Positions 1-34,958 of a stretch of DNA of 34,958 nt are shown in pieces. The first letter of the stretch is position 1; the number at the start of each line of letters is the position of its first letter. Origin of the DNA: a virus; IMG/VR virus record IMGVR_UViG_3300044644_000440, positions 1-34,958 of that record; one strand, 5' to 3'. Position numbers and translations under genes: made by a program. The notes under the pieces were generated by a model. The model was not told where the DNA came from, did not search any database, and was given only the letters and a program-made list of their open reading frames with translations.

Positions 1-302
1 CTCGTGCGTTTTCCGTTTACTCGCCAGATTTGCCATTTTGCTCTGGAATTGCCATAAATGCCCGCCGATTGTTCTCTCTCATTAACAACGACTTACAGAT
101 ATCGCTAAAAATAATTCTTGACGTGTTAGAGAATGCCTGATTAAAATCCATCTGGAAGAGAGACTAAGAAGAGCGTTTCATTCCACGTGACTATCATACG
201 TGAGTTAGCGTAGCTGACGAGCGGAACAGCACAGCCCCTTGCAACCTCTGCGAATGCTCATACTGCGGAGCGTATAGCGTAGCAGGGACAGCATCTGACC
301 CC

Positions 303-330
303 ATTAACGGCAGCGAATGCTCCCGTTAAT
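303..330. repeat. 12-bp hairpin with GAAT loop
   Basis: The arms ATTAACGGCAGC (303-314) and GCTCCCGTTAAT (319-330) pair with one C-C mismatch around a 4-nt loop GAAT. The following bases (ATTATATACG) are A/T-rich but not a T-run, so it is not a clear intrinsic terminator. It may be a structured RNA or a protein-binding dyad. Confidence 0.6.
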
Positions 331-370
331 ATTATATACGCGTTGGCTTTATTCTATGGCATGAGGAATG

Positions 371-406
371 GATTTCAGGGCTTATCATTCGATTTCATGG
401 CTTATC
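371..406. repeat. 16-nt tandem-like direct repeat
   Basis: GATTTCAGGGCTTATC (371-386) is repeated as GATTTCATGGCTTATC (391-406) with one mismatch and a period of 20 nt, about two helical turns. That arrangement would suit a protein binding on one face of the DNA, such as a regulator or an iteron-type site. Only two copies are seen. Confidence 0.55.
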
Positions 407-667
407 CTTATCCCTTGGATATTTGACAACAACCCATAAGCTGGCCACTAGGTAACGTCGAGCTTGCATCTTTTCCGGCATGGATAGTCGCTGCCAGTGT
501 AACTAAGAGCCGTTATTTGTCCTGCGGAATGGCTCGTTTGCTCGTGATCCAGCTTTTCTTGTCCTTGTGAATCCCTTGTATTTCCTAGGTTTGCGGCTTG
601 TCCTGAAAGTATTTTCACTTTTTGTGAACTTTTTCTCGCCAATCGGGTTTTCGGGGTGTAGGTTCAC

Positions 668-694
668 CTCAGTTAGCTGATGCTAGCGACTGAG
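668..694. promoter_or_regulatory. Bulged hairpin before first early gene
   Basis: CTCAGT plus TAGC (668-677), loop TGAT (678-681), then GCTA (682-685), a 3-nt bulge GCG and ACTGAG (689-694) form a 10-bp bulged stem. It ends 23 nt before the ATG at 718, so it may be an operator or a structured leader of the early operon. The function is inferred from position only. Confidence 0.4.
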
Positions 695-717
695 ACAACG
701 CCACACCAACCAATCCA

Positions 718-903
718 ATGACCGCAACAACATCCACATCCGCCCAAGAATACGTCGATTACTGCCTCGATAAACGCGACGAAGCCCGAGACAAGGCAAT
801 TTACTCAGCAGTTTACGGCGACCCGATTCAAGCAGGAAGAGACCTGTCATCGTTTCACGCAGCATGGGCATTACACGCTCAGGCTGTTGGCAATCTCGCC
901 TAA
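718..903 (+). CDS. Small hypothetical protein (61 aa)
   Basis: This is the first gene of the rightward early operon. The protein is 61 aa, with a Thr/Ser-rich N terminus followed by a mostly helical, charged body rich in Ala, Asp and Arg. There is no signal peptide, membrane segment or recognisable motif. The ATG at 718 follows an A/C-rich leader (ACCAACCAATCCA) without a Shine-Dalgarno sequence, as for most genes on this arm. The function is unknown. Confidence 0.6.
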   Translation: MTATTSTSAQEYVDYCLDKRDEARDKAIYSAVYGDPIQAGRDLSSFHAAWALHAQAVGNLA

Positions 904-910
904 ACCCCAC

Positions 911-931
911 AAGCGGGTTCGATCCCCGCTT
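911..931 (+). other. tRNA T-arm-like hairpin in gene spacer
   Basis: AAGCGGG (911-917) and CCCGCTT (925-931) form a perfect 7-bp stem around the 7-nt loop TTCGATC. This matches the T-loop consensus of tRNA (TTCRANY closed by G-C). No matching acceptor, D or anticodon arm is found upstream, so it is not a whole tRNA. It lies in the spacer between the stop at 903 and the ATG at 950, next to an (AC)n run. Confidence 0.55.
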
Positions 932-949
932 CACACACACACACAAACC

Positions 950-1096
950 ATGAATTCCTCCATCTTCATCATTCCTGCCGTTTTCCTTTTCGCAATGGTC
1001 GCAATCTTCGGCTGGCGCAAAGCACCGGGGATTTTCCTTGGAATACTCGCCGCATGTGCCGTCATTTACTGCGCCGCCGCAATCATTCACGCTTGA
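950..1096 (+). CDS. Small two-segment membrane protein (48 aa)
   Basis: A 48-aa, very hydrophobic protein. Residues about 4-20 and 27-46 form two membrane-spanning segments separated by the short basic turn GWRKAPG. I chose the ATG at 950, which follows the leader CACACACACACAAACC. A longer reading from a TTG at 887 would overlap the previous gene and add a non-hydrophobic tail. It probably sits in the inner membrane. Its role is unknown; superinfection or host-takeover functions are possible for early phage membrane peptides but nothing here shows it. Confidence 0.6.
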   Translation: MNSSIFIIPAVFLFAMVAIFGWRKAPGIFLGILAACAVIYCAAAIIHA

Positions 1097-1100
1097 ACAT

Positions 1101-1265
1101 ATGAACGACAAACCAATCAATATATGCCCATGTTGCGCCGAGGTTAAGCCTTTGTGCCTACTCAAGACCGCTGACGGGCGGGAGTGGTTTAATGCAGCTT
1201 GCAAGCCTTGCTCAATGGCAATGGATGAACAAGACCGATGGACGTTCTTTCCCTATCTCAAATAA
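1101..1265 (+). CDS. Small zinc-ribbon-like protein (54 aa)
   Basis: A 54-aa protein with a CPCC knuckle at residues 9-12 and a CKPC knuckle at residues 34-37, the spacing of a small zinc ribbon. An aromatic C terminus follows (WTFFPYL). The ATG at 1101 lies 4 nt after the stop of the upstream membrane protein gene. It probably binds zinc and may bind nucleic acid or a host protein. No family is recognised. Confidence 0.6.
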   Translation: MNDKPINICPCCAEVKPLCLLKTADGREWFNAACKPCSMAMDEQDRWTFFPYLK

Positions 1266-1324
1266 TCCAAAAATAATCTTGCTTGCTGGCAATTTACAGC
1301 CATTCTCTTCACATCCAAGCGTGA

Positions 1325-1381
1325 CCCGCGAAGCAGGGCGGCTCTTACAAATCAGGACAAGCGCGGCCCGCGAAGCAGGGC
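1325..1381 (+). repeat. 15-nt direct repeat in spacer
   Basis: CCCGCGAAGCAGGGC occurs at 1325-1339 and again, identical, at 1367-1381 (period 42). Each copy is followed by a related tail, GGCTCTTACA and AACTCTCACA. Each unit can fold into a small CCC/GGG hairpin. The pair occupies the 144-nt gap before the ATG at 1410, where no gene is seen. Confidence 0.6.
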
Positions 1382-1409
1382 AACTCTCACACCTAAAAAA
1401 CAAACTACG

Positions 1410-1754
1410 ATGAACACGATCAATTCCGAAATCACCGCCCGCATTCAAGCCACAAGCCCGCGCTCAGCATGGAGCCGGGGCGTCAATCTTTACGCTTTAG
1501 AGCTACTTGAAAGCCTCGAGTCGGACTATACGCCTGCCGCCTTGCTTAATGGCGCGGAAAACTGGCGGGCTTTCTCCCATGGCGGCTGCGCTCTTATTTA
1601 TGACGCCGACATTGCCGAGCGGCTTTGCAGCCCTTCTGAGCTTAAGCGCAATAAAGGCGGTGATCTTCCCCCGAATGCAGGCGAGACGTGGCTAGACTGC
1701 CAAGCACGCGCCTTGACACAAGCTGCCCGCCTTATCGCCAAGCTTTCCCGCTAA
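1410..1754 (+). CDS. Hypothetical protein (114 aa)
   Basis: A 114-aa soluble protein of mixed helix and strand. The region around residues 16-35 (RSAWSRGVNLYALELLESL) and the following AALLNGAENWRAFSHGG segment resemble small conserved proteins I have seen in accessory regions of gut bacteria and phages. I cannot attach a function. There are no membrane segments or metal motifs. The ATG at 1410 follows the G-poor leader CTAAAAAACAAACTACG. Confidence 0.65.
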   Translation: MNTINSEITARIQATSPRSAWSRGVNLYALELLESLESDYTPAALLNGAENWRAFSHGGCALIYDADIAERLCSPSELKRNKGGDLPPNAGETWLDCQARALTQAARLIAKLSR

Positions 1755-1774
1755 ACCTCAAACAAAACTAAATC

Positions 1775-1975
1775 ATGACAAATCAAAAACAAGTCCGCGC
1801 ATCGTTTTGGGAATCATTCCCCCACCTTGAAAAGCACGCCTTGAAATGGGGAATTAAAACAGCTCCGCAAAATAGACACAACGCCGAAACAAGGACCGCT
1901 TTTGTGGATTTCGTGGATTATCTGCAAAAGAGCGAGCAAATCACCGAAAGCCTCGCCAATCGCGCCACGCTCTAA
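1775..1975 (+). CDS. Hypothetical protein (66 aa)
   Basis: A 66-aa protein with no motif of known function. The segments SFWESFPHL near the N terminus and TAFVDFVDYLQKSEQI (about residues 41-56) look like a small conserved phage/accessory family often found beside the type of protein encoded just upstream. The ATG follows CAAAACTAAATC, with no Shine-Dalgarno sequence. The two genes are 20 nt apart and are probably co-transcribed. Confidence 0.6.
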   Translation: MTNQKQVRASFWESFPHLEKHALKWGIKTAPQNRHNAETRTAFVDFVDYLQKSEQITESLANRATL

Positions 1976-1986
1976 ATTCAATCCGG

Positions 1987-2003
1987 CGAGGTTCGACCCC
2001 TCG
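1987..2003 (+). other. Second tRNA T-arm-like hairpin in spacer
   Basis: CGAGG (1987-1991) and CCTCG (1999-2003) form a 5-bp stem around TTCGACC, exactly the geometry of a tRNA T-arm (5-bp stem, 7-nt TTCRANY loop). No other tRNA arms surround it. Like the element at 911-931, it lies between a stop codon (1975) and the next ATG (2028). Confidence 0.5.
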
Positions 2004-2027
2004 ACAACTTCTAACCAACCAATTAAG

Positions 2028-2249
2028 ATGAAAACACTGACCACTATCACCTGCATCGCCGGAAACACTGAGCGTCAACACTCGTTCATCCGCGCATATT
2101 CTGCGAAAAAGCCGACCTACGCTGGAGCCGCCCGCATGGTCGCCGCCAAGCTCAATGCTGACAACGACTCAAACGGCGAGTATCCAATGCTGAAACCGTC
2201 TGACATCAGCGTTTCCCGCATCGAGATCTGCGACTACCAAACCCGCTAA
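2028..2249 (+). CDS. Hypothetical protein (73 aa)
   Basis: A 73-aa protein beginning MKTLTTITCIAG, with a KPTYAGAARMVAAKLNAD helix in the middle and a C-terminal strand (VSRIEICDY). The ATG at 2028 was chosen because it follows the typical leader (CTAACCAACCAATTAAG). A longer reading from 1902 would run through the upstream gene. No family is recognised. Confidence 0.55.
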   Translation: MKTLTTITCIAGNTERQHSFIRAYSAKKPTYAGAARMVAAKLNADNDSNGEYPMLKPSDISVSRIEICDYQTR

Positions 2250-2270
2250 CCAAACCGAACCAACACGACA

Positions 2271-2606
2271 ATGAAACACACACACACACAGGGAGAATGG
2301 ACAAAATTGGGATGCACGGTTTACGCCGGAGAAACCATGATAGCGGGAACCTACTGCGAGGGAAACCGAACATTGCACCCGATCATTTTTGAGAAGGACA
2401 TCGTGCCGGATTCGATGGCGATACATGGCAACGGATGGGACGAGGCTGGGGCAAATGCCCGCCTTATTTCCGCCGCTCCTAATTTACTAGAGGCTTTGCA
2501 AATGCTCTTGCCGCAGGAACCACGGGAAGCAGACAGCTACGACCGTGCAATGTGGGACAACGCCAGAGACGCAATCGCCAAGGCAATCGGAAAGGGGCAA
2601 GCATGA
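2271..2606 (+). CDS. Conserved phage protein with NARLISAAPNLL motif
   Basis: A 111-aa member of a very widespread small phage family. It opens with a THTQGEW segment (usually THTPGPW) and carries the ANARLISAAPNLLEAL signature at about residues 62-77. The biochemical role of the family is not known. The first codons are an in-frame (AC)n run encoding HTHT. The stop overlaps the ATG of the next gene (ATGA), implying translational coupling. Confidence 0.75.
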   Translation: MKHTHTQGEWTKLGCTVYAGETMIAGTYCEGNRTLHPIIFEKDIVPDSMAIHGNGWDEAGANARLISAAPNLLEALQMLLPQEPREADSYDRAMWDNARDAIAKAIGKGQA

Positions 2607-2983
2607 AATTTGCCTGCTCACGATGCGGAAGCCGCCACTGGCCCGATCCTGAGAGTTCTTGCCCGCTATGCAATGACGGGAGGGAGGAGCCATGCAAAGA
2701 CCCTGAAGACCCCTTGTGGGCGCGAGAACAGGCCCTTGAGAGGTTTACCCGTGAGGGGTGCTGGTTTACTTCCGCGCAAAGATGGTGGGAGCAGATCGAC
2801 AAGCAAACGGACGAGCCGCAAACGCCGGAAACAATGGCCGAAAGGCTGGCTTGGTTGCACAGCGAGGCTTGCCGGGACGCATGGGAGGACATGGAACAGT
2901 CACCTTCGCATTTCGCATGGGCGGACGCTTGCGCACTCGCAGGCTTTGACCTTTGCAAACATTACAGAAAACCAAACCAATAG
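2603..2983 (+). CDS. Zinc-ribbon hypothetical protein (126 aa)
   Basis: A 126-aa protein with a CSRC pair at residues 5-8 and a CPLC pair near residues 21-24, forming an N-terminal zinc ribbon. A Trp-, Glu- and Gln-rich helical region follows. The ATG at 2603 overlaps the previous stop. Zinc binding is likely from the cysteine spacing. Its partner and pathway are unknown. Confidence 0.6.
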   Translation: MKFACSRCGSRHWPDPESSCPLCNDGREEPCKDPEDPLWAREQALERFTREGCWFTSAQRWWEQIDKQTDEPQTPETMAERLAWLHSEACRDAWEDMEQSPSHFAWADACALAGFDLCKHYRKPNQ

Positions 2984-2994
2984 AAAACAAAACG

Positions 2995-3207
2995 ATGAGA
3001 ACACACAAATCAGATAGCGTTAATCAATACGGGCAAAACGACACGACCCTGTGCATCACCCGCGCAGAATGGCGACGGAAGCACGACGTTACAAAAAAGG
3101 ACGTCACGCTGTTTATCGGTGCTGCATACGGCGAAGTCAGCCGGAAGTTCGCCGCTGGCATCCTGCGCCAATTCCGCAAAGACAAAACCGAGAGGGGGAC
3201 TAAATGA
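2995..3207 (+). CDS. Small basic hypothetical protein (70 aa)
   Basis: A 70-aa basic protein with many Arg and Lys. The segment CITRAEWRRKHDVTKKDVTLFIG could form a small DNA-binding helix pair, but no family is recognised. The start at 2995 follows AGAAAACAAAACG. Its stop overlaps the ATG of the DnaA-domain gene (ATGA at 3204-3207), so the two are probably translated together. Confidence 0.55.
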   Translation: MRTHKSDSVNQYGQNDTTLCITRAEWRRKHDVTKKDVTLFIGAAYGEVSRKFAAGILRQFRKDKTERGTK

Positions 3208-3533
3208 TCGTGGATTTTGACCTCCTCGTCAGGGAAACTGCGGACGTTTTCGGAGTCACTCCAGAGGACATTCTAGGACCAAAGCGGACAAAGCACGTTT
3301 CAATGGCTCGGCACGTCGTCATGGCCTGCTGGGCCGACCATCACCCGTATCAGGACACGGCGAACCGTTGCAACCGGACTTGTCACAGCACCGTGATCTG
3401 GGCGCGGCAAAGAATCTTGAATGAGGCTGAAATGGACGTTTCCTTCGCCAAGATGCTTGCTGCTATCTCCAACCGCTGCCAATACGGGGCGGAACCCGAA
3501 GAAAAAGCAAAAGAAATTGAAATTTGCGCTTGA
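3204..3533 (+). CDS. Stand-alone DnaA domain IV-like DNA-binding protein
   Basis: A 109-aa protein resembling the C-terminal DNA-binding domain of the bacterial initiator DnaA (Bac_DnaA_C), without the AAA+ domain. Visible hallmarks are VFGVTPEDILGPKRTKHVSMARHVVM (residues about 15-40, shown here as a segment of the basic loop and first helices) and CHSTVIWARQRI (about 60-71), which matches the DHTTVIHA signature helix that reads the DnaA box. It probably binds DnaA-box-like DNA, either to mark the phage origin or to interfere with host DnaA. A DnaC-like loader is encoded at the end of the same arm, fitting a replication-initiation role. Confidence 0.75.
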   Translation: MIVDFDLLVRETADVFGVTPEDILGPKRTKHVSMARHVVMACWADHHPYQDTANRCNRTCHSTVIWARQRILNEAEMDVSFAKMLAAISNRCQYGAEPEEKAKEIEICA

Positions 3534-3590
3534 ACCCGGATCGAACCCGGCTAAAACGAACACGCATTCAGCACCAAACAAACCAAAAAC

Positions 3591-3785
3591 ATGAAGATTA
3601 CCATCGAACCAACAGAAGACCATGGCCGCAAAATCGAAAGGCAAAACCCCAAGGTTGAAATCTGGATTCCGGGAGACGATCACACACTAGAAGAGGTTGT
3701 CGAGCATCTCGTCGTCCCCGCTTTGAAAGCGTTCGGATACGGCATCTCAGACGGCCAAATCGTCGTGAACGAATACGAAGCGTAA
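3591..3785 (+). CDS. Hypothetical protein (64 aa)
   Basis: A 64-aa acidic protein with alternating strand and helix: MKITIEP, then KVEIWIPGDDHTLEEVVEHL, then an alanine- and glycine-containing tail. The composition suggests a small alpha/beta fold. It lies directly upstream of the recombination module and shares its direction. The ATG at 3591 follows ACAAACCAAAAAC. No known family is recognised. Confidence 0.6.
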   Translation: MKITIEPTEDHGRKIERQNPKVEIWIPGDDHTLEEVVEHLVVPALKAFGYGISDGQIVVNEYEA

Positions 3786-3811
3786 ACCATCAGCACAAAC
3801 AAAACGAAAAC

Positions 3812-4588
3812 ATGACAGCAACACCAAAAACAAACGAAGCGATTGCGGCGCACGAACCGCAAAGCATGGCACTAGCGCAGGTCAGCGCAGAAACTCAAGC
3901 CTTTGAGCTTATCCAACGGCAAGCCATGATGCTTTCCAAATCCACGCTAGTCCCCAAAGATTTCGCCGGAAACGTAGCAAACTGCGCGATTGCCTTGAAC
4001 GTAGCAAAGCGAACGCGCCTTGACCCATTGATGGTCACGCAAAACCTCGCAATCATTCACGGACGGCCATCATGGAGCGCAACGGCACTCATTGGAATGA
4101 TTAACGCATCCGGCAAGTTCTCGCCCCTTCGCTTTGTCATGGACGACGATGACGCTCCTTCCTCTTGCTACGCTGTTGCAAAGGACAAAGACAGCGGCGA
4201 GGAGCTGAAAGGAGAGAAGATCACCCTCGAAATGGCCAAGAAAGAAGGCTGGTCAACTAAGAATGGCTCGAAATGGCTGACGATGCCGGGGCAGATGCTC
4301 CGATACCGTGCAGCGAGCTTCTGGAGCCGTGCATACGCCTCCGATATGTCCCTTGGCATGTATACGCAAGACGAAGTTAGGGACTTTGCGGAACCGCCAA
4401 GGAACGTAACTCCTGCAAAAGTCAACCCGTTCATCGAGGAGCCCGTAGAGACGCAGGAAATCGAGGCGGAAATCGTGGAACCCGTAGAAGTCGAAGTTAT
4501 TCCCGAAACAAAGAAGCAGCCAGTAAAGGCCCACGTTGACAAGATCGCACAAGCATTTGAAGCAATGGCGAAGGAGGTGGAGCCGTGA
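3812..4588 (+). CDS. RecT-like single-strand annealing protein
   Basis: A 258-aa protein matching the phage RecT family. It has STLVPKDFAGNVANCAIAL near residues 43-62, a QNLAIIHGRPSWSATALIGMI segment, and the typical EGWSTKNGSKW and MPGQMLRYRAASFWSRAYA regions (about 145-180). RecT proteins coat single-stranded DNA made by a partner exonuclease and anneal homologous strands. An acidic, Glu/Val-rich tail (about 205-235) may be a flexible linker. The exonuclease and an SSB-like protein lie directly downstream, giving a complete recombination cassette. Its stop codon overlaps a GTG start (GTGA) of a 52-aa gene. Confidence 0.8.
   Translation: MTATPKTNEAIAAHEPQSMALAQVSAETQAFELIQRQAMMLSKSTLVPKDFAGNVANCAIALNVAKRTRLDPLMVTQNLAIIHGRPSWSATALIGMINASGKFSPLRFVMDDDDAPSSCYAVAKDKDSGEELKGEKITLEMAKKEGWSTKNGSKWLTMPGQMLRYRAASFWSRAYASDMSLGMYTQDEVRDFAEPPRNVTPAKVNPFIEEPVETQEIEAEIVEPVEVEVIPETKKQPVKAHVDKIAQAFEAMAKEVEP
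4571..4580 (+). promoter_or_regulatory. Strong Shine-Dalgarno before GTG start
   Basis: AAGGAGGTGG lies 4 nt before the GTG at 4585, inside the last codons of the recT-like gene. It is one of very few strong Shine-Dalgarno sequences in the window and decides the start of the following 52-aa gene. Confidence 0.6.
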
Positions 4589-4743
4589 GAGTCACACACA
4601 CACCGTTTAAGACAAGAACCCGCGCAGTCGGAAGCGACCTCGAAATGACTATCGCATTGTTGGGCGCACTGAAGAACCCGAACAAAAGCGCGTTCAGCAA
4701 ACTAGGCAAGATCGCCACAACCCTCACAAAGCTATTCAAATGA
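4585..4743 (+). CDS. Small basic protein inside recombination module (52 aa)
   Basis: A 52-aa basic protein read from a GTG overlapping the recT-like stop (GTGA) and ending in an ATGA overlap with the exonuclease gene. Residues 18-32 (DLEMTIALLGALKNP) and 40-52 form two helices, the last rich in Lys and Leu. The tight overlaps on both sides and the strong ribosome binding site argue that it is real although short. It could be an accessory of the annealing protein or exonuclease (inference). No family is recognised. Confidence 0.6.
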   Translation: MRVTHTPFKTRTRAVGSDLEMTIALLGALKNPNKSAFSKLGKIATTLTKLFK

Positions 4744-5543
4744 AAATCGAACAAGGACTAGGCAAAACGTATTACGAGCGCACAGCGACCCCTTCAGACC
4801 CCAAAGCGGGGCCAGTGTCGAAGTCTCTACTCTGGGATTTCAACAAGTCTCCCTTCAAATGGCGGCACAGCAAACCAAGAGAGGCATCGAAGGCAATGGA
4901 TCTTGGGACGCTGATTCATGCCGCGACTCTGGAGCCGGAGACGGTAGAGCAAATCATTGCAATCTCTCCCTACGCCGACTTCCGCACAAAAGAAGCCCGC
5001 GAGTGGAAAGCCGAACAAGCTGACTCTGGCAAAATCATAACGTCAAGAGATGAAATAGACAAGGCACTCTCCATTGCCGAGGCCGTCACGGATGAATATC
5101 ACTTGCAATTCGATGCAAAATACAAAACCGAGGTGGCTGTTTTTGGCAAGATTGGAGTTACCGAGGTAAAGGGGCTTATCGACATCGTTCCTGATGGCCT
5201 TGATTGCCTGATGGATCTCAAGACGACCGGAGAAATTGGAAGCCTAGAATCCCTCCAGCGGGTCATAGTCAACCGGGGCTATCACTGGCAAGCGGCACTC
5301 TATCTCGACCTCTGGAACGCAGCAGCAAACGAGAAACGGACAAGGTTTATCTTCTGCTTCGTGGAGGTCGATTCGCCGCATGAAACCGCATGGGTAGAAT
5401 TATCCGAGAATTTGCTTGATATCGGTCGGGCCGGATATATGAACGCCTTAGCTAAGTGGCAAACCTGCATCGCGACGAACCACTGGCCGAAACAAATCGA
5501 AGGAATCCAAACAATCGAAACACCGAAATACATCACACAATGA
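4740..5543 (+). CDS. PD-(D/E)XK exonuclease, DUF3799/exonuclease VIII-like
   Basis: A 267-aa nuclease of the DUF3799 (exodeoxyribonuclease VIII-like) type. Conserved elements are SKSLLWDFNKSPFKWRH (about 27-43), GTLIH with H60, the catalytic Asp D148 in GLIDIV, D159-x-K161 in DLKTT, and Q184/Y188 in HWQAALY, the order expected of RecB-type exonucleases. It should degrade one strand of duplex DNA ends to give the RecT-like protein its substrate. The start overlaps the upstream stop (ATGA) and its own stop overlaps the SSB-like start. Length is normal for the family. Confidence 0.8.
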   Translation: MKIEQGLGKTYYERTATPSDPKAGPVSKSLLWDFNKSPFKWRHSKPREASKAMDLGTLIHAATLEPETVEQIIAISPYADFRTKEAREWKAEQADSGKIITSRDEIDKALSIAEAVTDEYHLQFDAKYKTEVAVFGKIGVTEVKGLIDIVPDGLDCLMDLKTTGEIGSLESLQRVIVNRGYHWQAALYLDLWNAAANEKRTRFIFCFVEVDSPHETAWVELSENLLDIGRAGYMNALAKWQTCIATNHWPKQIEGIQTIETPKYITQ

Positions 5544-5866
5544 AACAAACAATTGATATCAGCATCGACGTTAGCAAGATCGACAAGACGGCTCTTTACG
5601 AGTCTCCAAAGACAGGGAAAAAATACCTCAGTATGTCGCTACTCATTCGGGAGGAGAAAGACAAATACGGGAACGACGGCTTCATCGTCCAGAAGATCAG
5701 CCAAGCGCGGAAAGCTGCTGGTGAGCGCGGGGCAATTCTTGGCAATGGCAAAATCATGGACTGGGACGCCCCAAAGCAAAGCTCACACGGCGAAGCCAAG
5801 TCCAACGGATACGCTCCTCAAGCAAATGCTCAGGACGATGACGATTTGGATTGTATCCCTTTTTAG
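5540..5866 (+). CDS. Single-stranded DNA-binding protein-like
   Basis: A 108-aa protein resembling small phage SSB-like proteins. It has an N-terminal beta-rich body (ISIDVSKIDKTALYESPKTG, then KYLSMSLLI) and a disordered Gln/Ala/Ser linker. It ends in the acidic tip DDDDLDCIPF, which mimics the DDDIPF tail that bacterial SSB uses to recruit partners. It completes the annealase-exonuclease-SSB set and overlaps the exonuclease stop by 4 nt. The tail and gene context are the strongest evidence. The OB fold itself is inferred. Confidence 0.7.
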   Translation: MKQTIDISIDVSKIDKTALYESPKTGKKYLSMSLLIREEKDKYGNDGFIVQKISQARKAAGERGAILGNGKIMDWDAPKQSSHGEAKSNGYAPQANAQDDDDLDCIPF

Positions 5867-5882
5867 AACGGGGCGATAATAA

Positions 5883-5914
5883 TTGACAAATCCTCTCGTT
5901 TTGATTACCTTGTC
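5883..5914 (+). promoter_or_regulatory. Promoter-like element of HNH gene
   Basis: A consensus -35 TTGACA (5883-5888) is followed 17 nt later by TACCTT (5906-5911), a weak -10. GACAA (5885-5889) and TTGTC (5910-5914) form a short inverted repeat, and TTGTC ends 5 nt before the ATG at 5920. There is no Shine-Dalgarno sequence, so a transcript from here would be nearly leaderless. The intein HNH gene has a closely similar arrangement at 22929-22957. Confidence 0.5.
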
Positions 5915-5919
5915 GGCAC

Positions 5920-6378
5920 ATGAAAAAATGTTTTAAATGTAACGCAATGAAGGATTTGTCAGATTTTTATCCACACAAAAAAATGCCTGACGGCCACTTA
6001 AATAAATGCAAAGAATGTAATCGCAAAGATTCGGCATTGCAACTTGAGAAAAACAAACTAAGTCCAGAATGGGTAGAAAAAGAAAGAGAGAGGGTAAGAA
6101 AAAAACAATTGGCAAAAAAAGGTCATCCCAAAACATTGATCTACGCGGAGGTTAAGCGAAGGATTCTCAGCGGTGAACTAATCAGAAAGCCATGCGAAGT
6201 TTGCGGAAAAGAAAAATCACAAGGACACCATGAAGATTACTCAAAACCTTTAGACGTAATTTGGCTTTGCGTTCGTCATCATCAAGATAGACACATCCAC
6301 CTGAGAAACGCAAAAACACTAAATCAGGAACCAATGGCAATTAACTATTTCATCAAATCATTACAAGTAACATTATGA
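5920..6378 (+). CDS. HNH endonuclease with N-terminal zinc ribbon
   Basis: A 152-aa protein. C4-x2-C7 and C30-x2-C33 form a zinc ribbon of the FKCNAMKDLSDFY type common in phage HNH proteins. A basic linker follows, then an HNH core: C92-x2-C95, HHED (H103-H104), and LC-x2-HH-x3-H (C117, H120, H121, H125), which would bind zinc and cut DNA. The gene is clearly more A/T-rich than its neighbours, has its own promoter-like sequence and interrupts the chain of ATGA-coupled genes. These are signs of a free-standing homing-type insertion. The target is unknown. Confidence 0.8.
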   Translation: MKKCFKCNAMKDLSDFYPHKKMPDGHLNKCKECNRKDSALQLEKNKLSPEWVEKERERVRKKQLAKKGHPKTLIYAEVKRRILSGELIRKPCEVCGKEKSQGHHEDYSKPLDVIWLCVRHHQDRHIHLRNAKTLNQEPMAINYFIKSLQVTL

Positions 6379-6416
6379 CAACAGACCAGACAACCTTAAC
6401 ACAACAAGCCAATTAA

Positions 6417-6632
6417 ATGGAAATTGAAATCCTAACGCCAGTTGACGCGCACAAAAGCGGATACCTGTCATTGACTACACCTTACAACCAAGAAAACCCT
6501 CAAGATGTTGAGTGGATGCGAACGGTGTTGCACGACCTCAAGGGTTGCAAAATCGTTCTAGTCGAAGTGGTTGGTGGCCTTGAGGTAGCGCGTCACAAAT
6601 CCGAAATGATCCTCGCAGGACAACGAGTATGA
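6417..6632 (+). CDS. Hypothetical protein (71 aa)
   Basis: A 71-aa acidic protein with a GYLSLTTPYNQENPQDVEWM region and a hydrophobic strand KIVLVEVVGGLEVARH. The start at 6417 follows directly on an in-frame TAA. The stop overlaps the next ATG (ATGA at 6629-6632). It is the first gene after the HNH insertion and resumes the tightly coupled operon. No family is recognised. Confidence 0.6.
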   Translation: MEIEILTPVDAHKSGYLSLTTPYNQENPQDVEWMRTVLHDLKGCKIVLVEVVGGLEVARHKSEMILAGQRV

Positions 6633-6835
6633 GCGACCTATTCCCAGAAACAGGAGGCAACTTGTCCCCTCGCCTCAAGTGGCAAGAGGAGAAGCGCATC
6701 AAGACGCTGAGACGAGCAGACGGGAAGTGGGTCGCGTTCAAGTCCGAGACCAGCCATAGCTTCACCGACGAGGTTGAGCTAGACGCAGTAATCGGACTCG
6801 CAAAGAAACTAAAACTCAAGTTATGGAATCAATGA
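6629..6835 (+). CDS. Hypothetical protein (68 aa)
   Basis: A 68-aa basic protein, predicted mainly helical at the C terminus (VIGLAKKLKLKLWNQ), with a charged middle part (KRIKTLRRADGKWVAF). It overlaps both neighbours by 4 nt and lies just upstream of the RuvC-like resolvase, so co-expression with recombination functions is likely. Its own function is unknown. Confidence 0.6.
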   Translation: MSDLFPETGGNLSPRLKWQEEKRIKTLRRADGKWVAFKSETSHSFTDEVELDAVIGLAKKLKLKLWNQ

Positions 6836-7254
6836 CAACAATCGGAATCGACCCCGGCAAATCCGGCGGCATCGCGTGGATTCAGGATGGGAAAGCCTGC
6901 GTCGAAAAGATGCCGGACACCTTGCAAGACCTGTGGGAATTGTTACGCGATATAGCCGCCGAGGGGCGTTGCAAAGCATACCTTGAGCAAATCCATAGCA
7001 GTCCTCAGATGGGTGTTGTCTCAAGTTTCACCTTTGGCAATGGATTCGGACACTTGGAGATGGCGTTAACCGCTGCTGGAATCCCGTTTGAGCGAGTCAG
7101 ACCGCAAGTCTGGCAGAAAGCAATGGGGTGCATGACGAAGGGCGACAAGAACGTGTCGAAACGTAAGGCACAGGAACTATTCCCAAGCATTAAGGTGAAT
7201 CATTATGTCGCTGACTCCCTGCTAATTGCTTCTTACGGAACCAAACAGCCATGA
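6832..7254 (+). CDS. RuvC-like Holliday junction resolvase
   Basis: A 140-aa protein (143 aa if the in-frame ATG at 6823 is used; 6832 gives the usual ATGA overlap). The N-terminal IGIDPGKSGGIAW is the first catalytic Asp motif of RuvC/RNase H-fold resolvases. The acidic motif YLEQIH (Glu), the FTFGNGFGHLEMAL helix and the C-terminal HYVADSLLIASYG, which supplies the late Asp, follow in family order. It probably resolves branched recombination or replication intermediates before DNA packaging. Length is typical of phage RuvC-like proteins. Confidence 0.75.
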   Translation: MTTIGIDPGKSGGIAWIQDGKACVEKMPDTLQDLWELLRDIAAEGRCKAYLEQIHSSPQMGVVSSFTFGNGFGHLEMALTAAGIPFERVRPQVWQKAMGCMTKGDKNVSKRKAQELFPSIKVNHYVADSLLIASYGTKQP

Positions 7255-7604
7255 GACAAATCAACCCAACCGGATTCGCATACAAGGAAGCTGAAACTCG
7301 TCTTAGCGGGCGGGAATACGCACAAGCACTTGATCGCAGAAAACAAAAGGAGATCGACTCTTGGGCGGCTGAATCGCATACTGTCATGGAGCTTGTAGGG
7401 GGCGAACCAACCGGACTCATCAAAGAGATGCTTGGGACGGCTATGTTCGACCAGAACGCAAACGCACTGGCGATCTACCTGCAAGAAATGGGCAACTGGG
7501 ATGCTCTTGGGAACGAACCAAAACCAAGGCTTCGCGAGTTTGTGACCCCCAGCAAATTCAAAAAACTTGTTTACAGGGAGAAGAAACAAAACAATAAACA
7601 ATAA
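7251..7604 (+). CDS. Hypothetical protein (117 aa)
   Basis: A 117-aa charged helical protein. It has EAETRLSGREYAQALDRRK near the N terminus, a GLIKEMLGTAMFDQNANALAI stretch mid-protein and a very basic C terminus (KLVYREKKQNNKQ). There are no recognisable motifs. It overlaps the resolvase stop by 4 nt, so the two are probably translationally coupled. Confidence 0.6.
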   Translation: MRQINPTGFAYKEAETRLSGREYAQALDRRKQKEIDSWAAESHTVMELVGGEPTGLIKEMLGTAMFDQNANALAIYLQEMGNWDALGNEPKPRLREFVTPSKFKKLVYREKKQNNKQ

Positions 7605-7609
7605 ACGAA

Positions 7610-7885
7610 ATGACAACAATTGACAGAAATCCAGACATCTTCTTCAACGAGGAGGAACCATACACGGCCCAGATACCAAAAGGCTACAAGGTCATCGAGG
7701 GGAAGAACCTAATGCACACAGCGAGGTCAGCGAAGATCCCGTTTGGAGTTGCCAGTATTATCAACAAGGTGACTCACAACTCAAGGCCGCAAACCGTTGG
7801 CTTGGTAATACGAGACGCTGACATTGAGCGATTCGATGCAGCGATCAAAAAGAAGCTCGCAAGGAAACTAGCCGAAAGCAAATAA
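7610..7885 (+). CDS. Hypothetical protein (91 aa)
   Basis: A 91-aa protein with an acidic N terminus (RNPDIFFNEEEPYTAQ), a central strand-helix part (KVIEGKNLMHTARSAKIPFGVA) and a Lys-rich C-terminal helix. The ATG at 7610 follows AATAAACAATAAACGAA, with no Shine-Dalgarno sequence. The stop TAA shares its last base with the next ATG. The function is unknown. Confidence 0.6.
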   Translation: MTTIDRNPDIFFNEEEPYTAQIPKGYKVIEGKNLMHTARSAKIPFGVASIINKVTHNSRPQTVGLVIRDADIERFDAAIKKKLARKLAESK

Positions 7886-8001
7886 TGAGCGCAATAAGCA
7901 TCGTAACACTGTTGCTGATATGGATCTTTGTAGGATTGATCCTAGCTGCCCTGTGGCATGTAATTATCAGCGAAAACGACGACAACTACCCGAAACCATA
8001 A
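7885..8001 (+). CDS. Small single-span membrane protein (38 aa)
   Basis: A 38-aa protein with one membrane segment (about residues 5-28, ISIVTLLLIWIFVGLILAAL) and a short acidic tail (ISENDDNYPKP). It begins in a TAATG overlap with the upstream gene and ends in a TAATG overlap with the downstream one, which strongly supports it as a real gene. It probably sits in the inner membrane. The function is unknown. Confidence 0.65.
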   Translation: MSAISIVTLLLIWIFVGLILAALWHVIISENDDNYPKP

Positions 8002-8357
8002 TGAACAAAGAAATTGAAATCAAAGGCCACTACGGAACGCACACAGTAACCGCGATCAAAGTCTCGGACGGAGTTTACCGTCTGGCGTTAGTTAACAACT
8101 CTTGTAGGTTCGGCGGATTTGCGGATGGCATCTCAGAGGGCTTGAGCTTCATTGACCCTTCTGGTGGACCACTAATCGCCCACGGCTCCCTTGCCAGCCA
8201 GTATCACGTCGATCTCCCCAACCTTAAGATCAAGAAACTGGAAAGCAGGATGGACGAGGGCTTGACTATGCACCTTGAGTCCATCGACGACGATCTTGAT
8301 GAGCCTTTGGGCGAAGCGTGCAGGCTCGATGACCCCGAATGCGAAAGCTGCCAATAA
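8001..8357 (+). CDS. Hypothetical protein (118 aa)
   Basis: A 118-aa protein with beta-rich character (GTHTVTAIKVSDGVYRLALV near residues 12-31) and a strongly acidic C-terminal third (SIDDDLDEPLGEACRL) ending in DPECESCQ. I chose the ATG at 8001 over an upstream reading because it overlaps the preceding stop and follows the small membrane protein in register with the operon. No family is recognised. Confidence 0.6.
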   Translation: MNKEIEIKGHYGTHTVTAIKVSDGVYRLALVNNSCRFGGFADGISEGLSFIDPSGGPLIAHGSLASQYHVDLPNLKIKKLESRMDEGLTMHLESIDDDLDEPLGEACRLDDPECESCQ

Positions 8358-8360
8358 GTT

Positions 8361-8855
8361 ATGAGCGGACTAGATGGACTAGGGTGGCCTAACCCCGAAG
8401 ATGAACCAAAACCAAAAACTATAAACGACACACCAGAAACAGACGCTGAAGTCAACGAACTGAAAAGCGCGACAACCTACAATATGGTTTGGGCTGAATT
8501 TGCCCGTAAGCTAGAACGCGAACGGGACGAGGCACGGGCAGATGCGGAAAAGGCAAAGGCCTACAAAAAAGTGTTAAAAACAACAAATGCAAATCTAAAG
8601 CGTGAACGGGACGAGGCAGTCAACAACTACGAGACGGCTCAATTATTATCTGTCCGAGTTGGAGAGCAGCGGGATGCTGTAACACTCAGATTAGGCGAAA
8701 CGCAAGAACGCATGATTGATGCGGAGAGGCAGCGCGACAGGCTGGCTGAGGCTGTTAATGCGGCAACTGTTCTGATCGTTGCGAAGGGTCGGCACAACAC
8801 CATGCTGGCATACGAAGGATTGAGGAAAGCCCTCACCGCCCTCAACCAACCATAA
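8361..8855 (+). CDS. Coiled-coil phage protein (164 aa)
   Basis: A 164-aa protein. Residues 1-45 are acidic and Pro-rich (WPNPEDEPKPK, then NDTPETDAEVNEL), and residues about 45-135 form a long coiled coil rich in Arg/Glu/Ala (FARKLERERDEARADAEKAK). The sequence resembles a common phage family of unknown role with TDAEV and FARxLERERDEAR segments. It lies next to another coiled-coil gene with a 3-nt gap, so the two proteins may interact. Confidence 0.65.
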   Translation: MSGLDGLGWPNPEDEPKPKTINDTPETDAEVNELKSATTYNMVWAEFARKLERERDEARADAEKAKAYKKVLKTTNANLKRERDEAVNNYETAQLLSVRVGEQRDAVTLRLGETQERMIDAERQRDRLAEAVNAATVLIVAKGRHNTMLAYEGLRKALTALNQP

Positions 8856-8858
8856 TCT

Positions 8859-9206
8859 ATGAATACACCACACGACCACGACCACAACGATATGACACCG
8901 CTAGACCACGCGCTAGCGCACAACAAACAGCTAATCGAACAGCTTGAAGAAGTAAAATCAGACTTGGAGTTTCGCCGAGATCTTTACGCTCTCCAGACGA
9001 AGCAACTGGAGAAAGCTTGGAGGGATCTTGTTGCTGTAACTAAGGACAGAAACCTTTGGAAAGCCGAGACAAAACGCTGGCGCGACATGTATATTGAATA
9101 TGATGAGATGCTTGAGGGCGACCTCGAGAAAGCCAAGAAGCGCATTACGAACGTCATCTCTAAAATCAAATCTCTGGAGAAAGAAATGAACGACGAAAAA
9201 TACTAA
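8859..9206 (+). CDS. Coiled-coil protein (115 aa)
   Basis: A 115-aa protein with a His/Asp-rich N terminus (PHDHDHNDMTPLDHALAH, possible metal ligands) followed by a coiled coil over most of its length (QLIEQLEEVKSDLEFRRD to KIKSLEKEMNDEKY). It starts 3 nt after the upstream coiled-coil gene. It could be a partner of that protein. No family is recognised. Confidence 0.6.
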   Translation: MNTPHDHDHNDMTPLDHALAHNKQLIEQLEEVKSDLEFRRDLYALQTKQLEKAWRDLVAVTKDRNLWKAETKRWRDMYIEYDEMLEGDLEKAKKRITNVISKIKSLEKEMNDEKY

Positions 9207-9209
9207 AAC

Positions 9210-9410
9210 ATGAAACCTAATTACTACCAAATCATCAAGGAATGCGTTGAAACAGGAACCCGCCACGGAGTGTCCCGAGCGCACAAACACACGGACGATC
9301 CACCGTATGACGTTATTGAAACCTGCGTCGAGGACGCTATCATGCTTGAACTAACCAACAAATTCAACTTCGCCGCTAGCGAGGACCAACTTAACTACCA
9401 AAAATTATGA
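9210..9410 (+). CDS. Hypothetical protein (66 aa)
   Basis: A 66-aa protein with a helical segment YQIIKECVETGTRHGVSRAH and an acidic middle (VIETCVEDAIMLELTNKF). There is no known motif. The ATG follows ATACTAAAAC. The stop overlaps the start of the winged-helix gene by 4 nt. Confidence 0.6.
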   Translation: MKPNYYQIIKECVETGTRHGVSRAHKHTDDPPYDVIETCVEDAIMLELTNKFNFAASEDQLNYQKL

Positions 9411-9622
9411 AAAAGAGCGTAATCGAAAAACTGGAATCATGGCTGCTGCGGGGATACGGAATCACTCAACTACAAGCCCTTGAGAAATGGGGCTGCATGA
9501 GGTTGTCTGCACGGATCAACGAGCTTCGCAAGATCGGAGTGCCTGTCATCACGCATACCATCAAGCAAAACGGCAAGAGCTTCGCCAAATACCAAATCAT
9601 CAAGCTCCACAACTCGCAATGA
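9407..9622 (+). CDS. Helix-turn-helix protein (HTH_39-like)
   Basis: A 71-aa protein resembling the small phage helix-turn-helix family HTH_39. GITQLQALEKWGCMRLSAR (residues about 18-36) forms the two HTH helices, INELRKIGVPVIT the next helix and strand, and the C terminus a wing (FAKYQIIKLHN). It probably binds DNA and may regulate the early arm. It overlaps both neighbours by 4 nt. Confidence 0.7.
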   Translation: MKKSVIEKLESWLLRGYGITQLQALEKWGCMRLSARINELRKIGVPVITHTIKQNGKSFAKYQIIKLHNSQ

Positions 9623-9795
9623 GCGCAGGAAAAGGTGACACGCCAAGACCCGTTGATGCGAAACGCTACGGGGAAAACTACGACAACATATTCAGAAAGT
9701 GGCAAACTACACCAAAGACAACGGATTCAGAATCATCGCAGGAAGACCAAGACACAAACCTTGGGAGCAACGAGTTACCGCCACATTTCGACTGA
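9619..9795 (+). CDS. MSAGKGDTPR-type phage protein, overlaps next gene
   Basis: A 58-aa protein starting MSAGKGDTPRPVDAKRYGEN, followed by YDNIFRKW: the hallmark N terminus of a small, widespread phage family of unknown function. The start overlaps the upstream stop (ATGA). The C-terminal 33 codons (9699-9795) overlap, in another frame, the gene for a ribbon-helix-helix-like protein, and this tail is not conserved-looking. Either both proteins are made or the family protein has a variable tail that tolerates the overlap. Confidence 0.65.
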   Translation: MSAGKGDTPRPVDAKRYGENYDNIFRKWQTTPKTTDSESSQEDQDTNLGSNELPPHFD

Positions 9796-9989
9796 CCTAC
9801 GAGACTTACCAGCGAATCCAGAGGCTTGCCAAGAGGGAGGGGATTATTTCCTCAAAAGCACTGGAATTGCTGGTAAGGACGGCGGAATCAGAGAAGATTG
9901 AGCCGACGAAGGTGGTTGACTACACGAAGATCCACCACAAAAGCAGTTACTCCTGCTCCAACATACTAGACAAACACTTCAAGGACTAA
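9699..9989 (+). CDS. Ribbon-helix-helix-like DNA-binding protein
   Basis: A 96-aa protein read from GTG 9699, in a different frame from the gene it overlaps by 97 nt. Residues about 26-60 (VTATFRLTYETYQRIQRLAK then SSKALELLV) have the strand-helix-helix pattern of CopG/Arc-type repressors. No ATG lies in this frame upstream of the motif, so the GTG is the best start, although its ribosome binding site is poor. A frameshifted fusion with the upstream frame cannot be excluded. Confidence 0.55.
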   Translation: MANYTKDNGFRIIAGRPRHKPWEQRVTATFRLTYETYQRIQRLAKREGIISSKALELLVRTAESEKIEPTKVVDYTKIHHKSSYSCSNILDKHFKD

Positions 9990-9994
9990 AAACG

Positions 9995-10582
9995 ATGAGA
10001 CTACTAAAAGGATTCCCAAGCCGCTACAAGGACGCCCCAGAAGCCACCGGAGACGACTGGTGGACACATTACCGCCTAGCCCTCGCTACGGTCGATTCTG
10101 GGGGCATCGTGGTGATGTATGGGGCGCACGGGACGGGCAAGACGCGCATGGCATACGAGGTTGCTCGAAAATGCACCCCGAAGGACGCAACAGTGGGTAT
10201 TGGAGGGGTAGGGTGGACTACCGCCAAGCGTGACAGGCCAGCGATCTACACGACTGCCGTTGGGCTATTCCGTGATATACGCGGGACATACTCGAAAGAT
10301 GCCGACGCCTCCGAGGCGCAAGTTATCAAGGCGCACACGGATGCCGGGTTACTAGTCATAGACGAAATGCAGGAGCGCGGTAAAACAGAGTTTGAGGATA
10401 GGGAACTGACCTCGATTATTGACGAGAGATACGCTCACGAACGGCCAACCATCCTGATTACGAACTATACTAGGGAGAAGCTAGCCGCTTCATTGTCCCC
10501 AGCTGTTCTGGACCGTATTCGTGAGAATGGATGCGGACTAAACTTCAACTGGACAAGTTTCCGAAAGCAGGGTAGTCTTTGA
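9995..10582 (+). CDS. DnaC-like AAA+ ATPase, helicase loader
   Basis: A 195-aa AAA+ protein of the DnaC/IstB type. Walker A is GAHGTGKT (43-50), Walker B LLVIDE (119-124, D123/E124), sensor 1 ILITNY (N157), and an arginine-bearing LDRIREN follows (172-178). Such proteins load the replicative helicase on single-stranded DNA. None of the helicase, primase or polymerase is in the window, so it may recruit host machinery, perhaps with the DnaA domain IV protein at 3204. It is the last gene of the rightward arm. Confidence 0.75.
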   Translation: MRLLKGFPSRYKDAPEATGDDWWTHYRLALATVDSGGIVVMYGAHGTGKTRMAYEVARKCTPKDATVGIGGVGWTTAKRDRPAIYTTAVGLFRDIRGTYSKDADASEAQVIKAHTDAGLLVIDEMQERGKTEFEDRELTSIIDERYAHERPTILITNYTREKLAASLSPAVLDRIRENGCGLNFNWTSFRKQGSL

Positions 10583-10772
10583 CTTCTTTCAGGCTGCTCT
10601 TGGCCCCACGCTTGGCCCGTCGTGGATCGCTTCAGCCGAAACAGTAAGGATTCCAACCCCGAACTGAGTTAACGGGCCTTCACTTTCCGTTCCGTTTCCC
10701 CGATGGCGACCATAGTCTAGAGGTAGCTACTAGACCTAGGAACACGCGCCTGACGGGAGCGGCTCGGACCAC
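10583..10772. other. Convergent intergenic region with inverted repeat
   Basis: This gap separates the rightward early arm from the leftward late arm, so transcription meets here. A 6-bp perfect inverted repeat GTCTAG/CTAGAC (10715-10720 and 10730-10735) with a 9-nt loop is followed by palindromic CCTAGG (10735-10740). A CCACG/CGTGG pair lies near 10606-10625. There is no T-run typical of an intrinsic terminator on either strand and no tRNA that I can fold. Confidence 0.5.
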
Positions 10773-11009
10773 TCACGCCTTCCGATACAAGGTGTAGCTG
10801 CTTCCGTCCATGCTAAATGGCCTTTTTGTCAGCATCCCCTCGGTAACCATCCTATTTAGTCTGGAGGATGCAGCAGCCCTTGAATTGCCTCCACCAGCCT
10901 TCATGAATTCAGCACAGGTGAATTCATCGGCGTGACGAGGTTCGCCAACAGTTTGGGCAATCGCCCATTCAATCCCGGTCAGTGCCTTTTCCGTTTTTGT
11001 GTTTTTCAT
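10773..11009 (-). CDS. Winged-helix-like small protein (78 aa)
   Basis: A 78-aa protein, last gene of the leftward arm. Residues about 28-60 (EFTCAEFMKAGGGNSRAAAS, then SRLNRMVTEGMLTKR) look like a winged helix: a recognition helix followed by the wing leading to SSYTLYRKA. It probably binds DNA. The ATG at 11009 overlaps the phosphoesterase stop (ATGA), favouring it over longer readings. It may be a regulator expressed at the end of the late operon (inference). Confidence 0.55.
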   Translation of the reverse strand: MKNTKTEKALTGIEWAIAQTVGEPRHADEFTCAEFMKAGGGNSRAAASSRLNRMVTEGMLTKRPFSMDGSSYTLYRKA

Positions 11010-11740
11010 AAGATTCCCATTGGGCTGATCCAGTCTCCCCCTTCTTTGATAACGTGCCAAGCATGCCAAGAGCCAGTCTTGTCATTGATCATGCCGTAGA
11101 TGAACCCTTGCCGCCAGCCCATCTTTGACGAGTAGCGGTCGGCGTAGTGCATTTTCTCGATGTCACCGATACACCCGGAGGACATACTGAGTCCACCGTC
11201 AGCGTGAGTTGCAACGTAGGTGTCGGGTTTGTGGACGTGGCCGTGAATGCAGCTACCCCAGTCAGCATGATGCAGCTTGGCGGGACTCACGTTTGACGAG
11301 CGGAAGCCGTGAATGAACTTAGGACCACCTTCAGGCAGCTTCAAGTATTTGCCAATGACGTATGGAACCCAAGTGATCTTGCGGCGTTTGAACTCAATCT
11401 CAGTAGCCTTGACGAGATCCGCGCAATGCTCACGAAGGACGCCGTTATTGTTGTCCCGTGCGATCTGCCAGATGCGATCATCGTGATTCCCCAGCGTGAG
11501 CAGGTTTGGCTTATACTCATCCAAGAATCGAATCCCGGCGTTGTAGTCCTCGGAGATGCCCCCGGCCTTGTCCTCTGGGCTAGCCCCGCCACGCAGCGGA
11601 GAGAAGTCCCACAAGTCGCCACCGTGGATTCGGTAATGCGGTTTGAAGTCGTCAGCAAACTTCAGAAGTTTCTTTGCGGACTCGTTATGAATCAAATCTC
11701 CGTGAGAATCAGCACAATAGAGGAATCGTTTGAATGCCAT
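11006..11740 (-). CDS. Calcineurin-like metallophosphoesterase
   Basis: A 244-aa protein with the metallophosphoesterase motif set in order: D-x-H in ADSHGD (D11, H13), GGDLWD (D42), GNHDD (N85, H86), and a C-terminal GHVH after CIH. The two-metal centre would hydrolyse phosphoesters, either nucleic acid ends, cyclic nucleotides or small molecules; the substrate cannot be told from sequence. It lies just downstream of the endolysin, an unusual position for a nucleic-acid enzyme, with 11 nt between them. Confidence 0.75.
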   Translation of the reverse strand: MAFKRFLYCADSHGDLIHNESAKKLLKFADDFKPHYRIHGGDLWDFSPLRGGASPEDKAGGISEDYNAGIRFLDEYKPNLLTLGNHDDRIWQIARDNNNGVLREHCADLVKATEIEFKRRKITWVPYVIGKYLKLPEGGPKFIHGFRSSNVSPAKLHHADWGSCIHGHVHKPDTYVATHADGGLSMSSGCIGDIEKMHYADRYSSKMGWRQGFIYGMINDKTGSWHAWHVIKEGGDWISPMGIL

Positions 11741-11751
11741 GTTTTCTTGAG

Positions 11752-12324
11752 TTAGTCTAAGTAGCCCATGACTCCGTGAGCGATAGCCCTTGCAATGTCA
11801 AGTTTTTTGCTTGTCATCAAGGACCAGTCTTTTGGGCTGCTTCCAAAACCAACCTCGCAGATGACCGCTGGGCAGTGCGTCCCAGAGAGGAACTCAGAAC
11901 CACGATCACCTTGGAAGCGGGGCTTTGCACCTCTGGCTTTTATCTCTCCAACTCCCAAGCACATCTCATCGTGGATGCTTTTAGCCAACGCCTTTCCGTT
12001 GCTGCTGGCACTCCAGTAAAGCCACTCATGGCCGTTGGCCTTTGGGTCGTCAGAAGAGTTGAAATGTAACTCGATTGCGAGAGTTGCCCCGTAGTCCTTG
12101 AGCGTCTTAGCCAGCCACCTCTGAGCAGATCCGTAGCTCGTTCCGTTGTATTTGGATATCTCAACCGTGTCGACTGCTCGTTCTCCAAGCTCGTCCACGA
12201 TCATCTCACCTAGTTGTCGATTGTAGCTCCACTCAGACTCTCCTCCAACGGATACGGCCCCACCTTCGATGCGCCCCTTGACGCTGCGAGAGTGACCAAT
12301 GCAAATAGCTACAAGTTGTCCCAT
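11752..12324 (-). CDS. Endolysin, N-acetylmuramoyl-L-alanine amidase (Amidase_3)
   Basis: A 190-aa amidase of the Amidase_3 type, which cuts the bond between muramic acid and the first peptide residue of peptidoglycan. Zinc ligands expected in the family are visible: His in ICIGHS (residue 10 region), Glu in GGESEWSYN, His in IELHFNSS, and the catalytic Glu in ICEVGFGSS. There is no signal peptide or cell-wall-binding domain, so it should need a holin for export. It is the last gene of a lysis cassette, 1 nt after a 31-aa membrane protein gene. Confidence 0.8.
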   Translation of the reverse strand: MGQLVAICIGHSRSVKGRIEGGAVSVGGESEWSYNRQLGEMIVDELGERAVDTVEISKYNGTSYGSAQRWLAKTLKDYGATLAIELHFNSSDDPKANGHEWLYWSASSNGKALAKSIHDEMCLGVGEIKARGAKPRFQGDRGSEFLSGTHCPAVICEVGFGSSPKDWSLMTSKKLDIARAIAHGVMGYLD

Positions 12325-12325
12325 G

Positions 12326-12421
12326 TCAGTATCGTATTAGAATGTAAATAATCCACACCGACGTGAGGACCATTAAGGCAAGAAGCCCGGACCAGCATGA
12401 AGGAGTGCGAGGCTGCTCCAT
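12326..12421 (-). CDS. Tiny single-span membrane protein (31 aa)
   Basis: A 31-aa protein with one membrane segment (about residues 11-30, SGLLALMVLTSVWIIYILIR) after a short polar start. Its stop is 1 nt before the endolysin ATG and its start 13 nt after the lipoprotein stop. The position suggests an accessory lysis role such as holin, antiholin or spanin partner (inference). It is very short, so confidence is modest. Confidence 0.5.
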   Translation of the reverse strand: MEQPRTPSCWSGLLALMVLTSVWIIYILIRY

Positions 12422-12434
12422 GCTAGCAAGGAGG

Positions 12435-12581
12435 TTACTTGGAGGAGTGGATCGTGATGGCCCGTGCAGCCTCTTCCGCATCAAGCGCGAAAGTCTTTGT
12501 CCCGTCTGGCAAGATGCTCATGGAGCAACTAGCAAGGAAGCAAGTTGAGATCAAGATTACAATCGTTGCGGTGATTTTCAT
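12435..12581 (-). CDS. Small lipoprotein in lysis cassette (48 aa)
   Basis: A 48-aa protein with a lipoprotein signal: Lys2, a hydrophobic core TATIVILISTCF and the lipobox LASC with lipidated Cys19. The mature part is about 30 residues (SMSILPDGTKTFALDAEEAA and on). A small lipoprotein between holin-like and endolysin genes suggests an outer-membrane spanin subunit or similar, which would imply a Gram-negative-type envelope. The mature part lacks the Pro-rich character of classic Rz1, so the spanin call is tentative. Confidence 0.55.
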   Translation of the reverse strand: MKITATIVILISTCFLASCSMSILPDGTKTFALDAEEAARAITIHSSK

Positions 12582-12597
12582 AGGTTGGTATTTGCGT

Positions 12598-12774
12598 TCA
12601 CCACTTCTTAATCAATTTCAGCAAAGAAAGCAAGCCTACAATTATACCCAAAGAAAGCGAGGTCAACCGCATCCCAAACTCCAGTTGTTCTTGAAACGAT
12701 GTAACAAGCCCCAGAGCGGGTGCAGCAGTGCCAACGATGCCGTGCAGGAAGTCCCTGCCCTGATCCGCTGTCAC
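12598..12774 (-). CDS. Putative holin-like membrane protein (58 aa)
   Basis: A 58-aa protein from a GTG overlapping the upstream stop (GTGA). The N-terminal half (ADQGRDFLHGIVGTAAPALG) is amphipathic, and residues about 36-53 (RLTSLSLGIIVGLLSLLKLI) form a membrane segment followed by a basic end (KKW). It resembles small phage membrane proteins found beside endolysins. A holin or co-holin role is inferred from position and size. Confidence 0.55.
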   Translation of the reverse strand: MTADQGRDFLHGIVGTAAPALGLVTSFQEQLEFGMRLTSLSLGIIVGLLSLLKLIKKW

Positions 12775-12923
12775 TTGTCGTCCCCAGCTTTGATTAGGCC
12801 AACTCCTGCGGTCACGGCGGCAAATGCGCCAATAAAGTCAGGTGCGCTACCATTAAGTAGCTGAATGCCAACATTAGACAATGTGGCGACGATAGTAAGG
12901 ATTCCTAGTGCGGTAGTTTTCAT
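12771..12923 (-). CDS. Putative holin-like membrane protein (50 aa)
   Basis: A 50-aa protein with two hydrophobic segments (about 4-24 and 29-46) separated by the turn NGSAPD, ending in a charged KAGDDK tail. The layout is that of a small class II-type holin. It is the first gene of the lysis cassette, with its ATG in a 4-nt overlap with the upstream gene and its stop overlapping the next GTG. The holin function is an inference from topology and neighbours. Confidence 0.6.
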   Translation of the reverse strand: MKTTALGILTIVATLSNVGIQLLNGSAPDFIGAFAAVTAGVGLIKAGDDK

Positions 12924-13222
12924 GGTTGTTCTTGAATTATATTGGATACGGGGAGATCAATACGCGCTTCCAATCCGCCGAGGCTGGCGATAAGCTGCGC
13001 GAACTCCGGGAAATCCTGCGGGGTCTGTATGGGATTGCCGCGAAGTGGGGTGGTAATGATTTCGTCGTCTGCCGGAATGAATGATTGCCCAGCATACTCA
13101 CCAGAATAGATCGGAATACCAACAAGAAGCCAAAACACGGGTAAACCACGCGATGTTTGAGCGTCACGAATCGCCTGCGTTACGGCAGCGGATGTATCTG
13201 GAGTGGTAATGAATCCAATCAT
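12920..13222 (-). CDS. Hypothetical protein downstream of tail fibre gene
   Basis: A 100-aa protein starting MIGFITTPDTSAAVTQAIRD, with a hydrophobic stretch LPVFWLLVGIPIYSG and a C-terminal polar part. It overlaps the fibre-like gene upstream and the holin-like gene downstream by 4 nt each. Its place between tail and lysis genes would fit a small tail-associated or chaperone protein, but no family is recognised. Confidence 0.6.
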   Translation of the reverse strand: MIGFITTPDTSAAVTQAIRDAQTSRGLPVFWLLVGIPIYSGEYAGQSFIPADDEIITTPLRGNPIQTPQDFPEFAQLIASLGGLEARIDLPVSNIIQEQP

Positions 13223-14064
13223 GGAAGTGTTAATCCGGTGCAGGTTTCCCAAAGTGTTTTTAAGTTTATGGTGAACGCTTCAGCGTTCGCCTGAGACATA
13301 CCTTCAGTCATTCCTGCGACACCGAGTCTAGCTGTGGCCGAAGTGTAGTTTCCAACCGTTCCATTGTTATTATGAGCAAACCAACACATCGGAATTGTTG
13401 AGTTTAATGCTGAACTTGTATTGGATTGATTTTGCGAAAGAAGAGTTGAACTTTGGCGTAAAATAACAAATCGGTTGGTGCTTGTGTCTCTCCCGAGGAA
13501 CTGGATTCCACGCTGATCACCTGCCGTGAAGATAGAGGTAAAAGAGCCTTGATTTGGACCAAAGAAAGAGAATCGAGAAGCTTCTGCCGCTCCACCTGAA
13601 AGCCTCGCTCTTGTGCCTCCATCAACATTTTGAGCGCCGAAATAAGAATTGCTGTTGACTAAAAGCAAAGAAGTTAACGCCGTGTAGAGCGCATAAACAC
13701 CTGTTCCATTCAACGTGCATCCTGCACCACCGGGACTAACATTTGACAGAAAATGCCCAGATGTTCCGTTTGTGGTTACATAGCCAGCCGTATGTGTCAC
13801 GCCACCCACGAAGCTGCCGCTTGTCAATCCAACCATGTCGATTGCGTTGGGTGATGCCACACCCCAGACTGGAAGATAAAGACGCTTCTGCATCGTCCAG
13901 CGTGATTCAGCCTTTTCAGTTTTCACAAAAGCATTGATCGCATTCCGTTGCGTTGCAGTAACGGTTGCCCCAGCCGCGACAACTGCGTCGATATATGACT
14001 TGGCATTTGGATCTAGTCCAGTAACGCCAATGCCATTAAGCATATTTCCAAGAGCGTATTTCAT
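13219..14064 (-). CDS. Putative tail fibre/minor structural protein
   Basis: A 281-aa protein. Residues about 20-70 (SYIDAVVAAGATVTATQRNA, then WTMQKRLYLPVWGVASPNAI) form an N-terminal region I associate with phage tail or appendage proteins. The rest is Gly/Ser/Thr/Asn-rich and beta-predicted, like a carbohydrate-binding or lectin-like domain. It may contact the host surface. The start shares its first base with the connector stop, and its own stop overlaps the next gene by 4 nt. Confidence 0.55.
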   Translation of the reverse strand: MKYALGNMLNGIGVTGLDPNAKSYIDAVVAAGATVTATQRNAINAFVKTEKAESRWTMQKRLYLPVWGVASPNAIDMVGLTSGSFVGGVTHTAGYVTTNGTSGHFLSNVSPGGAGCTLNGTGVYALYTALTSLLLVNSNSYFGAQNVDGGTRARLSGGAAEASRFSFFGPNQGSFTSIFTAGDQRGIQFLGRDTSTNRFVILRQSSTLLSQNQSNTSSALNSTIPMCWFAHNNNGTVGNYTSATARLGVAGMTEGMSQANAEAFTINLKTLWETCTGLTLP

Positions 14065-14678
14065 CAGTAGCGCATTTGCATGTTCGCGTTAGTAAAGATG
14101 CGGCTGGAAACTAGTCCGCTTGTATGGTTTTCGTCAAGTCGGATCAATTCTTCTTGCAGCAGCATATCCGCTTCCTGATCGGCAAGTGCAGACTTCTCTT
14201 GTTGTCCTTCAGCACGAAGGTAGTCAGAGTATGTCCCATGAGCCATGTATTGATACCACTCAGAAGGAATGGCGGATACTTCCGCGCCTGTGTCACCGTA
14301 AGTGTCAACAAGTTGTGCTTTGTAAGTAACAAACGCCTCAGTTGGATTCAAGTCGCCGCACACAAGTGTTGCCCCGCTGGACGTGACCATGATGTCATAC
14401 TCTTGAACTGACGACGCAATGTATGGAGCTTGCTTGTAAACACGCAAAAACGTGTCGATCGAGGAAAGCCCAGACTCTGAATATGGAATTACAGAGCTTG
14501 AAACAACACGCTCTTCGCCAATCTTGAGGAACCTTGTCCAGTAGTTGCTTGAACGGTAAGCCCTCAATGCGCGGCGGTTAATCAAAGCCTTGATTCGTGG
14601 AGTTTCAATAGACGCAAACACTACTCCGCAAAGTGCTTGGATAAGCGCAAACAATTCAGCGTATGTCTTGGTTTGCAT
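14064..14678 (-). CDS. Putative head-tail connector protein
   Basis: A 204-aa mainly helical protein with no enzymatic motif. It begins with a helix-rich YAELFALIQALCGVVFASIE segment, followed by TPRIKALINRRALRAYRSSN, and ends in a polar tail. Size, composition and position a few genes downstream of the capsid match adaptor or head-completion proteins in short-tailed phages. This is a context-based call. Confidence 0.45.
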   Translation of the reverse strand: MQTKTYAELFALIQALCGVVFASIETPRIKALINRRALRAYRSSNYWTRFLKIGEERVVSSSVIPYSESGLSSIDTFLRVYKQAPYIASSVQEYDIMVTSSGATLVCGDLNPTEAFVTYKAQLVDTYGDTGAEVSAIPSEWYQYMAHGTYSDYLRAEGQQEKSALADQEADMLLQEELIRLDENHTSGLVSSRIFTNANMQMRY

Positions 14679-14679
14679 A

Positions 14680-14958
14680 TTAAATGTTTCCTGCTCTCAG
14701 GTGTGACTGGGACTTGAAAAAATCACGGACAAATGAACGGTCGTCCCAACATTCGGAACCGTATTTGTTTGCAATGTTGAGATACTCGTATTGAGGAATA
14801 GCCCCGATTGGTTTACCCAACGTGGACTTGGCTTCCCTCATAGCCCTTGCTTCAGCAGCCGCTTCAATCTCGCGCTTGTTCTGGAGTGCTTCTTTGAACT
14901 TGCGCCCAGAGCATAACTCTTTGACCAGAGCGTCGGTAATAGCGTCTTCGCAAATCAT
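14680..14958 (-). CDS. Hypothetical protein (92 aa)
   Basis: A 92-aa protein with an Ala/Glu/Arg-rich helix in the middle (IEAAAEARAMREAK) and an aromatic C terminus (ECWDDRSFVRDFF). It is the first gene after a terminator-like hairpin and ends 1 nt before the connector-like gene. It may be a small head-tail joining protein, but there is no motif to support that. Confidence 0.55.
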   Translation of the reverse strand: MICEDAITDALVKELCSGRKFKEALQNKREIEAAAEARAMREAKSTLGKPIGAIPQYEYLNIANKYGSECWDDRSFVRDFFKSQSHLRAGNI

Positions 14959-14960
14959 TG

Positions 14961-15003
14961 GAAAGAAAAGGGAAGGGGCGACGTTTTAAGCCACCCCCTC
15001 CCC
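14961..15003 (-). terminator. Intrinsic terminator after capsid/decoration genes
   Basis: On the minus strand a G-rich arm GGGAGGGGG (15002-14994) pairs with CCCCTTCCC (14978-14970) with one mismatch around a 15-nt loop. A T-rich stretch TTTTCTTT (14969-14962) follows at once. This is a good rho-independent terminator in the 54-nt gap after the decoration-like gene. It would keep capsid mRNA high relative to the downstream connector genes. Confidence 0.7.
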
Positions 15004-15012
15004 AATTAGGAT

Positions 15013-15447
15013 TTAGGCATTTGAGGCAAGTGCGCCAAGATCAAGGATCGTGAGGCCAATGAACCACTCGCCCGCAGTAACGGTTCCAGTGAAGTTGCAT
15101 TCGATCAGGATCGGCACAGCGGAAGCCGTGTCATTGATGGCGTAACCAGCAGCCGTGTTAATAAGGACATCGCCCGTATTAAATGCAGCTTTGGTCAGGC
15201 CATCGAGGTCGAGTGCGTTGATGTAGTCATCTGGATCAGCACCAGTGGTTCCAACATCCAACGTCAAGTCAGTGGAGGTTCCAGCGGAAGTGACAAGCTC
15301 AAACACAGCAGCACCAGTCACAACGCCACCCGGAGGAAGCAAGGCAATGGTCTTTTGGACACCAGTGGTAAGAGATGTAATCTCGGCAGCGGTGAGTTTG
15401 TAAACGTCGGTGAACCCGTTGAATCGTTCTTGTTGTGCAACTTTCAT
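15013..15447 (-). CDS. Putative head decoration/minor capsid protein
   Basis: A 144-aa protein, Thr/Ala/Gly-rich and predicted all-beta, with no cysteine clusters (TDLTLDVGTTGADPDDYINA is typical). It is encoded 22 nt downstream of the major capsid gene and just before a terminator, so it should be made in large amounts with the capsid. That position and composition fit a capsid decoration or minor head protein. There is no family match I can name. Confidence 0.55.
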   Translation of the reverse strand: MKVAQQERFNGFTDVYKLTAAEITSLTTGVQKTIALLPPGGVVTGAAVFELVTSAGTSTDLTLDVGTTGADPDDYINALDLDGLTKAAFNTGDVLINTAAGYAINDTASAVPILIECNFTGTVTAGEWFIGLTILDLGALASNA

Positions 15448-15469
15448 ATATTTATTTTATGATTAAGGA

Positions 15470-16465
15470 TTAGTAAGCAATCTTGCCGTGCGCCTGCGGG
15501 TGCTTGACGCAGAGAGTGCCAGCAACGTCAACGTAGCCACGCTCGCCGCCACCTTGGTTCTCAAGACGAGTGCCGCCCATTGGGATCAGGGTGTTAAAGC
15601 CAAGATACTTAGGGTTAAGGACGTAACCAACGTTGGTCGATGCGGTTGGCATACAGCTTGGGTTGCCGTTGATGATCTTCACGATACCGAAGTCGGAATC
15701 ATAGAGGTTAACCGAAAGCGTGATTGCCTTGCTGGTCGCGTCTTGATTGACATGGTAGGTAACGCCAGCACTCGCAGGTTGAGCGCGGGTGAAGCCGCTG
15801 ATAACTTGGCGAAGAGCCGTGTTGGCAACGAGCGTCAGGCTGTTCATTTCGCCATTCTTACTGAAGATCGAACCCAACATGGTGTTGAAGGTCGACTCGG
15901 TAACAGTGGCCGCAAGGATCGAACCGGAAGGGGTGCGATAATCAGCAGGAACAGCATTGGTGGCTTGGGCGGTGGACTGAATCCACTTGCCAAGGCCGCG
16001 CATACCGTAAGGAGTGCCAGCACCGTTTTCGACAGTCATTTCGTTGTCGGAAGCAATGGTAGCTTCGATGTCACGCTTGATTTCACGCATCGACTTTGCT
16101 TCGGCTTGAGCGACGTTGGCAGGACCAACGCTGGTAACAGCTTGTTGCAGGTTCGACACAAGGTAATCGCGGCGCATCAGTTGGATGTAGTTACCCAGAC
16201 GAGCGCGGTCAGCAAACTTGTCGCTGAACGAGGTAACGTCGGAACCTTCGGAAATACCAGTCGTAACTGGGGATGCGAGGGAATCAACGGTCCACTCGGT
16301 GAACGTCGAAGCGGCCTTGCCTTTGGAGCAAAGCGACAGGATTGGGGTTTCTTCTGGAGCAAGGATAGCAAGTTCGTTGCTGAGATCCTCACGGTTGGAG
16401 ATTGCGGAACCCTTGCCAGTTTTGGCTTGGGGCGCATTTGGTTGATAAGTAGCACTAATTGGCAT
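15470..16465 (-). CDS. Major capsid protein (SU10 MCP/DUF5309-like)
   Basis: A 331-aa protein that resembles the SU10 major capsid family (DUF5309), an HK97-fold capsid. Indicative segments are TPILSLCSKGKAASTFTEW (about 41-60), DKFADRARLGNYIQLMRRDY (about 82-101), a long spine-like helix with AEAKSMREIKRDIEATIASD, and a Gly-rich C-terminal GGTRLENQGGGERGYVDVAG. Length is normal for the family. The scaffold gene is immediately upstream and the decoration-like gene downstream. The ATG follows an A/T-rich leader without a Shine-Dalgarno sequence. Confidence 0.75.
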   Translation of the reverse strand: MPISATYQPNAPQAKTGKGSAISNREDLSNELAILAPEETPILSLCSKGKAASTFTEWTVDSLASPVTTGISEGSDVTSFSDKFADRARLGNYIQLMRRDYLVSNLQQAVTSVGPANVAQAEAKSMREIKRDIEATIASDNEMTVENGAGTPYGMRGLGKWIQSTAQATNAVPADYRTPSGSILAATVTESTFNTMLGSIFSKNGEMNSLTLVANTALRQVISGFTRAQPASAGVTYHVNQDATSKAITLSVNLYDSDFGIVKIINGNPSCMPTASTNVGYVLNPKYLGFNTLIPMGGTRLENQGGGERGYVDVAGTLCVKHPQAHGKIAY

Positions 16466-16484
16466 GATATTTGATATTTAGAAG

Positions 16485-17519
16485 TTATTTGAATTTAGCG
16501 ATTCTGGCAGCAATCCATTCTTCCGGGCTACCACTTCTTTCAAAGCGGTTATACGCATCTCCTACCTTAGCCTTTGCGGGGGAAGAAGACTTCGCTGCAC
16601 CAGCACCGTATGGGGTCGAAGATGGATTTACCTTCAACTTACTTCCCATCGCTGATTGCGTCTTGATCTTCTTGTTTCCGTAAATGGAACGAGAGGCGTG
16701 AGCCAAGATGTATTCAATTTGGAATCCGATTTCTGGGACTTGCGCTTTAATGCGGTCGATCAACGGGTCCGACACCAGGGCCTTGTAGCTTTTCCCAATC
16801 TCGGACTCTTCGTCTTGGATCTCGGGAACTTCACTCTTAGCTGCCTCTGAATACTGCTTGGACATCTCCTCATACTGAGCAATCTTAATAAGATGCTGTT
16901 GCTGGGCGGGGATGTATTTGGTCAGTGCTTCTCGGGCATTCCGGTTTGCTTTCCGAATTTGCTTTTTACTGAACTCTTTGTCGCCAACTACGATGATATC
17001 GTCAGGACCATAATCTTCATGTTCCTCTAGGATTTCATCAGTAGTCTCAAGCGTCCGTTCAAGCTCGTCATACTTTCCTTTGAGTGCTTCAAACGAAGCA
17101 ACTTCTCGGAAAGGATTCTCGTCTTGAGGGACAACTTTGGCTTGTGACTGAGGCTGCGATTGAATCTTTTCCTCAAGGGCTTTTTTCTGCGCCGTCAATT
17201 CCCCAATTCGTTGGAGGAGGCGAGACTTACCCTTTTTGGCTAAAGATTGAATCTGCTCAGTCGTAAGAGACAGCAGGTCAATTTCGGACTCTTCTTCGGC
17301 TTCCTCCTCGGATTCATCTTCGGTTTCTTCTTCCGATTCTGGCGACTCCTCGTCTTCTAGACTGGCAGGCTCTTCGTCAGCTTCGGCAGATTCCTCAGAC
17401 TCTTCTTCGGGTTCTTCCTCTGGAGAGGTTTGGCGGGCCACACGTTGAGCTACAAGCTCCTCGAATGACAAATTAGACACCGATTCAATAGCTTCGGCGG
17501 TAGCTTCTGGATTACTCAT
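16485..17519 (-). CDS. Capsid scaffolding protein
   Basis: A 344-aa acidic protein. Residues about 30-80 are almost only Glu, Ser, Asp and Pro, and a coiled coil follows (about 100-125, LLQRIGELTAQKKALEEKIQ). A helical middle and a basic C terminus (WIAARIAKFK) complete it. An acidic disordered N terminus, a coiled coil and a basic capsid-binding tail just upstream of the capsid gene are the usual design of phage scaffolds. No protease fold is visible, so the scaffold is probably recycled or cut by another protease. Confidence 0.7.
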   Translation of the reverse strand: MSNPEATAEAIESVSNLSFEELVAQRVARQTSPEEEPEEESEESAEADEEPASLEDEESPESEEETEDESEEEAEEESEIDLLSLTTEQIQSLAKKGKSRLLQRIGELTAQKKALEEKIQSQPQSQAKVVPQDENPFREVASFEALKGKYDELERTLETTDEILEEHEDYGPDDIIVVGDKEFSKKQIRKANRNAREALTKYIPAQQQHLIKIAQYEEMSKQYSEAAKSEVPEIQDEESEIGKSYKALVSDPLIDRIKAQVPEIGFQIEYILAHASRSIYGNKKIKTQSAMGSKLKVNPSSTPYGAGAAKSSSPAKAKVGDAYNRFERSGSPEEWIAARIAKFK

Positions 17520-17697
17520 AATGTTTGTTTAGAACGCCATTTACGCTCGGCGGTGCGTGTTCGTGAAGAATCAACACTATAATCATTAGTATGTCAAGCA
17601 GTTTAGTAAGGTATGAAAACAACGTCAAAATATCAAAGTTTTTACTTGAAACATCTTGCTTTGAGTGCATCTTGTCCCCGCACACCAACACACAGCA
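17520..17697. promoter_or_regulatory. Divergent promoter region
   Basis: This 178-nt gap separates the minus-strand scaffold gene from a plus-strand gene. For the plus strand, TTGAAA (17646-17651) lies upstream of CTTGTCCCCGCAC (17671-17683). For the minus strand, TTGACA (17601-17596) is followed by A/T-rich sequence. Transcription of both sides should start here, since the flanking genes diverge, but no strong -10 can be named. Confidence 0.4.
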
Positions 17698-18066
17698 ATG
17701 AAAGCAAAAACAAAAAAGAAAGTCCTGAGCCGTCACGAAAAAATTGATTTGGCCATTGAAGCCATGAATCGCGCTATGAGCCAATTTGAACAGACTGGTT
17801 TTTCACTTACCTCGGAAGACCTTGGTCCGCTTTACGTTGCTTACAGCGACGAGGATGACGCATTATACATCTCGGCTAGAAATATAGAAGAAGGGTGGGT
17901 TTTGTCGTTCAATGATCTTACCAACCAACTTGTTTACGGGTTGGAAAATAGCGATAACGATCATGACGATCTTGTTAATTTCTCAGCATTACTAGTAGCG
18001 AATTTGCGTAAAGTGGCGGACGATATCGAACGTCGCATTAAGGATTTTGCAAATGAATTACAGTAA
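17698..18066 (+). CDS. Hypothetical plus-strand protein in late arm (122 aa)
   Basis: A 122-aa protein with a Lys-rich N terminus (MKAKTKKKVLSRHEK), an acidic beta/alpha middle (LYVAYSDEDDALYISARNIE) and a C-terminal helix (LRKVADDIERRIKDFANEL). It is transcribed against the surrounding structural genes, so it must have its own promoter and is a moron-like insertion candidate. The ATG at 17698 is preferred because upstream residues are non-conserved-looking and the leader (CACCAACACACAGCA) is typical. The function is unknown. Confidence 0.6.
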   Translation: MKAKTKKKVLSRHEKIDLAIEAMNRAMSQFEQTGFSLTSEDLGPLYVAYSDEDDALYISARNIEEGWVLSFNDLTNQLVYGLENSDNDHDDLVNFSALLVANLRKVADDIERRIKDFANELQ

Positions 18067-18076
18067 GGGCTAAACT

Positions 18077-18253
18077 ATGAACGATTTAAGACCCGCTAAA
18101 ACAGGATGGGAGAGGCTTGGTCGAATGACTAAGCACGAACTTATCCATGAAATCAAACGTCTTGACGAGGTCATCTGCGTTGCGGCTCGTAGGCTTGACG
18201 CGCACAAAAAAGAGGCCGCAGGGAAAACGAAAACCCTACGACCTCTAGTATGA
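18077..18253 (+). CDS. Small basic plus-strand protein (58 aa)
   Basis: A 58-aa basic helical protein (MTKHELIHEIKRLDEVICVA in the middle, AHKKEAAGKTKTLR near the end) encoded 10 nt after the 122-aa gene and in the same direction. The two form a small plus-strand unit inside the leftward arm. There is no motif of known function; a DNA-binding role is possible from charge alone. Confidence 0.5.
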   Translation: MNDLRPAKTGWERLGRMTKHELIHEIKRLDEVICVAARRLDAHKKEAAGKTKTLRPLV

Positions 18254-18296
18254 CACAAACCACAAAACACGCATTAGCGCACGGCAACTAAAACAC

Positions 18297-18330
18297 GAAG
18301 TTGAAAACTATGTCAACTATTTTCAACTTC
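18297..18330. terminator. Perfect 11-bp dyad between converging genes
   Basis: GAAGTTGAAAA (18297-18307) and TTTTCAACTTC (18320-18330) form a perfect 11-bp inverted repeat with a 12-nt loop. It lies exactly where the plus-strand pair (ending 18253) meets the minus-strand genes (stop at 18313) and spans that stop codon. The symmetry suggests a bidirectional terminator. The stem is A/T-rich and the T-run is weak. Confidence 0.55.
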
Positions 18331-18528
18331 CAGCAACGACAGCAACTCGTCCAGTGTGGAAACACTTCCGACGATTTTCATAACTTCGTTAGGCTCAACG
18401 CATTGGCGAAGGTCAGCAAAGAAACGCTCACGCTCGTCTCGGACAAATTGCACGATAGCCTTGAACTCGTCACGATCAGAGAGGGATTCAACAGCTTGTT
18501 GGATGGTTGGCTTAGGTAGTGGGGTCAT
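18313..18528 (-). CDS. Conserved small phage protein (71 aa)
   Basis: A 71-aa protein with the segments AVESLSDRDEFKAIVQFVRD (about 12-31), RERFFADLRQ and VMKIVGSVSTLDELLSLL, which resemble a small protein often found near portal genes in environmental podovirus-like genomes. No function is known. It lies between the basic-protein cluster and the plus-strand island. An open frame on the other strand covers much of it but lacks family features. Confidence 0.65.
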   Translation of the reverse strand: MTPLPKPTIQQAVESLSDRDEFKAIVQFVRDERERFFADLRQCVEPNEVMKIVGSVSTLDELLSLLEVENS

Positions 18529-18532
18529 ATTA

Positions 18533-18718
18533 TTACTTACGCTTTTTGATTCCAGCTTCGGACATTGCGATTGCGACCGCTTGTTTCCGATTTTTCGCCA
18601 ATGGGGCCTTCTTTGGTCCTTTAGGATTCACTCCTGCATGAAGAGTCCCAGCCTTATATTCACCCATGACTTTCGCCACTTTGGCCTGTTTAGCGGCTTT
18701 TGTTTTTGGCTTTTTCAT
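18533..18718 (-). CDS. Small Lys-rich protein, DUF6496-like
   Basis: A 61-aa very basic protein. KVAKVMGEYKAGTLHAG (about 13-29) and KNRKQAVAIAMSEAGIKK (about 42-59) match small bacterial and phage proteins I associate with DUF6496. It probably binds nucleic acid or acidic proteins by charge. It is the middle one of three basic genes between portal and scaffold, so it may be packaged or help assembly (inference). Confidence 0.65.
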   Translation of the reverse strand: MKKPKTKAAKQAKVAKVMGEYKAGTLHAGVNPKGPKKAPLAKNRKQAVAIAMSEAGIKKRK

Positions 18719-18721
18719 AGA

Positions 18722-18853
18722 CTACTTGCGTTTAGCTTTTTTCTTAGGCATGCGGCCCATCTTGATTTCAATCTCGACGTAGCCCTTGCCTTTTTTGCCT
18801 TTGCCGTATTCTTTTTCTTCCTTGTGGCCGCAGCCATTTGATTTGTTTTTCAT
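18722..18853 (-). CDS. Small Lys/Gly-rich protein (43 aa)
   Basis: A 43-aa protein with about one third Lys (MKNKSNGCGHKEEKEYGKGK at the start, PKKKAKRK at the end) and a single strand-like YVEIEIKMG in the middle. It fills the gap between two other basic genes in the same direction with spacings of 3-4 nt, which supports it. The function is unknown; nucleic acid binding is plausible from charge. Confidence 0.5.
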   Translation of the reverse strand: MKNKSNGCGHKEEKEYGKGKKGKGYVEIEIKMGRMPKKKAKRK

Positions 18854-18857
18854 AGAG

Positions 18858-19100
18858 TTACTTCATTGATTTGCTTCCGCTACAACGCCATTTTTTACGA
18901 GACAGGCTGTTTGGTGAGTTCTTGTCGCTACGCCAGTCGCCTTTGATAGCATTGGATCGAGCGCAATAAGCATCGCCCTTAGCTGTTCCCGGACGAATCC
19001 TGTCACCACCGTCTGCGGCTTTACCAGCCTGCCCATACTTGACGGTCTTCTTGCGACCAGTGGAGGGATTGGTAACGACCTTCTTGAATCGCTTTTCCAT
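18858..19100 (-). CDS. Small basic protein, possibly DUF6321-like
   Basis: An 80-aa basic protein with RPGTAKGDAYCARSNAIKGD (about 36-55) and SPNSLSRKKWRCSGSKSMK at the C terminus. These phrases recur in a small family seen in phages and cyanobacteria, tentatively DUF6321. Its function is unknown. The ATG shares a base with the portal stop (TAATG), so it is translated after the portal. Confidence 0.6.
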   Translation of the reverse strand: MEKRFKKVVTNPSTGRKKTVKYGQAGKAADGGDRIRPGTAKGDAYCARSNAIKGDWRSDKNSPNSLSRKKWRCSGSKSMK

Positions 19101-21166
19101 TATTGTTGCATCCCTTGGGTAGTCACGCCGCCCATTTGAGCGGGGTTAGTTCCGATACGACCGATCTCAGCATTCTGCATCTGTTGCATCTGGAATTGAT
19201 ATTGCTCCATGTACTTCTGCAAGCGACCACCAAACGCTTCGTCGGACTGTGCGCGTTGCATGATGTCCGGTTGCTGGACATACGCTTGCACCATCTGCAT
19301 GGCGATCTGTGCGCCGTTTGGTTGTGCCGGAACCTCGATACCAGCAAAGATCTTCGCAAGGTCGTCAGTGACGTTCTTGGCGACCTTTTGCTGGGCCTCC
19401 TCGACGGGTTGCAGAACGTAGTCCGCAAAGATCGGGTTGATGCTCGATGCGGTGAACTCAAGGAGTTTGTTGACATCTAGAACGCCATTGCGATCAAGTT
19501 GAACAAGCGATACCATGTTCTTGAGTTGCGTCTCCGCAGTCTCTGGGTCAGTGGTCAACGAGTCAAAGGACACCGTAATGCTAAAGTTTTCGTCGGGGCT
19601 ACCCTTGGTCATCGTTTGAGGATTCGGGTTGCCAGTGACTTGGAAGAAAACCTCGTCCGGTCCCATGCGCTGATACAGCTTCCACGCCATCGTCAATACG
19701 TCGCGGACATGATCGAGGAACTTGCCAATGTAGAACTGTTGACGAGCAGCCGTGAGTGGGTTCGTAAGATCAAGCCCGACAGCGCGGTCTGCTTGCGCTC
19801 GCATAGACATCTCTGATTCAATGGAACCTTGGTCCATTTGCGGAACTGGCCCCCAAGCAATCTCGCCAAGACGACGATAAGGAACGCGACGGCCCGGACC
19901 CCAATCGGAAGGAGGACGGCCAGCAGGATGCATCAGCGGCGGCAAGGTAGCCAACGAAGCGCGGTCGATCCGGCTGTCACGCTCGGTCTTGATCTGCATC
20001 TGCGGACCACGGAGAATGTCGGAGAACGTCTGCACTTCATACATCCGCTTCTGGTCATTCGCCAGTCGAGTCACAACAAACGGGTAGTCATCGTATCCAT
20101 TGAGAAGCTCATGCTTTGCATAGCCATCAGTAGTGGGATGGAATACGGTGCAGTAGATGCCCTCGGAACCATCCTCCTCGTCGATCAGACGCTGGTAGCC
20201 ATAGACCACCATAACAAGGTCATTGTCATCAGTGATAGGCAGACGCGTAACGGTTTTTACGCTCTCGCCGTCGAGATACATGGAGTCTTTCCCGCGAAGG
20301 TTGGAGATAGCGTGATCGACCCACTTCCTGTCCCATCCCTCATTGGTAACTTTTTTCTCAAGCTCCTGAGCAGTCAGGAACGTGCGCCAAAAGATGTATG
20401 GAGCGCGTTGAGGGTCGGAAACATACGGAGGGAAGATTACTTCTCCATCCGGGGCGCACGAATAAACAATCGGGCAATCAACGGTTTGACGAGGGAGTGG
20501 GATTTCAGCCATCCCAGTCTTCCGCATATCTCGGATCGCCTTCTTAGCGCGTTTGTTCGACAGGTCGGGGAATCCTTGTTGGATCAACCCCGTGAGCATC
20601 TCGTCATCGTTCCCATCAATAATAAGGTTCGCTAGATCAGGGGATTGTTGGGCAATTTGGTCGATGGTGACTTGTTGCAGATATGTTCTTTTTTCTCGTT
20701 TCCATCCAACATAGGATACCATAATCCCCTTCTCTAGCAAATAGTTCGCACCCAACTCCATCTGGTTCTTGAAGTCAGGAATATAGGTTGAGCGCATCCA
20801 CTTGAGGAACGACGACACAACAGAAGCTCGCGGCATTGATGCCATAGACGTTGGAAACGCCTTGATGTGGCTGCGCTGAAGGGCTTGGTCGAACAGAGAC
20901 ACATACATATCAATCCGCTCGCCAACCACGTTAACCTCTTGATCTGAAGCACCTTGCCACGGGAATGCGTTTGCTCCGTTCTTGCGAAGATCGTCAGACT
21001 TGCCGTCCCAGATATTGCGCCGATCATTATATGACCTCAAGCAAGACTCAAAATAGTATTCAAGATCAATCAGGCAAGTATCATACGCATCAGTTAACGC
21101 ATTAACGTCTGGCTCTTTGTCAGCGTAAATAAGGGATTCGTCCTCTAGTTCTAGTGATTCAGTCAT
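19100..21166 (-). CDS. Portal protein
   Basis: A 688-aa protein, the size of portals in short-tailed phages. The N-terminal half carries ANAFPWQGASDQEVNVVGERI and a long wing region. The central part has FSDILRGPQMQIKTERDSRI and GRPPSDWGPGRRVPYRRLG, and a C-terminal Gln-rich tail (QMQQMQNAEIGRIG) resembles the barrel or crown of P22-like portals. Twelve copies would form the DNA channel. The start at 21166 overlaps the upstream stop (ATGA); a longer reading would overlap that gene more. Position after the terminase genes supports the call. Confidence 0.75.
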   Translation of the reverse strand: MTESLELEDESLIYADKEPDVNALTDAYDTCLIDLEYYFESCLRSYNDRRNIWDGKSDDLRKNGANAFPWQGASDQEVNVVGERIDMYVSLFDQALQRSHIKAFPTSMASMPRASVVSSFLKWMRSTYIPDFKNQMELGANYLLEKGIMVSYVGWKREKRTYLQQVTIDQIAQQSPDLANLIIDGNDDEMLTGLIQQGFPDLSNKRAKKAIRDMRKTGMAEIPLPRQTVDCPIVYSCAPDGEVIFPPYVSDPQRAPYIFWRTFLTAQELEKKVTNEGWDRKWVDHAISNLRGKDSMYLDGESVKTVTRLPITDDNDLVMVVYGYQRLIDEEDGSEGIYCTVFHPTTDGYAKHELLNGYDDYPFVVTRLANDQKRMYEVQTFSDILRGPQMQIKTERDSRIDRASLATLPPLMHPAGRPPSDWGPGRRVPYRRLGEIAWGPVPQMDQGSIESEMSMRAQADRAVGLDLTNPLTAARQQFYIGKFLDHVRDVLTMAWKLYQRMGPDEVFFQVTGNPNPQTMTKGSPDENFSITVSFDSLTTDPETAETQLKNMVSLVQLDRNGVLDVNKLLEFTASSINPIFADYVLQPVEEAQQKVAKNVTDDLAKIFAGIEVPAQPNGAQIAMQMVQAYVQQPDIMQRAQSDEAFGGRLQKYMEQYQFQMQQMQNAEIGRIGTNPAQMGGVTTQGMQQ

Positions 21167-21450
21167 GATGCGTATTCGTAAAAGTCTTCGGGGTCGGCAG
21201 ATACTAAGCACACTTTGATGCGTTTGCCAACAAGTTTATTTGATAGGCGGGAAGGGCATTTTACCGGAACCGCTAGCCCATCCATGCGGACGATAACCCA
21301 GCTTGGGTTGTTGCAGACACGCATAACAATGAAATCATCATCAATTTGCTGCTCGATAAGGCTATCAAGACTGCATGGTGACTCGTCAATAATTAGCGTT
21401 TTCTTTGCAGGTCGCCCCCGTTTCGCTGCTTTAGCTGCTTGTTTTTTCAT
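21163..21450 (-). CDS. Small protein with AT-hook-like motif (95 aa)
   Basis: A 95-aa protein beginning MKKQAAKAAKRGRPAKK. The KRGRPAKK core is an AT-hook-like minor-groove motif. The rest is a compact alpha/beta part with WVIVRMDGLAVPV and a C-terminal acidic end. The ATG follows GGAGG at the end of the large terminase gene with a 1-nt gap, and its stop overlaps the portal start. It could help terminase or portal handle DNA (inference). Confidence 0.6.
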   Translation of the reverse strand: MKKQAAKAAKRGRPAKKTLIIDESPCSLDSLIEQQIDDDFIVMRVCNNPSWVIVRMDGLAVPVKCPSRLSNKLVGKRIKVCLVSADPEDFYEYAS

Positions 21451-21451
21451 A

Positions 21452-23995
21452 CTAGTATCCTCCAGACCCGTGAGTTGTAACAAATGATTGGCTATTGTCA
21501 ACGTGATCGAGATTTGCAATGGCTGCGTAGCGACAAACATCAATTGGATCTTTCCACGCTTCTTTAAGCCCACCTTCGCCAGTGTATTCGCTGAGTGCTT
21601 GAATGATATTCTCGCAGTCGCTGCTGACGTAGAAATGCGGTCTGTTAACGGAATCCAAAGGTCGAGCGGTATCCCATGACATCTTGCCGATCAATGCTTG
21701 AAGCCCATCGTCGATATCAAGCCCCGGTGCAGGGATACAAACCATTCCTGATTCGCTTAGGTCTTCAATGATCGAGGAGGAACCGTCTTGCGCTTGGTAT
21801 TTTGCGGCTCCAAGGCGGGGGTCGATCAATCGCTCAAATATCTCCTCGTCGCCCTCCATCTCTTGAATTGCCTCGATGTAGTCACGAATACCAAAGCCTT
21901 GCCCCTTAGCTCCCGGCCCCGGCATCCACTTGCCGCTTTTCCATTCCGCCCAGTCGCCAACGTCAACTCCCGGCCACTCACGGTAAACCCAGAACGTCCC
22001 GCTCTCGTCAATGGCAATCCAGCACATGAACCAGTTCTTCGCCCCAGCAGGGTCAATAACGTGATAGCGCGTGATGTTTTTGGTCGGGATAGAGGACGGG
22101 GGAACCACGTTTACAACCTTGTTAAACTTGGGGAACTTGGTTGCATGGGACTTCATTGGAACCCCGTAGGCGCGGATCAGAATCTCCTCCCGTGTGCGTC
22201 CTGACAGCGTTTCTTTAATGCGCTCGTATCCGCCAAAAGCATTGTCCTGAGAGTGGAAGTAATGAACTGATGCGTTTAGCTTTTTGGACCGCTGGACGTA
22301 TGGAACCAACTCACCATTAAGGAGTTCCGCTGGTCTTGACTCGATAGTTGTCGCCCCATCAAGATACTCTTTGATGACCTCTGTCCAACCGTCAATCGGA
22401 GTGAACGTGACGAGCATCTTGGCATTTCGCGTAGCTAGCCGGAACCTAAGCGTGTTAATCAACTCTGGCCCCAAAAGGTATTCATCTGCCCATACACCGA
22501 TGTTGTGCCAGACTGGATTCTTAGACCCAAGTTCTGCGCCTTCCAGAATTGTCGGATTGTTCTGATACTGGGAATACGTTTTGAAAATGATTTGAGAACC
22601 GTTTGGAAGAATCAACGATGAGTCCGTGAAGCCAGTCTTCTTCTTGTAAGAGATGTAGGTGTTCGCGCTTGTCTGCTTGGTCTTGAGGTTCTCTGGCAAC
22701 CAGTCCCACACTGCGCTCTGCTGCTGGCGAATGCTGACCTCGGAAGTCTGAGCGAAGCAGAAGATTTCAGACTTCGGGTTCTCGATAGCCGCACGGACAA
22801 CTGAGAACGCACCCCACTGCGTCTTTCCCGAGTTGTGCGAAATCACCCCGGCGGCAACATAGTTGTTGTAGATTGGAACGTGGAAATCCCATACCACATC
22901 ATCACGGAGGTAATCGACGGAAACAATCTTGACAAGGTTTTGATCGGGGCTATTGTCCCTGCATGCCTCAAAACATAAATTACCCCGTAGAGTTGATAAG
23001 GTCTTACATCCAACAAGGAGAGACGCAAGATTCGATAGCCAAGAAACTAGTTGATGCTGGATACGACAAAAGGATAACCGCAAAAGCGATTTACAAGGTT
23101 TGCCGTAAGCACTCGATAAAATGTCAACGGACTGGTCCTCGCGCTGGTGAAGGTCATCCAGAGTGGAAAGGAGGAAGGATTCTGAACAAATCTGGTTACG
23201 TTGAAATTTATCACCCCGATCATCCAGCTGTTCAAGAGAAGAATCAAAAACGCCTTGAGAAAAGCAATGGGAAGTATTTCCGCAAAGAGAAATACATGCT
23301 TGAGCATCGCCTAATAATGGAGAAGGAAATCGGGCGATACTTGAAGCCAGAAGAGGTTGTTCATCATGTTGACGGGGACACGCAAAACAACGAACCAGAA
23401 AACCTTGAGCTTTTCCAAAATAATGCCGAACACTTGCGAGAAACTTTGAAAGGGTGCGTTCCAAATTGGACAAAACAAGGTAATCGAAACATTGAGGCTG
23501 GTCGGACACTAGAACATCGCCGTTACCTAGCGATCCTAAGGAACGCCATCCGTCGGGAGTCAGGAGCAAATGAGCCTTTGAGCAAAAGAGAACTTGCCCG
23601 TTACTTAAGGAGACTTGGTAAATCCCCGAAACAGGCTTGTGAAATGGTTTCTCTGCACGCGCTACCACCGTTTGACGACCGTCCCAAGCATTGACATAGA
23701 AATCCGATTTAATCTGATCGACCCTTTTGTAGCAATCTGCAACTGGGTCATAGATTTCTTGTTCAGCCCCAAGACAGCGATTTCCACCTAGCGCAAGGAT
23801 CTCGTTGACCTCAAACAGTTGCTCTTCAGCCTTGCTCCAATGAGGGAGCCTGAACCCGTAGTGATACGGGTCTTTTTCAGCGTTCTCAATCGCCTCATGG
23901 TAAACCGAATGAAGCCCGATTAGCTCATCAGGCTCCATTTGCACCATCTCCTCATCGGTGGGTGGGGTGAGGATTGCGTGTTTCCGCCAAATCAT
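21452..23995 (-). CDS. Large terminase with intein in Walker A
   Basis: An 847-aa precursor: residues 1-73 N-extein, 74-388 intein, 389-847 C-extein. After splicing the 532-aa product is a normal-length large terminase that packages DNA into the capsid through the portal. The rejoined Walker A is GGNR + SGKT; Walker B is VWADE (D504, E505); LVTFTP is the coupling motif. The C-terminal nuclease has VIDPAGAKNW, ERLIDPR and DPIDVCRY, carrying the expected acidic residues. Without splicing the ATPase site is broken, so packaging depends on the intein. The ATG overlaps the small terminase stop by 4 nt. An HNH gene lies on the opposite strand within the intein. Confidence 0.85.
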   Translation of the reverse strand: MIWRKHAILTPPTDEEMVQMEPDELIGLHSVYHEAIENAEKDPYHYGFRLPHWSKAEEQLFEVNEILALGGNRCLGAEQEIYDPVADCYKRVDQIKSDFYVNAWDGRQTVVARAEKPFHKPVSGIYQVSLSNGQVLFCSKAHLLLTPDGWRSLGSLGNGDVLVSDQPQCFDYLVLSNLERTLSKFLASVRHYFGKAQGFLVRCFACPRQHDEQPLLASSIARFPSPLLGDAQACISLCGNTSHCFSQGVFDSSLEQLDDRGDKFQRNQICSESFLLSTLDDLHQREDQSVDILSSAYGKPCKSLLRLSFCRIQHQLVSWLSNLASLLVGCKTLSTLRGNLCFEACRDNSPDQNLVKIVSVDYLRDDVVWDFHVPIYNNYVAAGVISHNSGKTQWGAFSVVRAAIENPKSEIFCFAQTSEVSIRQQQSAVWDWLPENLKTKQTSANTYISYKKKTGFTDSSLILPNGSQIIFKTYSQYQNNPTILEGAELGSKNPVWHNIGVWADEYLLGPELINTLRFRLATRNAKMLVTFTPIDGWTEVIKEYLDGATTIESRPAELLNGELVPYVQRSKKLNASVHYFHSQDNAFGGYERIKETLSGRTREEILIRAYGVPMKSHATKFPKFNKVVNVVPPSSIPTKNITRYHVIDPAGAKNWFMCWIAIDESGTFWVYREWPGVDVGDWAEWKSGKWMPGPGAKGQGFGIRDYIEAIQEMEGDEEIFERLIDPRLGAAKYQAQDGSSSIIEDLSESGMVCIPAPGLDIDDGLQALIGKMSWDTARPLDSVNRPHFYVSSDCENIIQALSEYTGEGGLKEAWKDPIDVCRYAAIANLDHVDNSQSFVTTHGSGGY
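22929..22957 (+). promoter_or_regulatory. Promoter-like element for antisense HNH gene
   Basis: TTGACA (22929-22934, perfect -35), a 16-nt spacer and TATTGT (22951-22956, four of six matches to -10) lie just before the ATG at 22963, so the transcript would be nearly leaderless. GACAA (22931-22935) and TTGTC (22953-22957) form an inverted repeat, and TTGTC ends 5 nt before the ATG, as in the other HNH gene. On the other strand the same bases code for intein residues around LVKI. Confidence 0.55.
22963..23694 (+). CDS. HNH homing endonuclease antisense within intein
   Basis: A 243-aa protein on the strand opposite to the terminase. Residues 8-55 form a helix-turn-helix-like part (YPVELIRSYIQQGETQDSIA). 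Residues about 65-155 are an HNH core with GYVEIYHPDHP, EHRLIME (H115), VVHHVDGD (H134, H135) and NNEPENLEL (N143, N147), the HNH_3-type order. It should cut intein-free terminase genes to drive homing. Its C-terminal 65 residues overlap DNA encoding the intein's N-terminal splicing domain, so that stretch codes on both strands. No endonuclease is present in the intein frame itself. Confidence 0.85.
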   Translation: MPQNINYPVELIRSYIQQGETQDSIAKKLVDAGYDKRITAKAIYKVCRKHSIKCQRTGPRAGEGHPEWKGGRILNKSGYVEIYHPDHPAVQEKNQKRLEKSNGKYFRKEKYMLEHRLIMEKEIGRYLKPEEVVHHVDGDTQNNEPENLELFQNNAEHLRETLKGCVPNWTKQGNRNIEAGRTLEHRRYLAILRNAIRRESGANEPLSKRELARYLRRLGKSPKQACEMVSLHALPPFDDRPKH

Positions 23996-24570
23996 AGGAT
24001 CTCGGCTTCGATTGCGTCTTCCTTGATCTTGCTGGCGATACGGGCTTTGGCATCAAAGATCATTTTGGCAGCGTCATCTAGGCTAGCTCCCTTGCGATGC
24101 TCCACGATTGAGGATGCCATTCCGGTAAGTTGCGCCGCCTTGTCGGTAAGGATACCCACCGTTACCGCCAGCTTGTCCGGGCTGATCTTAGCAAGCTCCT
24201 CTGGATTATCAAACAGTTGTTGGGAACGCTCAAAGAGCAGGTCTGTGTAGTCTTGCGCTGCAATCGCGTATCGCATCGAGAACTCCTTGCGTTTTGTCTC
24301 CAGCGTGTCGTTATGCCGCCATTGCAGGCCCCTGATGGTCTCTCTGCCGAGTCCCGTCTTCTTTTGGATGTCGGTTATCCTCGCGCCTTGTGCAGCCAGC
24401 CACAAGGCCATTGCAGCCTTGTTTGGGGCATAGTGTTCGACGCAGTTTGAAGGGTTCAGCTTTGCACGTTCCTTAACCTCAAGAAACCACGCGGACTTGT
24501 CTTCTCGCTCGTCAACGTATTCTGCCTTTAGCTTATCGTTGGGATCAATTGGTGTTGGTTCCGAAGTCAC
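23992..24570 (-). CDS. Small terminase subunit
   Basis: A 192-aa helical protein. ITDIQKKTGLGRETIRGLQW (about 65-84) is a helix-turn-helix, after NKAAMALWLAAQGA. A long helical oligomerisation part and a C-terminal acidic tail follow. DNA-binding HTH at the N terminus and position directly before the large terminase, with a 4-nt overlap, support recognition of the packaging site. The start is GTG at 24570; no ATG gives a better fit. Confidence 0.7.
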   Translation of the reverse strand: MTSEPTPIDPNDKLKAEYVDEREDKSAWFLEVKERAKLNPSNCVEHYAPNKAAMALWLAAQGARITDIQKKTGLGRETIRGLQWRHNDTLETKRKEFSMRYAIAAQDYTDLLFERSQQLFDNPEELAKISPDKLAVTVGILTDKAAQLTGMASSIVEHRKGASLDDAAKMIFDAKARIASKIKEDAIEAEIL

Positions 24571-24605
24571 TTGGAGTTCTTAGCCTTTCTTTTTAAGAAG
24601 CGCAA

Positions 24606-27600
24606 TCATTTTTTGGATTTGACTCCAAAAACTTCAGGAACTAGTTCACCATTACGGTTGAACCTTGGCGACTGAGGCATCAGGTTGTCACGGATGCTGT
24701 AATAAGAGCTTGGACCAAACGGAATCACAACGTCACCACTGGTCTTGATTGCGCTTTGGATTCTGTCAAATGCGAACGTCCTGAAAATTCCAGTAACTTT
24801 ATCTGGAGAAACCTGCGACATGAGCGGGTTGGTTTTCAGCTGCCTTTTTGTCTGCAACCCAAGAACAGAGTTAATAAAGTTTTTACGCCGCTCCCAATTT
24901 TTAGGATCAACGCTTTGATAATACGCGTCGGTTGACTTACCCGAGTTCTGAATCTCGACGGACTTTTCAATATCCTCCAAGATAGATTTACGAGTCAGCC
25001 CAAGTTCTTTTGAAATGTCGTTTTTCAATGCCCTTGTGACATTCTTCTCAAGCTGGCGAAGATCCATTGACTCAAGATATAAACGCCCTTTCTTCAGAAC
25101 CCACTTAGTAGGAACAACATACCCTTCAGCAATTCCTTCAACTTGAACAGAACGACCTTGCCTGAATGGTTTGTTTGTAACAAGAAGTCCGTGTTTTTGT
25201 GACGCGTCTAGTGCGTCTTGCAAAAACAATGCTTCTCCAAACCTGCCATCATCAATTACACCAGATTCTTCCAACGATTTAAGGTGATCTGCCGTAAGAA
25301 CCCCCTCTCCATTTCCATTTTTATCTGGAATCAAAACGCCATCTGGCAGTTTCTCGCCACGGTCAACAAAACCTTTATTGACCTGCTCAATAACAGTATT
25401 CGCTTTGTAGTGACTTGGGTTGTCGGATTTGACATCAACAATCTCCTGCGGTCTTGCGGCCCTTGGCTTTCCAGATGTTTCCCGATACATCTGGCGAACC
25501 ATAGACTTCACTTCTGGAATTTCACGAAATCCTTCCGCAAGCAATCCAGTTCCCATTACCATGCGTCCGGTTGCATCGGTTGCCCCACCCAGCTTAAAGT
25601 GCAAACCCTTAACAATGGGTGTAACATTAAAAATGGTCCTGAAGGTGCTTTCTACATTTCGCCGCAATGGCGTTTTTCTAGATTCTTTGTAAAGATTGCC
25701 CTTCAACGTGTCTTCAAGAAGAGTCTTTACACCTTGGTCCGTGAAATATTCAACGGCTAGTTCGCTCAAGTTGGATGGAGCAAGACCGTTTTGTTCTCGC
25801 AGACTGTTGTATTCTTTCGACCACGCGCTGAACTCGGCGTCAAGCGTCCCATCAACATTGCGAACTAAACCAGACCTTGTTTCGTCGCCAAGCATTCTTG
25901 ACACGATAGCAGCATCATTTTGCCAAACGTGCTGAATCATGTGTCCCGCTTCGTGCATAGCTACTTCCTTGAGGAATCCAACTTTGTCATTGATGTTCAC
26001 AACCGCCCTGCGACTTGCCGGGTCAAAGAAGTTGTTGCCTGATTCGGTAATATCCCACTTGAACATTCCGGGATACGCGGCATCAATTCCAGAAATAGCA
26101 TACCTGAAATCACGGTCTTTGAGCTTGTCAAAAGCAGCAACTTGATCCACGTCTAGTTTCTTGCGGTAATTGAACATCTGATCAGCATTCACCTGATCCA
26201 TGTTTTTCTTGCCGCCAATCAACCTTCCAAGAGAACCAAAGATAAGCGCATCACGTCCAGCCCGCTTAACAGTGGTTTCATCAACGCCTTGATCGTTGAT
26301 CGCATTGTAAATAAGAGTCGCGGGAGCCGCTTGAGCAATGCCCTTTGACGCATTCACGACACCTCTTGCAAGGGGAGACGAGTAGTCACCAAGTGTTGCA
26401 ACAGCGCGGCCCAGTCCCCCAACGCTCTCATTTGCGGCAACACGCCTAAAGAAAGGAGTTGAGCTAGCACGTTCAAGCATTTCTTCGCTCATAACGCGGC
26501 CAAAATTTCCAAGTTTACGCAAAATCTTTGGCGCAACAACAGTCCCCACTTTGATTCCTGCATAAGTTGCAAACGCAACTGGGTTTGTCAAAAAAGTAGC
26601 GGCTTGAATAATTCTTGGAATGCTGCTGTAACCCCCAAATCTTTCTGCTTTTCTAATGAATCTATTTACTCCAGCTATCCCTTCACCAAGTTTTTCAGCA
26701 CCGATAGCAATACCCTTTGTCGCGCCGGATGCAACTTGGCGAGTCATGTCTCCAGCAGTTTTGATTGAATCAATCCCGATTTCGGTCTTGTTTGCAAAAT
26801 CGCTGATATTTTTTATGCCGTCATCAATCTTGCCGATTTGAGAAGCGATTTCATCAGATTGCGAAGTAAGAACATTGAGCTTGTTGGTTAACTCTAGAGA
26901 CTTTGCCTGATCGCCTATTTTGACGGCATCATCAAGTTGACCTGAAACCAACAACGCATCATCGGAAATCTTCTGTGCCGCAGCAGTTGCCACGCTCTTT
27001 GCATTAGTCAACCTCCGTCCTTGAGCGACAGCAACAAGCCCTTGTTCTGCTTTTCTTGTGGCGTCGGCAATGCGGATCATCTTGAAACCAGTAGCCAACC
27101 CAGCAGTTGCTAGTCCCACGGCTAATCCCGGAACATCGCCACCAGCCTGCCCTACTGACTCGTAGTTGTTCATTGCCTCCGTGAATTTCTTGTCACCATC
27201 TTCGTCTCCGTATTGGGTGACGTAGTTTTGCCGAGTCTGCTCAACAACATTTGCCACTTCTTCGCCAGCACCAACAATTCCAGCAAGTTCAGCAGCACTT
27301 GTGTTGCGAAGAGTTCGGTCAAGCATTTCTGTTTGATACCGCTCCTGATTGTCTCTGCGATCTACCTCTTCTTTTGACATCAAGCCAGCCGCCTCAAGAA
27401 TCGGCAGCAGTCCGACATCTTGTCCAAAAACATTTGTCTTTGCGATTGCGGTAGCTGTTTTCTGCATGCTTAAACCGGCCCCTTTAACAAGCCCACTTAC
27501 CGCTTGTGCCTGAGCCGCCTTGACCTCTTCTATTGGCTTGCCGGAAAACGTCCCTCTGAGCAAAACGTCAGCACCTGCACCGAATCCTTTCAAGCCCTTC

Positions 27601-28088
27601 CACAGCTCGGTAAAGATTCCATCCTCAGATTCTTCTGGTTTATCAAGGCCAGCTTTGCGGCGAATTGCGTAGATTTTCTCTTTTTTGGGATTCTCGCCCA
27701 AGGTCATCCCGTTATCAACCCACTCAGCCGTATTAAATAGCTCTTCGTCTGGAGTGGTGAAGGCAACTCCCTTCTCTGTAAGCGCACCATCTTTAATTAA
27801 GCCACGTTCCTCCATCAACAAATAATCACTGCCAAGGGGAGTTGCTTCTCCATCAGAGTCAAGCAATCCACGAGCTTTCATACCCTCTTCTGTGGCAAAC
27901 TCTGGGATTTGGTATTCAGGCGCAACAATTCTAGGATCGCTCAGTTCAAGCTCTCTCCAATTTGGTGGTTTGGCAGCATCCTTCCGAGCCTGTAAATTGC
28001 CTTGCTCTTTTTCAAGATACTCAAAAATAGCACCTTTTTCAAGTTTGCTGGTCTCTGGATCTACCTGCTCGTCTTCTTGGTTTTCCAT
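24606..28088 (-). CDS. Large virion/ejection protein with HEAGH protease motif
   Basis: A 1160-aa protein, the largest in the window. Residues 1-170 are charged; about 320-345 and 500-530 have hydrophobic Gly/Ala segments that could cross a membrane; about 350-430 is coiled coil. At 712-716 lies HEAGH, an HExxH zinc-protease motif, with candidate third ligands E776 or E780 in ELAVEYF. The C-terminal 350 residues are mixed alpha/beta. Size, membrane-like parts and position next to other Ala/Gln-rich genes suggest an internal virion protein injected with DNA. The protease may process proteins or open the envelope (inference). Confidence 0.6.
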   Translation of the reverse strand: MENQEDEQVDPETSKLEKGAIFEYLEKEQGNLQARKDAAKPPNWRELELSDPRIVAPEYQIPEFATEEGMKARGLLDSDGEATPLGSDYLLMEERGLIKDGALTEKGVAFTTPDEELFNTAEWVDNGMTLGENPKKEKIYAIRRKAGLDKPEESEDGIFTELWKGLKGFGAGADVLLRGTFSGKPIEEVKAAQAQAVSGLVKGAGLSMQKTATAIAKTNVFGQDVGLLPILEAAGLMSKEEVDRRDNQERYQTEMLDRTLRNTSAAELAGIVGAGEEVANVVEQTRQNYVTQYGDEDGDKKFTEAMNNYESVGQAGGDVPGLAVGLATAGLATGFKMIRIADATRKAEQGLVAVAQGRRLTNAKSVATAAAQKISDDALLVSGQLDDAVKIGDQAKSLELTNKLNVLTSQSDEIASQIGKIDDGIKNISDFANKTEIGIDSIKTAGDMTRQVASGATKGIAIGAEKLGEGIAGVNRFIRKAERFGGYSSIPRIIQAATFLTNPVAFATYAGIKVGTVVAPKILRKLGNFGRVMSEEMLERASSTPFFRRVAANESVGGLGRAVATLGDYSSPLARGVVNASKGIAQAAPATLIYNAINDQGVDETTVKRAGRDALIFGSLGRLIGGKKNMDQVNADQMFNYRKKLDVDQVAAFDKLKDRDFRYAISGIDAAYPGMFKWDITESGNNFFDPASRRAVVNINDKVGFLKEVAMHEAGHMIQHVWQNDAAIVSRMLGDETRSGLVRNVDGTLDAEFSAWSKEYNSLREQNGLAPSNLSELAVEYFTDQGVKTLLEDTLKGNLYKESRKTPLRRNVESTFRTIFNVTPIVKGLHFKLGGATDATGRMVMGTGLLAEGFREIPEVKSMVRQMYRETSGKPRAARPQEIVDVKSDNPSHYKANTVIEQVNKGFVDRGEKLPDGVLIPDKNGNGEGVLTADHLKSLEESGVIDDGRFGEALFLQDALDASQKHGLLVTNKPFRQGRSVQVEGIAEGYVVPTKWVLKKGRLYLESMDLRQLEKNVTRALKNDISKELGLTRKSILEDIEKSVEIQNSGKSTDAYYQSVDPKNWERRKNFINSVLGLQTKRQLKTNPLMSQVSPDKVTGIFRTFAFDRIQSAIKTSGDVVIPFGPSSYYSIRDNLMPQSPRFNRNGELVPEVFGVKSKK

Positions 28089-28089
28089 T

Positions 28090-28968
28090 TCACTTAATTT
28101 TTGCCTTGAGCAATTCAGTTTTTGTCTTTGGTGTCGCAGTCTCTTCGGTCGATGATGCTTTTGGTTTGGCTAGATTAGCCATTGCCTCGCTAATCATTTT
28201 CTCTGAACTGCCTTCTGGGATTTTCCCAAGACTTTCAGCACGACGAATTGAGTTAGCAAAATATGACCTGAGCCTGTTTAATTCTTTAGCGGCTGCTTCA
28301 TCTGAAATATATGTGTCCTCTAGTTTTGTCGCCGCTGATTTGGCTACGGCGAATTCCGCATCAGACATAGAACCTAATCCTTGGAATTTCCTCATGCTGT
28401 CAGTAGTGGCTAATGAAACTATTGCCTTTCTTGATGCTTCAGCATCTCTAGCCTTGGTTCCCGGCAACCACTTGAATCCAGCTTTTGCCCCGAAAACACC
28501 CGAAAATCCGGGTGAAGATGTCAACTCGTTTATTGTTTTAATTGCATAAGAAGCGTCACCAGCCGCTCTCAATGCTGCTTCACTACCTGCTAATTTAACC
28601 TCGTTACTCTTGCGTTCTTCTGCTTCTTTTAAAAGTTTTTTTTCATCTTCTGCTCGCTTAGTAGCCAATGGTTGTCCAAGAAGTTTAAGTGCTTCCTCTG
28701 GCTGCCCTGTTCGCCTTAGTTCTAAAGCAGCGGAAATCCGATCTTTTGAAATTTCGACTCCAGCTTCCTCGCTTTCTTTTACCGTTTGGGCCGCTTGTAT
28801 ATCCGCCGCTGTTTGTCGAGCTTTAGCCGCATCAGCAGATTCAAGTTTTTTTTCTGCGTCCTGAATGTATTTATTGTATTTCGCCTGCAACGCCTGAGCT
28901 TCGCGCTGAGGTATAAATTGCCCGGATTGATATCCAAGCTCCTGTTTTAAGTAAGTTCCAAAGTCCAT
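28090..28968 (-). CDS. Coiled-coil ejection-type protein (292 aa)
   Basis: A 292-aa protein with a coiled coil over about residues 20-125 (Ala/Glu/Lys-rich). A region follows with SSPGFSGVFGAKAGFKWLPG and TDSMRKFQGLGSMSDAEFAV, a pattern I know from phage DNA-transfer or internal virion proteins. The C terminus is Lys/Thr-rich. It ends 1 nt before the 1160-aa gene. It probably forms part of the ejected core or is a head protein. Confidence 0.55.
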   Translation of the reverse strand: MDFGTYLKQELGYQSGQFIPQREAQALQAKYNKYIQDAEKKLESADAAKARQTAADIQAAQTVKESEEAGVEISKDRISAALELRRTGQPEEALKLLGQPLATKRAEDEKKLLKEAEERKSNEVKLAGSEAALRAAGDASYAIKTINELTSSPGFSGVFGAKAGFKWLPGTKARDAEASRKAIVSLATTDSMRKFQGLGSMSDAEFAVAKSAATKLEDTYISDEAAAKELNRLRSYFANSIRRAESLGKIPEGSSEKMISEAMANLAKPKASSTEETATPKTKTELLKAKIK

Positions 28969-28991
28969 TATGAATTTATGTAATTGTTCTG

Positions 28992-29468
28992 TTAAGGAAC
29001 GGTGTATCCATCCGCTTGACCTTGAGGACCGCCTGAAGCGGGTGGCGCAGCAGCACGGTTGGCGGCAGCTTGACGGATACCCATTTGTTGGGATTTCAAC
29101 AACATGTTCAAAGTGTTTTCAATCTCACTGCCAATAGTTGACGCATTGATCCCTTGTTCATAAAGGCTAATGTTCGGATCGTTAAGCAATGCTTTCTGTG
29201 ATTGGAGTTGTTCTGCCAATCCCGGCATTTTATCTCCAAAAAGATTGATTGCTGAATCAATTCGGCTTTCTGTGGATTTCTTTAACGCGTTGATTTGCGA
29301 TTCTTCTTTTTTTCTTTTGGTGTAGTCTTCAGCTAGCCCTTTAATGGTTGAGCCAATCTGGCCTCCAAGGTTAGCCATGCTCTGACCTTGAATGTCAGCA
29401 GCGCGGGTAAAGCCTGAGTAGTCCTGAACGAACAGGCGCGGGTCAACGGATGATCCTAATAGTGCCAT
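28992..29468 (-). CDS. Putative internal virion protein (158 aa)
   Basis: A 158-aa protein with Gly- and Ala-rich ends and a helical middle (KGLAEDYTKRKKEESQINAL). It ends in a Pro/Gly/Gln-rich tail (PPASGGPQGQADGYTVP). It lies between the PAPS-reductase-like gene and the coiled-coil gene, in a block of low-complexity structural genes, so an ejection or internal virion role is likely but not proven. Confidence 0.5.
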   Translation of the reverse strand: MALLGSSVDPRLFVQDYSGFTRAADIQGQSMANLGGQIGSTIKGLAEDYTKRKKEESQINALKKSTESRIDSAINLFGDKMPGLAEQLQSQKALLNDPNISLYEQGINASTIGSEIENTLNMLLKSQQMGIRQAAANRAAAPPASGGPQGQADGYTVP

Positions 29469-29471
29469 AAT

Positions 29472-30275
29472 TTAGTCTTTCATGTAGCTGAGTTTTTCTT
29501 GGTCCGCCCAAGGGACAAGAGATGAAATGTTTTCAATAGTCATATTGAGTTTTGGGCAGTGAACAAACTTAGGAGACTGTGGATTCCGATTGATGCAACT
29601 AGTGCATGCGTGAACATAATCAACATTATGGAGTTTGTCCACCTTCTCGCCCCAAACGCCATCTAGTTTTTCGTAACGGTCTGAATCGTATGGGACATTG
29701 TTACTTTCAATGTATTCCCAGATATCCGCATGAGTCCAGTCTTGAAGCGGAAACATCATGGTCGCTTGCTCCATAAGCACCCTAGATTCAATCCGTGTTC
29801 CAGCATCTCCTCCAAGAATTGGATCAGAATCGCAACCTTTGTGGCCGATCCATAAACAATCAAATTCAGGGACTTCAAGATAGTGTTGTTTTGGACGCTT
29901 CAGAATATCCAAAGCACAAACAAATTTGCTATTGTTTGTTGGTTCAGTGATTCCGGTTGGACAAGTTAAGATGGTTGAGTTTACTTTGTAGTGATTCTGA
30001 ACTTCCCATTCGTCCCCTTCTTGTTGGAACGCGGACTGATATGGATGCCATGAATAAATAAGCAGCTCCCAGTCTTGGGTGATCTTATCGTGAAACTTGT
30101 ATTTAGATGGTTGCCATGGTTCACGAAAAAATACCAATGGCAAATCAATTCCCATATCACGCATGATATGCAACAATACCATGCTGTCCTTGCCTCCAGA
30201 CCAACAAATCATTCCTTTTGGGAAGTGTTTTGCGCCAGATGCAATTAGCTCTTTTGTTTTTTCAAGTTTTGTCAT
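29472..30275 (-). CDS. PAPS reductase-like (adenine nucleotide alpha hydrolase) protein
   Basis: A 267-aa protein with the PP-loop motif SGGKDS (26-31) in MICWSGGKDSMVLLHIMRDM. It has the FREPWQPS segment, several cysteines (TCPTG, VCALD, GCDSD) and a C-terminal CTSC with a further HCPK, possible zinc or Fe-S ligands. PAPS-reductase-family proteins activate sulfate compounds or, in DndC, modify DNA; which applies here is not visible. It is oddly placed among ejection genes, with a TAATG overlap upstream and a 3-nt gap downstream. Confidence 0.75.
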   Translation of the reverse strand: MTKLEKTKELIASGAKHFPKGMICWSGGKDSMVLLHIMRDMGIDLPLVFFREPWQPSKYKFHDKITQDWELLIYSWHPYQSAFQQEGDEWEVQNHYKVNSTILTCPTGITEPTNNSKFVCALDILKRPKQHYLEVPEFDCLWIGHKGCDSDPILGGDAGTRIESRVLMEQATMMFPLQDWTHADIWEYIESNNVPYDSDRYEKLDGVWGEKVDKLHNVDYVHACTSCINRNPQSPKFVHCPKLNMTIENISSLVPWADQEKLSYMKD

Positions 30276-31147
30276 TAAATAAGTGCCGCTCCTGCTGCTG
30301 TGCCACCCATTGCACCAAGTCCTCCTGCAATACCACCAACAGCAGATCCAATACCACCAAATAATCCTGATGAATAAGATGCTTGAGATTGTGCATTAGC
30401 GGCTTGAGCTTGAAGCATGTTTTGTCTTTGGGCTGCTCCAAGGTTAAGTCCCGTGTCTGGGTTAATCAAGCCCGGAGTCCCGCGACCGATCTGCCCCATG
30501 CCCATTCCAAGCATTTGTTGCCCAGATTGATACGAGAGCGGTTGCTGACTTAGCAGAGCAAGGCCCGGTTGGGTATAAAACCCTTGAGCGGCGTTATACG
30601 ACTGATTGGCAGCTTGAGCAGCTTCAGCGCGTTTGCGAGCCATAACGTCCTCACGCCCCATCGCTTCGCTGACAATGCCAAGGTTGCCTCCAAGCCGTCC
30701 AGATGCTTGAAACCCTTCACGCACTTGCTGTTCATAACCCCGGCGTTCTTGTGGACTGACTCCCTGAGCAGCCGCCCTAGCGCGTTCAGCTTCCTGAGAG
30801 AAGCCTTGAACCACTGCCGCTTGTTCTGGCGAAAGACCCTCCATAACACCACGGGTAAGCGGTGCTTGACCAGCCATTTGGCCTAGTTCGCCTTCACGCG
30901 CTGCTCCCAGTTGTTGACCTGCTTCTTGCGACGCCATCCGGCTAAGCCCAAACAAGCCTTCCTGACCACCAACGCCACCTAAAAAGCTAGAGATGTCTCC
31001 AAGGTTCAGCCCTTGAAACTCTGGACGAAACTGCTTTTCAAATCCAAGGACTTGCGGAAGCGCACTACCATAAGCTGATACGAATTTTCCAATGTCCGCA
31101 CCATAATCTGCCGTTGGTGCTTTGACTTTTTTAGGCTTACTTCCCAT
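30275..31147 (-). CDS. Gly/Ala/Gln-rich internal virion protein
   Basis: A 290-aa low-complexity protein rich in Gly, Ala, Gln and Ser. Residues 1-20 are basic (MGSKPKKVKAPTADYG), the middle is helical and Gln-rich, and residues about 265-290 form a Gly/Ala-rich hydrophobic stretch (GGIGSAVGGIAGGLGAMGG) that could insert into a membrane. Such features are typical of DNA-ejection proteins of short-tailed phages. The stop shares a base with the next ATG. Confidence 0.55.
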   Translation of the reverse strand: MGSKPKKVKAPTADYGADIGKFVSAYGSALPQVLGFEKQFRPEFQGLNLGDISSFLGGVGGQEGLFGLSRMASQEAGQQLGAAREGELGQMAGQAPLTRGVMEGLSPEQAAVVQGFSQEAERARAAAQGVSPQERRGYEQQVREGFQASGRLGGNLGIVSEAMGREDVMARKRAEAAQAANQSYNAAQGFYTQPGLALLSQQPLSYQSGQQMLGMGMGQIGRGTPGLINPDTGLNLGAAQRQNMLQAQAANAQSQASYSSGLFGGIGSAVGGIAGGLGAMGGTAAGAALI

Positions 31148-31156
31148 ATTCTTGTA

Positions 31157-31480
31157 TTATTTGAGTTTCGAGTAAAATTGTTGCATGTCGTATGACCTTA
31201 TCCGAGGAGAATTCTTAAACTCACGCCGGAATGCGATGTGTTCAAAGTCATTGCGGAACTTTCTAAGAGCTTTCCGCATGTCACCAGCGCACATGGTGAC
31301 AAAGAGTGTGTTGGAATGGTGAACTTCACAGGCTTGCTCTGGAGACTCTTCTTGCGAGTAGAAGCATAAGGCAAAGCATTCAGCGTCAGAAATGACAACA
31401 CCAAAGCATAGGTGCCAATACAAAAGTTCGTGAAAGTCTTCGCCATATATCTTTATTGCTTCTCCTAAGTGCTTGTTCAT
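31157..31480 (-). CDS. Conserved phage protein, unknown role (107 aa)
   Basis: A 107-aa protein with TLFVTMCAGDMRKALRKFRN (about 58-77) and a basic end in which FEHIAFRREFKNSPRIRSYD stands out. The same phrases (CAGDMRxAL, IAF, RxYS) recur in a small protein found beside head and tail genes of podoviruses. Its role is unknown. It lies between the fibre and the ejection genes, 9 nt before the latter. Confidence 0.55.
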   Translation of the reverse strand: MNKHLGEAIKIYGEDFHELLYWHLCFGVVISDAECFALCFYSQEESPEQACEVHHSNTLFVTMCAGDMRKALRKFRNDFEHIAFRREFKNSPRIRSYDMQQFYSKLK

Positions 31481-31482
31481 TT

Positions 31483-32259
31483 TTATTCGTAAACGATGTT
31501 AACGGAGCCACCGTCAAATACATCTGTTCCGTTTGTGGTCGTAAGTCTTATTCTGTCTAATGTGCCAGATAAAGTTACGTTTCCACCACCAGATAAAACG
31601 AAATTATCAGACCCGTTAAATAATCCGCCAGAATGAGAAGCAACCCATTGGTTTCCTGATATTTTGACAAACGTTATAACCAGATACCTAATGTCATTAG
31701 CACTAGTTCCACTCAATCCAAATCCAGTTGATGAAAACCCACTTATTGTGGAGGTTGATCTAAATAACCCGTGATAACTTAAATACCCGGATACACTAAA
31801 TCCAGACGAATCTCCAAGTTGGACGATTGGAATTGATCCCCCGTTTGTGCTAAAACCAGATATAACAAGTGAAATCCTTTTAACCCAAGAGGGGATTCCT
31901 GTAAAGTCAACAGTGGTTCCACTTGTTGTTGTTTTTGCCGTTTCCAAAGTTAATGGTTGACTTAACTTTGATGGTGTCACATTGGAGTCAGCAATCTTTC
32001 CAGTCGTCACGTTCAAATCTGCAATCTTGGCAGTGGTGACATTTAAGTCTTTGATTGAAATTGCTAGGACAGAATCTGCTGCCATCTCACTCGACGTAAT
32101 TCCTTGTGTGCGAACCTTCAACTGGCCGGAAACGATATCAAGGGTAGTTCCGAAGATAGCGTCAGTCGTCATCGTCGTTTGATCGATGATATTATTCATC
32201 TTCGTGCTAGTGATTGTGTCAGTAGCTGTGAAAGTGTAAGTTGTATTGACTGCGCCCAT
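31483..32259 (-). CDS. Tail fibre-like protein with short repeats
   Basis: A 258-aa protein. Residues about 50-95 contain three tandem copies of a roughly 10-residue unit (IKDLNVTTAKI, IADLNVTTGKI, IADSNVTPSKL), as in triple-stranded beta-helical fibre shafts. The C-terminal half starts FTGIPSWVKRISLVISGFST and is Gly/Ser-rich beta sheet, a common fibre tip for receptor contact. It lies next to the 815-aa tail protein, and the copies are also visible as DNA repeats near 31990-32060. Confidence 0.65.
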   Translation of the reverse strand: MGAVNTTYTFTATDTITSTKMNNIIDQTTMTTDAIFGTTLDIVSGQLKVRTQGITSSEMAADSVLAISIKDLNVTTAKIADLNVTTGKIADSNVTPSKLSQPLTLETAKTTTSGTTVDFTGIPSWVKRISLVISGFSTNGGSIPIVQLGDSSGFSVSGYLSYHGLFRSTSTISGFSSTGFGLSGTSANDIRYLVITFVKISGNQWVASHSGGLFNGSDNFVLSGGGNVTLSGTLDRIRLTTTNGTDVFDGGSVNIVYE

Positions 32260-32262
32260 ACT

Positions 32263-34710
32263 TTATTTCTGTGAAATGATTTGTCTATTCGTCACTGACC
32301 CAGCAACTTTTACTGAATTGATCTTGGGTGATCCGATAGTTCTTGTCAAGATCATAGTTCCCGTGTAACCACGGATTCCAGCCAGCCTGCACCTAATACT
32401 TGCCGTCTCAGCTTCATTCGGAGTGCTTGGAGCAAGAACTTCTCCACCAAGGAACTGGGTAGTCGTTCCAATCTCGGATGCGTTGTCTGGATCTTCAGCA
32501 GCGAAGGAAATAAGATACTCTCCAGAGTCACCAGCAAGATTTTGCATGATGATTTGAGCATCTGTGAACCTTTTACGATCCATGCTGCCTAAATCATATC
32601 CCCGAGTCGTAAGCGACGAGTTGATTGTTGGCGTTACAAGTGATCCCCCCACGTTTGACACGTTAAGTCGATCAACTGAGCTATCAACAGCATCAATTTG
32701 ATGCAAGCCGCCATTGCCAGTCACGGCATAAAGCTCGTTTCTAATACCGGCGCCACCAGTAATGAAGTTTTTAATCAAGAATCGCGAATCACCATAGGTA
32801 TCAAGCGACTCCCAACCACTATTCTTAAAGTTATACACCAAAATTGAGTTGTTTCCAACTGCATCATTGGCACCAACAGCGGAATCTAGGGCAACAGCAA
32901 GGTAGTATCGGTTATCAAACAGGATTCCTACCGCATCTTCCGCGTAATTCTTGTTGATCCGGTCGATGTATGGCTGAATGTCACGAGAGAGAGGCTCTTC
33001 AGAACCACGAAGGTTGTAATCATTGAGGAATTCAATGGAATACACCCCATCGTCTGACAGGAACATCATCATGTTGCCACGCATGACAACAGATTTGCGT
33101 GCTAAACACCCAACTTCGGACGTAAGTTCTTTAACGGTAACGTCAAGAAGGCTCCCCTGGGTCCCTTTCACTAAATGAAGACTGTTTCTATTTAGGACAA
33201 CAAGTCCATCGTCATAGAAACCGTGCATTCCAACAACAAAATCCGCTGTTCCACCACTGATGCGGAACTGGTTTTCGATTTGATCGAATGTCGTCGTATC
33301 AAGAATGTCTGATACGGCAATCTCGTCTGTGATCTTTCTGCTGGTGTATGTTACATCATCGTAATCGCCAGACTGGTCGTAGTAATACGGAACCCACAAA
33401 CGTCGTTGGAAGTGGATACCCCAAGGTGCACCGGGTTGGTGCATAAACCCACCACCAACGCTAAATCTACCCCCGAATTCAAACGTATCAGATGTAGTGT
33501 TAGTGTTGTAATTACCCACTGGAGCATACCACTTAATTGAGGTAGTTGTCGCAGTTACAACTTGGTATTCTTTGCCGACCATTTCGGCAAAATCAGGAGT
33601 TGTTGCTTGGCGAACAATAATAATGTCTCCACTCTTAACTGTGACATTACCAGCTACCGTTGCAGTTACTAAACCACTCACCACATCCACATCTCTTTCC
33701 GTGATGTTAAATGTTTGAGGCTGAGTGTAAGCTCCGCCCGGAGAAAGCGTGAACCCATCAGTGGCAGTGGCTACACTTACTCCAAACGCAAAGTTCTGGC
33801 TGGTGGTGAACACATAGGTAAACGTGTCCTGATCGACTACTGATGCGACCGCAAACGTCCCATTTGCAGGAGTTCCACCAGTAAGGCCAGCAATCGTGAT
33901 GCTTGTCCCAACCAGCAGTCCGTGCTCGCGCACTGACATCGTTACGGTAGTCGTTCCAGCTTGTGATGCTGACAAGATAGGCCTTCCATTTGGATACCAC
34001 TCAAATGCTTGTTGCTCATCACGGAATAGCATCACCTTGTCGAACACTTGAATCATCTCAGTATCACCACCAAGCGACTGCCCAGATGGATACGGGATGT
34101 CAGTAACAGCAAAAGTAGCCAAGTCAATTTTCTTAGCAACTGTGTCCATTGCCACAATTACGTATTCCTTGTTGCTCGTATTCGGATCACTAAACAAGCA
34201 CGAAGCCCTTACGTTGGCATTGGCATTGTCGTTAATTGGCATCTGCGACAGTGTGCCGGAAACGTCAGTTGGAGCAGTAGTAACACCAGCAATCGCGTAG
34301 CTTAGCGTGTTGGCATCGACATAAGTAAGCAAGTAGCTTCCATTAAACGAAGCATCTAATCCAGCAATCGTAGCCCACCCAGAGCTATCAACGGCAAACC
34401 CATGAGCTGCCACAGTAATCCGCACAGTCCCAGTGACAGGGATTGTTACATTGGAGATGGTCTTAGCAGAATCAATCAAGTAGAATGGTAACTGCAATGG
34501 AGTCTGTCCAGTGGTCAACGCACTCGTCTTTTCAACCACTCCTTTACGTGGCTTCCAATACCCCTCCATGCGCCCATTCAACGACTCCCTTACCTCGCCC
34601 TCTTTGAGCTGGTTAAGTTGAAGTCTTTGATTTACGCTAAAGAACCCACGATCAGCAGTCTCGCCAATCGCTGAATCCATCGCGCTACCACTCTGGGCAA
34701 ACTGGGACAT
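32263..34710 (-). CDS. Large beta-rich tail/neck protein
   Basis: An 815-aa beta-rich protein. Residues about 90-330 contain repeated HGF/HGL-type Ig-like units (AAHGFAVDSSGWATIAGLD and REHGLLVGTSITIAGLTGG). The middle (about 400-660) has blade-like repeats (FQRRLWVPYYYDQSGDYDD, VVGMHGFYDDGLVVLNRNSL) resembling the beta-propeller of T7 gp12- or P22 gp10-like tail hub/stabilisation proteins. It probably forms the tail tube or hub under the portal. The start is one base from the upstream stop. Confidence 0.55.
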   Translation of the reverse strand: MSQFAQSGSAMDSAIGETADRGFFSVNQRLQLNQLKEGEVRESLNGRMEGYWKPRKGVVEKTSALTTGQTPLQLPFYLIDSAKTISNVTIPVTGTVRITVAAHGFAVDSSGWATIAGLDASFNGSYLLTYVDANTLSYAIAGVTTAPTDVSGTLSQMPINDNANANVRASCLFSDPNTSNKEYVIVAMDTVAKKIDLATFAVTDIPYPSGQSLGGDTEMIQVFDKVMLFRDEQQAFEWYPNGRPILSASQAGTTTVTMSVREHGLLVGTSITIAGLTGGTPANGTFAVASVVDQDTFTYVFTTSQNFAFGVSVATATDGFTLSPGGAYTQPQTFNITERDVDVVSGLVTATVAGNVTVKSGDIIIVRQATTPDFAEMVGKEYQVVTATTTSIKWYAPVGNYNTNTTSDTFEFGGRFSVGGGFMHQPGAPWGIHFQRRLWVPYYYDQSGDYDDVTYTSRKITDEIAVSDILDTTTFDQIENQFRISGGTADFVVGMHGFYDDGLVVLNRNSLHLVKGTQGSLLDVTVKELTSEVGCLARKSVVMRGNMMMFLSDDGVYSIEFLNDYNLRGSEEPLSRDIQPYIDRINKNYAEDAVGILFDNRYYLAVALDSAVGANDAVGNNSILVYNFKNSGWESLDTYGDSRFLIKNFITGGAGIRNELYAVTGNGGLHQIDAVDSSVDRLNVSNVGGSLVTPTINSSLTTRGYDLGSMDRKRFTDAQIIMQNLAGDSGEYLISFAAEDPDNASEIGTTTQFLGGEVLAPSTPNEAETASIRCRLAGIRGYTGTMILTRTIGSPKINSVKVAGSVTNRQIISQK

Positions 34711-34958
34711 TACGCGTAGTAAACGATCACCACACCGGATGTCAGGATCACTTGGCTGAAGTCACCGCCAATACCCAAGCCCGCAGGAAGGGTAATGGTC
34801 TGCAACCTTGATGCACCAGTGATGCTCCCAGACGCACTAGCCACAGTAGCCAACACAGCGTCATTGACCACCTGAATCCAGCGGATCTTGCCAGTGTAAG
34901 TAGTTGCCGCAGTGGAAAGCACAATGCCTCCACCTTGACCCTGTAAATCATATGCAAC
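34710..34958 (-). CDS. Partial structural protein, cut by window edge
   Basis: The frame stays open to the right edge (at least 82 codons before the stop), so the 5' end is missing. Readable residues include QGQGGGIVLSTAATTYTGKI and RWIQVVNDAVLATVASASGS, ending VILTSGVVIVYYA, a pattern seen in small beta-rich phage proteins next to tail genes. A GTG at 34922 could be an internal start but the upstream frame looks coding too. It overlaps the 815-aa gene by one base. Confidence 0.6.
   Translation of the reverse strand, partial: VAYDLQGQGGGIVLSTAATTYTGKIRWIQVVNDAVLATVASASGSITGASRLQTITLPAGLGIGGDFSQVILTSGVVIVYYA

Follow-up and report, generated by a model that had tools for sequence, protein, structure and literature searches.

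The terminase gene TerL of the virus record IMGVR_UViG_3300044644_000440 carries an insert that, considered as a whole, is very probably best explained as a splicing intein accompanied by an antisense HNH homing enzyme with a promoter of its own. The DNA analysed comprises positions 1 to 34,958 of that record, hereafter referred to as the window, to which all coordinates below refer. The features of the locus are listed as follows, together with the evidence by which each was assigned.

21452..23995, minus strand: TerL precursor with intein, 847 aa (open reading frame and Terminase_6N match).
22832..23776, minus strand: predicted class-1 intein, 315 aa, Cys1 to Asn315 (splicing blocks, fold, empty alleles).
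23492..23776, minus strand: N-terminal splicing half, intein residues 1-95 (pLDDT above 90, profile match).
22946..23491, minus strand: in-frame spacer, intein residues 96-277, predicted to be disordered, antisense to the HNH gene (rates, profile, model).
22832..22945, minus strand: C-terminal splicing half, intein residues 278-315 (profile match, model).
22963..23694, plus strand: putative gene for an HNH homing endonuclease of 243 aa, running antisense to the intein (Pfam, PHROG, conserved residues).
About 23492..23694, both strands: double-coding stretch in which the C-terminal tail of the HNH protein lies opposite the N-terminal splicing half (slow codon positions).
22929..22956, plus strand: sigma70-type promoter-like element, TTGACA-16-TATTGT (consensus match and comparison).

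The TerL product is recognized by a Terminase_6N match that is weak (4.2e-5), yet above the family cut-off. The intein constitutes TerL residues 74-388 and is inserted exactly in the Walker A loop (P-loop), with the junctions GGNR^[CLGAEQ...VISHN]^SGKT, beginning with Cys1 and ending with His-Asn before Ser+1. A sequence-only reading of this DNA had placed a terminase intein with its splicing blocks at 22832-23776; these coordinates are exact and the splicing residues are conserved, with Cys1 and the terminal Asn occurring in 34/34 clusters of relatives (HN in 32, KN in 2), Ser (32 clusters) or Thr (2 clusters) at the +1 position, and the block B His invariant in the aligned inteins. This combination of Cys1, block B His, C-terminal Asn, and +1 Ser/Thr is that of a class 1 intein, to which the insert appears to belong. 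The TerL/intein frame also matches the Pfam Intein_splicing profile at 1.1e-8, where its 35.4 bits just miss the curated cut-off of 35.8. The same reading had recognized no endonuclease in the intein's own frame, and the domain search agrees, no endonuclease family being found there.

The HNH gene lies wholly within the intein DNA, in the reverse orientation that had been claimed for it, and its product matches Pfam HNH_3 (1.1e-10) and the PHROG HNH family (2.4e-24). The residues H135, N143, N147, N154, and H157 are unchanged in 34-35 HNH sequences, indicating that the opposite-strand protein has an HNH motif with conserved, putatively catalytic residues. Opposite this gene, the intein frame is free of stop codons and open throughout, as had also been noted. 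When PDB sequences were searched with the HNH profile, one match resulted, which covers an N-terminal stretch only and was judged irrelevant.

Three other known arrangements were considered for the locus and excluded. A large intein with an in-frame endonuclease is contradicted by the missing in-frame endonuclease family and by the spacer, which is disordered in the model and fast-evolving in the intein frame; a split intein with a nested endonuclease, by the host TerL being a single open frame in all clusters; and a hidden HNH gene of the ShiLan type, by the position of HNH on the opposite strand and the complete splicing domain. The Rfam scan of the window found neither a catalytic intron nor any other RNA family, and no tRNAs were found in the window. 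A PF05551 search of the window's record gave no match and is uninformative because the control gave none either. Elsewhere in the window, a 1160-aa protein with no PHROG match is encoded upstream of TerL (24606-28088, minus strand), and a phosphoadenosine phosphosulfate reductase gene, an auxiliary metabolic gene, lies at 29472-30275 (minus strand).

The arrangement recurs widely. Searching IMG/VR with the HNH protein returned 68 loci, in 68/68 of which the HNH gene is antisense within an open frame, this frame being TerL with a P-loop intein in all fully read loci. A profile search extended the set to 155 HNH matches, of which 153 are antisense in an intein and share one codon phase, the first codon positions of HNH and intein facing each other; the remaining two matches are distant free-standing HNHs. 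Both intein ends are present in 147 loci, which comprise 80 distinct intein DNAs that group into 34 clusters at 90% nucleotide identity. In these and in the more distant members described below, the insertion site is the P-loop in every case, despite widely differing TerL sequences. The metagenome search for opposite-strand frames in inteins that the sequence-only reading had suggested has thus revealed an arrangement more general than was thought; the frameshift in the intein frame of relatives that it had named as a refutation was not seen, both frames being open in 34 clusters and in finished genomes.

More distant members were found in the cultured Pectobacterium phages Koroua, Amona, Sabo, Ymer, Abuela, Taid, and Pappous, as well as in 'Dickeya phage Setonix' and Pseudoalteromonas phage PHS3; among the cultured phages, the antisense layout was read in Sabo, Setonix, and PHS3. 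Bacterial members occur in the chromosomes of E. coli MEI003 (L285, NZ_CP071263.1 151257-153544), Enterobacter cloacae DSM 26481, and an Acinetobacter sp., as well as in actinobacterium and Methylomonas MAGs. They were found only via the PHS3/Pectobacterium-type profile; none was confirmed via the window-type HNH profile, and the plasmid search gave distant HNHs only. This recurrence across phages and chromosomes excludes a unique oddity of one phage. In RefSeq, the TerL of E. coli MEI003 is an incomplete pseudogene without its N-terminus, next to an HNH gene, while in GenBank the start of the PHS3 TerL is placed within the intein C-terminus, and further pairs of an HNH gene and a truncated TerL may be the same element. 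Four larger members (L232, L238, L240, and L241) carry an antisense HNH gene in the same phase in other TerLs (e.g., GCSS^SGKS), the inteins of L238 and L232 measuring 341-343 aa. The intein of L221 lacks, in frame, the greater part of its N-terminal splicing region together with block B, with the HNH gene intact, which makes it either a defective copy or an assembly chimera.

The distribution of the element among TerL alleles bears the marks of mobility. An empty site was found in 62 of 80 TerL relatives, one of them having an identical TerL C-terminal part, and the intein is precisely absent from these alleles. Identity to the nearest empty allele (L069) is 82-88% in the 50 bp on either side of the insertion and mostly 96-100% beyond, the dip being limited to the nearest 100 bp or so. 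At the +1 position, Ser is encoded by AGY in 47/56 empty alleles and by TCN in 55/64 intein alleles, counts that are linked by shared ancestry; the change between AGY and TCN requires at least two base changes, and in enterobacteria the codon is swapped too, in the opposite direction. TerLs that are 96% identical carry HINT domains only 40% and HNH proteins only 39% identical, which points to horizontal turnover. In terms of sequence, therefore, empty alleles, exact insertion, a co-conversion signature, and a disjunct distribution, the properties of a homing element, are all present.

It is also conceivable that the HNH gene is a passenger, a selfish gene that at some time entered a mini-intein in antisense orientation and is tolerated there as an unstructured loop, but that does not drive homing at this site and may cut elsewhere or be unexpressed. 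Mini-inteins of 136 aa lacking HNH do exist at the same TerL site, with TCN at +1 (L140, L146, and L280-L284), and in one persisting copy (L227:3501-4208) the HNH frame is interrupted by a nonsense codon after about 80 codons, while HNH remains recognizable to the end and the intein frame is intact. Both observations also fit the loss of the homing gene after fixation, as in the homing cycle. A passenger is moreover hard to reconcile with the correlation of HINT and HNH distances across deep divergence (r = 0.72), with the purifying selection on the HNH gene, with the confinement of all close HNH relatives found to TerL P-loop inteins, and with the empty sites and co-conversion described above, and it is accordingly regarded as unlikely.

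Less probable still, at a few chances in a hundred, is a mobile insert with a working HNH enzyme that does not splice, so that TerL retains the loop, as proposed for the ShiLan insertion. A large disordered loop could in principle impair splicing, and such a loop is indeed predicted: in the AlphaFold2 model of the intein, both splicing halves exceed pLDDT 90 and form an all-beta fold, whereas the confidence for model residues 106-287 is below 50. Yet every splicing residue and block is conserved, the HINT halves are strongly constrained and modelled confidently, and the catalytic P-loop, interrupted by the insertion, should have to be whole for TerL to work. The best Foldseek matches of the model are the solved mini-inteins NpuDnaB, SspDnaB, and MtuRecA, and the best sequence-profile matches are likewise solved mini-inteins (2.4e-15), supporting a HINT fold that is predicted to be broken by a disordered spacer, located where other inteins hold the endonuclease domain. 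The HNH protein is also modelled confidently (mean 86.5), its only sensible fold match being a weak one to the homing enzyme I-HmuI (E 0.55).

Selection can be recognized on both reading frames of the element. Synonymous codon shuffling of each HNH gene was used to obtain the expected number of stops in the intein frame, which is 9.5 for the window copy, with 0 observed, and about 7.5 per gene or about 255 in total for the 34 clusters, again with 0 observed. Neither of the other two antisense frames is depleted in this way, one having 276 stops with 276 expected, a value fixed by the shuffle, and the other 392 with 343 expected, and free-standing HNH genes, used as a control, have 113 stops in 1,671 codons in the phase equivalent to that of the intein. 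The substitution pattern within the window group is similarly informative. Differences in the splicing domains fall at intein position 3 (0.29) rather than position 2 (0.02-0.04), those in the spacer fall at HNH position 3, which is intein position 2 (0.31), rather than HNH position 2 (0.08), and in the overlap between the HNH tail and the N-terminal splicing half, all three positions are slow (0.04, 0.09, and 0.05). In other overlap-bearing groups, intein position 3 is likewise reduced relative to the adjoining N-terminal stretch, more weakly in the most divergent set. It follows from these rates that HNH coding governs the evolution of the spacer and intein coding that of the splicing domains, and that the overlap is truly double-coding DNA, indicating that both strands are held open by selection. 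A chance antisense frame is excluded by the stop depletion, the codon-position rates, and the free-standing control, and a frameshift or assembly error by the recurrence in 34 clusters and finished genomes; although long antisense frames do arise by chance, the absence of stops, this recurrence, and the HNH domain match leave an origin of either open frame in chance or assembly with a negligible probability.

A candidate promoter for the HNH gene exists within the DNA of the C-terminal splicing half. The sigma70-type promoter-like element ends 6 nt before the HNH ATG, in a leaderless-like arrangement, and no Shine-Dalgarno site precedes the HNH gene of the window; such a site is found instead in some relatives only and is not a general signal. 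Taken alone, the element is at chance level in the region (1 found, 1.0 expected), and the case for it is supported by the comparison of relatives. TTGAC occurs in the matching upstream stretch of 23/39 sequences versus 7.6 expected under synonymous recoding of the intein, with a combined p-value of 1.9e-20 that is inflated because the sequences are related, and the signal is missing in several groups (e.g., L075, L085, L064, and L150). TTGAC lies opposite VKIVSVDY in the window type and opposite VKWDM in the SSKS type, that is, at different intein positions, and its distance to the HNH start is nearly equal in the two (34 or 37 nt), suggesting that the promoter follows the HNH gene rather than the intein position. 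The HNH gene shares its strand with the RecT, exonuclease, and DnaC-like genes, with the structural genes on the opposite strand; early expression of HNH and late expression of TerL is therefore a reasonable inference. The RecT and DUF3799/PD-(D/E)XK exonuclease genes occupy 3812-5543 (plus strand), and an SU10-type major capsid gene occupies 15470-16465 (minus strand).

Based on this anatomy, we infer that the element would operate through splicing, transcription, cleavage, and homing in the following manner. Translation of the TerL-intein precursor would proceed across the entire element, with the stretch opposite HNH forming a disordered loop of the HINT domain; self-excision of the intein would restore the P-loop. 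The HNH gene would probably be transcribed from its own sigma70-type promoter within the splicing-domain DNA, with a timing or level independent of TerL, and its product would cleave TerL alleles devoid of the intein, at the P-loop or close to it, in co-infecting phages or prophages. Repair would then copy the element and a short flank into the cut allele, and the phage's own recombination pair of RecT and exonuclease could serve as the repairer. The relatives probably represent a widespread class of inteins with splicing and homing functions on opposite strands, partial double coding, and an embedded promoter for an independent endonuclease, which has spread through TerL P-loops in phages of several bacterial groups from an apparently single origin, as one codon phase is shared everywhere.

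Such an element would show that an intein can carry a homing gene unfused to the host protein, leaving homing and splicing free to be regulated, and to evolve, independently of each other. It provides a clear example of antisense overprinting that is open to testing and in which selection can be seen on each strand, an apparent natural family of inteins bearing an unstructured loop of about 180 residues, and an explanation for terminase genes annotated as truncated or as pseudogenes beside an HNH gene, as in E. coli MEI003 and phage PHS3. Direct tests are possible because the element is present in some cultured phages and E. coli prophages and absent from others.

Among known systems, large (bifunctional) inteins resemble the TerL element in having a HINT domain, a conserved active-site insertion, and endonuclease sequence between the splicing halves; here, however, the endonuclease is a separate opposite-strand frame and the in-frame insertion is a predicted disordered spacer. 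Split inteins with a free-standing endonuclease between their halves, reportedly described as 'fractured genes' by Dassa and colleagues in 2009, likewise nest a separate endonuclease gene with an intein, whereas TerL and its intein are unsplit, one frame running across the endonuclease DNA. Inteins are also borne by the terminase genes of mycobacteriophages (Kelley et al. 2016, PMC5050341), similar in location to the TerL element, and a term search of that paper found no antisense endonuclease described in them. The suspicion of the sequence-only reading that the arrangement is new holds for the open-licence library searched, in which no intein with an antisense homing gene came to light. The nearest cases in it are two. 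In the ShiLan element of a phage methylase (Arsenault, Gosselin, Gogarten 2025, PMC11855218), an out-of-frame HNH gene is similarly hidden in an insertion with the host frame open, but it shares the strand of the host gene, from which it differs in frame, and a splicing domain is not detectable there. The antisense homing genes of nuclear group I introns, namely Dsq.L2066 / I-DsqI (PMC9548176) and Didymium iridis S956-2, share with the TerL element an opposite-strand homing gene within a self-splicing element, for which separate transcription has been proposed, and differ from it as eukaryotic RNA elements of rDNA with a His-Cys enzyme and no open sense frame.
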